Shown here: one piece after another, positions 1 through 64,000 of the stretch
Layout: each line of letters begins with the position of its first letter
How positions within the stretch are numbered: position 1 is the stretch's first letter
NCBI GenBank assembly: GCA_031316255.1
Contig: JALDQW010000001.1
Coordinates: forward strand, 1-64,000
Source: Nitrosomonas sp.
GTDB lineage: Bacteria; Pseudomonadota; Gammaproteobacteria; Burkholderiales; Nitrosomonadaceae
DNA: 64,000 nt
Direction: 5' to 3'
Notes under the pieces: generated by a model
Database searches by the model: none
What the model saw: only the letters and a program-made list of their open reading frames with translations
Told to the model about the DNA's origin: nothing
Program-made: the position numbers and the translations under genes

Positions 1-450
1 GATACCGTATCACAGGCCATGAATTGTCCGGTTGTGGCAGCATTCGATTCAGGCAATCTCATATCGGTTGCAAAACTGTTGCGCGACAAGTATCCCAACA
101 AACCCATTGTTATTGCCGGTGATGACGATCAGCACCTGGTGGCACTCAACGGTAAAAACATCGGGCGGGAAAAAGCGCTGGAAGCTGCACAATCAGTCAA
201 CGGCGTTGCCGTGTTTCCGGTCTTCGCACTCAATGAGCAATCATCGCAGAAACTCAGTGATTTTAACGATCTGGCCAACAAGAGCACACTGGGAGTAGAA
301 GCCGTCAAACGACAGGTAGATGCTGGAATTGAGAAAGCGATTCCGAAACATACGATTCAAAAACACCAGTCTCAGCTTCAGCATGTAAAAACCCAAAACC
401 AGCAACAAACCGAAACAAAAGCAAAAACCCAGAAACGGGCCTTGGTTTAA
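1..450 (+). CDS. TraC-like plasmid primase, C-terminal Toprim domain (5' partial)
   Basis: The frame is open from the first base, so the gene starts upstream of the window. The visible 149 residues hold the second half of a Toprim domain: an AFDSGNL segment followed by IVIAGDDDQHL, the acidic motif that binds metal in primases and topoisomerases, then FNDLA. This pattern is typical of primase/helicase-like proteins carried by conjugative plasmids, which prime the incoming single strand in the recipient. The tail after about residue 105 is rich in Gln, Lys and Thr and is probably disordered. The next gene starts 20 bp downstream. The family call is firm; the full architecture cannot be seen. 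Confidence 0.75.
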   Translation, partial: DTVSQAMNCPVVAAFDSGNLISVAKLLRDKYPNKPIVIAGDDDQHLVALNGKNIGREKALEAAQSVNGVAVFPVFALNEQSSQKLSDFNDLANKSTLGVEAVKRQVDAGIEKAIPKHTIQKHQSQLQHVKTQNQQQTETKAKTQKRALV

Positions 451-470
451 TACTGACAGGAGGATTAATC

Positions 471-996
471 ATGCGTGCCAATCAACAAGCTATTCCGGTA
501 AATCAAACCAGATCCAATACAGGTGATCCCTATGACAACATTGAAACTCGTCCCGATACCAGCGAAGCACAAAAAGAAACTGGCAAAAATGCCTATATCG
601 AACTGCTCGAATCTCAAGCTCGATGGGCAGGTGGCGCGATACTGGGTTGTAATTTCCCGAAAGACTTCAAAGAACAAGGTGGAATCACGCTCTTAAACCG
701 GCAAATCAAATCCGCCCATGAACTTGCCGTAATGGCGCAGATTCTTCGCGATCCGCGCTTTGAAACACTACGCATATTTTATACACGCAGAAACCGCATC
801 ATCCACCACACGGCCATCAGTTCATGATTGCCAGGAAGGTGTATCTGGAAAAAATTAACAGTGCAGATTATCATCTGGGCGATTGGGTTAATAATACCCG
901 ATTTAAAAGAATACAGGCCGATGGCTACTGCATAATCACTCCTCGGGGAACACCGTCGCATTCCGTAAGGATGAGCGATTTACATCTGTAAATTAG
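471..996 (+). pseudogene. RadC-like JAB-domain protein, broken
   Basis: A good ribosome site (AGGAGG) precedes the ATG at 471. The frame runs 118 codons to HTAISS and hits TGA at 825 where the family usually has Arg (CGA to TGA would do it), followed in frame by LPG. Similarity then continues in a second frame (GDWVNNTRFKRIQADGY) and in a third at 931-951, which reads HNHSSGN, the metal-binding HNHPSG signature of RadC/JAB proteins. One nonsense codon and two frame changes make a functional product unlikely. Such RadC homologues are common next to plasmid primases; their role is unknown. Confidence 0.7.
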
Positions 997-1037
997 CATT
1001 AAAAACTGCCCATCTGATTTAATTGGTTTTTTATACA

Positions 1038-1130
1038 TTATTTCCGATATTTAAAACGGTAGGAATCTTTACCAGTTTTCAAGATATCATGTTGATGTGT
1101 AATGCGAGCCAACAATGCAGTGGTTATTCG
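1038..1130 (-). pseudogene. IstB remnant (IS21-family helper ATPase, last ~30 codons)
   Basis: Minus-strand translation gives RITTALLARITHQHDILKTG followed by KDSYRFKYRK and a stop. This is the typical C-terminus of an IS21-family IstB protein (helix, then an ETGxDSxRFK-like end). Nothing recognisable as IstB remains upstream. It differs from the IstB at 54675-55433, so it comes from another IS21-type element. Confidence 0.55.
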
Positions 1131-1222
1131 CGCATTACCAGAAACCTGCAATTTCAGGTTGGAAAATCAAGTAAAACTCCTCTAAATTGCCTGAAAATAG
1201 TGCAGATGACGGAGTTTCATTC

Positions 1223-2242
1223 TTAGTTACCTATGCCTGTCGAGCCACCTGTCTGAACCAGAGCCATCCGCGGAATCCATCGAACGTATATAGGCAGAAA
1301 ACAAAGCTCGATGATCGTTTGCATCAAGATGACCGCTGGAAGTATCGGTACGCCGCCAGGTATAGCGAAGGCAAGTGGCAAGATGACGAGAGAGTTCCGA
1401 TACGAAGAGGAAAATGACACGGCACACACGGACGTCGACTCAAGCCGAAATCCACGCGCAATCAAATACCCCATCACAGGAGCTACGATGGCAAAAGACA
1501 GATAGATTGGTACAGCGCGCAAAGCGGAGCTTTGTGCTAATCCGATCTGTGGCGTAACAGAAGCCAGGACAACAAAGAGCACAAGTGCGGTTGCAGGAAC
1601 CGGGAGGATGTTGACATAATAGCAGAGCGCATGCCGTGGTCGAAAGAATGTTTGAATCACTCCAGCCAGAATCAGTGGTGCGACGATCAACCAACAGAAG
1701 GCATGAAGGAAAGGGTCGGGGTCGACGAGTTGCGATACATCACCACTCAATATCAATTGCAGGTAGACGGGCAACAATAATATCTGAAATACAAGGAGAA
1801 TCGGCGTCATCGCCAAAAGTAGGCGTGCGTTCCCTCGACCGAGATGAGTAAATGTGATCACGTAGTCGATGCAAGGTGTTAGAAGGACGAACAGAACCGC
1901 TAAGTGAAGCATTGGATCGTTTGGAAGTAATTGCACCAATCCGGCAACAACCACAGGTATGGCGACGAAATTGGTCACGACTAGCGCTCCAATGAACCGC
2001 ACGTTGCGCAACGCGACTCCAATCTCAGCGAGCGGTGTTTGCAGGAAGGTCGCAAATAGCATCACGGCCAAAGCGGGATTGATTGCTGTTTCGATAGATG
2101 CCGAGCCGGAAACTATTATACCTAGTAGTGCGCCACTCGCAATGGCCAGGAAATAAATCAAAACTTGGTGCTCTTCAAGTGAGGCTCTTACGTTTTTCAT
2201 TCTGAGAAATACCTTATTATGGTAGAGATCGATAACACTCAC
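1223..2242 (-). CDS. ACR3/BASS-family efflux transporter (arsenic-resistance-like)
   Basis: A 339-residue, very hydrophobic protein with about ten predicted membrane segments, belonging to the bile acid:sodium symporter/ACR3 superfamily. The segment FVLLTPCIDYVITFTHLGRG (about residues 119-138) matches the position of the conserved Cys-containing segment of ACR3 arsenite exporters, supporting efflux of arsenite or a related oxyanion across the inner membrane. No arsR or arsC lies beside it, so the substrate is inference. The annotated start is GTG; an ATG at 2198-2200 (MKNVRASLEEHQ) is an equally plausible start. An IS4-type element ends 73 bp upstream and may have displaced the native promoter. 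Confidence 0.7.
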   Translation of the reverse strand: MSVIDLYHNKVFLRMKNVRASLEEHQVLIYFLAIASGALLGIIVSGSASIETAINPALAVMLFATFLQTPLAEIGVALRNVRFIGALVVTNFVAIPVVVAGLVQLLPNDPMLHLAVLFVLLTPCIDYVITFTHLGRGNARLLLAMTPILLVFQILLLPVYLQLILSGDVSQLVDPDPFLHAFCWLIVAPLILAGVIQTFFRPRHALCYYVNILPVPATALVLFVVLASVTPQIGLAQSSALRAVPIYLSFAIVAPVMGYLIARGFRLESTSVCAVSFSSSYRNSLVILPLAFAIPGGVPILPAVILMQTIIELCFLPIYVRWIPRMALVQTGGSTGIGN

Positions 2243-2314
2243 ACTACACTGTTCCGCAGATTGGGCGAGAAGTAGTCATAGATTTTAATAAGAGTGTGCG
2301 ATTCTATCGGAACT

Positions 2315-3595
2315 CACTGCTGTCCCGTTAACTTTTGCTTTCAAAACAATGTTGGTTGATTATCTAGTGGGTAACGATCAATAGGAAGGTCGCCTCGCAG
2401 CAGTGCCATGAGATCGCGCTTTTCAAAAAGATTGAGCTGCAATAATCGTAGTATTTGTTGCATACTGATATGAATTTTTGACTGAAATTTGATAAACGCG
2501 ATCAGTAAATAGACACATAATGCGATCCAGATTTGAGTCATAACTGCATTTTTGCTGGTTCCTACAAACGATTTGATTTTAAGGTTCTGTTTGATCCATT
2601 TGAAGAAAAGCTCCACCTGCCAGCTCGCCTTATAGACATCGGCAATGGTTTTGGCCGCCAGTTTGAAATGATTCGTCAGAAAAATATATTGCTTGCCGGT
2701 ATCGATATCTCGATAGACGATGCGGCGTAATGGAATCGGACATTTTTTCACGGCATTATTAGCGGTAAACATTATCGTCTGATCGCTGATTATTCCTTTG
2801 TTTTTCTGTACAGCTTGGTACTCAATCACTTTATAGCAGGCATTTGATTTAAGGCGGGTAACAAAATATATGCCTTTGTTTGTCAACTGGTTAAACCAAG
2901 CGTAATCCATGTAGCCTCTATCCATTGCCATGATACTGCCAGTTGGAAATGCCAGTGTGCGTCCAACTTCAATATCAGTTGCTTTTCCATCCGTGTTTAC
3001 GGCAAATTCAGGCAAATAACCGCTGTGATTGAGGCCGACATGCAATTTGATAGCCCCTTTCGTAGTTCGAAAATCAGTCCAAGGAAAAGCAGACAGGCAC
3101 AGATCAATCGTAGAGGCATCCAACGAGTAAAGGGCGTTCTTGAAACAGAACTTGTGGCCAGGCGTCAGATGTTGACAATGGCGCAACAACTTTCCAAACA
3201 ACGCTTCATGCAAGCTATAGGGCTTGTTTTCATTCATGCGCGCAAGGTTCGAGCGTGTTAGCTTTGCGCTGCCAAGATGATACAGACGGTGTGCCTGCGC
3301 ATTCACGTTCCCTACGATATCACGCAAACTGATACGGCACAGATAACTGTGCCATCACCATGACTACAAACTGGGACCAACGGGTAGCGGTACGAAAAGA
3401 TCGCCCCGCATGATGGTGGTTTGCCAAAGACTCAAATTCATGTCTCGAAACAAATTTTAGAATTTGGGAGAGGATTGTATTACAATGTGCCACGGCCTGA
3501 TTCTCCAATCTTATTCAATAAGTTATCGTAAATCCTATTGTAACAATTTTGGCCGAATCGGGCCTCCTCATTTGTCAGTTAGCGGGACAGCAGTG
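2315..3595 (-). mobile_element. IS4-family insertion sequence with frameshifted transposase
   Basis: Terminal inverted repeats of 19 bp with one mismatch are visible: CACTGCTGTCCCGTTAACT at 2315-2333, and the complement of 3577-3595. They are flanked by 9-bp direct repeats with one mismatch (ATCGGAACT 2306-2314; ATCAGAACT 3596-3604), consistent with a target duplication. Length is 1281 bp with one transposase gene. The mutated repeat and the frameshift suggest an old, probably immobile insertion. Confidence 0.85.
2341..3508 (-). pseudogene. IS4-family DDE transposase, one frameshift
   Basis: The N-terminal part (3320-3508, with TRWSQFVVMVMAQLS) and the main part (2341-3327, starting in SLRDIVGN) belong to one reading frame separated by a 1-nt shift near 3333-3345. 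The main part carries the DDE core, with SLDASTIDL, AMDRGYMDY and the IS4 signature Y-x2-W-x2-E-x6-K (YKASWQVELFFKWIK). The full protein would be about 385 residues, normal for the family. With the shift it is unlikely to make active transposase unless recoded. Confidence 0.8.
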
Positions 3596-3705
3596 ATCAG
3601 AACTAGTAACTCTCGTTCTTGCAAGTCAAGTGTCAGATCAAGTCTAAACTAAAATACTTCATGATGTCCGATCACTTCTTTACATAGAAAACACATAGCT
3701 GTTAA

Positions 3706-3780
3706 CACCAAGCGACTTTTTCGTATCTTAATTACCAAGCGATTCTGTCGTAATCGCTAATTACCAAGGGAAACTGTCGG
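3706..3780. repeat. Three spaced repeats, ACCAAGsGA...TCG type
   Basis: The core ACCAAG occurs at 3707, 3734 and 3763 (spacing 27 and 29 bp), each followed about 9 bp later by TTCG or GTCG; the last two share AATTACCAAG and CTGTCG. Directly repeated end sites like this are typical of transposase-binding arrays. They lie just upstream of a fragment that looks like a transposase N-terminus, so they may be one end of a lost element. A similar stretch, TAACACCAAGTGATCGG, lies at about 60110-60126. Confidence 0.4.
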
Positions 3781-3792
3781 TCTCTTTTTTAC

Positions 3793-3984
3793 ATGTTTGT
3801 TAGTGTTCTTTTTTTGAATACTGGAGGCATGTTGAGGATGATTGTGATGGATTCTAAAGCTCAACTCACCGTTGAAATAATTGCTAAAATTGTTGAAGGC
3901 AGAATAACAATTGCTAATGGTGCTAAATTACTCAGTAAGTGTCAACGCATAGCATATATTTGCCTATCCAAAATGAATGCATAA
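3793..3984 (+). pseudogene. Transposase-like HTH N-terminal fragment
   Basis: The short reading frame contains MDSKAQLTVEIIAKIVEGRI followed by TIANGAKLLSKC, which looks like the N-terminal helix-turn-helix of a DDE transposase. Similarity is lost after about 40 codons and the frame ends at codon 63, so this is at best a truncated remnant. It sits directly after the ACCAAG repeats, as expected for the end of a transposon. The family is not recognised. Confidence 0.35.
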
Positions 3985-4043
3985 ACATATGCATCGTGCC
4001 CAGTCGTAGCTAAAAAAGTCCCAAATCAGATTCAGCGTGAAAC

Positions 4044-4073
4044 AAAAAAAGCCCCCAATCTGAAGGCTTTTGA
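4044..4073 (-). terminator. Rho-independent terminator for the 4106-5170 gene
   Basis: Read on the minus strand, AAAAGCC, a short loop and GGGGGCTTTTTTT form a GC-rich stem with a U tract, about 35 bp after the stop codon of the beta-propeller gene. Confidence 0.7.
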
Positions 4074-4105
4074 TGATATTTTAAACTCGGTATTGGATAA
4101 CGATA

Positions 4106-5170
4106 TCAGTCTACGGGCGTTACTGTCTTGCTGTTAAGTAGCAAATTTGGCGGTGGGCCGATCGGCTCAAAGTTTCTTAATAGCGGAACATCGTCCTTGT
4201 AAATCCAGCGAATATCCATATCGTAAGTACCGTACGGACCCCAACTGCCGGTAAATTTCTTGCCATCCGGAGTAAATGTCCAACACATATCCTCGCCACC
4301 TGTATTGATGGTGTCGCCAAGGTTTGTCGGTTCCTGCCATTCGCCATTTTCATCTTGATGCGAAATCCACATATCATGTCCGCCTCGGGAACCTAGATCA
4401 GTCCGCATACTGGTAATGACCAAACTCTTGCCATCCTTCGATAATCCGGTCCAGTGCATATGATCCCGTTGAGGGGAGTTGATTTTCGTGCCTAAACTTA
4501 CGGGCTTTTGCCATACACCATCTTTTTTTTCAACTTTCCAGATATCGCTGTCCTCCGTTACACCCGGTTGATTATAATTAAAGTAAATCAAACTGTCGGA
4601 GACAATTATCGGACAATGCTCTTCCCCGGTCGACGTGTTGATGTTTGGTAGTTCCGGCACATCATTCCAGTTTTTAGCGGACTGCCAGATACCATCGACT
4701 TTCTGAACCACGTAGAGATCGCCTGACAGAATATTACCTGGTTCATATCGCGTGAAATAAATAACATTGCCGTCATCCGAAAAACTCGGTTCCAATTCCC
4801 AGGCAGAAGTATTGATGTTCGGTCCTACAGTCGGATCAATGCCCGGCCCCAGATGAATTGGTGGTTGCCAGGTATCGTTTTCATAGTGGGACATCCAGAT
4901 ATCAAAGTTATAAGGATTGCCGGGCGACTCGATACTGCCTTCCCGGGTAGATACAAAAATGGCTGTCTTACCGTCCGAACTGTAGGTGATTTCGAGTTCT
5001 GCGCCGGGCGAGTTAATCGGTTCTCCCATACTTTGTGTGACACGCGGCGCCTCTGTAACTGCTCCAGCGCTTGATCCGTGCATACCCGGCATTGCGTAAG
5101 AGACGTTATTGATCAGAATAGCTACTAGTGCAACAAAGCTTATTTCCAAAAAAATAAGTTTATCTTTCAT
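4106..5170 (-). CDS. Secreted PD40/TolB-like beta-propeller protein
   Basis: A 354-residue protein with an N-terminal hydrophobic segment (about residues 5-26, ending near SYA) that looks like a signal peptide. The rest is a series of blades of the form SSDGKTAIFVS, SDDGNVIYFTR, SKDGKSLVITS and FTPDGKKFTGS, alternating with DIWM/DLYV strands, the WD40-like PD40 pattern of TolB-related propellers. It is probably periplasmic or extracellular. No catalytic domain is seen, so its role is unknown; binding of ligands or cell-wall components is typical of the fold. It is followed by a terminator and appears monocistronic. Confidence 0.7.
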   Translation of the reverse strand: MKDKLIFLEISFVALVAILINNVSYAMPGMHGSSAGAVTEAPRVTQSMGEPINSPGAELEITYSSDGKTAIFVSTREGSIESPGNPYNFDIWMSHYENDTWQPPIHLGPGIDPTVGPNINTSAWELEPSFSDDGNVIYFTRYEPGNILSGDLYVVQKVDGIWQSAKNWNDVPELPNINTSTGEEHCPIIVSDSLIYFNYNQPGVTEDSDIWKVEKKDGVWQKPVSLGTKINSPQRDHMHWTGLSKDGKSLVITSMRTDLGSRGGHDMWISHQDENGEWQEPTNLGDTINTGGEDMCWTFTPDGKKFTGSWGPYGTYDMDIRWIYKDDVPLLRNFEPIGPPPNLLLNSKTVTPVD

Positions 5171-5398
5171 ATCAATTTTCCTTTTTTGATAAATACAGTT
5201 TACTTACCATTACTTCTGACGACGTTAATCATATTGCTTGATTTGCAATTGAAATTCGTGATGCATTGACTATTCTTACGATATTTAATGCAACAGTGCA
5301 GTTTCAAGCGCAGTTTAAAGTAGACACGAGTACATTATGGATTCATACCGTCATAACATATCGCCATAATCAAATTAATGTTCTCGAGAATATTTTTC

Positions 5399-6193
5399 CT
5401 ATGTTTTTTCCGCTTCAAATAATATTGCTTGCATCGGATAGCGAGTAGGGTTTGATCCATATTTTTTTATTAAGGCTTCTGCAAATGTTTCGACTATCTT
5501 CTCAGGATCAGTGCCGCCACGCTCTCTTATTTCAAAGATGACAGGACTGAATATCAATCCACGCGCGAAGGCCAAAACGTCCGGAATTTCGTGTTCTCGT
5601 TGCTGAATGGAAATCACTATACGTTCAAAGCCTGAACGAATGAGCATCTCTTTGATAGGGTCGATTTCATGACAGGACACGGGATCAAACAGGAATTTGG
5701 GCGTGTCCGACGGAAAGAATTGTTTGAGAACTTCAAAACTTAAACTGGCAAATGGATTATAATGTTCCGAATCCCAGACATTAAACAGGTAGCGTCCCCC
5801 ATGTCTTAACGTTCGATACGTTTCACGAAAAGCTGATGCTTTATCAAAGAACATCACCCCAAACTGACAGACGATTGCATCGAACATTTCATCTTTAAAT
5901 GGTAGCTCAGTAGCGTCAGCGTTTTGAAATGTTACCTGCTCATGAGGATGGAATTTTTTCCGAGCAACATCCAACATGGATTCACTAATATCGATTGCAG
6001 TCAATTGTGTGTCCTGGGCGAGGACATTACGTAATTTACGAGTCACTATACCCGTACCAGCAGCAACTTCGAGTACATCTCGGAGTGCTCTTTCTGCGGT
6101 ACGCCGTGCAATTTCATATCCATAGTGTTCGAACAAAACTGGACCAATATTTTGATCATAAGGAATTGCGACATCACCAACATAGCCAGCCAT
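5399..6193 (-). CDS. Class I SAM-dependent methyltransferase
   Basis: A 264-residue protein with the class I Rossmann motifs: VLEVAAGTGIVT (motif I, about residues 40-51), LTAIDISESML (acidic end of beta 2, about 63-73), NADATELPF (motif III region) and FDAIVCQFGVMFF (motif IV, about 103-115). It resembles the UbiE/Methyltransf_11 group acting on small molecules or lipids. The substrate cannot be read from sequence. It lies on the same strand as the membrane protein, TetR and monooxygenase genes upstream but is separated from them by about 100 bp. Confidence 0.8.
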   Translation of the reverse strand: MAGYVGDVAIPYDQNIGPVLFEHYGYEIARRTAERALRDVLEVAAGTGIVTRKLRNVLAQDTQLTAIDISESMLDVARKKFHPHEQVTFQNADATELPFKDEMFDAIVCQFGVMFFDKASAFRETYRTLRHGGRYLFNVWDSEHYNPFASLSFEVLKQFFPSDTPKFLFDPVSCHEIDPIKEMLIRSGFERIVISIQQREHEIPDVLAFARGLIFSPVIFEIRERGGTDPEKIVETFAEALIKKYGSNPTRYPMQAILFEAEKT

Positions 6194-6300
6194 TGAATTC
6201 TCCAGTAAATTTTAATTACAAAGATAAAAACCAGATTTGATTATCTATCTGGGTTCAATTATCAATATCTAAATAGCGCGATATGTTATTACTAGAAAAA

Positions 6301-6933
6301 TTAATCGAGTATTCGTCTGAGGTTATAGAAAAATGCCGCTACTGCGCCCAGCAAAAGCAAAGGCCAGAACTGAACGAAAGGCTCATACCATTTCGTGCCG
6401 ACCGTAATCGGGATTTCCAGCATGAAATCAGTTCGGTGTTCGTCTACCCCTGTGAGACGTATGAAATATTCCCCTAGTTCATTGATGTGGATGTCCTGAT
6501 AAATAATGCCGGATTGATAATTTTGGGCGGGAATCGACAGCAGTTCCTGCTCTGACACTCCATCGGTTTCCTTAAACAGGCTGAGTGCTACATGTTGTTC
6601 GCGCATAGATATGGGATGCAGCAGATCTATTGTAATACTAAGCAGGCCCGGACTTGGCACCTTGCCACACAGAACGGGAACGGACATCGCGCTCAGCGCA
6701 TCAGTCGGTATCTCGTAATCATGGGGAATAAAATAAGCTGAATAGCCGATCAACAATGTATCGGATGCGATCGTACAGGTACCACCACGAAAACCCTTGG
6801 GATAAGTTTCTGACATATCCCCTTGGGAACTTACGTGAAACTGCATACCAATTACAACGATACTCATTAACATTACCATAATAATTAAGAGGCGTTGTCT
6901 ATGTACCGAGAAATTCTGCCAGATTTTGGTCAT
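6301..6933 (-). CDS. Hypothetical membrane-anchored protein
   Basis: A 210-residue protein not recognised as a known family. Residues about 14-32 form one hydrophobic helix and about 190-204 (LLLLGAVAAFFY) a second, leaving a 150-residue domain between them that is presumably periplasmic and contains two Cys (CTI and VLCGK). The middle has an immunoglobulin-like strand pattern (LLSITIDLLHP, GEYFIRLTGVDE, DFMLEIPITV). It lies 98 bp downstream of a TetR gene and may be controlled by it. Confidence 0.55.
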   Translation of the reverse strand: MTKIWQNFSVHRQRLLIIMVMLMSIVVIGMQFHVSSQGDMSETYPKGFRGGTCTIASDTLLIGYSAYFIPHDYEIPTDALSAMSVPVLCGKVPSPGLLSITIDLLHPISMREQHVALSLFKETDGVSEQELLSIPAQNYQSGIIYQDIHINELGEYFIRLTGVDEHRTDFMLEIPITVGTKWYEPFVQFWPLLLLGAVAAFFYNLRRILD

Positions 6934-7031
6934 TTTTACTCCCTTGAATTATTCCAAATAATCATAAGGTCGACATACCTTGTCAATCTTGTTTGCCTTC
7001 ACTTCTGTATTTTTGCTATAAAAATACAGAT

Positions 7032-7601
7032 TCATTTTGTATTGTTCAGAATATCCTCTGCAGCCATGCGGCCTATGCGCGCAATGTCGCTATTTCCGGT
7101 AACCATCGCCGTCACGATGGCGCCATCGATCAGCAGATTTAGCTTTTCCGTTACCGTCTGCGGATCCTCCACACCACATTCCGCAACCATTGTCTGAAAT
7201 CTGGCGCTGATTTTCTCCCTATAGCTATTGGCAACTTCTTGTACCCAGCCATTGCTCTTTTCATGTTCAGCCACAGCATTGATAAATACACAACCATAGA
7301 AATCTTCACTGTCGAACCAGTCTCGCATCAAGTCGAACAGTGCCAGAATACGGTCGACCGAAGAACACTTCATTGCTGGAAGCTCAGAATCGAACCAGCG
7401 GAACCATATCTCTGCTTCCGCCTCAAATACGGCCTTTAGCAAATTTTCCTTCGAACCGTAGTGGGTATAGAGGCTACGCCGGGAAACTCCTGATTCTTCG
7501 ATGATTTTGGCAATCCCCGTGGCATGAATGCCCATGCGGCAAAACAAACGGCGCGCCGTCAGCAGTATTTTTTCCTCTACAGAAATCTTTTCAGACACCA
7601 T
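7032..7601 (-). CDS. TetR/AcrR-family transcriptional regulator
   Basis: The N-terminal domain is a classic TetR helix-turn-helix: ILLTARRLFCRMGIHATGIA followed by KIIEESGVSRRSLYTHYGSKENLL (about residues 10-55). The C-terminal half is the variable ligand-binding domain. I chose the ATG at 7601 (MVSEKISVEEK), since an upstream in-frame ATG at 7652 would add 17 residues unlike the family. A 13-bp palindrome lies 72 bp upstream and is a candidate operator. The monooxygenase gene 100 bp upstream on the same strand is the obvious candidate for co-regulation. Confidence 0.85.
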   Translation of the reverse strand: MVSEKISVEEKILLTARRLFCRMGIHATGIAKIIEESGVSRRSLYTHYGSKENLLKAVFEAEAEIWFRWFDSELPAMKCSSVDRILALFDLMRDWFDSEDFYGCVFINAVAEHEKSNGWVQEVANSYREKISARFQTMVAECGVEDPQTVTEKLNLLIDGAIVTAMVTGNSDIARIGRMAAEDILNNTK

Positions 7602-7672
7602 TTTTAAGCTAATCGAGCATAATAATATTGGTTTCCAAACTAATAGAACCATGAATTCTTAACCATTGAAGT

Positions 7673-7685
7673 AAGTGATTCACTT
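7673..7685. promoter_or_regulatory. Palindromic operator candidate upstream of tetR
   Basis: AAGTGATTCACTT is a perfect 13-bp odd palindrome nested inside the imperfect repeat TTGAAGT...ACTTCAA (7666-7688). It lies between the monooxygenase stop and the TetR start, where an autoregulatory TetR dimer would bind. Confidence 0.4.
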
Positions 7686-7702
7686 CAAATCCAATTGTCA
7701 CC

Positions 7703-8887
7703 CTACTTCACTCCTAGTTGCCTCCTGATCTTTCTGGCAATTCTGCCAGCTTCGATACGAATTTCCCGCAATTGCCCACTAAGAGGGTTGATTTGACCTA
7801 TAAAATAAAGGCGAGGCGCTTCTTTAAATTCCTGATCACCGGAAATTTTGGACCTGCCCCTCTCGTCAACAATTCCATGTATCTGAACAAGTTCACGGAT
7901 TCCGGTATGAAAACCGGTTCCAGCAACAATCACATCTGGCTCCAGCGTCGTCATGGTATTATCATTGTTCCGTGCTGCTCTAACGGTGTTCAGAACATGT
8001 ACTGTTCGCCCTGAAATTTTCTGTATCGATCCGACAATTTTGATCCGGCCAGCACGGATATCATCTGCGAAAGGCCCGTATAAAATCGGTACTACGTTAT
8101 TTATAGCGTATTGCTTAGTAAGGGACATGACCGGATAGGGTAAGCCATACGGTGTCAAATCACCTACCATCCAGCGTTGCAGGAAATTCAACAAAGTGTC
8201 TACCAGTCTATCCGGTAAATATCTTAACCATATTCCTATCCCTACGATCGGAATACCACAAATACTTTTGGGTAGAAGGTATGGAGCTGTTCTAACAGAC
8301 ATTGTTACCGAACTTGCGTGTTCAGTCAGCCTACTGGCAATTTCAGCCGCGGAATTGCCGCTACCGATTACTAGCACACGCTTTCCTGCATAGTCCTGCG
8401 CCCGTTTGAATTTTGAAGAATGAATGATTTTTCCTGGAAAGGTTTCTTTCCCTATCCATTCGGGAATCACCGGAATGCGACAAGTGCCAATCGCCATAAC
8501 AATTGCACGTGACTCAAATTGCCGATTATCATCGCTGGTGACCAGCCAGATATCATGGCTACGATCATAGTCGACTCTATCGATTTTAATTCCAGTCTGT
8601 ACGGTAAAACCACCTCGGGCAGGAAAAGTTTCGAGTAGATGCACGACCTCTTCGCGCGTAGGCCATGCTCCGGCAGACCGCGGAAATTTACTGCCAGGTA
8701 ATCCCGAAAAGAAACGGCCCGTGTTGAGGCGCAGACCATCATAATGATTGCGCCAGACATCACCTACAGCGGGAGTGCGTTCCAATACCAAGGGCGTTAG
8801 CCCCACTTTTGTCAATTCATATGCCGCCGATAATCCTGCCGGACCTGCACCGATTACTGTCACATCATAAGCATTGCTGATTTTCAT
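7703..8887 (-). CDS. FAD/NADPH-dependent flavin monooxygenase
   Basis: A 394-residue oxidoreductase with two dinucleotide-binding folds. The FAD fingerprint VIGAGPAGLSAAYEL lies at about residues 11-25 and ends in an acidic LVLER; the NADPH fingerprint VLVIGSGNSAAEIA at about 169-182. It resembles class B flavoprotein monooxygenases and YhhX/CzcO-like reductases that oxygenate S- or N-containing or carbonyl compounds in the cytoplasm. The substrate is unknown. The OsmC gene starts 93 bp upstream on the same strand, so the two may share a transcript. Confidence 0.8.
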   Translation of the reverse strand: MKISNAYDVTVIGAGPAGLSAAYELTKVGLTPLVLERTPAVGDVWRNHYDGLRLNTGRFFSGLPGSKFPRSAGAWPTREEVVHLLETFPARGGFTVQTGIKIDRVDYDRSHDIWLVTSDDNRQFESRAIVMAIGTCRIPVIPEWIGKETFPGKIIHSSKFKRAQDYAGKRVLVIGSGNSAAEIASRLTEHASSVTMSVRTAPYLLPKSICGIPIVGIGIWLRYLPDRLVDTLLNFLQRWMVGDLTPYGLPYPVMSLTKQYAINNVVPILYGPFADDIRAGRIKIVGSIQKISGRTVHVLNTVRAARNNDNTMTTLEPDVIVAGTGFHTGIRELVQIHGIVDERGRSKISGDQEFKEAPRLYFIGQINPLSGQLREIRIEAGRIARKIRRQLGVK

Positions 8888-8979
8888 TTTTTCCTTTCAC
8901 ATCTTCGATCAGGGGCACTAATTGATTTATATGTTCTGAAGGATTGCCCTAATTAATAATAGATTCCCTGTTATGAAGA

Positions 8980-9534
8980 TTAAATCGCTGACTCCGAATG
9001 GTGATGAATTTCGACATGAACCGGAACCGGACGTAGGATGGTGTCTGGTATAGGGGCCGTTAGCTGTAGTTTCTTCAAAAGCGTGGTTACTTCTTCCTGT
9101 GGTGCATCAGTTTGTATCTCCACGACAATTTTTATTTCTTCAAATCCAGGATTACCAGACTCTATCGCATAAGCCGCTCGGAAATTCACCCGCCCTGAGA
9201 CATGCAACCGGAGTGATTCCACATTGACTCGGGCAGCAGATAATCCGCCGATGTAAGTGGCAGTGAGACAATGGCCAACCGCGGTAAGTAGAAGATCCTG
9301 CGGTGTAACACCCATGCCCTCTCCACCGTAGCGGACCGGTTCATCGCCGATGATCATCTGACTGCCATTTACGCACGTGGTAGTGTGGTAACCGTTATCC
9401 CAAACAATTGTTGCCCGGCAGTAAGGTTTGGCAATGTCATTGCCTCCTCCCATTTTAATTTGATCGTATATGATTTGAGATTGCTCAAGATTAATTCCAT
9501 TGACGATATTTTTGATATTTAAGTCAACCATCAT
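8980..9534 (-). CDS. OsmC-family protein
   Basis: A 184-residue protein with the OsmC/Ohr fold: GGEGMGVTPQDLLLTAVGHC (about residues 90-109) supplies the conserved catalytic Cys in LLTAVGHCLT and the preceding family motif. OsmC proteins reduce organic hydroperoxides with paired Cys; the second Cys typical of Ohr is not evident, so this is closer to the uncharacterised YhfA-like group. The start is at tandem ATG codons preceded by GGAGG. A sigma-70-like promoter lies about 130 bp upstream. Confidence 0.75.
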   Translation of the reverse strand: MMVDLNIKNIVNGINLEQSQIIYDQIKMGGGNDIAKPYCRATIVWDNGYHTTTCVNGSQMIIGDEPVRYGGEGMGVTPQDLLLTAVGHCLTATYIGGLSAARVNVESLRLHVSGRVNFRAAYAIESGNPGFEEIKIVVEIQTDAPQEEVTTLLKKLQLTAPIPDTILRPVPVHVEIHHHSESAI

Positions 9535-9582
9535 CGGACCTCCTTGACAAACAAGTTAAAGAAATAAGCTCCTTGCATTCTT

Positions 9583-9605
9583 ATCGAACATTTTGATCGT
9601 TCGAT
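9583..9605. promoter_or_regulatory. Inverted repeat ATCGAAC-N9-GTTCGAT
   Basis: Perfect 7-bp arms at 9583-9589 and 9599-9605 lie between the promoter and start of the osmC-like gene, so this could be an operator in the leader. No partner site was found elsewhere. Confidence 0.3.
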
Positions 9606-9661
9606 ACTATTTCTGTTGTTCACTTTGAAATAAGTAGACCAATCATTCTCTTTTTTGAAGC

Positions 9662-9690
9662 ATAGTATACTAGAAGTAGTGAATTGACAA
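9662..9690 (-). promoter_or_regulatory. Sigma-70-type promoter for the osmC-like gene
   Basis: On the minus strand TTGTCA (9690-9685) and TACTAT (9667-9662) are separated by 17 bp. They lie 128 bp upstream of the osmC-like start with the ATCGAAC inverted repeat between. Confidence 0.4.
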
Positions 9691-9998
9691 GATTGGATTA
9701 TTAAATTTTGATGATACTGGATCTGCGATATAAGAGGCTGGCAGTCAAGCCGATTCATGCTGCGTCACCGGTCCAACCAAAAGCTGTTGTGACTAATCTT
9801 CTCTCGTCTTAGGATGTTTTTTTGCTCATAGAATGACTTAATTTTTTTGATGGAAAGAGAGCCCATCCCAATGGGTAAATAAATAAAATTAATAATAAGA
9901 ATGTGCGTTGCATTTTCCAATTCCAAACTGGTTGGGTAAGTGCCGCCTTCTTCAAGATCGGGACGATTGCATACAATGAAGGCCGATATCTAAAAATG

Positions 9999-10241
9999 TT
10001 AATGATGTCGACATTCGCACCCAGGTGCGTGTGCATGACTTGTCTGATCAGTTTTTGGTTGCAACGAGCGTACTGCCAGATCACGGCCACGGGTCATGTT
10101 GCCATGCATCGCAGGAGCAGAAAGAATCACTTTTTCTGCCGCGCTCCCACATGCCGGACAATACGGTTTGGGTGCATTGATCGAATGGCGCGCTTCAAAT
10201 TTGCGTTTGCATTGTATACACAAGTAGTCATAAGTTGGCAT
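9999..10241 (-). CDS. FmdB-family zinc-ribbon protein
   Basis: An 80-residue protein starting MPTYDYLCIQCKRKFEARHS, the hallmark of FmdB putative regulatory proteins. Two CxxC knuckles (CIQC and CPAC) form a zinc ribbon in the first 35 residues. The C-terminal tail is His/Cys-rich (HAHAPGCECRHH) and may bind metal. FmdB-type ribbons often accompany amidase and small-molecule hydrolase genes. Here the protein follows the carbonic-anhydrase-like gene by 102 bp, with a strong hairpin between them. Confidence 0.8.
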   Translation of the reverse strand: MPTYDYLCIQCKRKFEARHSINAPKPYCPACGSAAEKVILSAPAMHGNMTRGRDLAVRSLQPKTDQTSHAHAPGCECRHH

Positions 10242-10288
10242 TTGGCATCCTTATTTTTTACATTAATGAGATTTCTCAGAAACGTTAA

Positions 10289-10322
10289 AGTGTGACCACT
10301 TGTTATGCTAAGTGGTCACACT
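10289..10322. terminator. Strong 13-bp hairpin between the carbonic-anhydrase-like and fmdB-like genes
   Basis: AGTGTGACCACTT (10289-10301) and AAGTGGTCACACT (10310-10322) pair perfectly around an 8-nt loop. On the minus strand it follows the carbonic anhydrase stop, so it could terminate or attenuate before fmdB. The T run after it is poor on the minus strand and better on the plus strand. Confidence 0.5.
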
Positions 10323-10343
10323 ATTAAGTTTTTTGTCTTGAAC

Positions 10344-10997
10344 TTAGCTCCAACGAGGTGGCTGTTGGCCTTTGACACCGAATTGCGCTGAAGTAACATC
10401 AGTCCTGGCCCGTTTATCGGCATCTCGCGTTGGGGCTCTCAACCGGCGTGTCTCAACTTCCCAGACCCAACCGCTAATGATTACATCCTTGGGAATGAGA
10501 GGATGATTTTTAAATGCTTCGATGGTTTTCATGCAGGTTTCATCCACGTCGTCCATCATTCCGATCCACTTGGCAAAAGCTCCCTTCTCCAGCTTCTGCT
10601 CTGGCAGCGTAGGATCCAATACGATATTATCCGGATCGATTCCTTTATCTCGGAAAACCTTTTCCAGATCAGTCGCATTTGCAGATAACATGCCGCATTG
10701 AGTATGCTGCACAATGACAATTTCCTTAGTGCCAAAAAAATTACAAGTTAGCATCGCAGAGCGAATTGCATCGTCGGTGACAATTCCTCCGGCATTACGG
10801 AAGCAGTGCGCATCGCCATGACCTGCTGGGGTATCGACATGGATACCGAGCGCTTCATCTATTGGTAAGCGTTCGTCCATGCACGCAAGCACCCACAACT
10901 TCCGGTTATTATGCCCGGCCGGCCCATGACGACGACGTTGTGCCCAGTGATCATATGCAGCTAAGCGTGTATCCAATTCTTCTTTGAGAGTTTTCAA
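10344..10997 (-). CDS. Beta-carbonic-anhydrase-like hydrolase (CA/COS-hydrolase clade)
   Basis: A 217-residue protein with the beta-CA zinc site: Cys39 in ACMDERL, with the Asp41/Arg43 dyad, and His98 and Cys101 in QHTQCGM. The motif FRNAGGIVTDDAIRS (about 66-80) is the family core. The CMDxR spelling places it in the divergent clade that contains mycobacterial Rv1284-type enzymes and the carbonyl sulfide and CS2 hydrolases. It could therefore hydrate CO2 or hydrolyse COS or CS2; sequence alone does not decide. An IS256-type element starts 86 bp upstream and separates it from the sigma-54 promoter at 12519-12534. An fmdB-like gene follows. Confidence 0.75.
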   Translation of the reverse strand: MKTLKEELDTRLAAYDHWAQRRRHGPAGHNNRKLWVLACMDERLPIDEALGIHVDTPAGHGDAHCFRNAGGIVTDDAIRSAMLTCNFFGTKEIVIVQHTQCGMLSANATDLEKVFRDKGIDPDNIVLDPTLPEQKLEKGAFAKWIGMMDDVDETCMKTIEAFKNHPLIPKDVIISGWVWEVETRRLRAPTRDADKRARTDVTSAQFGVKGQQPPRWS

Positions 10998-11082
10998 TTT
11001 TGAGTCTCCTCATTAATAGATTGCAATTTAAATCTTCCTAAAACGATCTAGTTTCACAGTAGAACCTAGAGGGATTTCTAAG

Positions 11083-12461
11083 GAGCTATAGTCAAATCTG
11101 GTGTATGGAGAATCAAGTGGCCTGCTGTTTTTGATCCCCATTTTGTTTAACGCCGTCAACGAATTTTGCACCTTTGATGACATCCGCTAACAATTTATAA
11201 CCCCTCAGCCGGAACCATTTTTTCTGTGCTACTTCCATCAGTTTGAACGCCATCGTTAAAGTTGTCGTCCGACTTCCACAGTTTTTAGTTTTGGCTGTTC
11301 TCAGCCGAACCGTTGCAAAGACAGACTCGACCGGGTTGGTTGTTCTAATGTGTTGCCAGTTTTCTGCAGGGTAATCATAGAAGGCCAGCATGGAGTCTTT
11401 ATCCTTTTCCAGGCACTGCATCGCTTTTGGATATTTCGGGCTGAAACACTCAATACAGTTATCAAATGCTGCATACGCTTTTTCCCGTGTTTCTGCCTGC
11501 CAGATATTGTGCAGTGCTTCCTTAACCTTGGGTTGCATGGCCTTGGGCAGTTTTTCCAGCACATTGGCAGTTTTATGTACCCAGCAACGCTGCTGATCGG
11601 TATCTGGCCAACATTTGGCAACAGCTTTCCAGAATCCCAGTGCACCGTCACCGACAGCCAGTCTGGGCGCTTTTTCAAGGCCACGCTGTTTCAGGTCCAT
11701 TAATACTTCCGTCCAACTCGCTTCAGACTCACGATAACCATCAGACAATGCCAGCAATTCTTTACGCCCCGTTTCATCAGAGCCGATAATCACCAGAAGA
11801 CATAACCGGTCATCCATTCTTACCGTGCTGTAGATGCCATCAGCCCAGACATAAACATACCGCTTGCCACTCAGGTCGCGGCGCGTCCAGTTTTGATAAT
11901 CCTGTTCCCAGTTCTGCTTTAAACGACCAATCGTCGCAGACGACATTCCCGGCGCATCCGGCCCCAGCAGGTGTTTTAGCGTCTCAGTAAAATCTCCCGT
12001 AGAAACACCCCTCAGATATAACCAGGGTAAGAATTCTTCAATGTTTTTAGTACGCTTCAAATAGGGAGGTATCAGACTGCTGTTAAATTTGATGCCGGTG
12101 CCGGAACGGTCTCGTACTTTCGGTACCTTGATTTCAATATCTCCAAGCCCCGTTTGAATGGTACGTTCAGGCAGATAGCCATTTCTGACAACCGCCTTTT
12201 GGCCCTCATCGGTTTTTATACCGCCATATCTCTCAACAAAACTTGCCACCTCTGATTCTATCGCCGCCGCCAACATTTTACGTGCGCCTTCCCGGAGTAC
12301 TTCATGTAACGGATCATTTTGTTCTGGTTTATTCAGCTTAAAAACATTATTATCTGTCATGCGGTGTTTTCCTCTTTTTATTGGTTGATCTGCCGAGATC
12401 TATACCAACAGGTTACACCGCTTTCTCCTCCCTTGTCATACACCAGAAATAATCATAGCTC
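11083..12461 (-). mobile_element. IS256-family insertion sequence, complete
   Basis: Imperfect 25-bp terminal inverted repeats start GAGCTAT and end TCTGGTGTATG on the inside (11083-11107 and the complement of 12437-12461). A perfect 9-bp target duplication, ATTTCTAAG, flanks them (11074-11082 and 12462-12470). The 1379-bp element has one intact transposase gene, so it is probably a recent, active insertion. Confidence 0.93.
11113..12360 (-). CDS. IS256-family (Mutator-like) DDE transposase
   Basis: A 415-residue transposase of normal family length. DDE residues lie in YVWADGIYS (about residue 175), LAVGDGALGFWKA (about 240) and the Glu of RTTNPVESVFATVRLR (about 345). The alpha-helical insertion with DQQRCWVHKTANVLEKLPK (C/H signature) is characteristic of IS256. 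The frame is intact and the start lies 77 bp inside the right end, as expected for cut-and-copy IS256 elements. Confidence 0.93.
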   Translation of the reverse strand: MTDNNVFKLNKPEQNDPLHEVLREGARKMLAAAIESEVASFVERYGGIKTDEGQKAVVRNGYLPERTIQTGLGDIEIKVPKVRDRSGTGIKFNSSLIPPYLKRTKNIEEFLPWLYLRGVSTGDFTETLKHLLGPDAPGMSSATIGRLKQNWEQDYQNWTRRDLSGKRYVYVWADGIYSTVRMDDRLCLLVIIGSDETGRKELLALSDGYRESEASWTEVLMDLKQRGLEKAPRLAVGDGALGFWKAVAKCWPDTDQQRCWVHKTANVLEKLPKAMQPKVKEALHNIWQAETREKAYAAFDNCIECFSPKYPKAMQCLEKDKDSMLAFYDYPAENWQHIRTTNPVESVFATVRLRTAKTKNCGSRTTTLTMAFKLMEVAQKKWFRLRGYKLLADVIKGAKFVDGVKQNGDQKQQAT

Positions 12462-12518
12462 ATTTCTAAGAGTATTTAACCCATGCATCTAGTTATTTTC
12501 AGATGCTATAAAATTACA

Positions 12519-12534
12519 TGCAAATAACGTGCCA
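12519..12534 (-). promoter_or_regulatory. Sigma-54 promoter, perfect -24/-12 consensus
   Basis: The minus strand reads TGGCAC-GTTAT-TTGCA, an exact match to TGGCAC-N5-TTGCA. It points left, towards the carbonic-anhydrase-like gene, and lies between that gene and the divergent sigma-54 activator at 12651. The IS256-type element is inserted about 50 bp downstream of the -12 element, so the promoter now reads into the IS. Confidence 0.8.
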
Positions 12535-12617
12535 CTGAGCTAAAAATAATATTTATTCTTAATTACAATAAGTTAGATTTTATTTGTTGCTCTATTAGTG
12601 AACTTATGCTTCAATTA

Positions 12618-12634
12618 GTGAAGATGAACTTCAC
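12618..12634. promoter_or_regulatory. Candidate enhancer site for the sigma-54 activator
   Basis: GTGAAG-ATGAA-CTTCAC is a perfect 6-bp inverted repeat about 95 bp upstream of the sigma-54 promoter, the usual place for enhancer binding. A related half-site (TTAGTGAACTT) lies just before it. It is also within 35 bp of the activator's own start, so autoregulation is possible. Confidence 0.5.
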
Positions 12635-12650
12635 GCATGATCCATAATCT

Positions 12651-14213
12651 ATGAACAACAATCCTCTTTCTGAGTTAACGCCGATATTTTTTTTGCAAAC
12701 TTTCATTCTTGAACTGATACATGCCAGCGAACAACAGGGACAAAAGCATTGTGAACAGTTGATTGAGCATATAGCCCAAACGGTAGGATGCTTTTTTGAA
12801 GAAACTTATCGAGAAAATACTCATAAAAGTGAACAGTTCGATAATGAGAGCTATACCGAACTGATACTTGGTATCAAAAACAATATCGGTGGGAAATTCT
12901 CACTAGTCTCCAGTGATCAGGACTGTATTACAGTTACCAACTCTCGCTGTCCTTTTGGCGAACAAGTCACCAAGTTTCCTGAATTATGCAGGATGACTTC
13001 CAGCGTATTTGGAGGCATCGCAGCCAGAAACTTTGGTTATGCCAAAGTTGATATCAAAAAAAGTATTGCTCGCCAGGATGGCAGATGTGATGTATGTATT
13101 TACACCAATCCACAGGCAGCAAAAGGGCATGCTGGCATGGAATATACTGATACAACACCAGTCAAGGAAATTAACGATGCAAATGAATTACAGTGCCGAA
13201 TTGAAACTAGTATGCAAAGGCTTTGGCAGAAACAAAATAGGCTAATATCAGAAAAACATCAGCCTCCTGCAATTATCGCAAAATCACCAATGATGCAGGA
13301 AATACTGCAATCAATCGAGGTTATTGCCCCTACCTTGGCAACGGTTCTGATTCAAGGCCAAACAGGTGTAGGTAAAGAGCTGATAGCACGTGCCATTCAT
13401 GCGATGAGCAATCGTTCCCATAAACCATTCATCGCCATTAATTGCGGCGCAATTCCAGAAAGCCTGATTGAAAGTACCTTGTTTGGACATGAAAAAGGCG
13501 CTTTCACAGGAGCCATAGAAGTACACCAAGGCTATTTTGAACGATCTGAAGGCGGTACTTTGTTTTTGGATGAAGTCGATTCGCTGTCGCCAGCAGCACA
13601 AACCAGATTGCTTCGTGTGATCCAGGAAGCAGAGTTGGAGAGGGTTGGCGGCAAGCAAACTTTGGCGGTTGATGTGAGAATCATCTCAGCAACAAATCAG
13701 AATTTGGAAAGTCTTGTTAAGCAGGATATGTTCCGCAATGACCTATACTATCGCATCAATGTAGTGCGTTTAAGTATTCCTCCTTTGGTCGAGCGATCAG
13801 AAGACTTGCCTTATCTTGTGCAATTGATCATTCAGCGATTGAACAAGCGATATAACAAACAGGTTAAATCAGTAAGCCGTGAAGTTATGCAGAAAATCCG
13901 CGCCTATCATTGGCCAGGCAATGTCCGTGAGTTGGAAAACATTCTAGAGCGTAGCATCTTGTTTGTTAGTGGAAAAGAAATGACTGAACTGGATATAGAG
14001 CTTCGAACTGAAACAAAAAGCATTGGTGAATGGAAAGACGAAAAAGAACATGCTCTTACTAAAATTGAAAAATCATTTCTAGAATCAGCTCTGAAGCAAC
14101 ATCACGGAAATATAAAAAGAGTTTCCGAAAATATGGGAATTTCATCACGTGCAATTTACACCAAACTAAAAAAACATAATATTAACTTGGCAGATTTTCG
14201 TCCTCTTGATTGA
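12651..14213 (+). CDS. Sigma-54-dependent transcriptional activator with metanogen_OD-like sensor
   Basis: A 520-residue three-domain bacterial enhancer-binding protein. Residues about 1-165 form a sensor with SRCPFGEQV and LCRMTSSVFGGIAARNFGYA, close to the Cys-containing metanogen_OD/V4R-related domain, then a linker. The AAA+ domain has Walker A GQTGVGKE (about 236), the sigma-54 contact loop GAFTGA (about 283), Walker B GTLFLDEVDS and the arginine-finger region. A Fis-type helix-turn-helix (HGNIKRVSENMGISSRAIYT) closes the protein. A perfect sigma-54 promoter lies divergently 117 bp upstream, so it most likely controlled the carbonic-anhydrase operon. The effector is unknown. Confidence 0.9.
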   Translation: MNNNPLSELTPIFFLQTFILELIHASEQQGQKHCEQLIEHIAQTVGCFFEETYRENTHKSEQFDNESYTELILGIKNNIGGKFSLVSSDQDCITVTNSRCPFGEQVTKFPELCRMTSSVFGGIAARNFGYAKVDIKKSIARQDGRCDVCIYTNPQAAKGHAGMEYTDTTPVKEINDANELQCRIETSMQRLWQKQNRLISEKHQPPAIIAKSPMMQEILQSIEVIAPTLATVLIQGQTGVGKELIARAIHAMSNRSHKPFIAINCGAIPESLIESTLFGHEKGAFTGAIEVHQGYFERSEGGTLFLDEVDSLSPAAQTRLLRVIQEAELERVGGKQTLAVDVRIISATNQNLESLVKQDMFRNDLYYRINVVRLSIPPLVERSEDLPYLVQLIIQRLNKRYNKQVKSVSREVMQKIRAYHWPGNVRELENILERSILFVSGKEMTELDIELRTETKSIGEWKDEKEHALTKIEKSFLESALKQHHGNIKRVSENMGISSRAIYTKLKKHNINLADFRPLD

Positions 14214-15501
14214 GAACCATTACTCACATTTGTATCCCGTCAACACAAACTGGGCAAAATAGTTTGGTTGTCCTGACTGACACGGCCTGACTTAGATTAT
14301 CAAAAGACGAATCGGTAAAAGCGCTGCCTCAATTTGATGTGGATTAAGATCAATACACGCGCCAAACAATACGTGCCCAGATCGATCAACTCCCGCTACT
14401 ACCAATTCGGCTTAACTCATGCACGTAGTAGTTGGCATAGTAATCCATGATCATATTTTCGGTCTCTTTGGTCTTTTGCATGGGATTCTGATTTATATCT
14501 GTCATTCATTACTGAATCTGCGGTATGTTTGTTAATTTGTTTCATAAGTTAATTTTAGATAAGCAGTGATCCTTTCAAGGTCAATCTGAATCGCTCCGGG
14601 TTTGCAGGAGATTCTATTTCTTGGGAGGATAGAGTAATGAGAAACAAGTGAGGTATTCGCCGGAGATTCTGGAATGGGCTTAATCTGACAGTTTGTAGTT
14701 ATCGTACAGTATCGACTTGTTTAATTTAACTGTCCGATACCTCTCAAGCATCTGAATGTTCATCTCTTTAATCGATAGTATTCGCGCCGTGATATGGAAG
14801 CTATTTGGCTCTACAAATTAGAAGAGTGGGGGTTGAAACAGGCTAATCGTAAAATCGACGAGTTGTCGGTTACTTGCATTAAACTGAACCCCTCGACTTT
14901 AAGTCGAGGGGTTCATGGTTTTAATCAATTACTTTATAAAATCAAAACTATGCTCTTAAATCTATGGTCATGTCGACTCGAAGCCGACTGAATACAGTTT
15001 TTGGATAATGATTTAGCGTATGTTCTTCGGACATACCACTTAACTTTGTTTCGTCTAACGAGGGGTTTCAACCATCACCAAAAGAGACACTGAAAAAACA
15101 GCTTGCCACGATAATTGTTAATCAACAGGTTTCAGTTTTAGAGTCAGCTCAAATAAAAAAGTTGGTTAAGAAATTGATTGTGCCAAATTTGTACCAGAGT
15201 AAATATTAAAAAATTGAAAACAGGATTTTTAATCGGTGGACTTAAATGTATCGCTGCGGCCTCGTGGTGTGCCCAGTTGAAAACCGCTAAAAGTCAATTT
15301 TACGTCTTTGGTGTCGAGTCGTTCTTCCGATTCTGTTCAATCCCGGATTTTATATGCTGTTCAAGCATAAGCCATCTTTTTCAATCAAATCATACTCCGC
15401 ATTTCAAAGCTTCCAGGGTTTCTCCAAAATCAGATTGCAGTGAAGTTTTGCTCCATTTGTCACTTTTATAAAATTAATGATAAGAGAATGACACAAAATT
15501 T
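14214..15501. other. Gene-poor stretch with relics
   Basis: No intact gene is supported. The frame at 15012-15209 is open for 65 codons (IPLNFVSSNEGFQPSPKETL...) but has no ATG or RBS and may be the C-terminal scrap of a lost protein. A 64-codon frame at 14794 is not convincing. A strong palindrome lies at 14885-14915. Short phrases such as VRYSPEILEWA at about 14648 recall an IS3 OrfA start but end at once. Confidence 0.5.
14885..14915. repeat. 15-bp perfect hairpin, IS200/IS605-end-like
   Basis: TGAACCCCTCGACTT, one T, and its exact complement form a 15-bp stem. Hairpins with this C-rich/G-rich arm pattern are typical of the ends of IS200/IS605-type elements. No tnpA or tnpB is present nearby, and there is no T run to make it a clear terminator. 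Confidence 0.4.
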
Positions 15502-15702
15502 CTAATAATTCCAGATGCCATCATCACCTTCTTTCAGGCACGATCCATTAGCATCCAATCCGTAGGGACACTCTATTTTTTCACCAGCAATTTTTTTTTC
15601 ATAATTTTCCCTTTCTCTTTCATTAATCGTCACCGAAGGGCGACCACACGCGGTTATCAGCATAACCGACAGAGCAATAGTAATCGCATTAACACGAATC
15701 AT
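15502..15702 (-). CDS. Small lipoprotein
   Basis: From the ATG at 15702 ([19 protein letters not shown]) the first 18 residues are a lipoprotein signal ending in the lipobox LITAC, followed by a 45-residue hydrophilic mature part with one Cys pair ([11 protein letters not shown]). An upstream in-frame ATG adds 8 residues. The mature protein would be anchored to the outer or inner membrane; the function is not recognised. Confidence 0.55.
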
Positions 15703-15997
15703 AAAATAACTCCCTATAAGTTTCATAATTACCTTACCGTGGGTATAATTGAATTCTCATGAAGAGATATGCCTTCATAGAAATATTTGCATATGGTGTC
15801 TGCCCGAAAATCAATTATCTGATTGTTCAAGGGGCGGACGGGGGGATACAACGAACGAGGTCTCACGCAAGTATTGAATCTCCTGCAAAAAGGGCGCCTG
15901 ATCAGCGATACATGTGTATGTTCAGTTCAATTGTGTGCCAGTTGGATAAATAGCAGGCTCCGACAAGGCGAACATAAAGTCGAACAACTTGATATTC

Positions 15998-16117
15998 ACA
16001 CTTCCTTTGTTTTTCTTCACGATAATTTCCACAAAATTTTCAGAGTGGAATTATCTACTGCTTCCTATATAGAATAAATACCGTTTTCTAGATAACATTG
16101 ATCCATTAATGGAGCAA
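15998..16117. repeat. Inverted copy A of the lysR/sphA control region
   Basis: The reverse complement of this 120-bp segment matches 17148-17268 at roughly 80-85% over its length, including TGATCCATTAATGGAGCA against TGCTCCATTGATGGAGCA and GGAAGCAGTAGATAATTCCA. The two copies lie in opposite orientation on either side of the lysR gene. Read leftwards from here there is no recognisable structural gene. Confidence 0.75.
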
Positions 16118-16266
16118 TCCCCATGTGGGATTTTTGCATGTTGATTGACAGAATTCAGAATACTCACATATTTCAAGAATGCTCCGCCTTTTCGTCCAAT
16201 TTTGCCTTGCACTGTACCCATTGATTGAATCTAGAACAGGCTCTAAGAGGAAATTTCGGCATTCTG

Positions 16267-17142
16267 TTACACCTTGCCCAGGCGCTCCCGTAAGAACTTA
16301 ATGAAGTGCTGTGTTTTTGCAGGCAGTAACCGGGTTTCCGTAACGGCATAAACGGATACCGGAGTTCCATGCCATTGGGGGAGTACGCGTTGCAATCGTC
16401 CATTGGCGAGATCGTCAGCGACAATTTTTTCCAGCATCATGATGATGCCCATATCAAGAGTTGCCAAGCGGCAAATCATACCGATACTGTTGAGCTTGAA
16501 ACGACTATTAATAGAAATTTTGGTAGTGTTCACTCCATCGTGAAGTGTCCACGTATTGGCTTTCATGATGCTCAGACACTCATGATGCGCCAGATCGGCT
16601 GGCTTGACAGGATCTCCAGAGCGGTCAAGATAACGAGGTGAAGCGTAAAGATACGCAGGAAGCGCCGCTAGTGGGCGCGCGATCAATTGCGAATTTTCTG
16701 GCTCTCCCATGCGGATTGCAACATCGAAAGGCTCACTTACTAGATCGACCCACCGTGACGTAAGATCGAAGTCAAAGACGATACTCGGATAGAGTTTTGC
16801 AAATTCGGTGATCAAAGGTGCCATGTAGGTCACCGCAAAGTCTACAGGCAGCGAAGCGCGTAGCACGCCGCTGGGCTGTGCGAGCATTTCACCAAGTTGT
16901 TCATGCGCGAGTTTGGCTTCATTGACTATACGCTTACAACGCTCATAGTAAATCTGGCCAGCCTCGGTTAACTCAATCTTGCGTGTTGTACGGTGCAAAA
17001 GGCGCAACCCAATTGCCTTTTCCAGCATACTGATTCGCCGCGACAGGGTTGAATTCGGCATTCCGATAATATCTGCAGCACCGCGAAAGCTCTTGGCCTT
17101 AACAACTTCCACAAACAGGGCCATGTCATTCAGAAATTCCAT
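16267..17142 (-). CDS. LysR-family transcriptional regulator
   Basis: A 291-residue LysR protein of normal length. The N-terminal winged helix reads FVEVVKAKSFRGAADIIGMP then NSTLSRRISMLEKAIGLRLL and HRTTRKIELTEAG (residues 9-63). The rest is the periplasmic-binding-like effector domain (PLITEFAKLYPSIVFDFDLT..., RMGEPENSQLIARPL), closest to the CrgA/DsdC-like group. It is transcribed divergently from the SphA-like channel gene with a 137-bp intergenic region that holds a palindrome 7 bp from its start codon. The region downstream of its stop holds an inverted copy of that intergenic region. Confidence 0.9.
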   Translation of the reverse strand: MEFLNDMALFVEVVKAKSFRGAADIIGMPNSTLSRRISMLEKAIGLRLLHRTTRKIELTEAGQIYYERCKRIVNEAKLAHEQLGEMLAQPSGVLRASLPVDFAVTYMAPLITEFAKLYPSIVFDFDLTSRWVDLVSEPFDVAIRMGEPENSQLIARPLAALPAYLYASPRYLDRSGDPVKPADLAHHECLSIMKANTWTLHDGVNTTKISINSRFKLNSIGMICRLATLDMGIIMMLEKIVADDLANGRLQRVLPQWHGTPVSVYAVTETRLLPAKTQHFIKFLRERLGKV

Positions 17143-17147
17143 AGTTA

Positions 17148-17268
17148 ATGCTCCATTGATGGAGCAATGTTATCCGAAAGGGAGTATTTATTCTACATAG
17201 GAAGCAGTAGATAATTCCACTCTGAAATTTATGTGAAAATCATCATGAAGAAAAACAAGGGAAGCATC
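17148..17268. repeat. Inverted copy B of the lysR/sphA control region
   Basis: This is the functional-looking copy, filling nearly the whole lysR-sphA intergenic region. It matches the complement of 15998-16117 with scattered substitutions and small indels. Confidence 0.75.
17149..17166. promoter_or_regulatory. LysR operator candidate
   Basis: TGCTCCATTGATGGAGCA is an 18-bp interrupted palindrome (TGCTCCAT/ATGGAGCA) just upstream of the lysR start. The T-N11-A spacing fits a LysR recognition site. The copy at about 16098-16115 is less symmetrical. Confidence 0.5.
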
Positions 17269-17279
17269 AAAAAGGAAAC

Positions 17280-18206
17280 ATGGGGATCAAGCTATTAGGT
17301 CTTGCCTTGATTCTATTGAGTTTAGCTGTTAGAGATACAGTAGCCAAGGAAGGTGCTGACCAGTATCCGAACGGTGCCGAGAACTGGCTAGCGGGTGCGG
17401 CGCCACCTGTGGGTAACTACTTCCTTAACTATTCCGGTCACTACAGCGGTTCCTTGCGTAATGGCGACGGCAATAAGGTATCAGAAGCAACACTCAGTGC
17501 TTGGTTCAATGCATTTCGCTTTATTCGCATCACCGATACGCGTATTCTGGGGGGTAATTACGGTGCGCATATTGTCATACCAATAGTGCATCAAAGTATG
17601 AATTGCGGAGACTGTACCTCAGTTGCTGGACTAGGTGATATAACTATCAGTCCGGTCGGTTTCTCCTGGCATTTGAGTAACTGGCACTGGGTGGCAGCAT
17701 TGGATATTCGCATACCTACCGGCAAGTATAAAGCCGGTAGTCCGCAGAAGAGCATCGGCACCAACTACTGGAGTATCGAACCACTCTTTGCAGTAACCTG
17801 GCTCTCCGAAAATGGGTGGGAGATATCTAGTAAGTTTATGTATAACATCAAGAGTACGAATAAGGAATTTCGTACGGCCATCGGCGAACCGGAAATGGAC
17901 TACGCATCCGGTGACGAACTCCATATTGATTTTCTTGCCGGAAAGCGTTTTGGTTTGTGGGGCATTGGGCTTTCGGGCTACTACCTAAAACAGACAACCA
18001 ACGACAAACTCGGTGGACAGATAATTTCGCCAGCACTCGGTTCTTGGTCCTCGGGGCGCAAAGGTGAAGTGCTTGCGATCGGCCCCAGTGTGATCTACAA
18101 CAGTCCGACCGGAACGATATTAATTGCACAGTGGCAAAATGAAATGTACGCAACGAATCGTTTCCAGGGTTACATGGCTTGGCTGAGGTTGAACATCCCC
18201 TTCTGA
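17280..18206 (+). CDS. SphA/MetA-pathway-type outer-membrane channel protein
   Basis: A 308-residue protein with an N-terminal signal-like segment (about residues 1-22) and then alternating aromatic beta strands ending in F (YMAWLRLNIPF), the pattern of an outer-membrane barrel. The start PNGAENWLAGAAPPVGNYFL and the segments HIVIPIVHQSMN, GDITISPVGFSWH and ALDIRIPTGKY match the phenol_MetA_deg/SphA family of putative hydrocarbon-uptake channels found in catabolic clusters. It is divergent from lysR and alone in its transcript. No degradation genes are present here, so the substrate is unknown. Confidence 0.75.
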   Translation: MGIKLLGLALILLSLAVRDTVAKEGADQYPNGAENWLAGAAPPVGNYFLNYSGHYSGSLRNGDGNKVSEATLSAWFNAFRFIRITDTRILGGNYGAHIVIPIVHQSMNCGDCTSVAGLGDITISPVGFSWHLSNWHWVAALDIRIPTGKYKAGSPQKSIGTNYWSIEPLFAVTWLSENGWEISSKFMYNIKSTNKEFRTAIGEPEMDYASGDELHIDFLAGKRFGLWGIGLSGYYLKQTTNDKLGGQIISPALGSWSSGRKGEVLAIGPSVIYNSPTGTILIAQWQNEMYATNRFQGYMAWLRLNIPF

Positions 18207-18914
18207 TGCTTGGTCACTTGCTCTCGCCAAGCCAGTCTCAAGCGGTCCGTTATCATTCGCACTATTAGCGCGTATTTAATCCTACGCATCAATAAACAAA
18301 ATTTTATTTTTTATGTTCTTCTTGATTGAAAGTAATGAAATTACGTGATGCTACATGCTAGGTCCTAGTTTCTTGCGTCTATTGTTTAAATGCTGGCGTT
18401 TTACCAGAATCAGGACAGCCAATGAACTCATAAGCGGGCAAGTTGTGGAAATTCTCAAAAGAAAAACCATCTTGCTCATCCTGATTTTCTGATTTCTGTG
18501 CCCAAGTATGCTGAACTAGAAATAGCTGTGAATTGATCAAATTAATATTCCATCATATCATTATGGTTAACGGCACATTTTATCTCATTGAATCAAAACA
18601 GAGGAGGTGCAAATAGAACGGCAATATCAATCGAAATATCTCCCTGGAAGGGCCGCAAGGATGAAACTAGATGAGACTATCATATTCAAACATATTTCAC
18701 TTTACTGGAAATTTTTGTAGGCACTTTTTCGAGGTTGATCAATCGACATCAAATTCGTTAGTGCAACATTATGCAGTAATTAGCGGTGAAAATCTACGTC
18801 TCGTGGTTCAGCTGCAGCATTTAACTGTCTATGAAATAAGCTTCCCATACAATATTCTTCTGAATGTTGCTAATCAAGGTGTTTTTGATATCTTCATAAA
18901 GAATGTTCTTCAAG
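18207..18914. other. Intergenic region with no supported gene
   Basis: An 86-codon frame at 18671-18931 has unlikely composition and overlaps trbN on the other strand; nothing in this stretch resembles a known protein, RNA or repeat. Confidence 0.5.
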
Positions 18915-19316
18915 TCAATGCGCCCATTTAGCCGCCTTAGCAATTAGGTCGGAGCGATATCGTGCATTATATTTCGGCATTCTTGAATGATAATTTGCTG
19001 CCTTCGTCCAGATATCACCTCTATCATACTTGATGTGCTGACGAATACGCCAAGCGGCCAGGTCGTAGGCATAACATCCGGTCTGTGCAACATGATCAGC
19101 AGTAATGCCGTATTTGGATAAATCCCGAAGGTACGTCGTATTAAATTGCATCGTGCCAACATCGTGCGAGCCATTGTTGTTTTCTACCCATTGACCGGGT
19201 TTTCCACCTTCTTTTTCCGCGATGGCCAATAAAATGTTGGCCGGAATTTCATATTTCACCGCAGCAATAATGGAACAGACGACTCGTTCTTGCATATCTG
19301 GCGGCAAATCAACCAT
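18915..19316 (-). CDS. trbN: TrbN/VirB1-like lytic transglycosylase
   Basis: A 133-residue SLT-fold protein: catalytic Glu in LLAIAEKEGG (about residue 35), then NNNGSHDVGTMQFN (about 47-60), the GxxQ motif of VirB1-type murein transglycosylases, and AYDLAAWRIRQHI. It would open local gaps in peptidoglycan for the mating apparatus. It lacks an obvious signal peptide, as do several TrbN proteins. It is the last gene of the trb operon, one base after the OmpA-like gene. Confidence 0.8.
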   Translation of the reverse strand: MVDLPPDMQERVVCSIIAAVKYEIPANILLAIAEKEGGKPGQWVENNNGSHDVGTMQFNTTYLRDLSKYGITADHVAQTGCYAYDLAAWRIRQHIKYDRGDIWTKAANYHSRMPKYNARYRSDLIAKAAKWAH

Positions 19317-19317
19317 T

Positions 19318-20040
19318 TCAGTAATATCTGGGTTGTGGTGGATAATTCACCGGGTGTTGCTGTGGATACTGTGATTGCGGTGTTTGTGCTTGGGATACTT
19401 CAAACATGTAAATTTCCACACGCCGGTTTTGTGCACGGCCAGCCATAGTGTCATTGGATGCAATCGGCTCATACGAGCCACGGCCATCAATGTGAATGCG
19501 GTTCGCTGCAATATCCTGGTTTACCAGGTAATTACGGGTGCTGGCTGCACGATTGACCGACAGCGGATTATTGATTGCATCGGTGCCGGTACTGTCGGTA
19601 TGGCCGATGATTCTGGCCTGAGCTGCAGAATTGCTCATCATTCCAGCGACCAGACTGTTCAAGACGGGGCGCATTTCCGGTTTGATGTCGGCTCGTCCCG
19701 TGTCAAACGAAAAATCTCCCGGCACATTCATCTTAAGCTCATTACCGGGTGTTTGGGTGACTTCAATACCGGTTCCTTCAGTTACCTGTTCCATCTGCTG
19801 GCGCTGCTTTTCCATATGCGACGACCAGACATAACCGCCCAATGTGCCAACGCCTGCACCAATACCCGCACCCAGTGCAGGATCACCGGCAATTACGCCG
19901 ATGATGGCGCCAGCGGCAGCACCGATACCGGTGCCCGCCGCTGTACCCTGTGCAGTTCTTCTTTGTGAATCTGTCATGCTGGCGCAGCCAGCTAACAGCA
20001 CTGCTATTAGAACAATTAAAACCGGTTTCTTCAAGAACAT
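19318..20040 (-). CDS. OmpA-family lipoprotein in the trb operon
   Basis: From the ATG at 20040 (MFLKKPVLIVLIAVLLAGC) there is a lipoprotein signal with lipobox LLAGC. A Gly/Ala-rich glycine-zipper segment follows (GTGIGAAAGAIIGVIAGDPA, about residues 35-75), then an OmpA C-terminal peptidoglycan-binding domain (FSFDTGRADIKP, IIGHTDSTGTD, LSVNRAASTRNYL, NRRVEIYM). It probably links the conjugation channel or cell envelope to murein. It sits between trbM and trbN, where RP4 has trbN directly, so it is an accessory gene of this system. Confidence 0.8.
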   Translation of the reverse strand: MFLKKPVLIVLIAVLLAGCASMTDSQRRTAQGTAAGTGIGAAAGAIIGVIAGDPALGAGIGAGVGTLGGYVWSSHMEKQRQQMEQVTEGTGIEVTQTPGNELKMNVPGDFSFDTGRADIKPEMRPVLNSLVAGMMSNSAAQARIIGHTDSTGTDAINNPLSVNRAASTRNYLVNQDIAANRIHIDGRGSYEPIASNDTMAGRAQNRRVEIYMFEVSQAQTPQSQYPQQHPVNYPPQPRYY

Positions 20041-20041
20041 G

Positions 20042-20338
20042 TTAAAACCCCAGTTGTCTGCCATATTGGTTGTTAACCATATGCGGCCAGTTTCCAGCCG
20101 TTGTACATTTGCCCAGAAACTTGCCGCGTGCGCTAAAAGTCTTGTTCAGGCTGATGCCGCCATGACTGTTAAACTTGATGATATCGAAATAATCCTGAAC
20201 AAAACCTTTACAACCTGAAACCACGCCGGAGCCCTGCAGCATTCCGGCCATGCACAGTACGGTGCTGCAGGAATCTTTTGCCTTGGCAGGTGTGACAAAC
20301 AAAAACATCAATATTAAAAATCCAAGTAGTTTTTTCAT
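20042..20338 (-). CDS. trbM: TrbM/KikA-family conjugal transfer protein
   Basis: A 98-residue exported protein with a signal peptide (residues 1-20, ending AKA) and the family pattern CSTVLCMAGMLQGSG...CKGFVQDYFDI with conserved Cys residues that probably form periplasmic disulfides. TrbM is part of the IncP mating-pair apparatus, of unknown exact role. It lies directly after trbL in the canonical order. Confidence 0.75.
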   Translation of the reverse strand: MKKLLGFLILMFLFVTPAKAKDSCSTVLCMAGMLQGSGVVSGCKGFVQDYFDIIKFNSHGGISLNKTFSARGKFLGKCTTAGNWPHMVNNQYGRQLGF

Positions 20339-21415
20339 CTATCGGCCTCCTCTGGAAATGTAATTGCCGCTGTTCTCAGCATTCTGCCCGGCTTTAACCG
20401 CATTCATCAGCGGTTCTATACCTTTGATGGGGCTGTTTCTGCGTAATGCGGATACACCATAAGCGGTTATTGCCGCAGTCGTTCCCGCTGCCGCAACCAG
20501 ACCACCGGCGCTATAACTGCCGATTCCGGCAGTCGAACCGATACTGCTGCCGGTGACGATCCCTGAAATCAGCGGAGGAAGTTTGGAAATCAGTACCCAT
20601 AGCGCTATGGTAAAAACCAGCATGACGGCGAGTTCTTCATAATTCAGAATATTCGTGGACATCTTGGTGTAGAAGCTTGACAGCAACTCACCACCAATTC
20701 CAACAATTAACAGCATTACAAATAGTTGAACGCCAACACCGAGAACCGTTTTAAAGTAGTTGATGGCAATATCTGTTGTCCATTTGGCGCCCCCAAAGCC
20801 TAACAAAAATATACCGGCATAAAGTAATACCCACGACGCAACCAATAGCAGTAACATATTGACTGCTATTACTGCCAAAATAACAATGATTGCCAGGGAC
20901 ATGATAAAACCAAGAAAGCTATCGAGGGGTTGTAAAATGGTAATGTTGTTTATGGATCTTTCGAGAATTAAGAAACCAATATCCACAATACTTGTGTGAC
21001 TGGCGCCTCCCGGTAATCCGGCAGCACTTTTTCCCAAATCTTCCATGGAATAGATGATGGTTCCAGCGATGTTGTGGCCAGAAACAGCGTTGGTCAACAA
21101 CCAAAAAAAGAATCCGGTAAAAATAATGAACCGTGTGAATTCGGCAAAGAATTCACCAATATCAGCCCTGCGTAACAGCATCATGCCGAATGTCCACACC
21201 ATTGAAATCAATACCAATGTCCAAAACAGTCTTTCTGCTGCACCTTGTATAACGCTTTGCCAGGATTTAACTTTGCTACCAAATTTTTGAATTACTTGAT
21301 CCAGTACGCTTTGATTGCTTACGGGATCAACATATGCTAATTCAGCAAATGCATTGACAGAAAATGCTGCCAGGATTATCAGGATTGTAAAATTAATAAG
21401 ACTTATCTTTCGCAT
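20339..21415 (-). CDS. trbL: TrbL/VirB6-like inner-membrane channel protein
   Basis: A 358-residue polytopic protein with an N-terminal signal-like segment, then at least five or six long hydrophobic helices (about residues 60-85, 95-115, 165-215, 225-250, 255-280) and a Gly/Ala-rich helix near the end (AGGLVAAAGTTAAITAYG). This is the layout of TrbL, the VirB6-type component of the inner-membrane pore. RP4 TrbL is longer (about 530 residues); the missing part is the variable hydrophilic C-terminal region. It is placed between trbK and trbM as in IncP plasmids. Confidence 0.8.
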   Translation of the reverse strand: MRKISLINFTILIILAAFSVNAFAELAYVDPVSNQSVLDQVIQKFGSKVKSWQSVIQGAAERLFWTLVLISMVWTFGMMLLRRADIGEFFAEFTRFIIFTGFFFWLLTNAVSGHNIAGTIIYSMEDLGKSAAGLPGGASHTSIVDIGFLILERSINNITILQPLDSFLGFIMSLAIIVILAVIAVNMLLLLVASWVLLYAGIFLLGFGGAKWTTDIAINYFKTVLGVGVQLFVMLLIVGIGGELLSSFYTKMSTNILNYEELAVMLVFTIALWVLISKLPPLISGIVTGSSIGSTAGIGSYSAGGLVAAAGTTAAITAYGVSALRRNSPIKGIEPLMNAVKAGQNAENSGNYISRGGR

Positions 21416-21463
21416 TTGCTTATCCTCTTAGCTAATTAAATTACAAATCAATTGCTAACCTGT

Positions 21464-21640
21464 TTATTCACCAAATTCTTCGATATCCATTACAGACCAA
21501 CTTTTTCTTTCTGGTAATTCGCTTAATTCTTTTTTTGGCTCCTTTGTTTCGATAACCCCATCACCATCCTTGGAACAAGCCGGTAATAGAAACAAAGGTA
21601 ATAAACATACGATGAAAATAATCAGGTGTTTCGTTCTCAT
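21464..21640 (-). CDS. TrbK-position small lipoprotein (entry-exclusion candidate)
   Basis: From the ATG at 21640, which has a strong AAAGGAG site, the 58-residue product has a lipoprotein signal (LPLFLLPAC) and a short charged mature region with a run of Lys/Glu. It occupies the place of RP4 trbK, which encodes the entry-exclusion lipoprotein. Sequence similarity cannot be judged at this length, so the role rests on position. Confidence 0.6.
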   Translation of the reverse strand: MRTKHLIIFIVCLLPLFLLPACSKDGDGVIETKEPKKELSELPERKSWSVMDIEEFGE

Positions 21641-21662
21641 GATGATCTCCTTTAAACAGAAT

Positions 21663-22478
21663 TTAATATGCATCCCTAACTGACCATTTTTTTCCGGGTG
21701 GCAATGTTTGCGGGCTCAATCGTTTTGTGGCTGCTTCCCGCGCGGCCTGCCACATCGCTTTCTGGTCGACATCGGCCTGGTTCTGGGCATTAATGGCATT
21801 GTGTTGCGCTATGAGTAAATGGCGGATTTGCAATAGTTGGTTTGCCTGGTGAGCGGCGAGCTGGTTGGCATATTGCAACGCCTCCATTTGCCCTTGTGCG
21901 GTTTGGGTGCGTTGTTGCAGGATTTGCAATTGAGCGGCATCGAGCGGAATCTGTTGCGAGTGATGATCAAGGCCACGCAGTACTGCATCATTCGCGCTCT
22001 TTTGTGCATCGGTACTGGCATCCTGTCCCTGTTTTAATATACTCCAAGCTGATTCGGTGCAATTGCCATCCAGATTGAAACAGGGTGAACTGCGGTAGTA
22101 ATTCACATTACGGAATCGTTGCAAGTAACCGTCCAGTCCGCCGTATTGCTGGCCGTAATAGCGGATGGTATTGGTCATATGCATGAGCTTGTTCATCGTA
22201 TATTGCGCCTGCGCCCAGAGATACGCCGGAGGTGCTAGCGTATTGCGGATCATGTTTTCGTATTGCTGCAACTGTGTCTGATACTGTTGTATCTGCTTTA
22301 ACGTCTGCGATACATTTTCAATCGCGGCAACCGTGGTTTGCTGGATATTGGCTGCATCGATAACGGGGATGCCGCCAGCATTGGCGTTAGCGCTAAACAT
22401 TGCAATTAGAATTGAAGCGATTCCTGCTATCTTTCTCCAGTACGTGAATGGATTGAAATGCCATCTGATGTTTGTCAT
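21663..22478 (-). CDS. trbJ: TrbJ/VirB5-like conjugal transfer protein
   Basis: A 271-residue exported protein. After a signal segment (about residues 14-34, SANANA) comes IPVIDAANIQQTTVAAIENV, the conserved N-terminus of mature TrbJ, then Gln-rich helices (TLKQIQQYQTQLQQYENMIR, RTQTAQGQMEALQYANQLAA). TrbJ/VirB5 proteins are minor pilus or adhesion components. The start overlaps the trbI stop by 4 bp, showing translational coupling, and the frame is intact, unlike trbI. Confidence 0.85.
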   Translation of the reverse strand: MTNIRWHFNPFTYWRKIAGIASILIAMFSANANAGGIPVIDAANIQQTTVAAIENVSQTLKQIQQYQTQLQQYENMIRNTLAPPAYLWAQAQYTMNKLMHMTNTIRYYGQQYGGLDGYLQRFRNVNYYRSSPCFNLDGNCTESAWSILKQGQDASTDAQKSANDAVLRGLDHHSQQIPLDAAQLQILQQRTQTAQGQMEALQYANQLAAHQANQLLQIRHLLIAQHNAINAQNQADVDQKAMWQAAREAATKRLSPQTLPPGKKWSVRDAY

Positions 22479-23897
22479 GGGTGATTACTCCTTGCATAGT
22501 CAAATGATTGGTAAGGTTTGTTGAACACCATGTCCTTGGTCACGATGATGTTGAACCGATACCCCGGCCTGATTTCTAGCGTTGGTGAGATATTCATGTT
22601 TTTGCGGATGAGATTGGCAGTGACCAGTCCCAATTGCTGGCCGAGCGACTGACTCATGATGCTGCCTGCATTTTGCCGTCCGAATGCACCGCCTGAATCG
22701 CGTTGACTGTAGGCTGTACCGGCGACAATCGCAGACATGATCAGCGCTGAACCGAAGATACGCAGATAATGATTGTTCACCTGATCCTTGAACCCGGCAT
22801 AACCGATACCGTCGGCGCCCGGCATAGCACCAATATCCATCGTCTTGCCATCCGGAAAGATAATCCGCTGCCAGGCTACAAGTACGCGGGCTTGACCGAA
22901 CTCGACTTCACTGGAATACGTGCCGACCAAGCGAGAACCTTGCGGAATCAAACGGTATTTGCCAACCGGCGAGTCATAAATATGCTGACTGACCTGCGCC
23001 ATGATCTGTCCGGGCAATTCAGGGTGATACCGGATATCAGCGTTGCCGGCATCCTAAAGCCAGTTTGCAGGATATAAGGCGATTGCGGTTTTAACGTCGC
23101 TGTCCAGTTTTAACGTTCATCACCATTGGCTGAATCAAAACGCGAGTAGTCATTCGCATTGCTGGTTACCGGATCGTCCAACAGCATCGGTGCTGTATCG
23201 TCGTCATAGTCATCACCAATGCCAGCGCCGGTTCCCAGACCGCCTTGTCCTTGCCGTAGATGCGTAAGGCGTGCGCTGATGCCAGCAGTTGGATCTTCAC
23301 GCAGATTCGCATCGATTTGCTGGCGTGTTTCTGTGCATCTACCGAAGGGCGTGCTCACTCGCGTGAAGGTGAACTACCGGTACTGGTGCCTGGCGGTGTA
23401 TTGGCGGTGCAAGCTGTACTTTGGGTGCAATTACATTGACGCTGGTTTTGGCTTTGATCGCTTCTTCAAGCTGTTGGCGTTTGAGCAGACGGATATGTTC
23501 AAGTTCGGCATCGTGCGAAGTATTGGAATGATCCAGTGGTGGTGGCGCGGGCGGCAAAATCGATCGACGGCCGCTCGATGATAATTCCATCAAGCAGTGA
23601 AATTGTCTGCGGTTCATCACTGACCTCGGGTTGCAACGGTTCAATGATTCCACCTAGATAATCCTTGGCAATGAGGTTCGCAAAGTTACTGCTCGGATCA
23701 GCGTCATGATCATGCTCATGCACCGGATAAGTTATTCCGGTCGGTTGCGCGATTCATCGCCACAATGCCCATGAGCAACATAAAAATCAGCATGATGGCG
23801 CCAAAGATATACAGCGGCAGATTGTTGACGCGGCGCACGCCAACAGTTTTAAAACAATGGGCGATGTATCCGGCGATAACAGCTTATCCGTGGCCAT
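22475..23897 (-). pseudogene. trbI: TrbI/VirB10-like protein, several frameshifts
   Basis: The start (MATDKLLSPDTSPIVLK) is intact and begins 2 bp after trbH. The frame is then lost at AAAA (23851-23854), where one more A would give KTVGVRRVNNLPLYIFGAIM, the normal TrbI transmembrane start. Pieces continue in different frames (QPEVSDEPQTISLLDGIIIE; IPQGSRLVGTYSSEVEFGQA). The last 180 codons (22475-23017), the VirB10 periplasmic beta-barrel domain, are open. The summed length, about 474 codons, is normal. Either this gene is inactive or the sequence carries base-calling errors. Confidence 0.75.
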
Positions 23898-23899
23898 CT

Positions 23900-24468
23900 T
23901 CAATCCTCCAGTTGCCTGCGCACCCACAAACCAGCAGGTTTGATCTGTCCGGACTGGACAATAAATGCGCGCGTGTCAGCCGCTGATCTTCAATCAGGAT
24001 GCTGACATGATATAAATCATCCGATTGATCGATGATGTAACCGAGTGTCAGGCCGTGATTCTGGGCACTTTCCTCACGGACTGGAACATTGTTACTATTC
24101 TCGGTGTTTTTCTGGTGATTGGATTATAGTAAAGGAATTTGCCGGGCTGACGTTTTCGAGAACAGCAAACCCATCACTGCACCCAACTTGTCAATCCAAC
24201 GCCTGGCCAAATGGATCGTTGGCGTTATGGCGTAAATTAAACTGTGTTGATGCTGCAGGATAAAGCCGTCGAATTTGATCTGCCGCCACATCGTCAGCCA
24301 TGACTTTGCTGTACCTGATCGAATGCCGGTGGCGGATTCTGGATAAAACTGCCATGGGGTTGATTCATTGCACAACCGCCCAGCGGCAGTAAAATAACTG
24401 CAAAAATCAGAACAGGTTTATTGATAAAGCAGCAATTGGTTTTAAAAGTTTGGCATCGTGAGTGACAT
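23900..24468 (-). pseudogene. trbH: TrbH-like lipoprotein, several frameshifts
   Basis: A lipoprotein signal is readable (NKPVLIFAVILLPLGGCAMN, with the lipobox LGGC), followed in other frames by KVMADDVAADQIRRLYPAAS, GFAVLENVSPANSF and the C-terminus LWVRRQLED. This is the TrbH pattern (VirB7-like outer-membrane lipoprotein). At least three frame changes occur, at or beside short runs such as AAA and GGG. Position between trbG and trbI supports the call. Confidence 0.65.
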
Positions 24469-24470
24469 GA

Positions 24471-25372
24471 TCAATTCCCCCGTGTAATCGTGATGCGGTT
24501 TGATTGCTGCCGACACCGGCCACCAGGATTGCCTTGTCAAATACTGCATCGACGATATAACTGATCACCCTGCAGGCGGTAATTGATCATGACGGTATCA
24601 TCCTTTTTGAACAGGCCGCGGCTTCGCGGTTTAACAGTAATAACGTCGGTGCTTCATTGCCATGACTTTGGGCATCTGGATAATGGTTTTCTGACCATCG
24701 TTATACACGCGCACCGGTTTCCAGACGGCTTGCCGGAAACCGAATATACAAAATCGAGATTGCCGGTATTCTCCTGTTTCAGGTATTACGCGCGATTGCG
24801 GATTTCCAGCGCGCGGTTTCCTGCGACTTTATCGCATCCCATTTGGCAAGCGCATCTTCAGGATAAATGGAAACCGACTCTGGGCATGAATTCACGCCGG
24901 TGTGACGTAACCGTATATGTGCAGGTTCTGCGGTTAGTCGTCACAACGAGTGATGTTTCCAGCCCACATCCATCAGCTTGACGATCAAATGCTGCACTTC
25001 ATTGGCGCCCGGTAATGGCAGGTTCAATGAGCCATCTTGCCTGATCCTTGAATGGATGAATTGTTACCTGTTCTTGGTGTAATTTCAATATCGCACACCT
25101 GCAGTACCGCACAGACAATACTCGGTTGTTGCGCACCAGACAGGAAACGGATTGAACCGTCAGTACCTGCAACCGGTTTGATACCCTGTGCGCTGTTCGC
25201 TTGCCACTTCTTCGCCATTGCGATGGCTTCGCGTTCCTGCTGAGTCAATTGCGGATTCTTGCCGCTGAAATAGGCTTCTGTCAGGTTGCTGGCGGAAAAC
25301 GGAGAGTAACACCTGTAATGGTAAAAAAATGGTGGCTAAAGTGAATATACGTTTTTTATGATTGAACCTCAT
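24471..25372 (-). pseudogene. trbG: TrbG/VirB9-like protein, several frameshifts
   Basis: The start MRFNHKKRIFTLATIFLPLQ is a signal peptide that overlaps the trbF stop. Clear TrbG segments appear in different frames: LTQQEREAIAMAKKWQANSA, VAGTDGSIRFLSGAQQPSIV plus CAVLQVCDIEI, YNDGQKTIIQMPK, DTVMINYRLQGD and YIVDAVFDKAILVAGVGSNQ ending TRITITRGN. The last change falls at GG (24497-24498), where GGG would restore the frame. VirB9/TrbG forms the outer-membrane core with VirB10. Total length fits an intact ancestor of about 300 residues. Confidence 0.75.
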
Positions 25373-26088
25373 TGATTGCCGTGACCAGGGAGAAATCCTG
25401 GATGTAAATGCCAGCAGGTTGTTGCGGATTTGTTCTTCGGTGGTACTTTTTGTGTCGGTGGCGGTGATAGACTCGTAACAATGCACGCATTTTGAATGGT
25501 GCTTCCAGTTGATGTCCTTGCCGGTCATAGACTTTCTCGAAACCAATCCACCTGCCAGGTTTCAGGTGACTGTGGAATCACGGAGATGATTTCAACACTC
25601 ACCGTTTGTGTTTCAGCCCGTTTGAATGGACTGCTGGATTCAGTTGCCGTTAAACCATTCATTGGCTTTGGCCATTGCGGATCGTTGGTTTGAGCATCGC
25701 ATATGCCCTGAAGATGGCTTTACGCTGCAATGCGATATCCGGTGTGACCGTTCTGACATCGTTAATAAATGATGCAAATTGAGGCATGCACGACACGTTG
25801 ATCGGCAACCGCTGCGACATCAGCACGCGACACCCTCGCTTCACCGAGTTTGTTGACCTGCACAACATGCGGGATGAACGGATTGGCTGCCGATATAAAT
25901 CATGCCACCAACACCGGCCAGCGCAATCATCAAACACAGAATGGCGAGCACCTGCCATGTTGCGTGATGACTGGACAGAGCGCATATGATCGTTCCAGGT
26001 GCGCCGGGCAGAGAATACGGATTCTCCGATTCACCTGTACGGCGTCGCCTTCGATGGAAAGGATGATGTATTCATCGTCCTTGGGCAT
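25356..26088 (-). pseudogene. trbF: TrbF/VirB8-like protein, several frameshifts
   Basis: The ATG at 26088 follows GGAG at good spacing. Recognisable TrbF pieces in changing frames are RTWNDHMRSVQSSRNM, WQVLAILCLMIALAGVGGMI (the single N-terminal membrane helix), FINDVRTVTPDIALQRKAIF plus RAYAML, ETQTVSVEIISVIPQSPETW plus QVDW, and the end AGIYIQDFSLVTAINEVQS. TrbF is the VirB8-type inner-membrane assembly factor. The order of pieces is colinear with RP4 TrbF, so only indels, not rearrangements, break it. Confidence 0.75.
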
Positions 26089-26145
26089 CGGTTCTCCAGA
26101 TTTACCGGTCAGACCGAAACGGCGTTTTTGATTTTTTCGGTTAAA

Positions 26146-28726
26146 TCACTGATGGTACTCGTAAGCCACTCCATAATCCGATAGTTTGAGTCCTTTCATT
26201 GCCAGCCACTTTGATTCACCCAGCCATCACCGTATTTGGCGCAAGGTTTCTAATCGTGGCAATCCCGATTCCTTCCGGTCGAACCGACAAATGCGAGTGC
26301 CAGTGGGCCAGTGCAGTTCGTACAAAGCGCCTGCCGTTTTCCGATACGGTGTAGTAATGCTGTTTGGGTACGGCGGTCGCCAGAGTCAATCTGGCGGGTA
26401 TTCAATCCCATGCGCCGGTACAGTGCTGCGGCTTCTTCATCGCGTGCGAATACGTTGGGCAGGAAGATTTTGGTGGCAGTCAGTTCACGACAATGACATC
26501 GAGTATGCCGCTGTTGGCGGCATCCGATAATAAACTTCTGTGTTGCCATCAATACCAGGCAATTGTTCTTGCGCACATCACCTTGAGAGCCCATTCCTGG
26601 ATTTTAGCGCGAAATACCGGGTGACCGAGAAGGCATAAGCCACGCTTCATCAAGCAGAATGGCGGCAGGCTGACCGTGTAGACTTCGCTCAATTCTGCTG
26701 CGAAACGAATCCCAGCAATGTCGGCAGTGCATATTTCTCACCGAGGTTCATGAGTTCCTCGATCTCAAGCGTGAAACTGGATAAATGCAGTCTCCGTCTT
26801 CCTCGGCATCGAGCAAATGGCTCATCATGCCGTCAATCGTGTATTGCTTAAGTGCTTCGCGTATGGCTTCATCCCCATGGATCGTCACCAGAAAGTCCGA
26901 CAAGTAATGTGAGAACCGCTCTGATCATGTTCGTAATTTGCGGACGATTTCGTTACGCTGTTGCGGTGACACGGTAATACCACGTTTAATTCCACCATGG
27001 TGCAAATCCGCATTCCAACGCCCAGGCGCGATCTCCCTTGGGTCGAGAAACTGCAGCGGACAAAACGCGAGTGCTTCATCGTCACCGGCGACAGTGAAAT
27101 GCTGTCCGCCAGCGGCACAGTTAGCGCGGATACATCGACGGTCCCTTATCAAAGCAATAAACCGACATGTTTTTGTAGCGAAGTTGTGCTGCTACGAGTG
27201 CCAGGTGCGTAGACTTACCGCACCGGTCGGGCCGAACATGAACGTGTGGCCTAGATCGCGTACATGCAGGTTCAGCCTGAATGGGGTAGCACCCTGTGTA
27301 ACACAATGCATCAATGGTGGCGAATTCGGTGGATACATCGGACACGGCACCTGGGATTTTCCTGTCCAGATAGTATTGACCGGTAACAGATCGGCGAGAT
27401 TCATCGTATTGATCCATGGAGCGGCGCATTCGCAACGCCATGCCCAGGTAGACTGCCGAGATACGCTTCCATGTGGTGTATTGATGGTTTCAAATCCTTG
27501 CGGCAAAGCCTAAATGGTTGATGGCTTTTTCCACCTTGGGGAAATTGCGGCATCTTCCAATGCTACGCGGTCTTCCATCATTAAAAACCACGACACTGGT
27601 ATAGTAACCTGCGCCACAAAACCACTGTTGGTCTCCGCTATCGCCGATTGCGCATCTTCAGTGCGGTCATATTGAGTGCATCTTCATCGACATGACTGCT
27701 TTGCAAATTGAAGACCTGATCGAAACCGCGTATCTTTTGTTTCCATTTCTTGCGGTATTGATCCAGGTGTGCAACCGCCTCATGCGTATCCATAAAAATG
27801 TAGCGTGACGACCAGCGGTAAACACCGGGTAGTTCTGAGAGGATATTGAGCATACCGGGCGTTGATTCCAGCGGAAACCCTTCAATCGATACCGTCTGAA
27901 TAAAGTTACGACCGACTTTGGGTACAACACCGCCCCACATTTCCTGTCCACCCAGGATGGTATCGAGATACATCGGATTGGAAGGTAGTGCCATCGGTTG
28001 ATCATTGCCGGTAATGCACAGTTGCAGCCACGACAGGAAATCATCAAGTGTAGTGGTCGTACTATCTTCGTTGTCCTGTTGTCTGCTTTTTAAGCGTGTC
28101 AATTCAAACGTGGACGACAAACGTGATTCAAGGTTGGCGCATTCGCGCTCGAAGTATTGCAGCAGACTGTTGGTGCGCGCTTTCTGATTTAAGTCCGCAG
28201 TATCGTCATCAAACATGAGTTCGACAAACTTGCGCTGTGCGAGCATCGGTGGCAGGAATGTCAATGTGACGACAAAACAGCTTTCATACAACTCACCGAT
28301 ACGTTCAAACAATTCGCGGCGTTCCTGGTCAATTGCTGCCGTTACCGGATCGGGATAATTTGACAATCCTTTGTCCGAATACCCGAGTGCGGGTTTACGA
28401 ATAGCATCCACATGGATCATCCAACCGTTACCCAAACGTGATAACGCCTGATTGATGTGTAATGACACCTGTTCGCGCTCCACATCCGTGCTGCTCGCGG
28501 TATCAGCACCACAGAATTGCCAGGCCGCCATCAATGCGCCATTCTTGCCGACGATGATGCCGTCTTCAACAACGGCAGCATACACGAGCAGATCGGCAAA
28601 GCCGGTATCTTTGGATCGATATCGGTCAAGTTTAAATGCCTGTTCCGTTTTACGGATGCGCATAAACAGCATCAACAGCAGTAACGCACCCAGTACAGCA
28701 ATCAGTATGGTTATCGCGGTAATCAT
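26146..28726 (-). pseudogene. trbE: TrbE/VirB4-like ATPase, 3' half frameshifted
   Basis: Translation starts at the ATG at 28726, overlapping the trbD stop (ATGA), and is open to 27638 (about 360 residues with the N-terminal membrane segment and VirB4 domain). Beyond that the frame changes repeatedly. The Walker A motif itself is split: FGPTGA in one frame and GKSTHLALVAAQLRY in another, the break being CC (27218-27219) where CCC would restore GPTGAGKST. Later pieces include AGGQHFTVAGDDEALAFCPL and TKIFLPNVFARDEEAAALYR. Total length, about 860 codons, is that of RP4 TrbE. Confidence 0.8.
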
Positions 28727-29034
28727 TGGAACTGCTTTTCCATATGCGGCGGATTGATGGTAAACGGCGTACTTCTGGCCGGATAATATTTTTTGTAGCG
28801 CAGCTGGCGCAGATACACATGCCGTAATTGCGGATCGTGTTTGGCCATCAGACGAAGTGCAAACAACGCGAAGATCCACAATGCAATGCCGAATAACGTG
28901 GTCTTGATTTCCATTGCTGCAAAGATGGATGTGGCTGCAATCAGGATCGAGAACATCACCAGTTCCCGGTCACCGCCCATGAACAGATTTGGACGGTTGC
29001 CCGATTGTCTGATCGGTATGGTTCGTAACGCCAT
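28723..29034 (-). CDS. trbD: TrbD/VirB3-like inner-membrane protein
   Basis: A 103-residue protein with the VirB3 layout: a short cytoplasmic start (RTIPIRQSGNRPNLFMGGDR), two closely spaced membrane helices (about residues 28-65) and a basic C-terminal part (HDPQLRHVYLRQLRYKKYYP). VirB3/TrbD supports pilus biogenesis with VirB4/TrbE. The stop overlaps the trbE start by 4 bp, typical coupling for this pair. Confidence 0.85.
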   Translation of the reverse strand: MALRTIPIRQSGNRPNLFMGGDRELVMFSILIAATSIFAAMEIKTTLFGIALWIFALFALRLMAKHDPQLRHVYLRQLRYKKYYPARSTPFTINPPHMEKQFQ

Positions 29035-29120
29035 GTCATGCCTCCTGGATACAGGAATTCATCACTGCCTGATAAAGTTCAGGCGACTTTTATTGCTACA
29101 CTTATGAGCTGCTTTGCTGT

Positions 29121-29537
29121 TTAGTTTGTTTGCTGCTTTGTTTCTGGCGCTGTTTCCGGTTCGTTGGTCGTGCTCATTTCTGTTATAGCATCAACTGGAA
29201 TCACCGCTCCCTGGAACAGATTGGTCATGATATTGTTGGCACCCACCAATAACGCCATTACCAGTACGATAAAAATCAGTGTGCGGAAGAATGCGTTTAA
29301 TTCACCGCCAAAGATTAAAATGCCACCGGCAACAACAATGCCGACAATGGATAGGGTAAATGCAACCGGGCCGGTTACGGAATTGCGCAGATTTACCAGC
29401 CAGGATTCATACGGCAATGCGCCACCGGCGCCAACCGCTGCCAGGGCATTGTTTGCAAACAGAAGCAAACCCAGAAACATGAGAGTCAACAGTGTGTAAA
29501 ACAAAAAGATGTTATGGTTGTTCTGATTCAGCTTCAT
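29121..29537 (-). CDS. trbC: TrbC/VirB2-like pilin precursor
   Basis: A 138-residue protein with a long N-terminal signal (about residues 10-33, LFANNALA) and two hydrophobic helices ([40 protein letters not shown]), the usual VirB2/TrbC pilin design. In IncP plasmids the product is cleaved and cyclised by TraF; the acidic, Thr-rich tail would be removed. It follows trbB by 20 bp. Confidence 0.85.
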
Positions 29538-29557
29538 AATCGACTCCTCAAACAGTA

Positions 29558-30571
29558 TTACAATCGCCAGGTCTGGTAATTGCCGCGTTTAAAACCGTAG
29601 ACTTCGAGTATTTCGTGCACCTGCCTGCCATGTTTGGTACGTGCGATATGGATCACTACATCCACCGCTTCAGCGATCAGCGGTTTGATTTCAGCCGGTG
29701 CGTGGTTATTGCGTGATATGAGCGATTCCAGACGTGTCAGTCCGGACAGTGCATCATTCGCATGCAACGTGGCGGCACCACCTTCATGGCCGGTGTTCCA
29801 GGCATCGAGCAGATCAAGCGCTTCAGCGCCTCTGACTTCACCAACGAGTATGCGGTCGGGACGCATGCGCAGCGTTGTTTTGAGCAACTGCGTCATATCA
29901 ACATCGAGGGTGGTGTGATACTGCACAAAATTCTGAGCGGCGCATTGAATCTCGCCAGTGTCTTCCAGAATAAAAATACGCTCATCTGGATCGTTGAGTA
30001 CCATCTCAAAAATGATCGCGTTGATCAGTGTTGTCTTGCCTGAACCCGTACCGCCAATCACCAGAATATTGCGATGTTCGTGAACAGCTTGTTTGATGAC
30101 ATTGCAGTGTCTGGGGGATAGCACGCCGTTTTCGACATATTGATCCAGTGTAAAAATGGCAACCGCTTTTTTACGGATAGCGAAAGTCGGGGAGGTAACG
30201 ACCGGTGGCAATTGACCGGCAAAACGGGAATTGTCGAGTGGAAATTCGCCTTCGATGATTGGATTAAACCGGGTGACTTCCTTACCGTGATATCCGGCAA
30301 CCGTTTTGATAACCGCTTCAGCTTGTGCAGCTTGTAGGTTGCCGATACAGGTGATCTTTTGACCGAGTTTCTCCTGCCAGATACGACCGTCGGCATTGAC
30401 CATGATTTCCACCGTATCCGGGTCTTGCAAGGCGAATACTATATCGCGGGCGTCGCGTTCAAGCTTGCGTTTGGCGCGTTCCTTGACCGACATCGCTGAC
30501 ATAGTCGACGTTGGTGCAGTTTGAGGATCGGGTAACGGTGATGCTGATGTGTTTTGCATTGTCATATTCAC
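29558..30571 (-). CDS. trbB: TrbB/VirB11-like traffic ATPase
   Basis: A 337-residue hexameric secretion ATPase. Walker [16 protein letters not shown] lies at about residues 170-184, the Asp box ([11 protein letters not shown]) at about 208-218, Walker B ([20 protein letters not shown]) at about 243-262 and the His box ([13 protein letters not shown]) at about 264-276. It energises pilus assembly at the inner membrane. It heads the trb operon after trbA; a 13-bp motif shared with the korB promoter lies 29 bp upstream. An internal ATG six bases in is an alternative start. Confidence 0.9.
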
Positions 30572-30599
30572 ACCATACGGTACAGATTGAATATAACAA

Positions 30600-30612
30600 T
30601 ATAACGAAATTA
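30600..30612. promoter_or_regulatory. 13-bp motif upstream of trbB, shared with korB
   Basis: TATAACGAAATTA is the exact reverse complement of TAATTTCGTTATA at 31287-31299. Each copy lies at a comparable place upstream of a divergently oriented gene, so it may be a common operator. Confidence 0.5.
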
Positions 30613-30686
30613 AAATTTGCGCAAGACTTTTTTAAATTTTTTGTTATTTCCTGATTTTTATTTTTGGACTTTATTTTTTATTCTAA

Positions 30687-31082
30687 TTATTGCTTTGATT
30701 TTGAATCTGCCCTGCTCTTTTTGGCTTCTTTGGTCAGAAGCGCACGATTCTTTTTATCCCACTGATCAACCTGATACGCCTCATATTCACTCAACACGCC
30801 GCCTTTCCAGACAAAGCCTTTTGGTAATTTGCCGGGTTTGCGTTTGGCGAGCACTTCAAGATCGGCAAGCTCCATATCGGAACTGTCGAGCAGCATCGGC
30901 AGCGGGGTTTCTAGTGCTTCGGCAATCGCTTCGATGATTCTGAGCGAGGGATTGGCTTTGTCATTGGTCAGGTCGGTGAAGAAGGCAATCGATACGCCTG
31001 CTTTCTTGGCCAATTCCGACTTGGTCATGCCTTTTTCATCGAGGATACGTAAAATATTTGTGATCAGAGTCAAGTTATACAT
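30687..31082 (-). CDS. trbA: TrbA-like XRE/HTH repressor
   Basis: A 131-residue protein with a Cro/C1-type helix-turn-helix at about residues 19-60 (MTKSELAKKAGVSIAFFTDL, PSLRIIEAIAEALETPLPML). The C-terminal half is short, basic and hydrophilic. Position directly upstream of trbB matches IncP trbA, the global repressor of the transfer genes. A 15-bp palindrome 25 bp upstream of its start is a likely operator. Confidence 0.75.
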   Translation of the reverse strand: MYNLTLITNILRILDEKGMTKSELAKKAGVSIAFFTDLTNDKANPSLRIIEAIAEALETPLPMLLDSSDMELADLEVLAKRKPGKLPKGFVWKGGVLSEYEAYQVDQWDKKNRALLTKEAKKSRADSKSKQ

Positions 31083-31106
31083 ATAATAACCGCGCTATTT
31101 TTGTGG

Positions 31107-31121
31107 TTTAAGCCGCTTAAA
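31107..31121. promoter_or_regulatory. KorB-operator-like palindrome
   Basis: TTTAAGCCGCTTAAA is a perfect 15-bp palindrome. Its inner AGCCGCT equals the core of the IncP KorB operator (TTTAGCsGCTAAA), with one extra A/T in each arm. It lies in the trbA-korB intergenic region. Confidence 0.6.
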
Positions 31122-31286
31122 GTGCATTTGTCATTGTTTTAAGGCTTTAATGCTGCTATTTTAAACCAGCAAACACCAAAAGAAGAGCATAAAAAAAGCA
31201 GCCAGAAAATAAAGAGAACAAGTTAAGCAGGAATATAGAATTTTCAAACAATGCTATCAGGGAGGGAATGGCAATGTTCTACGATA

Positions 31287-31299
31287 TAATTTCGTTATA
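31287..31299. promoter_or_regulatory. 13-bp motif upstream of korB, shared with trbB
   Basis: TAATTTCGTTATA is the exact reverse complement of 30600-30612; it lies 150 bp upstream of the korB start chosen here, probably overlapping its promoter. Confidence 0.5.
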
Positions 31300-31448
31300 C
31301 AAGAAATGCAGTCAGTAATGATTGACTGATGCATTTTCAATCGTACATGATTCCAATGGTATTTACTGTCTTGCCAAAGGGATTAAATGTGCATCAAAAG
31401 CATTCGCAGCATAATAAAAATACAACTAAAAATATAAGCAGATATCTT

Positions 31449-32528
31449 ATGTCAGACAAGAAAAGAGGGGCTCCTAAAAAAACTATACTAACAGCAGACC
31501 CAGCACAACCAACGATACCAACAGGCGCAACTGAAATCGATGTTAATCTGATTATTGAAGACATTCATCAACCGAGAAAGGAGTTTAATCAGGATACACT
31601 GCGCGAATTGACGGAAACCGTAAAATTACGCGGCGTGAAATCACCGATATCGGTGCGTCCCAATCCGGATAAACCGGGTACCTATATTATCAATCATGGC
31701 GCCCGACGCTATCGGGCCAGTATCAATGCCGGATTGAAAACCATACCGGCATTTATCGATACCGATTACAGCGAAGCAGATCAGGTCATTGAGAATCTGC
31801 AGCGGGATAATCTGACATCAAGAGAAATTGCCGATTTTATCGGACGACAACTGGCTGCCGGTAAGACCAAGTCTGATATTGCAAGGCAGCTTGGTAAAAC
31901 CAATCCGTATATCACCACACATGCAGCATTGCTCGATTTGCCTGATCCTATCGATGAAGTCTACCGGTCAGGTCGTTGCACCGATGTGACAGCCATCTAT
32001 GATTTGACCAGATACTACAAGGTCAGCAAAGAGGAAGTCATCAACTGGATAAACATAAGTGCACCGGAGGAAATATCCCGGCTGGACGTGAAACACTTCG
32101 GAAAATTCCTGGAGCAGAAAAAACAAAAAGGCGCCATCGATTCGGATGAACAAACACAACAGGCTGAAGAAAAAAACGATGCCATGGCCGATCAGCAAAA
32201 GCCAAACCAAAAAAGTGCACAGATTACCCTGCTCGATTCGATCTATCATCTGATCAAGAAAGACAAGCGCAGCCCAAAAGATTTAGTGCGTGAGTTACCC
32301 AAAGATGACCAGAAACTGCTGACAACCAAGGTTAAAGATTATTTTGAGGAAGGCAGGAACTGTTCGAATATGATTCAATACACCATCAATGCATTGCAGG
32401 ACGGGCGCTTCTCTGCCAAAGGCAGTGGTGCATTGCAATTGATCGCTTTTTTATATGGCGCAGAGAGATCAACAAACTTTGATCTGTTCAAAATCCTTGA
32501 CGAACTTGCCAATCAGGAAGCAAGTTAA
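31449..32528 (+). CDS. korB: KorB/ParB-like repressor and partition protein
   Basis: I chose the ATG at 31449 (MSDKKRGAPKKTILTADPAQ), as the 40 residues before it in the open frame are unlike the family. The 359-residue product has a ParB N-terminal domain (QPRKEFNQDTLRELTETVKL; NHGARRYRASINAGLKTIPA; VIENLQRDNLT, residues about 35-130). The KorB helix-turn-helix follows (IARQLGKTNPYITTHAALLD). The linker is acidic and Gln-rich, then an SH3-like end. In IncP plasmids KorB represses trfA, korA and trb promoters and serves as the ParB of active partition. No incC/parA is seen next to it. Confidence 0.85.
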   Translation: MSDKKRGAPKKTILTADPAQPTIPTGATEIDVNLIIEDIHQPRKEFNQDTLRELTETVKLRGVKSPISVRPNPDKPGTYIINHGARRYRASINAGLKTIPAFIDTDYSEADQVIENLQRDNLTSREIADFIGRQLAAGKTKSDIARQLGKTNPYITTHAALLDLPDPIDEVYRSGRCTDVTAIYDLTRYYKVSKEEVINWINISAPEEISRLDVKHFGKFLEQKKQKGAIDSDEQTQQAEEKNDAMADQQKPNQKSAQITLLDSIYHLIKKDKRSPKDLVRELPKDDQKLLTTKVKDYFEEGRNCSNMIQYTINALQDGRFSAKGSGALQLIAFLYGAERSTNFDLFKILDELANQEAS

Positions 32529-32581
32529 AAAACTTATTCATGAGCTCATCCCCAAATCAATCAAAGAACAGAAAATAAAAA

Positions 32582-32950
32582 ATGACAGCACGTAAACTTC
32601 GCATGATTGTAATGAACGGCCAGAAAATCATTCAAGCTCTGATCAATAATGAATGGGAAACAACCGGAACCATCAAAAAAGCGGAAGAAGGCATTAAGCC
32701 CGGAATTTACAATATTTACCTGGCCAAAATGCCTGAAAACAACAAGCAATATGAAGGCAAGATTTTATACATCGACAAGGAAAACGAAGTTTTTTACCAG
32801 CAAAGCGGGAAAGATTTTATTGTGTATCAATTAAATGCAATCAATGGCAAGCCTGTTGCCGGGAAGGATGTGGTTGTTGAATATGATGGGGAGAAAGTGC
32901 ATTTGGTCCAGATCAATATACTTAAAAACAAAAAAGCGTTAAAAATTTAG
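32582..32950 (+). CDS. KfrB-domain protein
   Basis: A 122-residue protein with the KfrB-type fold: MIVMNGQKIIQALINNEWET at the start, GIKPGIYNIYLA, YEGKILYIDKENEVFYQQSG and a closing YDGEKVHL. KfrB domains occur alone in the IncP kfr region and at the ends of plasmid primases and relaxases; the role is in plasmid stability or transfer and is poorly defined. It follows korB by 53 bp on the same strand. Confidence 0.65.
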   Translation: MTARKLRMIVMNGQKIIQALINNEWETTGTIKKAEEGIKPGIYNIYLAKMPENNKQYEGKILYIDKENEVFYQQSGKDFIVYQLNAINGKPVAGKDVVVEYDGEKVHLVQINILKNKKALKI

Positions 32951-33214
32951 TCTTGGATTCAAGTAATAAGTGCAATTATTTACACGGCAAGTAAATCAAC
33001 TTACCGCCCCCCAAAAAAACTCTCCGGCAAGAAGCCTGTGATTTATCATTTCACATGGACCTTTTTCAATGTTATTTTCCAGCCAACCTAGGTTAGGTTT
33101 ACATGCTAATTGATAACTTAAACAACAGACCCATGGAATCAAGTCGCAATATCAGATCTTTTCAAACCGGGTTGATGAAAAATCACTAAGTGCGAACACC
33201 TACATACCACTCTT

Positions 33215-33254
33215 TCGATCAGAAATAAGCGTTTATTTTAATCTTTCTGATCGA
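33215..33254. repeat. Hairpin TCGATCAGAAA-N18-TTTCTGATCGA
   Basis: Perfect 11-bp arms at 33215-33225 and 33244-33254. It lies in the 500-bp gap between the kfrB-like gene and the Dpd island (32951-33454), which otherwise holds no gene. There is no T run, so it is a weak terminator candidate. Confidence 0.4.
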
Positions 33255-33363
33255 CTCAAACATCGTGAATTCGGTTATTTTCTAATATCATGGGTTACAG
33301 ACACCCAATGAATGGAATAGCTAAGTATTCTTTTGCGTCGCATTTACTTCGTTAACACACCAC

Positions 33364-33448
33364 CTACAGTTATTTATAAATATTTAATTGAATACAGATC
33401 AATAACTGTAGTAGTATTTGCAGAATAGTTATCAAATAACTGCAAATA
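33364..33448 (+). promoter_or_regulatory. Two adjacent inverted repeats just before the Dpd operon
   Basis: CTACAGTTATT (33364-33374) pairs with AATAACTGTAG (33401-33411), and TATTTGCAG (33415-33423) with CTGCAAATA (33440-33448). The motif AGTTAT appears four times in either orientation. The second repeat ends 6 bp before the first gene, so these could be operators or leader hairpins that mask the ribosome site. Confidence 0.5.
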
Positions 33449-33454
33449 TACGAT

Positions 33455-34387
33455 ATGAATATAGTTCTAACAAACTGTTCTAATAGAAAAAAAGGAACGA
33501 CCACACCAAAATTAACCATAAATAGCATTATTCCAGGCCCGGTAGATTATGTATCAGAGCAATGGCTTAGTTTATTAAAAAAAACATCTCCGGCGAATCA
33601 TGCTAGAGAAGTATATTGCGGCAGAAGTTATCGGGAAGCTGAAGCAAGTGCATCCATTCTTAATTGTCCACTATATGTGGTTTCTGCAGGTCTTGGCATT
33701 GTCAATTCTGATCATTTGATACCTGTGTATAACTTAACGACAATATCAGGAACAACCGGCTCAATTCTTACTAAAATTACAGATGATCCTTCTTCAAAAG
33801 CGTGGTGGTCAAGAATAACAAGAGAAAATCCGTTTGGTTCTTCTCTTGGTGACATTCTTGCGCAGTATTCAGGAGGGCTAGTTTTAGTTGCTTTGCCACG
33901 TCAATACATTGAACTCCTACAAGAAGAATTGATGAATTTAACAACCAAACAACAGAAGAAATTACGTTTTTTTGGAAAATCATCAACCGGATTACCTGAT
34001 TCTCTTATTGAGAATTGGATGCCCTACGATGACAGATTAGACAGTGTAGGATTTTCTTTCAGTGGAACACAAACTGATTTTGCTCAACGCGCGCTTCGTC
34101 ATTTTGTAACTGAGATACTTGGCCAACACGAGAATGAAGACGCATATATACACCGATCTTTAGTCTTGAACTTTCTATCTCCGATAACCAGAAAAAAATC
34201 TCCCAAACGCCAGCGCACTGATGACAATGGAATCCATAAAGCAATTTTTGAGAACTGGGAAAATGGAAAAGGACAATCATCTAAGTTATTGCGAATTATT
34301 CGACGCGAATTAGGAATTGCTTGTGAGCAAACGCGCTTTCGAAATATCTATTACTCTGTTAAGAAAATGATGGAGAATACACCATGA
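33455..34387 (+). CDS. DUF6884/YaaA-like protein of the Dpd island (DpdC candidate)
   Basis: A 310-residue protein starting MNIVLTNCSNRKK, with VYCGRSYREAEASASILNCP and LYVVSAGLGIVNSDHLIPVY (about residues 48-90). This CSxRK...SAxxGL pattern is that of DUF6884/YaaA-like domains, which occur in 7-deazaguanine DNA-modification loci. The C-terminal 60 residues are basic and may bind DNA. It overlaps dpdB by 4 bp and heads the plus-strand operon dpdB-dpdA-DGQHR. It is the only candidate here for DpdC, the protein that converts the inserted preQ0 base to the amide, but I assign that by position and exclusion only. Confidence 0.6.
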   Translation: MNIVLTNCSNRKKGTTTPKLTINSIIPGPVDYVSEQWLSLLKKTSPANHAREVYCGRSYREAEASASILNCPLYVVSAGLGIVNSDHLIPVYNLTTISGTTGSILTKITDDPSSKAWWSRITRENPFGSSLGDILAQYSGGLVLVALPRQYIELLQEELMNLTTKQQKKLRFFGKSSTGLPDSLIENWMPYDDRLDSVGFSFSGTQTDFAQRALRHFVTEILGQHENEDAYIHRSLVLNFLSPITRKKSPKRQRTDDNGIHKAIFENWENGKGQSSKLLRIIRRELGIACEQTRFRNIYYSVKKMMENTP

Positions 34388-35514
34388 AGAGACAGAACAA
34401 TAAAAATGAAATAGTAGTTCGTGCTCTACGAACTCACCAGGGCAATGGAATTGAGGTTTTCGCATTTTTTACCTATGGCTCAGAAATAACAAAAATTGCT
34501 GATATAACCCGCATTACTCGTGATAACGGTGATGAACTAAAAGGTTTTCAACGGAATGAGATTAAGAATCACGTCAAATCAATTATTAATTATTTAAATA
34601 GCGAAAAAGTGCTTTTCCCAAATGCAATTATACTTGCGCTCGGAAAAGGTGTGGAGTTCCGACAATCAAGAGGCCCAACTCCAGCTAATCTCATGGACGT
34701 AGCTCAAAGTGGCAATCTAACTATACCAATCCTCCCAGAAGGACGAAGAGTTGCTTGGATTGTTGATGGTCAACAACGCTCTCTAGCACTATCCAAGGCA
34801 AAAAGTAATCGTATCCCAGTTCCCGTAATCGCTTTTATCTCTCCAGATATTGAAACTCAGCGCGAACAATTCATATTAGTCAATAAAGCAAAGCCACTAC
34901 CAACGCGATTAATCAATGAACTTTTGCCCGAAGTAGATGCATTACTTCCCCGAGATCTCGCAAGTCGGAAACTACCTAGCGAATTATGTAACTTACTTAA
35001 CAAAGACCCAAAATCTCCCTTTTACCAACTTATTCGCCGCGAATCAAACGCTCATAGTGAGCATGGTGTTGTAGTTGACAGTGCTATTTTGGATAGCATC
35101 AAAAGAAATCTTCGCTCTCCCATGGGTGCATTAAGCCAATATAAGAATTCTTTTTATTCAGATCCCGATGCTATGTATCAAACACTACTTATGTACTGGT
35201 CAACTGTGCGAGATACTTTTCATGAAGCGTGGGGTAAACCACCAACTGAGAGTCGTCTTATGCACTCAGCAGGAATTAAGGTAATGGGGGCTTTAATGGA
35301 TCAAATCATGCTACGCGCCGATTCAACATCTCACCCCGAAGCAGAGATCCGCACTTCACTTGCCCGTCTAGTTCCCCACTGTAGATGGACTGAAGGGATT
35401 TGGGAAGAACTTAACTGGCGCTGGAACGAAATTCAAAGTACTACTCAACATATTTCACGCTTAAGTGAGTATTTAATACGTCTCGACAGAGAACTGTCAA
35501 GGCCAACAAGATGA
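34384..35514 (+). CDS. dpdB: DpdB: DGQHR-domain ParB-fold protein
   Basis: A 376-residue protein with the DGQHR signature as VAWIVDGQQRSLAL (about residue 123-136), followed by QFILVNKAKPLPTRLINELL (about 160-179), the pattern of DndB and DpdB. In Dpd systems DpdB is required with DpdA to exchange guanine in DNA for preQ0, presumably using its ATPase/ParB-like fold. It overlaps its neighbours on both sides by 4 bp, so it is translationally coupled to the DUF6884-like gene and dpdA. A paralogue lies at 36799-37857. Confidence 0.85.
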   Translation: MKRQNNKNEIVVRALRTHQGNGIEVFAFFTYGSEITKIADITRITRDNGDELKGFQRNEIKNHVKSIINYLNSEKVLFPNAIILALGKGVEFRQSRGPTPANLMDVAQSGNLTIPILPEGRRVAWIVDGQQRSLALSKAKSNRIPVPVIAFISPDIETQREQFILVNKAKPLPTRLINELLPEVDALLPRDLASRKLPSELCNLLNKDPKSPFYQLIRRESNAHSEHGVVVDSAILDSIKRNLRSPMGALSQYKNSFYSDPDAMYQTLLMYWSTVRDTFHEAWGKPPTESRLMHSAGIKVMGALMDQIMLRADSTSHPEAEIRTSLARLVPHCRWTEGIWEELNWRWNEIQSTTQHISRLSEYLIRLDRELSRPTR

Positions 35515-36782
35515 AATTCATATTTAGTGATAGCTTGGATATGGTCGATCCAGCCTTCAATTTTATTGAGGATCGATACGCACCTAATCGTTACCCCTAT
35601 TGGGACGATGTCTATCCTCATGAACTTTTTGGAACCCCACCTTATGACGGCATGCTTGTCTCCAAAGCAATCGTGGGAGACTACCGAGTCAAAGGAAAAT
35701 ACAATGAATCTCAAGCAATGCGTTTTTACCGTGTAGGAGCACGTGAGTATTTGCGCCTTAATAAACCTAAATATGACACGATGCCTATCTTTGGTGACTG
35801 TGGGGCATTTTCATATGCGCAAGCCGAAATTCCTCCATATTCACCAGAAGAAATAGTTGAGTTCTACAATTCCTGTAACTTTACACACGGTTGCTCAGTT
35901 GATCACATCATCTTTGATTATTCTGAAAATTATATTGGCCTTGAAGGCGGATCTGAGGATGCTAAACTAAGGTTTGATATTACATTAGAAAATGCAAACA
36001 CATTTTTAAAAGCCCATCGTGCTCAACAAAGCCAATTCGTCCCACTTGGGGTTATTCAGGGGTGGTCTCCAGGTAGTATTGCTGAAGCATCGCGTCAACT
36101 CTGTGCGATGGGATATGATTATCTGGCCGTAGGAGGACTGGTTCCCCTGAATACATCACAAATCCATAAGATTGTTCAGTCAATTCGAGATTCAGTACCC
36201 CAAAGCACTCGCCTCCACCTTCTCGGTTTTGCGAAGGCAGACGTAATTGCAGAATTTATTCCCTACAACATCACGAGTTTTGATACAACATCCCCTCTAA
36301 TACGTGCCTTCAAGGATGAAAAGAAGAATTACTATATTTTAAATGGATTAGGGGAATTAGATTATTCTACCGCTATTCGCGTTCCTCAGGCCACAGAAAA
36401 CACTCGTCTCCAGAGAGCTGTGAAGGAGGGCAAAATTAATCAAGAGGAGTTACAGATTCTTGAAGCAAAATCTTTGACAATGTTACGAGCTTTTGATCGT
36501 GGACATGTTTCAATTAATGAAACTCTAGAAGCCGTGATTTCTTACAATATATTTCTCGAATCATCTTTTCACGATAACACTACAGAGCGTGAAAAACTGG
36601 CAAAGAAATTGGAGCCACTTTACCGCAATACACTCGAAGCCCAAGGGTGGAAAGACTGTAAATGCCCAATCTGCAAACAAATAGGGATCGAAGTGATTAT
36701 TTTTAGAGGTAGTAATCGCAATCGTCGTAGAGGCATGCACAATCTTTTTGTATATCACAAACGCATTCAGCAACTGCAATAA
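35511..36782 (+). CDS. dpdA: DpdA: DNA-guanine transglycosylase (TGT-like)
   Basis: A 423-residue member of the tRNA-guanine transglycosylase superfamily that acts on DNA. Asp96 in FGDCGAFSY corresponds to the DSGGFQ motif, and Asp258 in ITSFDTTSP to the nucleophile that forms the covalent intermediate. GVIQGW (about 180-185) and YDYLAVGGLVPL (about 202-213) match the substrate-binding strands of TGT. A zinc site is complete: Cys383, Cys385, Cys388 and His410. It replaces guanine in DNA with preQ0. Start overlaps dpdB (ATGA). All key residues are present, so the modification arm looks functional. Confidence 0.92.
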   Translation: MKFIFSDSLDMVDPAFNFIEDRYAPNRYPYWDDVYPHELFGTPPYDGMLVSKAIVGDYRVKGKYNESQAMRFYRVGAREYLRLNKPKYDTMPIFGDCGAFSYAQAEIPPYSPEEIVEFYNSCNFTHGCSVDHIIFDYSENYIGLEGGSEDAKLRFDITLENANTFLKAHRAQQSQFVPLGVIQGWSPGSIAEASRQLCAMGYDYLAVGGLVPLNTSQIHKIVQSIRDSVPQSTRLHLLGFAKADVIAEFIPYNITSFDTTSPLIRAFKDEKKNYYILNGLGELDYSTAIRVPQATENTRLQRAVKEGKINQEELQILEAKSLTMLRAFDRGHVSINETLEAVISYNIFLESSFHDNTTEREKLAKKLEPLYRNTLEAQGWKDCKCPICKQIGIEVIIFRGSNRNRRRGMHNLFVYHKRIQQLQ

Positions 36783-36798
36783 ATAAAAAGGATTATCG

Positions 36799-37857
36799 AT
36801 GTCTAAACTCACTTTCTCGGCTATTCGCGCTCCTCAAAGTACTGAGCACATAGTAATGTGTTTCACGGCAACTGCGTTGGAAATCAACACTTTCGCTACA
36901 ATTGAGAGAATCGCCCGAGATAGCGAAGGACACTTAAGCGGATTCCAGCGCCCCCAAATTGCATCTCACATTCAGGAGATTAAGGATTATCTGACGCGGG
37001 ATGACGCAGTATTGCCCAACCCAATTGTCGTGGCTTTCACAGATAATGTAGAAGTCCAAGAAATGAACGATCATATTGTACAAATTACTATTAATGTCGA
37101 AAACGGCCCTCCAGGGTTGGTCGTAGATGGACAGCAACGCTTGTCAGCTTTTAAGCTGATCCCTGACAAAAACTTTAAGATCTTTGTCTCCGCATTATTA
37201 TGCAAAAACGATGCAGAATTACGTCGTCAGTTTGTGCTGATAAACAATACACGGCCTTTACCAAAATCATTAATTTATGAACTTTTACCCACTGTAGAAG
37301 GACTTCCACACCGTTTTTCATCACGTTCTTTCGCTGCAGACCTTACTTCTCGCCTCAATTATGATTCGTCATCATCTCTAAAAGGAATGATTCGCCAACA
37401 TACCAACCCCAGTGGGATTATTAGTGATACCGCTATCCAGAAAGTCGTCATGAACTCACTTCACGATGGAATTTTACGAGAATTTATACGTAGTCCTGAA
37501 GGTGCTGAAAAGAGCTTCCGAATCATATCGGAATTCTATAGAGCAGTCAGTCTTGTTTTTAAAGATGCTTGGGATGGACATAAACCAAAAACCTCGAGAC
37601 TTGTTCATGGTGCCGGTATTGTTGCAATGGGCTACGTAATGGAACTACTTGCTCTCAACCTTGGTTCGCGAACATGGGAAGACTTCCAGAAAGGATTGGC
37701 ACCAATCGTTGAAAAAACAGCCTGGACTAGTGGTATATGGAATTTTGGACAAGGTGATCAGAGAGCTTGGAATTCAATCCAGAATACACCTAGCGATGCT
37801 TCTGCCCTCGCGCATTACTTAATGCGAATAATGCGTGATTCACTAAGAACACGATGA
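36799..37857 (+). CDS. Second DGQHR-domain protein (DpdB paralogue)
   Basis: A 352-residue protein with LVVDGQQRLSAF (about residue 107-118), QFVLINNTRPLPKSLIYELL (about 143-162) and a C-terminal SRLVHGAGIVAMGYVMELL that mirrors SRLMHSAGIKVMGALMDQI in DpdB. The two are clear paralogues, diverged but colinear over their length. It lies 16 bp after dpdA and is the last plus-strand gene of the island. Two DGQHR proteins could form a hetero-oligomer or one could be regulatory. The stop is 10 bp from the stop of convergent dpdD. Confidence 0.8.
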   Translation: MSKLTFSAIRAPQSTEHIVMCFTATALEINTFATIERIARDSEGHLSGFQRPQIASHIQEIKDYLTRDDAVLPNPIVVAFTDNVEVQEMNDHIVQITINVENGPPGLVVDGQQRLSAFKLIPDKNFKIFVSALLCKNDAELRRQFVLINNTRPLPKSLIYELLPTVEGLPHRFSSRSFAADLTSRLNYDSSSSLKGMIRQHTNPSGIISDTAIQKVVMNSLHDGILREFIRSPEGAEKSFRIISEFYRAVSLVFKDAWDGHKPKTSRLVHGAGIVAMGYVMELLALNLGSRTWEDFQKGLAPIVEKTAWTSGIWNFGQGDQRAWNSIQNTPSDASALAHYLMRIMRDSLRTR

Positions 37858-37867
37858 TCTTTCCACA

Positions 37868-40147
37868 TCAACAAAACATAAGACTATCTAGTACACCCTT
37901 AACAATACTCGCGGTGCCTTTCCCTGTCGGCATAATTATGTCGCGTTCTTTACGGGAATCCTTAACGCAATAATAAGCTTGATGTTTACTGCTTTTCCAG
38001 GCAAATACGAACAAATCTGCATTCTTCGCAAGTGAAACCAGACGATCAGTTGCAACACCGTCATTGTTTGTCTCAACTCGAACTCCCGGAAAGTATTTTT
38101 GCAAGATAAGCTTAGCACGTTGACCTGCGCCTTCCGTAAGAGTGTAAATACCAATTAACCCCGTAAACTCAGTCGACATAGCATGCTTATGGCTATCAAT
38201 TTCATTGTCACTAGGCGGCGGTAACGATTCGAGAATATTGACGCAACCGTAGTCCTTTGCAAGAAACTCAAGGACATCTCGCTGTGTTGCAGTTACTCGA
38301 TGGGGAAATGAACTAACTATAGAAAGTACTTTCGAAAAAAACTGCAAGCGCAATTTGCCGCCATCTTGAGCCGGATACAATACTAAAAGTTCGGATGCAT
38401 TAAGTGCCCAATCAAGATGAATCGGGGAGTTATTCGCTGAAATGATTTCGCATAAATCCTCAATGCTCTCTTGATACACTGGAAGCTCTGGCCCTGTAGC
38501 AAATAGTGCAAGGACGAGTGACGAAACAATCTCGAGTTCATCTGGAGAAAGTGCGCCACTCCATCCGAGACTTTTAATGAGGTTTACATAGATCGGTGTA
38601 AACGCCCGACAAGCTTGGTTTTGTCTCTCAATGAAAAACTCAACAAGATATGAGAATGTCTGGCGATAAATTTCCTCTTGTTCTCCACTTGCATTACCGA
38701 TTAGTTGCGCTAATTTGTTACATCGATCATTGTCGTTGCAATAGTCATCAATACTCCATTTGGTAACATTCTCTTCGAGAACGGCAATTGCCGAAGTTAA
38801 TGTCATGCCATTCGCTACTTCTTGAGCCCAACCAATCCAACCCGAATCTATCTCTGATGAATTAGATGATTGAGCAATAGCCAGTCGAAGACTTTCAAAG
38901 CGTGAATGGTCCTTCGGAGTGAATCTAGCTAAAACATCTTCAGGTATAGCATCCAATGCATCGAGAACTTTTTGATTAACATCGATAGAATCTAACTCTG
39001 TAGCACAACGAAGCAATGCACTGTAAGCCCAGTACTGTGGAAGTAATTCAAAACAAAGTTGAGATGCAGTGACATAATCCTCATCTGCAATCGCCTGACG
39101 TGCACGTTCTAGAGGGGTTACCTCAATTTCTGTCGGTTTATCGTTCGCCTTTTCTTGTAATAAGCCAACCCAATGATCTATTAGATTACGACCCTCCGCA
39201 CTTTCCGGATAAGCAGCAAGAACCGAATTACACTTTTTAACATTCGGTTCATCCTTTACCAACTCAAACAACAAAAAAGCCCTAAGGACAGTTGTATGGC
39301 GTATTCCCTTTCGATCTTTAAACAGCGAACCAAATGAACGGGAAATATTTTGTTTAAACCCAGCAATAATCTCGTCGACGTTAAGATTTGTTTCAATCGG
39401 TCTGATATACGTCTCATAAAGTGAATCAACCACATCAACTAACGTTTGTCTCGGAAGATCCAGATCAACAATGGAAGAAATCAATGATTGGCTTCTAGCT
39501 AATTCCTCCTTGCGACCTAATCCAGCAAGGAAACGCACTTCAAGATATTTCTTTTGCTCAGCATCTACACGACCTGAGTCAATCAACTCATCTAGAAATT
39601 CTTGAGCATGTTTAGCGTTCCCTGCTAACAATGCCAAATCAAAGTCGCGCCTTATTTTTCCAAAAGACCTTTGCGTCCTGTTCGGTATAGTTGGACGCCG
39701 AGAAAGAAGATCACGATACAGAGACAAAGACTGATCAATTTTTTGATAATTATTAGGTTCCACACTACTAAACCGTATAACGCGATTACCAAAACGTTCT
39801 TTTAATGCCAACTCTGGTTCACTGGTATCTGATAATTCCCAAGATTCACCACTGAAATCACTATAACTCGGCCCAATAAAACTATTAATTTCATCTATTA
39901 ATTGACAAAACATTTGATCGTCGATGGCCATTCCATACCAGGCTATGGGGCCATTAGGGCCATATAATGGCAGTACTAATGGTCGATCAATTACTGGTGA
40001 GTTTATAAGTTTTATCCAAGGCATAACCCTGTCTAAATCTGCTATTGCAGTTTGACCAGATTCAATACTTTGCCATGACAGTTGGTTTTTTCCAGAAAAA
40101 AACCTTGTTAACCACTTCAACTCTTGGGGAGGGATAGTGATGCTCAT
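37868..40147 (-). CDS. dpdD: DpdD, restriction-module protein
   Basis: A 759-residue soluble protein without a recognisable enzyme motif. The N-terminal third includes LYGPNGPIAWYGMAIDDQMF; the middle is helical with TPR-like stretches (ARQAIADEDYVTASQLCFEL; LPQYWAYSALLRCATELDS). The C-terminal part (YFPGVRVETNNDGVATDRLV; FVFAWKSSKHQAYYCVKDSR) resembles a small alpha/beta sensing domain. Length, gene order next to a PLD nuclease, and these phrases fit DpdD of Dpd systems, needed for restriction rather than modification. The stop codon abuts the convergent plus-strand operon. It overlaps dpdK by 4 bp. Confidence 0.8.
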   Translation of the reverse strand: MSITIPPQELKWLTRFFSGKNQLSWQSIESGQTAIADLDRVMPWIKLINSPVIDRPLVLPLYGPNGPIAWYGMAIDDQMFCQLIDEINSFIGPSYSDFSGESWELSDTSEPELALKERFGNRVIRFSSVEPNNYQKIDQSLSLYRDLLSRRPTIPNRTQRSFGKIRRDFDLALLAGNAKHAQEFLDELIDSGRVDAEQKKYLEVRFLAGLGRKEELARSQSLISSIVDLDLPRQTLVDVVDSLYETYIRPIETNLNVDEIIAGFKQNISRSFGSLFKDRKGIRHTTVLRAFLLFELVKDEPNVKKCNSVLAAYPESAEGRNLIDHWVGLLQEKANDKPTEIEVTPLERARQAIADEDYVTASQLCFELLPQYWAYSALLRCATELDSIDVNQKVLDALDAIPEDVLARFTPKDHSRFESLRLAIAQSSNSSEIDSGWIGWAQEVANGMTLTSAIAVLEENVTKWSIDDYCNDNDRCNKLAQLIGNASGEQEEIYRQTFSYLVEFFIERQNQACRAFTPIYVNLIKSLGWSGALSPDELEIVSSLVLALFATGPELPVYQESIEDLCEIISANNSPIHLDWALNASELLVLYPAQDGGKLRLQFFSKVLSIVSSFPHRVTATQRDVLEFLAKDYGCVNILESLPPPSDNEIDSHKHAMSTEFTGLIGIYTLTEGAGQRAKLILQKYFPGVRVETNNDGVATDRLVSLAKNADLFVFAWKSSKHQAYYCVKDSRKERDIIMPTGKGTASIVKGVLDSLMFC

Positions 40148-40677
40148 AAGTCTTCAAGATAGATATTAAATTCTAACCGCGACTTTGCAATGTCTTCTGG
40201 ATCAATAGAAAATTGAATCCATTCATCATTCATCTCAAGGCCGTTATAAGTAAGATTCATAGACCCAGTCAACAGGCTATTAGAAAGCAATATTCCTTTC
40301 GTATGTAATTGTTCTTGTAATTTAATTGTCAATTCACTTTCAAGGGCGAATTGTTCTGTCATATCTTTTAATTTATTAATAAAAGGTGTATTTGTTTCTG
40401 TGTCACGAGTAACCATTACCACTTGGCTTCCCCTCGCCATTAGTGCGAGCAATACATCTATCAAGCGAATTTCTCTTCTACTCCATTCGGGGTTCAACGT
40501 ATCAAAATTGCCAGAACGATTATCAATTAGAACGACATTACTAATCCAAGGTGATACGATCCAAATTTTTTCTCCTGCACGTAGCATTTCACCCACAAAC
40601 ATCATTTGAAGCAATTCACGAAGTGCTGCTACTCCTGTATGCTGGCTCTTAAAAATACGACGATAAAGGACTTTCAT
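40144..40677 (-). CDS. dpdK: DpdK: phospholipase-D-like nuclease candidate
   Basis: A 177-residue protein with a single PLD half-site: LHTKGILLSNSLLTGSMNLT (about residues 125-144), the HxK...SxN motif, after WIVSPWISNVVLID (about 38-51). PLD-fold enzymes of this size act as dimers, giving two HKD motifs. In Dpd loci DpdK is the prime candidate for the DNA-cutting subunit of the restriction module. The third acidic residue of HKD is represented by NDE (about 150). It overlaps both dpdD and dpdJ by 4 bp. Confidence 0.85.
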   Translation of the reverse strand: MKVLYRRIFKSQHTGVAALRELLQMMFVGEMLRAGEKIWIVSPWISNVVLIDNRSGNFDTLNPEWSRREIRLIDVLLALMARGSQVVMVTRDTETNTPFINKLKDMTEQFALESELTIKLQEQLHTKGILLSNSLLTGSMNLTYNGLEMNDEWIQFSIDPEDIAKSRLEFNIYLEDL

Positions 40678-43600
40678 TGCACTGCCTCAAGAAGTTCTAT
40701 ATCAACCTCCAGTAGGTCGTTTGTCTTCCTCATTCCTTGTAATTTTGCAAATGCTTTCAAATAACCAGAATCAATCGGATTTGTAATGAATGTATGAAGA
40801 GCTGAACCTAATTTGACGCGATTTACGTCAAGGCATGTCAAAGTGACTAATCGGCCTTGAACCAAAAACTCGATAGCCTTTTCCAACCAGTTATTGTCAT
40901 TATCTACTGACACCAATTCACGATCATCTTTAATAGTATCTATAACTAATAGGCGTTCTATTGGTGGCAATTCGACAAACTGATTCCAAATTTGTAATGC
41001 GGATTGTCTAATCGCTCTGCCTCGGGGCCATAACAATCCACAAATGGCACTCATTCGCCAAGCCGATCTGTCCTGACCAGGTAAAATACCAATTTCATTA
41101 ACAACGTGGTCAATATCTGCTGTTTGACTTAGCCAATAACAAAGCACTCTTGAATCAATTTCCAGACCTAATCGCGCCTCTTCCTCTTGCCATCGTTGAA
41201 TAGCAGACGATAGATAATCATCAGATGCTGAACTCGCTCCGGGTCTTAAAATACGGTTTCCCATTGAAACTAAGAAACCGTGAAATGGTGAGAATCCATC
41301 ATTTACTAGAGTTAGCCTTAATTTATGTACTGCTTTGGTTAATTGTTCATGGTTTGATATTTCCCTAACTTTCCTAACCATACTCCGCGTTTCGGAAACT
41401 GAATCATCGTTTGCCAGAAGATGAATCAACTTGGTCAATTGGTAGTCAATTAATTCGAATTCTCCCATCTCAAGCGAAACACGAACCATTGAAAAGAAGT
41501 GACGAGGGTCTTCTGCATATCGACGCATGAACTCTTCAACATGCCCGCACCCTCCAGGACTTTTCTCTGTAATCCATATTTCTTTAAAATTATTGAGAGG
41601 AGCAAAATGTCCATGAACTTCAGGCCCTCTGTCTAGATCGATTGATAGATCATCTAAATTGATAGTTGGACAAAGATCTCCTATAGTTTTCATCAGAGCA
41701 GAACCTAGAGTGCAATGATAGACATCTCGCAACCATGGTTCCCATTCTTCAGAAATAGGTTCCCAAAGATATCTCGCTAATTTTTCCAATTCCTTAAGAA
41801 TGTCAGCGCGAGTAAGCAATTCATCAATATCCTGTCGTAAGCGATCTTGGCCCCAGGTTTCGGAACCCTCCTCGGTATCGATTACCTGAGACTGAAAAAG
41901 AATTGCTAAAACTTGAGATAGGTTAATATTGGCAGTTCCCGAAAGCACTGATTGAATTGCAACGGAAAGATCACTATTCGTCTCTATCGCCTCGTATGTA
42001 ATTGCTGATAAAAAAACCTGTGCTAACCACTCACGCATGAATGGGCTACCTATATTGGCTAAGACTTTGCCACGCCATGTGGCATCAAAGTATCGAGTAG
42101 TTCTTAATGCACGCCACTTAGCAGAAGAACCTTCGGCAATGGAATAAAGACGATCTGGTAAGACTACCTGAAATACCACACCATCCGCATAGAACGCAGC
42201 ACCAAGTGCAACTGACTCCTCCTCAAATGTAAAATCAAGATTTAATCTAATCTTTTCCCCAGGCCCAATCCCTACCTCAGTCGATGAACCCGTTGCGAAA
42301 CGCCGTACTTCAATAGGTGCATGGCGGGAATGAGTAAAAAATCCCAATTGAGGAATGAGCGTATTCCACACACTACCACTAGGTGGCTTCAACCAAATTG
42401 CCTGACCGAACGGAACAAATTGAGAAACCCAATTAAGGTGAGCTTGAGAACTGTCTGCAATGTTTTCGGTAGGAGTGGAGGGTCTCAGAACCGTAGGCCT
42501 GAAAACAGGAACTTCGATTTTGGCACTACCCTTCCAGTAAGCATATTTTCCGAGTGGGATATATTGGCCAAAATCAGCGATTGCTAGGGTTGAATACGCT
42601 AGTCCGGAAAGAGCTTCTTGTGACGGAGAAATCCAATATCGCTCAGTACGATACCGAACCCCAAACCTTCTACTGACGCGTCCCGGCGCAAATTCGCGCA
42701 AAGCCGCAAAAACTGGCATTGCACCCTGATCTTCTTGATTACTTCGTGGAAGCTCGATTTTAACCTCTGCCAAATTAAGATCAGCGAATAAAGTCGCAGG
42801 AATAAAATCAGGCAATGGGTTATTGCGGATCTGGAAATCTTGCCCTAATTGACCTTTAAAACTCCACTCTGACGACAATCTGCGAAGTGCGGTTGGTATG
42901 ACCATTGTCATAATTGGACGAGGGTATTCCCATAAAAGGGCAGAAATCTCATCACTTTGCATTTTCAAAGCAAAACGCAGATGAGTTTCAAGTTTTTTGG
43001 TACTGTTTTCTGACTCAAGGATGGACCTCAGTTCCTTTATTAACCGACTAACCCTATTATCTTTTGTGGGTTCCGACAAGTCTCTCCAAACGCTTCCCGA
43101 TGAAGCATCCTGAAGTTTTTGCCCTAAATAGTCGATTGTAGAATAGACTGCTTGCATCCTTGTGATATATCGGTTAGAAAGTGGCAGCGTCCTCGCCGGC
43201 AATTCAGGATCGAAAAGTATATCGTAGCCCTGATAAGCGATTCTGTCGCGACCGTAATCTGACAATACAATTGCAGTCCACGGTCGCATTCCACGAGTAC
43301 GACCAGCTCGGCCTTTACGCTGAAGGAATCCCGCCATTCCTCTAGGTGCCTTGTGTTGAACTACTGCTCCGACACTGGGATCATCAAACCCCACTTCTAA
43401 CGCAGCAGTAGCCACTACGATATCTGCTCTTTGATCAACACCTCTATCTTGCGAACTGACGCGCTCGATAAATAATCGATTGCCGAGTTCATGCCCCAAT
43501 CCCTCACACATTCGCCAATCCTGGCCATCTCGATATCGCGACAATGATATTCCAAGTCGCCGAAGTACTGCCAGTCCACCATTAGGAGCATTCCGCATAT

Positions 43601-45200
43601 CAGGGTGTTGGTTACTGGCTCTACCTTCAGCACTGAGTAAATCAAAGTAAAGTCGGTTCGTCACATCAAGATCGTCAGTAAACACAAATGATCGTTGACC
43701 AAATAAACCTCCACTCACTGAGTCTTTTACACTTGCAGTCCTTGGGTCAAGACAACGCTGCAATAACATCGAAGTTTGAATGGTAGTAGATAGCAGAGCA
43801 GTACGCGAGACAGGATCACCTCTCAAGGCTATCATGTATTCAGCACCTTCTGATTCGATTTCATTGGTACGCGGCGAAATTTCTTCAACATTAGTCTCCC
43901 AAACGCCTGTCAGAGATGCGAAGAATGCCGGAGCCTCTCGCAATGTAGCTGAAAGCCCGACAAACCGTAAAGGTTGTTCAACCAAATGAGCCCAACGCCT
44001 CATCAAATAAGCAACTTGAGCCCCGTGCCTACCTTCATAAGTATGTACTTCGTCTAAAAGTACTAATTCAGGTGGTCTTTGTGCCTTTGCACCTATTCCA
44101 AATAGGTGATTCAGTGAGTTATCAGACAGACGCTGGTTCAGCATTTCGGTTGTCGTAAACAAAATGTCTGGTGGACATTGCTTAAGCGACTTTCGTGTCA
44201 ACGGAAACACGTCTCCCTTAATATCCCACCCGCAGTCTTTACACTTCAGTCGCTCTTTGCCAAGGCTATAATCAGCTTCTTGCCAATGCATTTCACCATT
44301 ACACATCACGCATTGCAGAGAAGGACAAATAAAGTTATTGCCAGTCTTTTTCCAGTTGCACCATCGAATGTCAACTGGGGTATCGCTGTATAGTGCACCA
44401 ACTCGAACAGCAACATCTTTTAAAGATTTGGTTATACCAATCGATCGGCCAATAACCTCGCGTAGTTGATCTTTAAGGAGTTCTGAACGTGGATAAAGTG
44501 CAACCGTTTTTACCCAGGTTAATGCGTCCCCGCTGAGATGATGTCGAACAATCGAAGCAAGCGCGGGCAAATAGAACGCCAAAGTTTTTCCGCTACCGGT
44601 TCCAGAGCAAACAATTGTTGCTAATGCTGCCTTATTTTCTATACCTCGCAGAATCCTTTCCGCCGCCCTGACCTGAAATCCAGAAAGCAAAATATCTTTT
44701 TTACCTGTCTCAAGTATCGCTTTAATGCCAGTCAAGATCGACACATTATCAGCAACTAACTTTATTCGTTCCAAAATTTCATTTCGAGTAACATCCCGCT
44801 TAGGATATTGCCTACGACGTCGCTGAAAACGAAAGTCCGCAACCAACGTAGGAGCTTCCTGCCAACCATTTGGACTACGACCGTGTTTTGGAAACAATTG
44901 ACGCAATCTTTGGAGAAGGCGAACAGTTTCCGCCATACGTGATCGATATCCAATCTCACTAGCAGGATTTTCAACCTCTACCAATAGCTTACATTTAAGA
45001 AGTGCAGTTATAACTTCGTCCGTGTCAAGAAACTCGTCAAACCCTGATTCAAGCGCCGAATCAATTAGCGGGGAAATAAGATCTGATAATTCATCACGCT
45101 GAAATAAACCATCAACAATACCCCATACTAATAGTTTGGATTCTTTTTGTTCGATGCAATCTAAAACGTTGGACAGGAAAGTTTGGCGTAATTCAGGCAT
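40674..45200 (-). CDS. dpdJ: DpdJ: large DEAD/DEAH-box helicase
   Basis: A 1508-residue superfamily 2 helicase. Walker A is CSGTGSGKTLAFYLPAL (about residue 200), motif II LLDEVHTYEGRHG (about 382), motif III FVGLSATL, and motif VI QRKGRAGRTRG (about 620). Between motifs I and II lies a four-Cys zinc site (CPSLQCVMC... CKDCGW, about 293-320), as in Lhr/DpdJ-type proteins. The long C-terminal half has no known fold. It translocates on DNA in the restriction module. The frame is intact over 4.5 kb, showing selection, and its stop overlaps dpdK. Confidence 0.88.
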   Translation of the reverse strand: MPELRQTFLSNVLDCIEQKESKLLVWGIVDGLFQRDELSDLISPLIDSALESGFDEFLDTDEVITALLKCKLLVEVENPASEIGYRSRMAETVRLLQRLRQLFPKHGRSPNGWQEAPTLVADFRFQRRRRQYPKRDVTRNEILERIKLVADNVSILTGIKAILETGKKDILLSGFQVRAAERILRGIENKAALATIVCSGTGSGKTLAFYLPALASIVRHHLSGDALTWVKTVALYPRSELLKDQLREVIGRSIGITKSLKDVAVRVGALYSDTPVDIRWCNWKKTGNNFICPSLQCVMCNGEMHWQEADYSLGKERLKCKDCGWDIKGDVFPLTRKSLKQCPPDILFTTTEMLNQRLSDNSLNHLFGIGAKAQRPPELVLLDEVHTYEGRHGAQVAYLMRRWAHLVEQPLRFVGLSATLREAPAFFASLTGVWETNVEEISPRTNEIESEGAEYMIALRGDPVSRTALLSTTIQTSMLLQRCLDPRTASVKDSVSGGLFGQRSFVFTDDLDVTNRLYFDLLSAEGRASNQHPDMRNAPNGGLAVLRRLGISLSRYRDGQDWRMCEGLGHELGNRLFIERVSSQDRGVDQRADIVVATAALEVGFDDPSVGAVVQHKAPRGMAGFLQRKGRAGRTRGMRPWTAIVLSDYGRDRIAYQGYDILFDPELPARTLPLSNRYITRMQAVYSTIDYLGQKLQDASSGSVWRDLSEPTKDNRVSRLIKELRSILESENSTKKLETHLRFALKMQSDEISALLWEYPRPIMTMVIPTALRRLSSEWSFKGQLGQDFQIRNNPLPDFIPATLFADLNLAEVKIELPRSNQEDQGAMPVFAALREFAPGRVSRRFGVRYRTERYWISPSQEALSGLAYSTLAIADFGQYIPLGKYAYWKGSAKIEVPVFRPTVLRPSTPTENIADSSQAHLNWVSQFVPFGQAIWLKPPSGSVWNTLIPQLGFFTHSRHAPIEVRRFATGSSTEVGIGPGEKIRLNLDFTFEEESVALGAAFYADGVVFQVVLPDRLYSIAEGSSAKWRALRTTRYFDATWRGKVLANIGSPFMREWLAQVFLSAITYEAIETNSDLSVAIQSVLSGTANINLSQVLAILFQSQVIDTEEGSETWGQDRLRQDIDELLTRADILKELEKLARYLWEPISEEWEPWLRDVYHCTLGSALMKTIGDLCPTINLDDLSIDLDRGPEVHGHFAPLNNFKEIWITEKSPGGCGHVEEFMRRYAEDPRHFFSMVRVSLEMGEFELIDYQLTKLIHLLANDDSVSETRSMVRKVREISNHEQLTKAVHKLRLTLVNDGFSPFHGFLVSMGNRILRPGASSASDDYLSSAIQRWQEEEARLGLEIDSRVLCYWLSQTADIDHVVNEIGILPGQDRSAWRMSAICGLLWPRGRAIRQSALQIWNQFVELPPIERLLVIDTIKDDRELVSVDNDNNWLEKAIEFLVQGRLVTLTCLDVNRVKLGSALHTFITNPIDSGYLKAFAKLQGMRKTNDLLEVDIELLEAVQ

Positions 45201-45206
45201 GGTTAA

Positions 45207-45917
45207 TTAAATTTGTTTAGCGCGGACTACATAATTCACTAGTGAGTTGTTACTACGCAACCAATCAATAACGTCGGGGGTAAGCATTTCGAGACTAGCA
45301 CCGCCAGTCCCAATTGCTTGAAAGAATTTACTGACAGTACTTGGCACATCTTCCTGAAACTCTATTTGAGCTAATTGTTCAGATAGTTCCCTAAGATCTT
45401 TAAATTCTTCTGAATTACTCGGAATGTTTGAACGATATTCAATGAATTCTTTATACAGCGTTTTATACCTTTCTAAGGCCTTATTGTTTTCTGGAGTTGG
45501 TGCCAATTGTACACCACGCTGATTTGGTGGTAATCCGCCGAAAAAATTACTTGCGAAGAAAGCTCTCCAATCATTGACCTGTGCTTCACCAATTTTTGTT
45601 GTAACTACTTCCAACTTCTTTTTTAGGCTAGTCCACCGTATGCCCTTTAACGTATTTGATTTGGGTGCTTCTTGAAAACTCTTCAAGACATTTCTAACCG
45701 TTTCAACCGCAGAGTTAACATCAGACACTGTAGATAGTTTAACTCCTTGGCTGGATAGTAGTTGGGCATTCGATGCGAGTTGCTTTATTGGATTGGCCAG
45801 TTGATCAATTTCCTTTCGAAGTCCATCCAAAGTCATTGCTTCATCCACTCCTTCCCTTGCTTCTCGAACCTTCTTTAATCGATTCACTATCGCTCGAGCC
45901 TTAACTAGCATCACCAT
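45207..45917 (-). CDS. dpdI: DpdI, coiled-coil protein of the restriction module
   Basis: A 236-residue protein, mostly helical, with a likely coiled coil at about residues 28-75 (LRKEIDQLANPIKQLASNAQ) and another at about 150-190. No catalytic motif is visible. The C-terminus contains SLEMLTPDVIDWLRSNNSLV. Size and place between dpdJ and dpdH match DpdI. Its start touches the dpdH stop and an internal ATG two codons in (MLVKARAIV) is an equally good start. It probably works as an adaptor to DpdH or DpdJ. Confidence 0.75.
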   Translation of the reverse strand: MVMLVKARAIVNRLKKVREAREGVDEAMTLDGLRKEIDQLANPIKQLASNAQLLSSQGVKLSTVSDVNSAVETVRNVLKSFQEAPKSNTLKGIRWTSLKKKLEVVTTKIGEAQVNDWRAFFASNFFGGLPPNQRGVQLAPTPENNKALERYKTLYKEFIEYRSNIPSNSEEFKDLRELSEQLAQIEFQEDVPSTVSKFFQAIGTGGASLEMLTPDVIDWLRSNNSLVNYVVRAKQI

Positions 45918-48900
45918 TTACTTTCCTCCTTCCTTCAAGATAAGTAAGTCTGCAATTAAGCAATCAAATGTCTCTGTCAATTCCTTTGCCTTTTCATTAG
46001 GACTGATTCCTTGATATTGCGACTCGAGAACCTGTGCATAGCTATCTGCTGCTCGCATGACTTTACTTGCGGCATTCAAAAAACGGTCTGCAGTCAGCAA
46101 TGGCGAAAGTTGGAGTTTCGCTGTACGCATAATCTTCTTCGTATGCGATAGATCATCATCTTCTTTTTTCTCAAATTCATGTAAACCAGAAAGACTGCTC
46201 TTAATTGCGGCAGCACGGAACTCCTCACACAAATTCATAAAGTCCATTGGTGACATTCCAATCTCGTTAGAAGACCATGCCCCCATTTCCTTGAGTGTTG
46301 TCGCCAACTCCTTAAATGTACTTAGCAGAGTCTGTTTATCAAATTCATTTCCAAGTTCAGTAAAAATTGAGCTTTGGATTTTGTTAGCATCTTGTAGCAA
46401 TAGGTTAAGCCGAGCCCCAACTTTTGCATCACTCATGTTTTGCAAAACTGTCTTTAACTCAGATGAAAAACCTTGAATATTGTCATAAACAATACTGTCA
46501 CCATCCCGGGGGTAATCTTCCACTAAGCGGACCATATCAATCCCATACGCTGTCTTCCCCGTTCCCTGAAAGCACCCGTTTGTATCAAGTAGGAATTGCC
46601 GTAATTGTGGCCTGATTTCGGTGGCTTTATTTTGTAAAGTTAGCCATTCTTTAAACGACCCAGGAGCAGTATTTGACACGCTTTCAATCCCTTCAAAATA
46701 GCCGAACAGAAAAGAAGAAAGCGCCGCTGGCGTGCTCCCTCGCTCACTGATTCCTAGTAACCGACTATTTGCTGCCAAGATGAGTATTGCAGACTGGTTG
46801 TGTTTTTTTACTGAAGTACGGACAATTTCAAGTGCATCCGACATAAGACGCTCGACTAAATTGGAAATACGGGCAAGGTCTTCATCCATACCTTCATAGC
46901 CTGTACTGCATTTATATACTTCGATATAGCGCAAAAGTGCCAGTAACTCACCACGTAAACGACCATCAGGGTCGTCACTACTCATAGCTATCTTAATGGC
47001 GTTAGCTGAAACATTGCCCTCACCACCTGCATTAGGAATTGAAAATGTATTAGGTTTAATTTCGTTAAGTTTTAGGCATCGCTCAGCATTCCAGTCGATA
47101 CGCTGATTGATCAAAGTTGCCAGTGCCTTTCGGATTTCATTAGCAACTTTTTGATCCAATCTTTTACCATCCTGAACCCATTCTTCCAACGCCGTCTTAT
47201 AAGCATGGATTTTTTGTTCCTGATCGGAAGTGGTCTCGTGAGTAGTCGTCTCGGTTGTTTTTTCTGTGGTATCGATCGGGTTTGAAATCGGTGGAATGTA
47301 ATCAATATCGGGTTGAGGCAAGCCAAAAATCTCAAAAACCTCCTTAGGAATACACCCTATTTCAGATCGAGTTTTGGGGTCATTTCCCCAGATAGTCACT
47401 AAACGCTCATAGCGATTTTTTCGGTCTTCAGTTTCATGCAATGATGCCAACCATTGGGCAACATCCGCAGAAGCCCTCCTTGTTTTGATACCAGGGGGCG
47501 GAAATTGTCCATTAACAAAGGCATCTCGGCCCACCATTAAGACCTCCCGAATAATATTTTTGATGACATAGCGTGGATTGAAGATTAAGACATTACCTGA
47601 AGTCAAAGTGATGCGTGCAAGAAATTCAATAGCCGCTTCAGTGAACGGAAAAAGCGGTACGTTCTCGATATAGCCGAAAGCATTTAGCGTCTTGTTGTCT
47701 TCATCACTTCCATCAGAATAAACACCTGGCGACCAGAGCAAATTGCCTGATTCATCCGTTATGTTTGCTTGTTGATAGTATTTTTTTAATGTAGTCTCAC
47801 CGTGTCGCGCTGCATTTAAATATGATGCTACAAGTGCCTTTATGCGCCTTAAGGTTTCGGCTTCCGACTCAAGTTGACTCTCAACCACCCATTCGCGCCC
47901 TGCACGGGTAGCCAATGTATCTCTGCCCGCCAGATAGCCATCAGTTACGGCAATGGCAGAACGTATCGTGGCAAACTCTTTACCTTTACTGGTTTCGCCT
48001 TCCTGGATCAGCACTTTGGCAAGAGTATCTTGAATTCCTACCAAGGCGGCAAAATCTTCCACCAAAATAACCAACTCCCTGTTGCCTATCAAAAGCAGAC
48101 GCCGGATCTCCAAAATAACTTCAGCAAGGGTCATGCCCCCCAGAGACTGGTTTAATTGATAGAGTTGTCGGGTTGCTTTATCAACTACTTCATTTAGCAC
48201 GCTGACAGCGACAGACTTTCCTCGCCCTTCTTGTGCATTAAGATTTAGTTGACAGTACCTTGCAACTTGTTTGTTAGCCTGCCCAAGGTCAATGCCACTC
48301 AGATCGAGATCATCCTCCTTAAATTGTGAGTCTGTCGGATCAATCTCTTTCATCTCTCCCACTTCCGCCGCTACGCCTCTGACTGATCGCTGAATGATCC
48401 GGGGAAACACTTTCTCAGTAAAATGCCTTACTGTTTCAGCATCAGCCATCAGTTTTGGCAAGTCCACTGCATGAGCAAAGCGTTCTTTAAGCAAAGTATT
48501 TGACGTATCATGAGCAAGGCTTTGCCTTAAGTTTAAAGCATACTCATTTAGAACGATCGCCAATTCAGCTTGAAACCGTATAACTGCTTCATGCAATGGC
48601 ACATCTGCCAAAGCCTTAGTAAATTCCCTCTTCACTCCGTCATATTTTGGGTCTTGGAGTGGGTCCGCCTCGAGAATTAACTCCACAATACGCCGTAGAC
48701 TTGCGCTCTTAGGTATCCGAATAATTAGATAACGGTGTGCGTCTGGCAGGCGACGCAAACGGGCGTCGAGTATGCGGATAAGGTGTGATTTACCGACGCC
48801 CGAAGCCCCGGTAATGGGTAGGACATGACTTCCGGAAGGAGCATCGGCAACAAAATAACTGATGAGTTCATTTTCTGTAGCTGGTGTTTTGCTACCAGGC

Positions 48901-49049
48901 ATGACTTTGCCATCCGGACCAACTCTTGAATACGACAAAGGAAACTGCTGATGTACAGCAAGCAACACTTCGTCAGAAGAGTTCTCAGCTTCAGCCTTAA
49001 TACATCTATTAATTTCATCTAAAGAAGGCCAATAATTCACGAGACTCAT
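45918..49049 (-). CDS. dpdH: DpdH: P-loop ATPase of the restriction module
   Basis: A 1043-residue protein with Walker A LPITGASGVGKSHLIRIL (about residue 75-92) and a Walker-B-like ELVILVEDFAAL (about 300-315). The rest has long helical stretches and no nuclease motif. I chose the ATG at 49049 (MSLVNYWPSLDEI), which overlaps the dpdG stop as ATGA; the longer open frame adds 14 residues that lie inside dpdG. Length and order fit DpdH. It resembles large STAND/SMC-like DNA-sensing ATPases in design and may gate the nuclease. Confidence 0.85.
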   Translation of the reverse strand: MSLVNYWPSLDEINRCIKAEAENSSDEVLLAVHQQFPLSYSRVGPDGKVMPGSKTPATENELISYFVADAPSGSHVLPITGASGVGKSHLIRILDARLRRLPDAHRYLIIRIPKSASLRRIVELILEADPLQDPKYDGVKREFTKALADVPLHEAVIRFQAELAIVLNEYALNLRQSLAHDTSNTLLKERFAHAVDLPKLMADAETVRHFTEKVFPRIIQRSVRGVAAEVGEMKEIDPTDSQFKEDDLDLSGIDLGQANKQVARYCQLNLNAQEGRGKSVAVSVLNEVVDKATRQLYQLNQSLGGMTLAEVILEIRRLLLIGNRELVILVEDFAALVGIQDTLAKVLIQEGETSKGKEFATIRSAIAVTDGYLAGRDTLATRAGREWVVESQLESEAETLRRIKALVASYLNAARHGETTLKKYYQQANITDESGNLLWSPGVYSDGSDEDNKTLNAFGYIENVPLFPFTEAAIEFLARITLTSGNVLIFNPRYVIKNIIREVLMVGRDAFVNGQFPPPGIKTRRASADVAQWLASLHETEDRKNRYERLVTIWGNDPKTRSEIGCIPKEVFEIFGLPQPDIDYIPPISNPIDTTEKTTETTTHETTSDQEQKIHAYKTALEEWVQDGKRLDQKVANEIRKALATLINQRIDWNAERCLKLNEIKPNTFSIPNAGGEGNVSANAIKIAMSSDDPDGRLRGELLALLRYIEVYKCSTGYEGMDEDLARISNLVERLMSDALEIVRTSVKKHNQSAILILAANSRLLGISERGSTPAALSSFLFGYFEGIESVSNTAPGSFKEWLTLQNKATEIRPQLRQFLLDTNGCFQGTGKTAYGIDMVRLVEDYPRDGDSIVYDNIQGFSSELKTVLQNMSDAKVGARLNLLLQDANKIQSSIFTELGNEFDKQTLLSTFKELATTLKEMGAWSSNEIGMSPMDFMNLCEEFRAAAIKSSLSGLHEFEKKEDDDLSHTKKIMRTAKLQLSPLLTADRFLNAASKVMRAADSYAQVLESQYQGISPNEKAKELTETFDCLIADLLILKEGGK

Positions 49050-49948
49050 GCACGCACTCCATTCCAGACAACGGATTCGAAACCTATCCACGTACGGTAC
49101 ATTCGGCCAGTTAACCGCAAACTGCTACCGGTGTCAGCCCGACCTTTCAACTTGATCTCACCATTTAAATCTAGGCGCCGTAAAGCAAAAGAGAGCGACA
49201 TTGATAAATGCCCATCGCTCGGTTTTCGCCAATTCGCCGTATTCAAGTTGCTTTCAATCTCACTGCGATAAACGCCCTTATCGAAGATCGGTAACTGTGT
49301 GCTAAGCGCAGTTAAAAAATCGTTTGCAGATAATTCGTGTTGTGTTTCAAAAATTAAAGGGAGTTCATCCCTAATGGCTACCGTCGGGTCAATCTGAAAA
49401 GAAGCGCTATCGCCAGAAGCAAAACCTAAATACCTTGCCCAGAAACGTAAATTCGTCCAGCGAGTATCATTTTGGACGATCTTTTTGTCTCCAGTTACCT
49501 GTAGGTTTTCAAGGTTTTCTGCACCACCACTCCATGTCGTTGGAAGCGTGTATAAATCTTGTGCGAGCAACCAGGCAATGCCCCTAACAAAATCACCTGC
49601 AGGTGCTGCAGACTCCCCCCAGAATGGAAAAGCATTCTTCTCTTCTAGGATTAAACTACGGCAAAATGTGGGTAGCTTAGAGGTAAAGTTATCTAAATCG
49701 TCCTTTTTAAATTTCGCAAATCTATCATCTAAAGAAATACAGTTATCCTTCTCTGTGAAGAGTCCTAGTTGAGTCCAACGTAACAATGCTCCACGTAATC
49801 GGGTTGAAACTGACGTATCAGAGATTATGTCAGGGAAGCATATCTGCAAAAGATCATCAGCATCAACCTTGCCTAGATAAGCCACAGTACGAAATAAAAC
49901 AATCAACTCAGGATGCAATCCGTCACTAGTGTTATTGAGAATGGTCAT
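49046..49948 (-). CDS. dpdG: DpdG, restriction-module protein
   Basis: A 300-residue protein with no known enzyme motif. The N-terminal 80 residues (LVTLF-like start, VAYLGKVDADDLLQICFPDI, LRGALLRWTQLGLF) suggest a winged-helix DNA-binding or replication-initiator-like fold. The C-terminus (GHLSMSLSFALRRLDLNGEI) is another possible winged helix. Order between dpdH and dpdF and the 4-bp overlaps on both sides support DpdG. Confidence 0.78.
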   Translation of the reverse strand: MTILNNTSDGLHPELIVLFRTVAYLGKVDADDLLQICFPDIISDTSVSTRLRGALLRWTQLGLFTEKDNCISLDDRFAKFKKDDLDNFTSKLPTFCRSLILEEKNAFPFWGESAAPAGDFVRGIAWLLAQDLYTLPTTWSGGAENLENLQVTGDKKIVQNDTRWTNLRFWARYLGFASGDSASFQIDPTVAIRDELPLIFETQHELSANDFLTALSTQLPIFDKGVYRSEIESNLNTANWRKPSDGHLSMSLSFALRRLDLNGEIKLKGRADTGSSLRLTGRMYRTWIGFESVVWNGVRA

Positions 49949-52506
49949 TGTGTAATTACTGCAAGAAGTTGTTCGAGTCGTGCCGAGTTTGTCGCCGTAT
50001 CGGCAATTAAACGATGTGAATAGTTTGGGTCTGGTGTATTTGATGGATAGAATACCCAGTGTGCTGGACGTTGCATAAACAATAATTTATTTATTTGTTG
50101 TGATGTCACGCGTTCATCAAAAACAGTCACTCTTGCCAAAGGCGAGTAGGGTTCTTCATCCAATTGTCCAAGTTCGCGATGAATAACTAAGCCACTACGC
50201 GCATGCTGATATAACTTCCTCCAATCAGCAAGTTTGGCAAGATCGGAAGATTGATCCACACTAAGTTCGTTAACGTTGCATTCAATGACCAACCATTTAA
50301 CTAAGATCACAAAGGAAGACAATGGTGTTCCGGGTTCATAGAACACGGCAAGAAATTTAGGGTCAAGGTGCGGGAATGTTGATTTCCAACTTGATAAATC
50401 AAGCTGAGATAGATTGTAGATGGGTACAGCAATAGGAACGTGATATTGGTCTTTCCTGCTATCGCTGAAACGGTCAACGGGACAACCACCACAGACTTGA
50501 GTCACACTAACTGGCCAATACGCGGAATTATTACGATACAAATCATTAAGAATCTCAGAAACTTCCTTCTCTCCATTGAGAAGAGATTGCATTAACTTAA
50601 GATTTCTAATACCTGCATTTAAGGTTTTCTGACGAGAGTTTGAAACAACATCTTCCCATACGCTTTCCAAACAATGATCATTTCGAAAAAGACGAATTCG
50701 CATAATCGCAAGATCAGTTATTGCAGATGTATAGGAGTCAGCATCATTTTCTACACTTTGCATACTGTTTGGCTCGACATCAAGCTCCAGAAACCCGGCA
50801 CGAGACATGAGTATTAGCGTCCGCAAATTCCATTTCAGATTCTCTCCAAAACCGCTGCTCATTCCCTGTCTTAATGCTGTAAGATCTATCCTAATAAGGT
50901 CGCCTTGGCTTGTGTAATTTTTTCTGCTTTCGTAAAGTGCATGCCAACGAGCCAGTCCAAGTTCATTAGAAATAAGTCTTGGATTTGCCATGTTCTCGGT
51001 TAATACCCAGTCTACGTCCTCATAAACAAGTAAGCTAATCGAAGGCATACCATCACGCCCGCCACGACCCACCTCCTGATAAAAACGGTCTAATGTTTCG
51101 GGTATCGTGGCATGAATAATGGTACGAACATCTGATTTATCGATGCCGACGCCAAAAGCAGATGTGGCGACAATACCGTCCAATTTATTGCTGACCCAGT
51201 CCGCAATAATGTTCTTGCGGTCCTGGCCATGTGTGCCACCATCAAACCTCTGAATCCTCTTTAACCCAGCATTTTGTAAGGTCTGATGCCATAAGGTCGC
51301 GTCTTCTCGAGTAGTCACATAAAGAATAAATGGACGAGGTGCATGCCTTAAGGCTTCTAAAATGTATTCGTGTTTCTCTGATCGAGATTGTGCTTTATAA
51401 AACCAATATTGCGGTTCAGGTCGCAAATGCACAGCTGCAACCATTTGAACTCGTTCAGGAGGACCAAAAAGTTTTGTTAGCGTGTCAATGGTTTCTGGAG
51501 TGAATGTGGCACTTAACAGTAAGGTACGAAAAAGCGGGAGTTTTGCTTGGTTTAGTTTTCGACGCAAACTATTGCGTAAGCCTGCTAAGACTTGAAATTC
51601 GGGGCGGAATTCATCTCCCCACTGTGTAATTAAATGGGCCTCATCTATAACAATATAACTAAGCATACCAGTTTGGGTTACTTCAAAAACCGTTCTTAGC
51701 AGCGATGTCGTTAGCGCCTCCGGTGAGGTAAATAATATTCTTTGCGTCCCCTCGAGCATACGGCGGCGTATCTCGGAGCGATCACTTTCCGGCATACCCC
51801 CATACCATGCTAGAGGCCATGCTTGAGTAAATGTTTTTGATTTCAAGAAATATTGTTTCATCTGCCTTTCTTGATCTATAGCAAGAGCAACTGTCGGCAC
51901 AACAAATAAGGTTAAATGCCCATCTTGATGATGAATCAAAGCGGGCGCTTGTCCAACTAAACTCTTTCCCGAACCCGTAGGCAGATTGACGATTAAAGTG
52001 TCACCAGGAGGAATCAAAAATGCGGCACGAATTGCTTCGCGCTGCCCAGGACTTGAGTAATATTCATATCCCGTTACGTCAGTGATAAAAGGATCAGCTA
52101 GACAACTTCCATCTTCCCTGACAGTTTTATTCGAAAATGCATCGGTAAACACTCCAACGCTCCCACCATCCAACCATGTTGGGTTCCATAATGCTGCAGA
52201 GAGTAAGAAAGAATTTTCCACTCTCATAGCTGAAATACCGTGTGAACCCCATTCTGCTTCTGAAGGCCAAACTGAATCCGCAGGAACACGTAAGCTCTTT
52301 TCACATCCCGAGTTGATAGATTCTCTAAGCAAAATATGTCGGATCAATGGCTGAAGATCAGATTTTTGCAACATTTCCGTGCTGACAAACACTTTTAGGA
52401 TCTGAAGGATTCTCTCCATGAGGGCATCGTTAGTGGTCAATTCAGAAACTTGTGGTGATGGCCACTGCAAAACAACTTCTTGGAGTTTAGAGAAATCAAA
52501 AATCAT
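49945..52506 (-). CDS. dpdF: DpdF: RecQ-like ATP-dependent helicase
   Basis: An 853-residue superfamily 2 helicase with RecQ motifs: Walker A LPTGSGKSLVGQAPALIHHQ (about residue 173-192), DEAH box VIDEAHLITQWGDEFRPEF (about 286-304), SATFT (motif III), GVGIDKSDVRTIIH (motif V) and YQEVGRGGRDGM (motif VI). A Cys pair near the end (VCGGCPVDRF) suggests a zinc site like that of RecQ. It belongs to the restriction module. It overlaps dpdG by 4 bp and lies 6 bp after the dpdE 3' part. Confidence 0.9.
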   Translation of the reverse strand: MIFDFSKLQEVVLQWPSPQVSELTTNDALMERILQILKVFVSTEMLQKSDLQPLIRHILLRESINSGCEKSLRVPADSVWPSEAEWGSHGISAMRVENSFLLSAALWNPTWLDGGSVGVFTDAFSNKTVREDGSCLADPFITDVTGYEYYSSPGQREAIRAAFLIPPGDTLIVNLPTGSGKSLVGQAPALIHHQDGHLTLFVVPTVALAIDQERQMKQYFLKSKTFTQAWPLAWYGGMPESDRSEIRRRMLEGTQRILFTSPEALTTSLLRTVFEVTQTGMLSYIVIDEAHLITQWGDEFRPEFQVLAGLRNSLRRKLNQAKLPLFRTLLLSATFTPETIDTLTKLFGPPERVQMVAAVHLRPEPQYWFYKAQSRSEKHEYILEALRHAPRPFILYVTTREDATLWHQTLQNAGLKRIQRFDGGTHGQDRKNIIADWVSNKLDGIVATSAFGVGIDKSDVRTIIHATIPETLDRFYQEVGRGGRDGMPSISLLVYEDVDWVLTENMANPRLISNELGLARWHALYESRKNYTSQGDLIRIDLTALRQGMSSGFGENLKWNLRTLILMSRAGFLELDVEPNSMQSVENDADSYTSAITDLAIMRIRLFRNDHCLESVWEDVVSNSRQKTLNAGIRNLKLMQSLLNGEKEVSEILNDLYRNNSAYWPVSVTQVCGGCPVDRFSDSRKDQYHVPIAVPIYNLSQLDLSSWKSTFPHLDPKFLAVFYEPGTPLSSFVILVKWLVIECNVNELSVDQSSDLAKLADWRKLYQHARSGLVIHRELGQLDEEPYSPLARVTVFDERVTSQQINKLLFMQRPAHWVFYPSNTPDPNYSHRLIADTATNSARLEQLLAVITQ

Positions 52507-54674
52507 ATGTCACTATGGATAATTAGCTGACATAGGAAACGATTTGTCGGATAAAATCACGACACCCACCACGTCTATTTTCACAATCGGATTCTTAATC
52601 CCCTGATACAGTGCCTGGTTAAGCTTGGTTTCTAGCTCTAACTGACTACGCTCAGACTCTGCTTCAATGCCATCAAGCATGCGAATACGGGTCGCTAATT
52701 GGGCTTCCCGAATCTCGTCTTCTATTCGGGCCCGTTCGATTGCAATTTTCTTTGTTTCAGCCAAACTTGGTCTAGCCAACAGAATTGCTTTTGCGTGGTC
52801 ACGCATACGGGCACAACGTTCTGCCCAATTTGCAAAAGTGTCAGGCAAAGCTTCCATTAAAGAAAGGAATCTCAATGTTTTAAGATTAGTATCTATATAA
52901 TGATCATCTTTTCCAAATTTGTCATACGGCAGTTCCAGATACTTTTCAATAAACTCTTTTGGTGGTTCATCACCTTCCTCATCAATCCATATCTTTACAA
53001 TAATTGGAGAAAAAAGTGAGTCCATCCGTCTAGAAATGGCTGCGCGAGCAGTATCAGTTAATGTTATAGGCGCAGATGCAAGAATCGATTTGGCTTCGTC
53101 AAGTTCTCCCTCAACTAAAAAATCGAAGCAAAAATACATCCTACTCTCAATTTTAGTTAGACCTTTTTGAAACTGCCGCCACATAGCAAAACTCCGGCCA
53201 CGATCGTCAAGGTCCGAAAATGATTTTAAGGTTTCGATAAAATCATCTCCGTATCGTAATAATCGGGTACCAGTTTTAACTGCTGAAGAACGTCGCGAAC
53301 AATGGGGAAATGTTAGTGGTTGCGAAGGAGTCGAACGATGGTCCTCATAATCAAGGCCCCCTAAAAAACTATCCATAAAACCCGATAGTGGAATCAAAGT
53401 AGCTTGTCCACCATGACCTGGGACTTGATACTGAAACCTAAATGGAAGATCTAGTCTTTCTTCCAGGTTTTTTCTGGATTCAGGTAGTTGGTTAAATCGT
53501 AATGTATCACAAGCCCAATAAAGCGTTGAGCGACGAATATCTTTCCATTCTGAGTCGATATCAAAAAGGCTTTCAAAATCACTTTCAATTACCGGAGACA
53601 ACTCATCCAATCCATCTTGTTGGTCAATGAGTTTTAACTCTTTTTCAACAATCCCATCTTTCCCTTTTAGTTGAGTTACCCAAGATTCGATGGCTTCAAC
53701 GCCCTCTGAAAAAATTACACTCCTAATCTGCTGCAATTGATCATCAACCAAATACTGCAAACTAGATATAGACCGATCAAATACACCTAGTGCACTATCA
53801 AGTAATGACAACCAATTCTTCTGATATTTTGATCCTTCATCAAGAAACACAAGTGATTGAATTCCATCACCTGATCCATATCGATCAACACGGCCAATTC
53901 GCTGTTCAATTCGATTGGGTTCAATTGGGAAATCAAAGTGAATCATTATTTTTTTTCCACCTTGGAGATTTATACCTTCCTCAGCTGCTTGATCACAAAC
54001 AATTACCCTTGTTGAATTATCAAAAATGAACTTAGCGCAGGATGTTTGTTCATCATCAACATCGGCATCATCAACAATACCCCCTTCATGCCGTACAATA
54101 ATGTCATTAAACTCACTGGTTAATCGATCAAATACCTCATCGGCAGTCATTTTATGAGAACAAAAAATTACAATTTTTACCTTACTTGATAACAATGTCG
54201 ATAGTTCACGAGTAAGGCAATCAAGCCGACAGTTTAACCACTGATGTCTATCAGTCAATCTTGCTAAGTCTTGAAGTAATTGTTTTTCGCCCTCGAATGA
54301 AAGTTCGGGAGTGTTACGAATAGATGTCAGGCGCGTCTCAGTTATTGAAGTAACATCACCTGGATTAGTAAAGAGGGCACTTATCAATTGCCAAAAAAAA
54401 TTGATTCTTTCAACTATTGGCACTTGATATTGCTCGGGATCGGACATCAAAGTTGCTCCGACACGCCACTGTTCTATTAGTGATTCTATCCTCTCCAATT
54501 GAGTTTCTGTAACAAAAACTGTGTGAACTCCTGTCCTATTTGGAGTTAACCCTCTTACCTGTTTACGTCTATTTCTTAAGATCCTACGATGCAGGTGCAT
54601 ATTCCGGCGAAGTTGAACACTCATTCCGGGTGAATATGAACACAGATTTTTCCAACGCATGACGATTTGTATTT

Positions 54675-55433
54675 TTACTTTATTTGTTCATCTTGAGTCA
54701 ACAAACTATTTCGTTTTCGCATAGATTCTCCTTTCAGTTGTAGTCGGTGTGCGTTATGCATTAATCTATCAAGAATGGCATCGGCAAGTGTGTTGTCACC
54801 GATACCGGTATACCATTGATCGGTAGGCAACTGACTGATGAGTATTGTGGATGTAGCGCCATGGCGGTCATCCATGATTTCCAACAGATCGTTACGATGC
54901 GCTGGTTTTAAGGGCTCGAGTCCCCAGTCATCAATGATCAGCAGTTGTAGTTTCGCCAATAGTTTCAGTTGTTTGTGATAAGAACCATCGGCCTTTGCTT
55001 GTGTCAGCATCAGTAATAAACGCGACAGGCGATAATATCGAACAGTTATTTCATGCAGACAAGCATTGTGTCCGATGGCGCAGGCCAGATAGGTTTTGCC
55101 GCTACCACAAGGGCCGGTGATCAATAGGTTTTGTCCCTTCTCAATCCAGTCAGCCTGTGCCAATCGTGCGATCTGTGACCGGGTAATATTACGCGGATGC
55201 TGGTAGTCGATATCTTGCACGTTGGCTTTGAGTTTAAAGTGAGCCTGGCGAACCAAGCGGTCTTGCTTGCGGTTTGTGCGCGTGAGGTTTTCTTCGTCGA
55301 GCAGCAGTTGCAGGCGTTCGGTAAACGGCAGATTGTCATAGGTGCCGGTTTGTTCCAATTGGCGTACCAGAGCATCGGCCATGCCAGAGAGTTTTAGCTG
55401 GCGCAGTTGTTGTAAAGCCTGTGTATGGGTCAT
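54675..55433 (-). CDS. istB: IstB: IS21 helper ATPase
   Basis: A 252-residue AAA+ protein with Walker A LLITGPCGSGKTYLACAIGH (about residues 104-123), Walker B LLIIDDWGLEPL (about 167-178) and the DnaC-like fold. It forms a filament on target DNA and selects the insertion site for IstA. The N-terminal helix bundle (TQALQQLRQLKLSGMADALV) is typical. It follows istA by 12 bp. Confidence 0.92.
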   Translation of the reverse strand: MTHTQALQQLRQLKLSGMADALVRQLEQTGTYDNLPFTERLQLLLDEENLTRTNRKQDRLVRQAHFKLKANVQDIDYQHPRNITRSQIARLAQADWIEKGQNLLITGPCGSGKTYLACAIGHNACLHEITVRYYRLSRLLLMLTQAKADGSYHKQLKLLAKLQLLIIDDWGLEPLKPAHRNDLLEIMDDRHGATSTILISQLPTDQWYTGIGDNTLADAILDRLMHNAHRLQLKGESMRKRNSLLTQDEQIK

Positions 55434-55445
55434 GATGCCGTCCTG

Positions 55446-56966
55446 TTAATGGTAGTCCCTGGGGCCACGGATATTTTCATGGGCCTGTGGCAATTGAATA
55501 TCGATATCCAGTTGTTGTGGCAATCGGTCGCGGTTGCTTTGCAGGATGGACTTGATCTGTTTGAGCCGATAAAGCCGCTGTACATTGGCGATTTTGCAGG
55601 CTTTGTCCAGGCGCGCCAAAGGATATTCCCGGCTGAGATTGAGCAGCCCTAGACAGACACGATAGGCCTGCTCGGGGTGCGCTTTGCTGCTCAGTTGATA
55701 ATCCACCCACGCCAGTACTTCGCTGCCGATATCTTTGGCCCAGTTTTTTAACCGTCCCGGTGTCCATTGCTGGTGTTTCTGATGCCGGACTGGCATATGT
55801 GCCGGTAACGTTGTGGTTCCGGGGCGATGCGCTCGAGGATGTGAAGCAATCGGCCGCCCATTAAAGAACAGGCTGATCAGCGTTTCACTGGCGTGCAGTT
55901 GCAGATGTTCGCCGACATACTGGTGTGGTACCGAGTATTGGTGTTGCCGGTACTGAATATGGTAATCGATGTTGACCTTGACGGTTTTGATATCGACATA
56001 GGTATAAGGCTTTGTTGGCAATGGTTGCAAGGCTGGCTTTTCGAGTTGCTCAAAAGCCTGTTGGCGATTGCCGGGCAATTGTTTAAAAGGCCTGCGGTTT
56101 AAATCATCGAGCAGACTGGCAATACAACGATTAAGTTCAGCCAGGCTGAAGAAGGTTTGTCTGCGCAGCTTTGCCAGTATCCAGCGTTCAACAATTTGCA
56201 CACCCACTTCAACCTTTGCCTTATCCTTGGGTTTGTAAGGCCGTGCCGGAATCACTGCAACCTGGTAATGAGCCGCCCATTGCTGGTAGCTGGGATTTAA
56301 ATCAGGATCATAGCGGCAAGGTTTGCTGACGCCGGACTTCAGGTTGTCGGGCACAATGATTTCAGGACGACCGCCAAAGAATTCCAGCATACAGCTTTGG
56401 CTGGCCAACCACTCCGGCAGCGTCTGTCCAGTCGTGGCTTCAGCGTAGGTATAGTTTGATGCGCCCAGTGTGCCGACAAAAATCTGGGCCTGATGGATTT
56501 CACCACTGGCCGCATCAATGACCGGCACGGTTTGCCCGCAATAATCAACAAAACATTTTTCACCGGCTTTGTGCGTCTGGCGCATGGAACGCTTTTGTTT
56601 TTTCAGCCAGTGACGGTAACGGTCGCAGTATTGTGAGTAACTGTAGCAACGGTTGGGATGGGCGGCCGTATATTCTTCCCACAGCAACTGCTTGGTCATG
56701 CCTTTGCGTTTGAGCTCCTGATGAACGGCTGACCAATCAGGCTTGAAATATCGTGATGATACCGTGGTGTCAGACGATGGATAAAACAGACGGGCCAAGT
56801 CGGAATCATCCAGGTCATCAGGCAAAGGCCAGGATAGGCCCAGTTCGTCGGCACGAGACAGCAGCTTCTTGATGCTGCCCATACTTACTTTCGTGCTTTG
56901 ACTGATCTGCCGGTACTTCAACCCGGCGCTCAGTCGCAAGCGTAAAACTTCTCTGATATTTCGCAT
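55446..56966 (-). CDS. istA: IstA: IS21 DDE transposase
   Basis: I chose the ATG at 56966 (MRNIREVLRLRLSAGLKYRQ) with AGGAG upstream; the open frame starts 23 codons earlier. The 506-residue product has an N-terminal HTH (ISQSTKVSMGSIKKLLSRAD), an rve/DDE core (CFVDYCGQTVPVID; GRPEIIVPDNLKSGV; KDKAKVEVGVQIVERWIL) and a C-terminal Mu-like beta domain. All three acidic residues are visible. Confidence 0.92.
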   Translation of the reverse strand: MRNIREVLRLRLSAGLKYRQISQSTKVSMGSIKKLLSRADELGLSWPLPDDLDDSDLARLFYPSSDTTVSSRYFKPDWSAVHQELKRKGMTKQLLWEEYTAAHPNRCYSYSQYCDRYRHWLKKQKRSMRQTHKAGEKCFVDYCGQTVPVIDAASGEIHQAQIFVGTLGASNYTYAEATTGQTLPEWLASQSCMLEFFGGRPEIIVPDNLKSGVSKPCRYDPDLNPSYQQWAAHYQVAVIPARPYKPKDKAKVEVGVQIVERWILAKLRRQTFFSLAELNRCIASLLDDLNRRPFKQLPGNRQQAFEQLEKPALQPLPTKPYTYVDIKTVKVNIDYHIQYRQHQYSVPHQYVGEHLQLHASETLISLFFNGRPIASHPRAHRPGTTTLPAHMPVRHQKHQQWTPGRLKNWAKDIGSEVLAWVDYQLSSKAHPEQAYRVCLGLLNLSREYPLARLDKACKIANVQRLYRLKQIKSILQSNRDRLPQQLDIDIQLPQAHENIRGPRDYH

Positions 56967-57089
56967 TGTTATTCTCCTGGCTGCCAACGTCTGCCTCCCA
57001 AAAGGCAGACAGCTTAGCAAACTAAATAAAAACAATGCGTTGAAAAAATTCCGGTCATGTTGAACGCCTATTCCGGAAAATCAGTGAAA

Positions 57090-57184
57090 ATGTTCACCTT
57101 CAACCGGAATGGCTGTTCACATTCGACCAGAATACGTGTTCACGTTGAGCCAGAATAGCTGTTCAGGTTGGGCCGGAATATGCA
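57090..57184. repeat. IS21 subterminal repeats (IstA-binding sites)
   Basis: Blocks of about 22 bp recur: GTTCACCTTCAACCGGAAT, GTTCACATTCGACCAGAAT, GTTCACGTTGAGCCAGAAT and GTTCAGGTTGGGCCGGAAT. The left end (54596-54650) carries two inverted equivalents. They are the multiple terminal repeats expected at IS21 ends. Confidence 0.7.
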
Positions 57185-58506
57185 GCAGGCGATAGGTTTC
57201 TGACAAATGGGCTCGCAAGATACGAATAGCTTCAATAAGATCAGGATCATTTTCATCAGGCAAACCAATCAACTTTTGTTTCAAGGCGCCTACCAGTTCA
57301 CTAAGTTGCTCATCACTTGGCAACTTTTCAACCAATTCATCCAAAATTGAATCTAGATACAGAACATTTTGTGGGTCTAATGAAGCAACAGCCTCAGCGA
57401 GTACTTGTCTATGAAGAATCTTTGTACGAAAACCATCTTCATCGGTGAGGTTATAGACAATGGGATCAAGCAGATGCAGCATACGCAAGAAGCCTCGTTC
57501 ATTCCGCAATACGGGGGTGGCTGATAAAAGCAATATCCGTTCAATTCTACTTGAATGATGTTGAATGAATTTATAAAGTCGCATCGAATCTTCATCAATT
57601 CCAGAAGTCAGGTGATGAGCTTCATCGATAACCAGTAGATTTGTACTTTTTAAATACGATTCGACTTCGTCTAATAAATTAAATGGGATGACAAAAACTG
57701 ATATATCGAGGAAGCCAACTAATCCGAAACGATGTATTAATTCTTGACGCCATTGCTGTACTAAGGGAGCAGGTACAAGTACAGTCACAAAATGATTCAC
57801 AGGGTCATCTAATACTGCTTGGCGAATAATTACCCCTGCTTCAATAGTTTTTCCTAATCCGACTTCATCGGCCAATAGATATCGTTGTGATGGATCATTT
57901 AGAATACGTCTTATTATGTTGATCTGATGTGACTCAAGTTCGATAACAGATGAAAGTAACGCTGAAATTCCCCAGACCGCTCCTCTCTGAGAAATATAAG
58001 ATTTCATGAAATCACTTCTAGCCTCTGCATACTGAGGAGTTTCTGTGATTACATTCGCTAAGTAATCAGTTGGATCAATAATCGGCTTTCTACAACGTAC
58101 AAAAACATGTTCGTAGTCAATAAAAATGTCCTTTTTATCTGTAAATCGGACTTCAAGACCATCTCCAAAATCTTGTAGAACGCGACCCACTAACCATTGC
58201 CCCGTTAACTTATGCTTTGTATATATTCGAGTATTAGCGCCAAGTTTCTTAGAAACCACAATTTCTTTCCTAATTTCTCGAACTTCTCTTTGTGTTTGAG
58301 CAGGCGAGTCAAAGTATTCGACTCTACAGATATCACCCTTAACTTCAATAGCTTTTCCATACCCAAGAGATTCAAGACCTTTTACAATGCAGAACAAATG
58401 TTTTCTCCCAGCGCTTTTTCTAATACTGATAATCTTGTTAACTTAGATGCCAAATCTCCACTGTGAATCGCTTTATAAACTTAATTACTTGTTTTGTGCG
58501 TTTCTC

Positions 58507-58820
58507 TTAATCGGGTCCATCCCTGATTACTAGCTTTGCGCCAATCTTTAAACTTACGTATATCCAGTCTATCTCTTCAGGCGCGGGCAAAGCTTCACTG
58601 TTTTCAGCATCTACTTTTAATCCATGGTTGTAAAATACGTTTACTAACCCCACATTCATTTGAAGTACAAGTTCACCCAGTGCAAGCGTTAAAAGTATAT
58701 CTCCTACTTGATTTGCTCATAAAGATCACAATCAGAGAACCGAGGTAATACTGTTGTCCGTTCTATATCGGAGATTTCTCCTCTCGGGATATATAAATTA
58801 TTTTTCATTGTATAAGCCAT
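58507..58820 (-). pseudogene. Small unknown protein between queD-like and dpdE (one frameshift)
   Basis: The ATG at 58820 directly follows the queD-like stop (TAA then ATG), so it would be read in the same transcript. The frame reads MAYTMKNNLYIPRGEISDIE, FSDCDLYEQI and then stops. A single base at AA (58708-58709 as TT on the plus strand; TTT restores it) leads to VGDILLTLALGELVLQMNVG and a clean end GAKLVIRDGPD. The joined product is about 104 residues, acidic, and not recognised. The frameshift is in a homopolymer and may be a sequencing error. An uncharacterised Dpd-associated gene is possible. Confidence 0.55.
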
Positions 58821-59915
58821 TTAGATAGGCAAGGCTGGGCCATCATTTCCCCAACTCAATATAGCGCCGCATCCCCTTGTTTCGTACAGATCTATACGAT
58901 CAAGTTGAGGTAGAATCGGCACAGTCTGGTCCCTAATCCAATGGATCAGGTTTGTTATATCCGCACTAATAAGTCCTGGTATTTCGTGCAACGGGTGATG
59001 ATCCAGTTGTTTAAAAATCGGATCAAACAATTCCTTTACATCACCAAAATCAATAGTCCATCCCATAACATCGTCCAATGGTGCATTAAGGTGTAAACGT
59101 AAAGTATACGTGTGACCATGAATCCGCCTCCGACGATCACCATCGGGAGCACAAAGGAACTGAACAGCGCTATCAAACGTCATTTCTTTCCAAATACGGT
59201 AATTTTGTCCATCAAAATGTGCTCCACAACTTGCCGTCTCGTAAACGGTGATCCATGAAAGTTCTGGCAACAGAGGCTTAATACGTTGCCAAATCCAGCT
59301 TGATATGATTTCACTCGTTGGATTCTCCAATCCTGGTATGTCATTGAGACATGCATGATCCAACTGGTAAAAAATAGGTGCCCATAAAGTATCTAGATAA
59401 TCGTAGTCAATGCCAATTTCACGAATCCCCAAATCTTGGTTTACATGGAGGATTACCTCAAAACCATGGCCATGCATGCGTCCACACTTGTGGCCTGCTG
59501 GAACATTTGGCAGTTGATGCGCTGATTCAAAAATATAGCGACGCCAAATGTGAGCATGCTCCGTTAGATCTAGATCGACTCCTTCATACAATGTACTTTG
59601 AACGCCAACACTTTCAATTCTTTGTATGTCAATACGAGACCTTATCCATCGTGCAAGATTTTCGTCCGTGGGTTGTTCCAATTCGCAATTAAGTTCACTG
59701 TAATCAAGTGGTGAAATGGTATCAGCAAGTTTTTTTCTAAGTTCATCAACCTTACTTCCAGTAAAATTTGTTTCCCTCTCAGGCAAAGTGCAGCGAATTT
59801 TTGCTAAAAAACTGTGGCCATGGAGTCGTCGTGATCGATGATTCTCTGGCAAAAGCAAAACTCGCCTGGCAGCTTCAAAATTTACAGCAGCAGTAAAAAG
59901 CAGTTGTTCATCCAT
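58821..59915 (-). CDS. Triple-domain QueD/6-carboxytetrahydropterin-synthase-like protein
   Basis: A 364-residue protein made of three tandem PTPS/QueD units (about residues 1-118, 119-240 and 241-364). The middle unit has the full site: zinc ligands His133, His148 and His150, catalytic Cys144 in HKCGRMHGH, LDH at 185-187 and YE at 225-226. The first and third keep HGH (32-34 and 266-268) but lack the first zinc His (AARR, SAVQ) and the Cys. QueD makes 6-carboxytetrahydropterin, the second step to preQ0, the base that DpdA inserts. It heads the minus-strand dpd operon. folE, queE and queC are not in the window. Confidence 0.85.
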   Translation of the reverse strand: MDEQLLFTAAVNFEAARRVLLLPENHRSRRLHGHSFLAKIRCTLPERETNFTGSKVDELRKKLADTISPLDYSELNCELEQPTDENLARWIRSRIDIQRIESVGVQSTLYEGVDLDLTEHAHIWRRYIFESAHQLPNVPAGHKCGRMHGHGFEVILHVNQDLGIREIGIDYDYLDTLWAPIFYQLDHACLNDIPGLENPTSEIISSWIWQRIKPLLPELSWITVYETASCGAHFDGQNYRIWKEMTFDSAVQFLCAPDGDRRRRIHGHTYTLRLHLNAPLDDVMGWTIDFGDVKELFDPIFKQLDHHPLHEIPGLISADITNLIHWIRDQTVPILPQLDRIDLYETRGCGAILSWGNDGPALPI

Positions 59916-60161
59916 ATTAGGATTTAATTAATCTCTTGTATTTTGTATGAAACAGACGGGAAGGTACAATAATAGACAATATTAAGTTATATCAATACTT
60001 TTTTAATCCCCTCTTCTTATTGGCTGACACTCTTTCCAATACAACACTGTTCAATCTTGGGGGATTAGAAATCGAATTACAAGACCCACTGGGCGCTTAA
60101 ATCATTTACTAACACCAAGTGATCGGTAGGTGTCAACATACTTTTCGCCTGAATACATCAT

Positions 60162-61253
60162 TTAAGCAACTTTTTTCTCGCAACTTCCGGTGGGTTGCTC
60201 ATTACCGGGATTAAGCTTCACAACAGGCTCGTGTGCCCAGTTTCTGGTTTTACCTGACCAACGTTCCGGATGTTTCCTTTTTGCTTTCTCATACACGCGT
60301 TTTCGTTGTTCCAGAATAGTGATATCCTCACCATTATGGCGTTGCGCTGGCGTTACATATTTTATACCGCTATGGCGATGACAATCGTTATACCAGTCAA
60401 CAAAACGAAGCACCCACTGACGTGCTTCATCAAGGTTTTCAAAAGGTTTTGATGGATAAGTTGGCGCATATTTCATGGTTCTGAACAGCGCCTCTGAATA
60501 AGGATTGTCATTACTCACCGATGGACGGCTGAATGAGGGAACAACGCCGAGTTTTTGCATTGTTGCCAGCATGGTTGCACCTTTCATCGGACTGCCATTA
60601 TCGGAATGTAATACGACCTCATGACCCGCAGGTAATATCTCAGTCAGGCGCGCCTTTCGCAAGACCTCTGCTGCCTGCTCTGACGACTCATTCTCATAGA
60701 CTTCCCAGCCAACGATTTTACGACTATAAATATCCATAAACAGATACAGGTAAAAGAACACGCCTTTAAGCGTGCTGGCCAGGTAGGTGATGTCCCATGA
60801 CCACACCTGGTTGGCCCCATCTGCAATATAAGCTGCCGGTTTCTTTATTGTGGCTGGATTAGCTGAACGCCCCCGGTGATGTAACTGACCGGCGTCACGC
60901 AAAATACGATAGAAGCTGCTCTCCGATGCCAGATAAATCGCTTTATCCGCTAATGCAGGCACAATCTGTTTGGGTGTCCGGTTGCAGAATTCTTCGCTGT
61001 TACAAACGGCGAGAATGTGTTTTCTTTCCTGCTCACTGAGTTTGTTAGCGGGCGTTTTCCTGATTGTCTGCCGACGATCTTCTGTGCCTGTAACCCGCCA
61101 GTGTTGTAACGTGCGACAGCTGATGCTGACGACTTCACAGGCCAGGTGCTGTCGCACACCTTGGTCCACTGCTTCTGCTATCAGTTTTATGGCCATCTGG
61201 CGATCCTGCGAAGATATTAGTCTTCCTCGCTTATTCCCCAGATGGCCTCGCAC
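60162..61253 (-). CDS. IS3-family OrfB (DDE integrase-like) transposase
   Basis: This part is translated mainly as an OrfA-OrfB fusion by -1 frameshifting. The rve core carries VWSWDITYLASTLKGVFFYL (first Asp), VVLHSDNGSPMKGATML (second Asp) and NPYSEALFRTMKYAPTYPSK (Glu), followed by WYNDCHRHSGIKYVTPAQRH. The N-terminus includes the IS3 HTH_21 region. It overlaps orfA by 37 bp and is intact. Confidence 0.92.
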   Translation of the reverse strand: MRGHLGNKRGRLISSQDRQMAIKLIAEAVDQGVRQHLACEVVSISCRTLQHWRVTGTEDRRQTIRKTPANKLSEQERKHILAVCNSEEFCNRTPKQIVPALADKAIYLASESSFYRILRDAGQLHHRGRSANPATIKKPAAYIADGANQVWSWDITYLASTLKGVFFYLYLFMDIYSRKIVGWEVYENESSEQAAEVLRKARLTEILPAGHEVVLHSDNGSPMKGATMLATMQKLGVVPSFSRPSVSNDNPYSEALFRTMKYAPTYPSKPFENLDEARQWVLRFVDWYNDCHRHSGIKYVTPAQRHNGEDITILEQRKRVYEKAKRKHPERWSGKTRNWAHEPVVKLNPGNEQPTGSCEKKVA

Positions 61254-61717
61254 TTTTTTGACAATACCAATAGCGCAGCTGCTTCTGCCAGCGCTTTTTC
61301 CTTACGTTTGAGTTCAGACTCAAGACGTTTTATCTGTTTCTTGTCTTCATGGCGGCAGCGACTTTTCTCTTTCTCAACCTGAGCGTTACGTTGATAGCCT
61401 GACAAAGCAGCCGTTTTCCACTGCTGAACCTGCTCCGGATAAAGACCTTTGCTGCGGCAATACTCACTCAGTTGCGCACTGTTCAAGCCAGCCGTTTCAA
61501 TTACAACCGCTAATTTATCTTCCGCCGTCCAATTCTCCGATTTGCTGTGATCTCCCGGCACTGCGATTCCTCCATTCCGATATTCTTTTCTCCATTTGTA
61601 AAGCGTAACATCAGATACGCCGGTTTCTTTACACAATTGCGGGGCAGACACCGGGTTGGGCGGCATCATTCTTTTGATTACTGAATCTTTAAATTCTTTC
61701 GAATAACATTTTTGCAT
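61217..61717 (-). CDS. IS3-family OrfA
   Basis: A 166-residue protein with an N-terminal HTH (FKDSVIKRMMPPNPVSAPQL then CKETGVSDVTLYKWRKEY) and a C-terminal coiled coil (KKQIKRLESELKRKEKALAE). It binds the IS ends and is also the front half of the OrfAB transposase. The frame ends 36 bp after the slippery site. Confidence 0.88.
   Translation of the reverse strand: MQKCYSKEFKDSVIKRMMPPNPVSAPQLCKETGVSDVTLYKWRKEYRNGGIAVPGDHSKSENWTAEDKLAVVIETAGLNSAQLSEYCRSKGLYPEQVQQWKTAALSGYQRNAQVEKEKSRCRHEDKKQIKRLESELKRKEKALAEAAALLVLSKKCEAIWGISEED
61253..61259 (-). promoter_or_regulatory. Programmed -1 frameshift site (A6G)
   Basis: AAAAAAG read as TCA AAA AAG near the end of orfA; a -1 slip continues into orfB as K-K-V-R-G-H. 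This is the standard IS3 slippery heptamer. Confidence 0.8.
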
Positions 61718-61948
61718 CGTATCCTCTCGCTTCGCCCTTCAGGTTTTTAAGTTTTAAATGAGGCGAAAGGTATCCTGACACGTAGGGTGATCTATCACAG
61801 AAGTTCCGTGATAAAGTACTAATGAAACACGACCTGTAAAGAATGAATCGATTCTACTCAACAAAACGAGTTAAAATTGCTGCACATTACGATACATTAT
61901 TTATTTACGATGTTAGGCAATCATTCAAGCGCGGGAAGTTAATTTTTT

Positions 61949-62221
61949 GTGGATTTTGAGTGGAATAAGAGCAAGGCTGAAATTAATCTCAAGAAACATG
62001 GCGTATCGTTTCAAGAGGCAGCTACGGTATTTGGTGACAAGTTAGCGCTAACGTTCAATGACCCAGATCATTCCATAGATGAGCACCGGTTGCTGACTTT
62101 CGGAGTAACACGAACTGGGAAGTATGTTGTAGTGTCTCATACTGAACTGGATACAACGATACGAATCATCAGTGCACGTCTAATGACAAAGCAAGAGAAA
62201 AAAATTTATGAAGAAGGCTAA
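61949..62221 (+). CDS. brnT: BrnT-family ribonuclease toxin
   Basis: A 90-residue protein starting with GTG. The start FEWNKSKAEINLKKHGVSFQ plus EAATVF and the middle DEHRLLTFGVTRTGKYVVVS followed by RIISARLMTKQE are diagnostic of BrnT, a RelE-fold RNase toxin. The antitoxin overlaps its end by 14 bp, so the pair is translationally coupled. In BrnTA the toxin gene comes first, as here. The pair could help to stabilise the mobile element. Confidence 0.88.
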   Translation: MDFEWNKSKAEINLKKHGVSFQEAATVFGDKLALTFNDPDHSIDEHRLLTFGVTRTGKYVVVSHTELDTTIRIISARLMTKQEKKIYEEG

Positions 62222-62432
62222 GATAAAAGATGAATTGAGATCTGAATATAAGCGTGAAGACCTGGGGAAAGGCGTTCGTGGCAAGTATGCCACGGCATAT
62301 GCTGAAGCACATAATATAGTTCTACTTGATCCGGAAGTAGCCAAGGCATTTCCAAGCGAAGAAGCGGTGAATAAGGCATTATTGTCCTTGATGAAAGAAG
62401 CACAAATATCAGAAGAACTTACCAAGAATTAG
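62208..62432 (+). CDS. Antitoxin of the BrnT pair
   Basis: A 74-residue basic protein (MKKAKIKDELRSEYKREDLG; LDPEVAKAFPSEEAVNKALL). The first half resembles the antitoxin partners that often follow BrnT, but the CopG/ribbon-helix-helix of BrnA is not clearly visible, so it may belong to a different antitoxin group. It overlaps brnT by 14 bp and would autoregulate the pair if it binds DNA. Confidence 0.7.
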   Translation: MKKAKIKDELRSEYKREDLGKGVRGKYATAYAEAHNIVLLDPEVAKAFPSEEAVNKALLSLMKEAQISEELTKN

Positions 62433-63206
62433 AACAAACGCAGAAAATTAGTACGGCAGCTTTAGACTTTGCAAAAAAAACGCTGTCAGACTAATGAATT
62501 AATTAATCGTTCCAAATATTGATGCACAGATTTTTTATATCTGCATGGTGGTTCAACAACTCGTTACATCAGTTGTGAATATTTTAGGGCACTCCAAAAT
62601 TGACTGTGTCAAATTTGTGTCAGACCGCGACTGAAATACCGTTATTTGAGGTTGGATGACACTGATTTTAGCTGTGGCAAGCATTGTAAGTGTTTGATTT
62701 ATAAAAGTCTATATCTTGCAGATATGCTTCGTAATCAGTAGGTCCGCGGTTCGATTCCGCGCAACAGCACCATATAATCAATGACTTGAAATTTTTCCGC
62801 AAGCCATTTTTATATCGGGGGTTACACCGGGGTTACATTGTAACAGTGTGACAACAATTATTGGGACACTCTTTTACTTTCTTTCCAAGTGATCAAATCA
62901 GATATTTTGTACCTGACTTTTACTGACGGGAACGGAATTTTCCGGATGCCAAGAAGATTACACTTGCATGGATAATCTGAATACACACAAGGACATCGCT
63001 GTATAAAGGCCTTTGAGCCAGAGATCGCGAACAGATTGATGGAAAAAATTGGAATTTATATATACCCCAAAGCATGGTAGTTGGTTGAAAATGGCCGAAT
63101 GTGAATTCAGCGTATTGTCACCCGAGAAATTACCCTTTAAAAAAGATGCTAAATTCTGGTGCAGAATTTGCAATTGCCTTGCACATGACTGCTTGTGTCA
63201 TATCGT
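62433..63206. other. Intergenic stretch with tRNA fragment only
   Basis: No gene is supported. The tRNA 3' half at 62726-62772 is the only recognisable item. GGGGTTACACCGGGGTTACA at about 62818-62838 contains a direct repeat of unknown meaning. Short frames here are unlike proteins. Confidence 0.5.
62726..62772 (+). other. 3' half of a tRNA (likely tRNA-Thr CGT), possible attachment site
   Basis: The anticodon-like loop TTCGTAA (62728-62734), a perfect T arm CGCGG-TTCGATT-CCGCG (62745-62761) and CAACAGCACCA are present. The 5' half is missing: the bases before the loop do not form the anticodon stem, and no D arm is seen upstream. Partial 3' tRNA copies of about 45 bp usually mark integration sites (attL/attR) of islands and ICEs. 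The integrase is not in the window. Confidence 0.6.
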
Positions 63207-63344
63207 TTAAATTTGCCTAATTTCCTCGAAGAACTTTTCAGATATTTCCCGATCATCATGTGTCATTAACATCCAATCTCCGAGATAGAGAATATCGAGT
63301 AACAGCCTGCATTCTTTTTTTGTAATATTTATTTCATATTGCAT
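63207..63344 (-). CDS. Small hypothetical protein (possible fragment)
   Basis: A 45-residue frame from the ATG at 63344 (MQYEINITKKECRLLLDILY then LGDWMLMTHDDREISEKFFE) with coding-like composition. It resembles the N-terminal part of longer uncharacterised proteins, so it may be a fragment. No promoter or RBS is convincing. Confidence 0.35.
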   Translation of the reverse strand: MQYEINITKKECRLLLDILYLGDWMLMTHDDREISEKFFEEIRQI

Positions 63345-63472
63345 TTTCCCTTAAAACCGCAGAAGAATGATCATTCCGCTTGTGGCAGTGAATAGCTCCG
63401 GCAAAAGCAGCTTCGAGTCGAGTTTCAAATTCAGGGCAGTGTCTAATATGGCCAATTATTCCACTGTGGCAA

Positions 63473-63772
63473 TTAAAATGGGTTTCGTTGCTGGGCAGTA
63501 TGCTTGACATGCAAAATCTGGATAATGTCTTCCTGTATACGATAAATGACACGGTAATTCCCGAAAATAAGATTTCGTATCTGGAAATCATAGAACCGAT
63601 CTTCATATGCGACAGGACAACTCTCAGGGAAATCTGTTAGTGCGTGTATTTTTTCATGGATAGCAAAATACCACTTTGCCGCATTATTCGGAGAATCATC
63701 GGCAATATAAAGATAAATATCTTCTATTTCTTTTGCTGCTTCTGGCGCGATATTAATCTTGTACCGAATCAC
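63473..63772 (-). CDS. ParE/RelE-family toxin
   Basis: A 99-residue toxin-fold protein: APEAAKEIEDIYLYIADDSP, a central ALTDFPESCPVAYED and a C-terminal NYRVIYRIQEDIIQILHVKH, the ParE/RelE strand pattern. ParE acts on gyrase and RelE on mRNA; the subfamily is not certain, ParE being more likely because the basic catalytic residues of RelE are not evident. It overlaps its antitoxin by 20 bp. Confidence 0.88.
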   Translation of the reverse strand: MIRYKINIAPEAAKEIEDIYLYIADDSPNNAAKWYFAIHEKIHALTDFPESCPVAYEDRFYDFQIRNLIFGNYRVIYRIQEDIIQILHVKHTAQQRNPF

Positions 63773-64000
63773 GCTTTAATCCATGCCTCTTTTCAAATTC
63801 CTTAAAGAACTCATTGGCGGGAATACCCCTGCCTTCGTCATGAGATTTGGCTGCACGCGCTATTTTTTCCAGTGAGTCTAATAACTCAACCATTTTTTCA
63901 TAGGCTTTGGCATCCTGGATAACGATTTCAGCTTTACCGTTCACCGTCAAGATTTCAGGTAATCCGGTCTTTTTTAACCGTTTGATATGCTCGGCAGGTT
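63753..64000 (-). CDS. Phd/YefM-like antitoxin (partial, cut by window end)
   Basis: The frame is open through the window edge on the minus strand (PAEHIKRLKKTGLPEILTVN before the first ATG), so the true start lies outside. The visible 82 residues include LTVNGKAEIVIQDAKAYEKM, the second half of a Phd/YefM DNA-binding domain, and a helical, charged toxin-binding tail. It overlaps the downstream toxin gene by 20 bp. Confidence 0.78.
   Translation of the reverse strand, partial: PAEHIKRLKKTGLPEILTVNGKAEIVIQDAKAYEKMVELLDSLEKIARAAKSHDEGRGIPANEFFKEFEKRHGLKRDSVQD

What the first reader, a model, noticed from the sequence alone, without database searches (positions are those of the whole stretch)
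12471..12650. A perfect sigma-54 promoter has been cut off from its gene by an IS256 insertion
TGGCAC-N5-TTGCA (minus, 12534-12519) lies between a divergent sigma-54 activator and the carbonic-anhydrase-like gene, with an enhancer-like palindrome GTGAAG-N5-CTTCAC about 95 bp upstream. The IS256 element (9-bp target duplication ATTTCTAAG) landed about 50 bp downstream of the -12 box. Before insertion, promoter and gene were about 130 bp apart. The natural control of the carbonic anhydrase/fmdB genes is therefore probably lost or now drives the transposase region.
Basis: partly seen in the sequence, partly recalled or inferred. Interest (0 to 1): 0.75.

Follow-up and report, generated by a model that had tools for sequence, protein, structure and literature searches.

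The report
Transposon splits CS2-hydrolase gene from promoter
In an ammonia-oxidising Nitrosomonas, a recently arrived IS256-type transposon sits between a conserved sigma-54 promoter and the gene it is expected to control, which is probably not an ordinary carbonic anhydrase but an enzyme that breaks down carbon disulfide, a known inhibitor of ammonia oxidation.

Summary
TGGCAC-N5-TTGCA (12534-12519, minus), a palindrome pair, a divergent sigma-54 activator and an IS256-family element with a 9-bp target duplication are all present. In 85 genomes of the genus searched, 26 carry the full gene; the 25 other than the window's all keep the promoter (one copy examined each) and none has the IS there. 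Over a wider, capped set, 62 of 75 distinct upstream regions carry the site within 2 mismatches; the 6 actinobacterial ones do not. The gene is misnamed: it is about 55% identical to a solved carbon disulfide (CS2) hydrolase and has its Phe-Phe motif. So this was a sigma-54-type CS2-hydrolase/fmdB unit, also seen in methanotrophs and sulfur oxidisers. 'Cut off' is stronger than the evidence: the transposase points the same way and no intrinsic terminator was found, so read-through is possible and unmeasured. The insertion is ordinary; the conserved unit in ammonia oxidisers is the interesting part.

The parts
12519..12534 (-). sigma-54 -24/-12 promoter TGGCACGTTATTTGCA; expected start near 12508 (inferred)
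   Evidence: TGGC and TTGC invariant in 24 of 24 distinct intergenic regions of relatives
12618..12634 (.). distal activator-site palindrome GTGAAG-N5-CTTCAC (role inferred)
   Evidence: only exact copy in genome; partly invariant
12598..12614 (.). second, weaker palindrome GTGAAC-N5-CTTCAA, centre 20 bp from the first (role inferred)
   Evidence: sequence; aligned with TTGAAGCATAGCTTCAC (minus strand) in several relatives
12651..14213 (+). divergent sigma-54 activator: MetOD1 domain, AAA+ sigma-54 interaction domain with GAFTGA, Fis-type HTH
11083..12461 (-). IS256-family insertion sequence, 1379 bp, imperfect ends (20 of 25 match)
11113..12360 (-). IS256-family transposase, 415 aa, same direction as promoter and target gene
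   Evidence: NF033543, 323 bits against cut-off 150
11074..11082 (.). target duplication ATTTCTAAG, gene side
12462..12470 (.). target duplication ATTTCTAAG, promoter side
10344..10997 (-). [quoted passage not shown]
   Evidence: 3ten/3teo E 3.2e-53; 98 of 179 aligned residues identical, FF motif; start region conserved
9999..10241 (-). FmdB-family zinc-ribbon gene, usual partner of the hydrolase gene
   Evidence: PF09723, TIGR02605; a homologue in 70 of 80 named loci
12361..12461 (-). IS leader before the transposase ATG; predicted hairpin closing at the start codon
   Evidence: prediction

Best explanation
Before the insertion, a MetOD1-type sigma-54 activator bound a pair of palindromes and, on an unknown signal (I suggest CS2 or a related sulfur compound), turned on a -24/-12 promoter that transcribed a CS2-hydrolase gene and fmdB. 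An IS256-family element then landed in the untranslated leader, 47 bp after the expected start site (38 bp plus the 9-bp target copy), pointing the same way. The promoter now transcribes the IS first. The hydrolase gene, its ribosome site and the 85 bp before it (76 bp plus the target copy) stay, but get only whatever transcript runs through the 1.4-kb element, most likely a reduced amount because the transposase is probably poorly translated from such a transcript. Shown: the parts, the empty site, conservation of promoter and palindromes, recency. Inferred: sigma-54 use, inducer, CS2 as substrate, lower expression.
For: Empty site in L026, 2 mismatches over 3200 bp. Promoter in 25 of 25 other genus genomes with the full gene (one copy examined each), transposase within the fetched flanks of none of them. 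Site within 2 mismatches in 62 of 75 distinct upstream regions; shuffles of the same regions average 4.3-6.6 on the same penalised scale, and for 55 of the 62 none of 40 shuffles did as well (7 of 62: one of 40); 6 of 6 actinobacterial regions fail that cut. Palindromes partly invariant. rpoN present, 226 bits for PF04552. GAFTGA in the activator and in 33 of 36 homologues. Best solved relative is CS2 hydrolase, E 3.2e-53, against 1.4e-16 for COS hydrolase. One full-length IS copy in the genome, 5 fragments; G081, whose gene lies at L026's coordinates, has only a 207-bp, 86% piece. IS leader hairpin, z -3.5.
Against: No transcript data. No intrinsic terminator between promoter and gene, and the IS-gene junction folds no better than shuffles (z 0.96), so the gene may still be expressed and regulated. 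Another clade keeps a 134-139 bp insertion in the same leader. The sister is a draft MAG (240 contigs), so lack of the IS elsewhere in it is weak evidence. CS2 as substrate rests on homology; FmdB's role is unknown.
Confidence: 0.62

Rival explanations
1. Regulation survives: the sigma-54 transcript runs through the co-directional IS into the hydrolase gene and fmdB, so the insertion is nearly neutral and makes the transposase region inducible by the same signal.
For: Same strand for promoter, transposase and gene; 0 terminator-like sites in 10900-12750, shuffles mean 1.6; no marked structure at the IS-gene junction (z 0.96); hydrolase, fmdB and ribosome site intact; another clade keeps an insertion in this leader.
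Against: The predicted hairpin at the transposase start could leave a long untranslated RNA, which invites Rho termination (general knowledge, not tested).
Confidence: 0.28
2. The IS end supplies a new outward promoter, so the hydrolase gene is now constitutive.
For: A TTGACT hexamer lies at the gene-side IS end (sequence); outward promoters are known in the IS256 family (recalled).
Against: No minus-strand sigma-70-like pair with at least 9 of 12 matches in 10900-12750; the one found is on the plus strand, shuffles mean 3.1.
Confidence: 0.1
3. The conserved site is not a sigma-54 promoter but some other conserved leader element.
For: No start site has been mapped.
Against: TGGC and TTGC are invariant at fixed spacing in 24 of 24 regions; the site stays with the hydrolase gene where the activator homologue sits elsewhere; 6 of 6 actinobacterial relatives lack it at 2 mismatches.
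Confidence: 0.04

Closest known systems
CS2 hydrolase of Acidianus A1-3 (organism recalled for PDB 3ten/3teo and named in a passage of PMC8209446) and of Acidithiobacillus thiooxidans (Smeulders 2013: title in reference lists; paper not held)
   Same: 98 of 179 aligned residues identical to 3ten, Zn-ligand pattern and Phe-Phe motif
   Different: Nitrifier version, with fmdB and a divergent sigma-54 activator; activity and ring assembly untested
COS hydrolase of Thiobacillus thioparus THI115 (PDB 3vqj)
   Same: Same beta-carbonic-anhydrase family; a 3vqj-like gene (E 1.3e-116) lies beside the CS2-hydrolase gene in Thiobacillus L084
   Different: Much weaker match to the window gene (E 1.4e-16)
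IS256-family insertion sequences
   Same: Transposase family, 9-bp target duplication, inverted ends
   Different: Nothing unusual; one full-length copy in this genome
Sigma-54 promoters with one-component activators (NorR/DmpR type, recalled)
   Same: -24/-12 box, upstream palindromes, GAFTGA AAA+ domain, Fis-type HTH
   Different: Sensor is a MetOD1 domain with three nearly invariant cysteines (C100 35/36, C113 35/36, C146 36/36); the target is a CS2-hydrolase unit

Membership tests
CS2 hydrolase (beta-carbonic-anhydrase family) | Closest solved relative is CS2 hydrolase, not COS hydrolase or carbonic anhydrase | tested here: met
   E 3.2e-53; next 8.7e-24 (putative carbonic anhydrase 3las)
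CS2 hydrolase (beta-carbonic-anhydrase family) | Phe-Phe motif (called characteristic in a passage of PMC6382920) | tested here: met
   Window gene has NFFGT, aligned to NFFGT in 3ten. Named loci: NFFG in 73 of 80, HFFG or QFFG in 6, L083 not readable in that script
CS2 hydrolase (beta-carbonic-anhydrase family) | Zn ligands: CxDxR then HxxC (recalled as ligands) | tested here: met
   pattern in 79 of 80 (L083 unread); window protein
CS2 hydrolase (beta-carbonic-anhydrase family) | Hydrolyses CS2, with negligible CO2 hydration (passage of PMC8209446) | not testable with these tools
   needs enzyme assay
Sigma-54-dependent promoter | GG and GC dinucleotides at TGGCAC-N5-TTGCW spacing | tested here: met
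Sigma-54-dependent promoter | rpoN in the genome and a GAFTGA activator at the locus | tested here: met
Sigma-54-dependent promoter | rpoN-dependent start site | not testable with these tools
   needs 5' RACE or RNA-seq
IS256 family | Family transposase over the curated cut-off | tested here: met
   NF033543 323 bits, cut-off 150
IS256 family | 8-9 bp target duplication and terminal inverted repeats (family traits recalled) | tested here: met
   ATTTCTAAG twice; ends match 20 of 25
IS256 family | Inserted: empty site in a close relative | tested here: met
   L026

The most novel reading that the evidence does not exclude
Some ammonia oxidisers and methanotrophs carry a dedicated, sigma-54-inducible detoxification unit (MetOD1 activator, CS2 hydrolase, FmdB, in some species followed by a flavoprotein and a TauE exporter) that protects the copper monooxygenase from carbon disulfide; this strain has just had it uncoupled by an IS, giving a natural pair with the HKST-UBA151 population to test it. 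Against it: 59 of 85 genomes of the genus searched lack the full gene, so it is an accessory at best.
Probability: 0.35. Interest if true: 0.65.

Novelty: new member of a known kind. Interest (0 to 1): 0.45.

Why it matters
CS2 inhibits ammonia monooxygenase (title of Hyman, Kim and Arp 1990, seen in a reference list). A conserved, probably inducible gene for breaking it down would bear on nitrification inhibitors, on which nitrifiers tolerate sulfurous habitats, and on CS2/COS fluxes. The IS-carrying genome and its empty-site sister give a natural comparison.

Tried and rejected
Hybrid outward promoter at the IS end: no minus-strand sigma-70-like pair found. Intrinsic terminator between promoter and gene: none found. 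Chance origin of the promoter: rejected by conservation. Promoter facing another gene in the empty-site relative: rejected. Carbonic anhydrase proper or COS hydrolase: both score far below CS2 hydrolase. IS leader hairpin: of 5 related IS copies with a usable left end, 4 keep the 7-bp stem (one, L124, through a G-U change) and one (L125) interrupts it (L110, L111 and L121 were left out by the filter, L107 is the same sequence as L108), so it stays a prediction. More targets of the activator: 6 further palindromes, each with 1 mismatch, against 6 matches of the reversed control. Literature, open library only: 'carbon disulfide' + 'Nitrosomonas' + 'hydrolase' 0 papers; 'carbon disulfide' + 'sigma-54' + 'hydrolase' 0; 'CS2 hydrolase' 23, 20 listed, none titled on nitrifiers; 'carbon disulfide hydrolase' + 'Thiobacillus' 2; COS-hydrolase terms 77, 20 listed; 'carbon disulfide' with 'ammonia monooxygenase' 12 and with 'nitrification inhibitor' 10. 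Only titles and abstract starts were seen, plus term passages of PMC13098186, PMC6382920, PMC8209446, PMC6091914, PMC12756903 and PMC13056722. One search listed 6 of 820 and decided nothing. No tRNA was found in the window.

Full report
What is there. On the minus strand TGGCACGTTATTTGCA lies at 12534-12519; the 3.74-Mb genome has three copies of the pattern and none of its reversed control. The plus-strand gene 12651-14213 is a sigma-54 activator with a MetOD1 domain, an AAA+ sigma-54 interaction domain and a Fis-type helix-turn-helix; it has the GAFTGA loop, as do 33 of 36 homologues examined. The genome has rpoN. Between promoter and activator lie two palindromes, 12598-12614 and 12618-12634, 20 bp apart centre to centre; the second is the only exact GTGAAG-N5-CTTCAC in the genome.

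The insertion. A 1379-bp element (11083-12461) with imperfect inverted ends (20 of the first 25 positions match) and an IS256-family transposase is bracketed by ATTTCTAAG at 11074-11082 and 12462-12470. It is the only full-length copy in the genome; the other five matches are fragments. L026, from Nitrosomonas MAG HKST-UBA151, matches the joined flanks over 3200 bp with two mismatches and no gap, an empty site with a single target copy; over the longer flanks it matches 6743 bp at 99.9% and 5761 bp at 99.98%. The insertion is therefore recent.

Is the promoter real? The activator-to-hydrolase region was aligned for 24 distinct sequences from 38 loci (the window itself not included): TGGC and TTGC are invariant and so are parts of both palindromes, while most of the rest drifts. 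Seven identical upstream regions were dropped, leaving 75. Of these, 62 have a site with a score of 2 or less (6 with 0, 35 with 1, 21 with 2); shuffles of the same regions average 4.3-6.6 per locus. In 55 of the 62 none of 40 shuffles did as well; in 7 (L057, L060, L068, L075, L080, L097, L100) one did. L080's site, at -290, is poorly placed. The 13 without are L054, L063, L081, L083, L088, L089, L090, L092, L093, L094, L095, L098 and L103. They include two nitrifier MAGs (L054, L063), and four with a 3-mismatch site between -87 and -116 (L088, L089, L090, L103). They also include all six actinobacterial regions tested (L081, L092-L095, L098; L092 and L095 have 3-mismatch matches that 10-12% of shuffles equal).

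In the genus. One search covered 85 genomes; 26 carry the full gene. The 25 other than the window's own all have the site upstream and none has the transposase in the fetched flanks; one copy per genome was examined, and the second copies of G075 and G090 were not. Where an activator homologue (45-51% identity) sits downstream (L046 Sulfuricella, L084 Thiobacillus) or upstream on the same strand (L062, L064, L071), the promoter stays with the hydrolase gene.

What the gene is. Pfam places it in the carbonic anhydrase family (34.7 bits, cut-off 25.7). Among solved structures the best match is CS2 hydrolase 3ten (E 3.2e-53), then a putative carbonic anhydrase (8.7e-24); COS hydrolase 3vqj has 1.4e-16. 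In the printed alignment 98 of 179 aligned positions are identical. The Phe-Phe motif, called characteristic of CS2 hydrolase in a passage of PMC6382920, is present. An FmdB homologue is found in 70 of 80 named loci. In 42 representative loci of those 80, a member of the activator cluster is near in 36 (not in L080, L081, L092, L093, L098, L100), a flavoprotein in 6 and an exporter-like protein in 4. Pfam was run on three of these: two flavoproteins (Pyr_redox_2) and one exporter (TauE). I read the flavoprotein as sulfide:quinone-oxidoreductase-like from memory; Pfam does not say so. In Thiobacillus L084 a COS-hydrolase gene (3vqj, E 1.3e-116) lies nearby. A CS2 to COS to CO2 route with sulfide handling fits. 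The window's genome keeps a 74%-identical flavoprotein elsewhere, at 3332048-3333259.

Who has it. Named hits include Nitrosomonas, Nitrosospira and Nitrosovibrio, the methanotrophs Methylobacter and Methylomonas, sulfur oxidisers (Thiobacillus, Sulfuricella, Sulfuriferula, Thiohalobacter, Candidatus Thiodiazotropha), and Mycobacterium and Pseudonocardia (the metabolic labels are recalled). CS2 inhibits ammonia monooxygenase (title of Hyman, Kim and Arp 1990 in the reference list of PMC13056722; not read). I infer a protective role in nitrifiers and methanotrophs; a sulfur- or energy-supply role is the alternative, more likely in sulfur oxidisers. The patchy spread in the genus (26 of 85) speaks for an accessory trait.

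What the IS does. Expected start 12508; IS border 12461. Promoter, transposase and hydrolase gene share a direction. No intrinsic terminator and no minus-strand sigma-70-like promoter was found in 10900-12750. The first part of the chimeric transcript folds better than its shuffles (z -3.5), with a stem that ends at the transposase ATG; 4 of 5 related IS copies keep that stem. The IS-gene junction shows no such structure (z 0.96). If the hairpin keeps the transposase untranslated, Rho would probably cut the read-through (general knowledge). I put reduced expression first and surviving read-through second. A separate lineage (L034, L039, L040) has a 134-139 bp element between two TTAA copies in the same leader, so this leader has been hit at least twice and the insertion has been kept.

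Novelty. An IS landing in a leader is ordinary. A sigma-54-type CS2-hydrolase unit in nitrifiers was not met in the open library held (mostly titles and abstract starts); the key bacterial CS2-hydrolase paper could not be read, so it may be known.

Noticed in passing
L034, L039, L040: leader between promoter and hydrolase gene: A 134-139 bp element between two TTAA copies (terminal repeats match at 19 of 22 positions in L034 and L039, 11 of 22 in L040), in the stretch corresponding to about 5 bp from the IS256 target copy: an independent insertion in the same leader.
   Followed up: partly
window 12361-12461, minus strand: Predicted hairpin closing at the transposase ATG, kept in 4 of 5 related IS copies; may block transposase translation from outside transcripts.
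   Followed up: partly
window 12651-13240, activator N-terminus: Three cysteines (C100, C113, C146) are kept in 35, 35 and 36 of 36 homologues: a possible metal or thiol sensor site in the MetOD1 domain.
   Followed up: no
L003:1501-1516 (own genome 3678540-3678555): Another perfect sigma-54 site, 42 bp before a 237-aa ORF with a signal-peptide-like start (read by eye).
   Followed up: no
L084:4531-5253: COS-hydrolase gene (3vqj-like) near the CS2-hydrolase gene in Thiobacillus; a shorter homologue in L085 and another beta-carbonic-anhydrase-type gene in Methylobacter L056.
   Followed up: partly
G075 and G090: Two genomes of the genus carry two full copies of the hydrolase gene (94% and 91% identity to the window's); G075 also has a third, partial match.
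   Followed up: no
window 2341-3327, minus strand: A 328-aa ORF that looks like a transposase of another family (by eye; no family search run).
   Followed up: no
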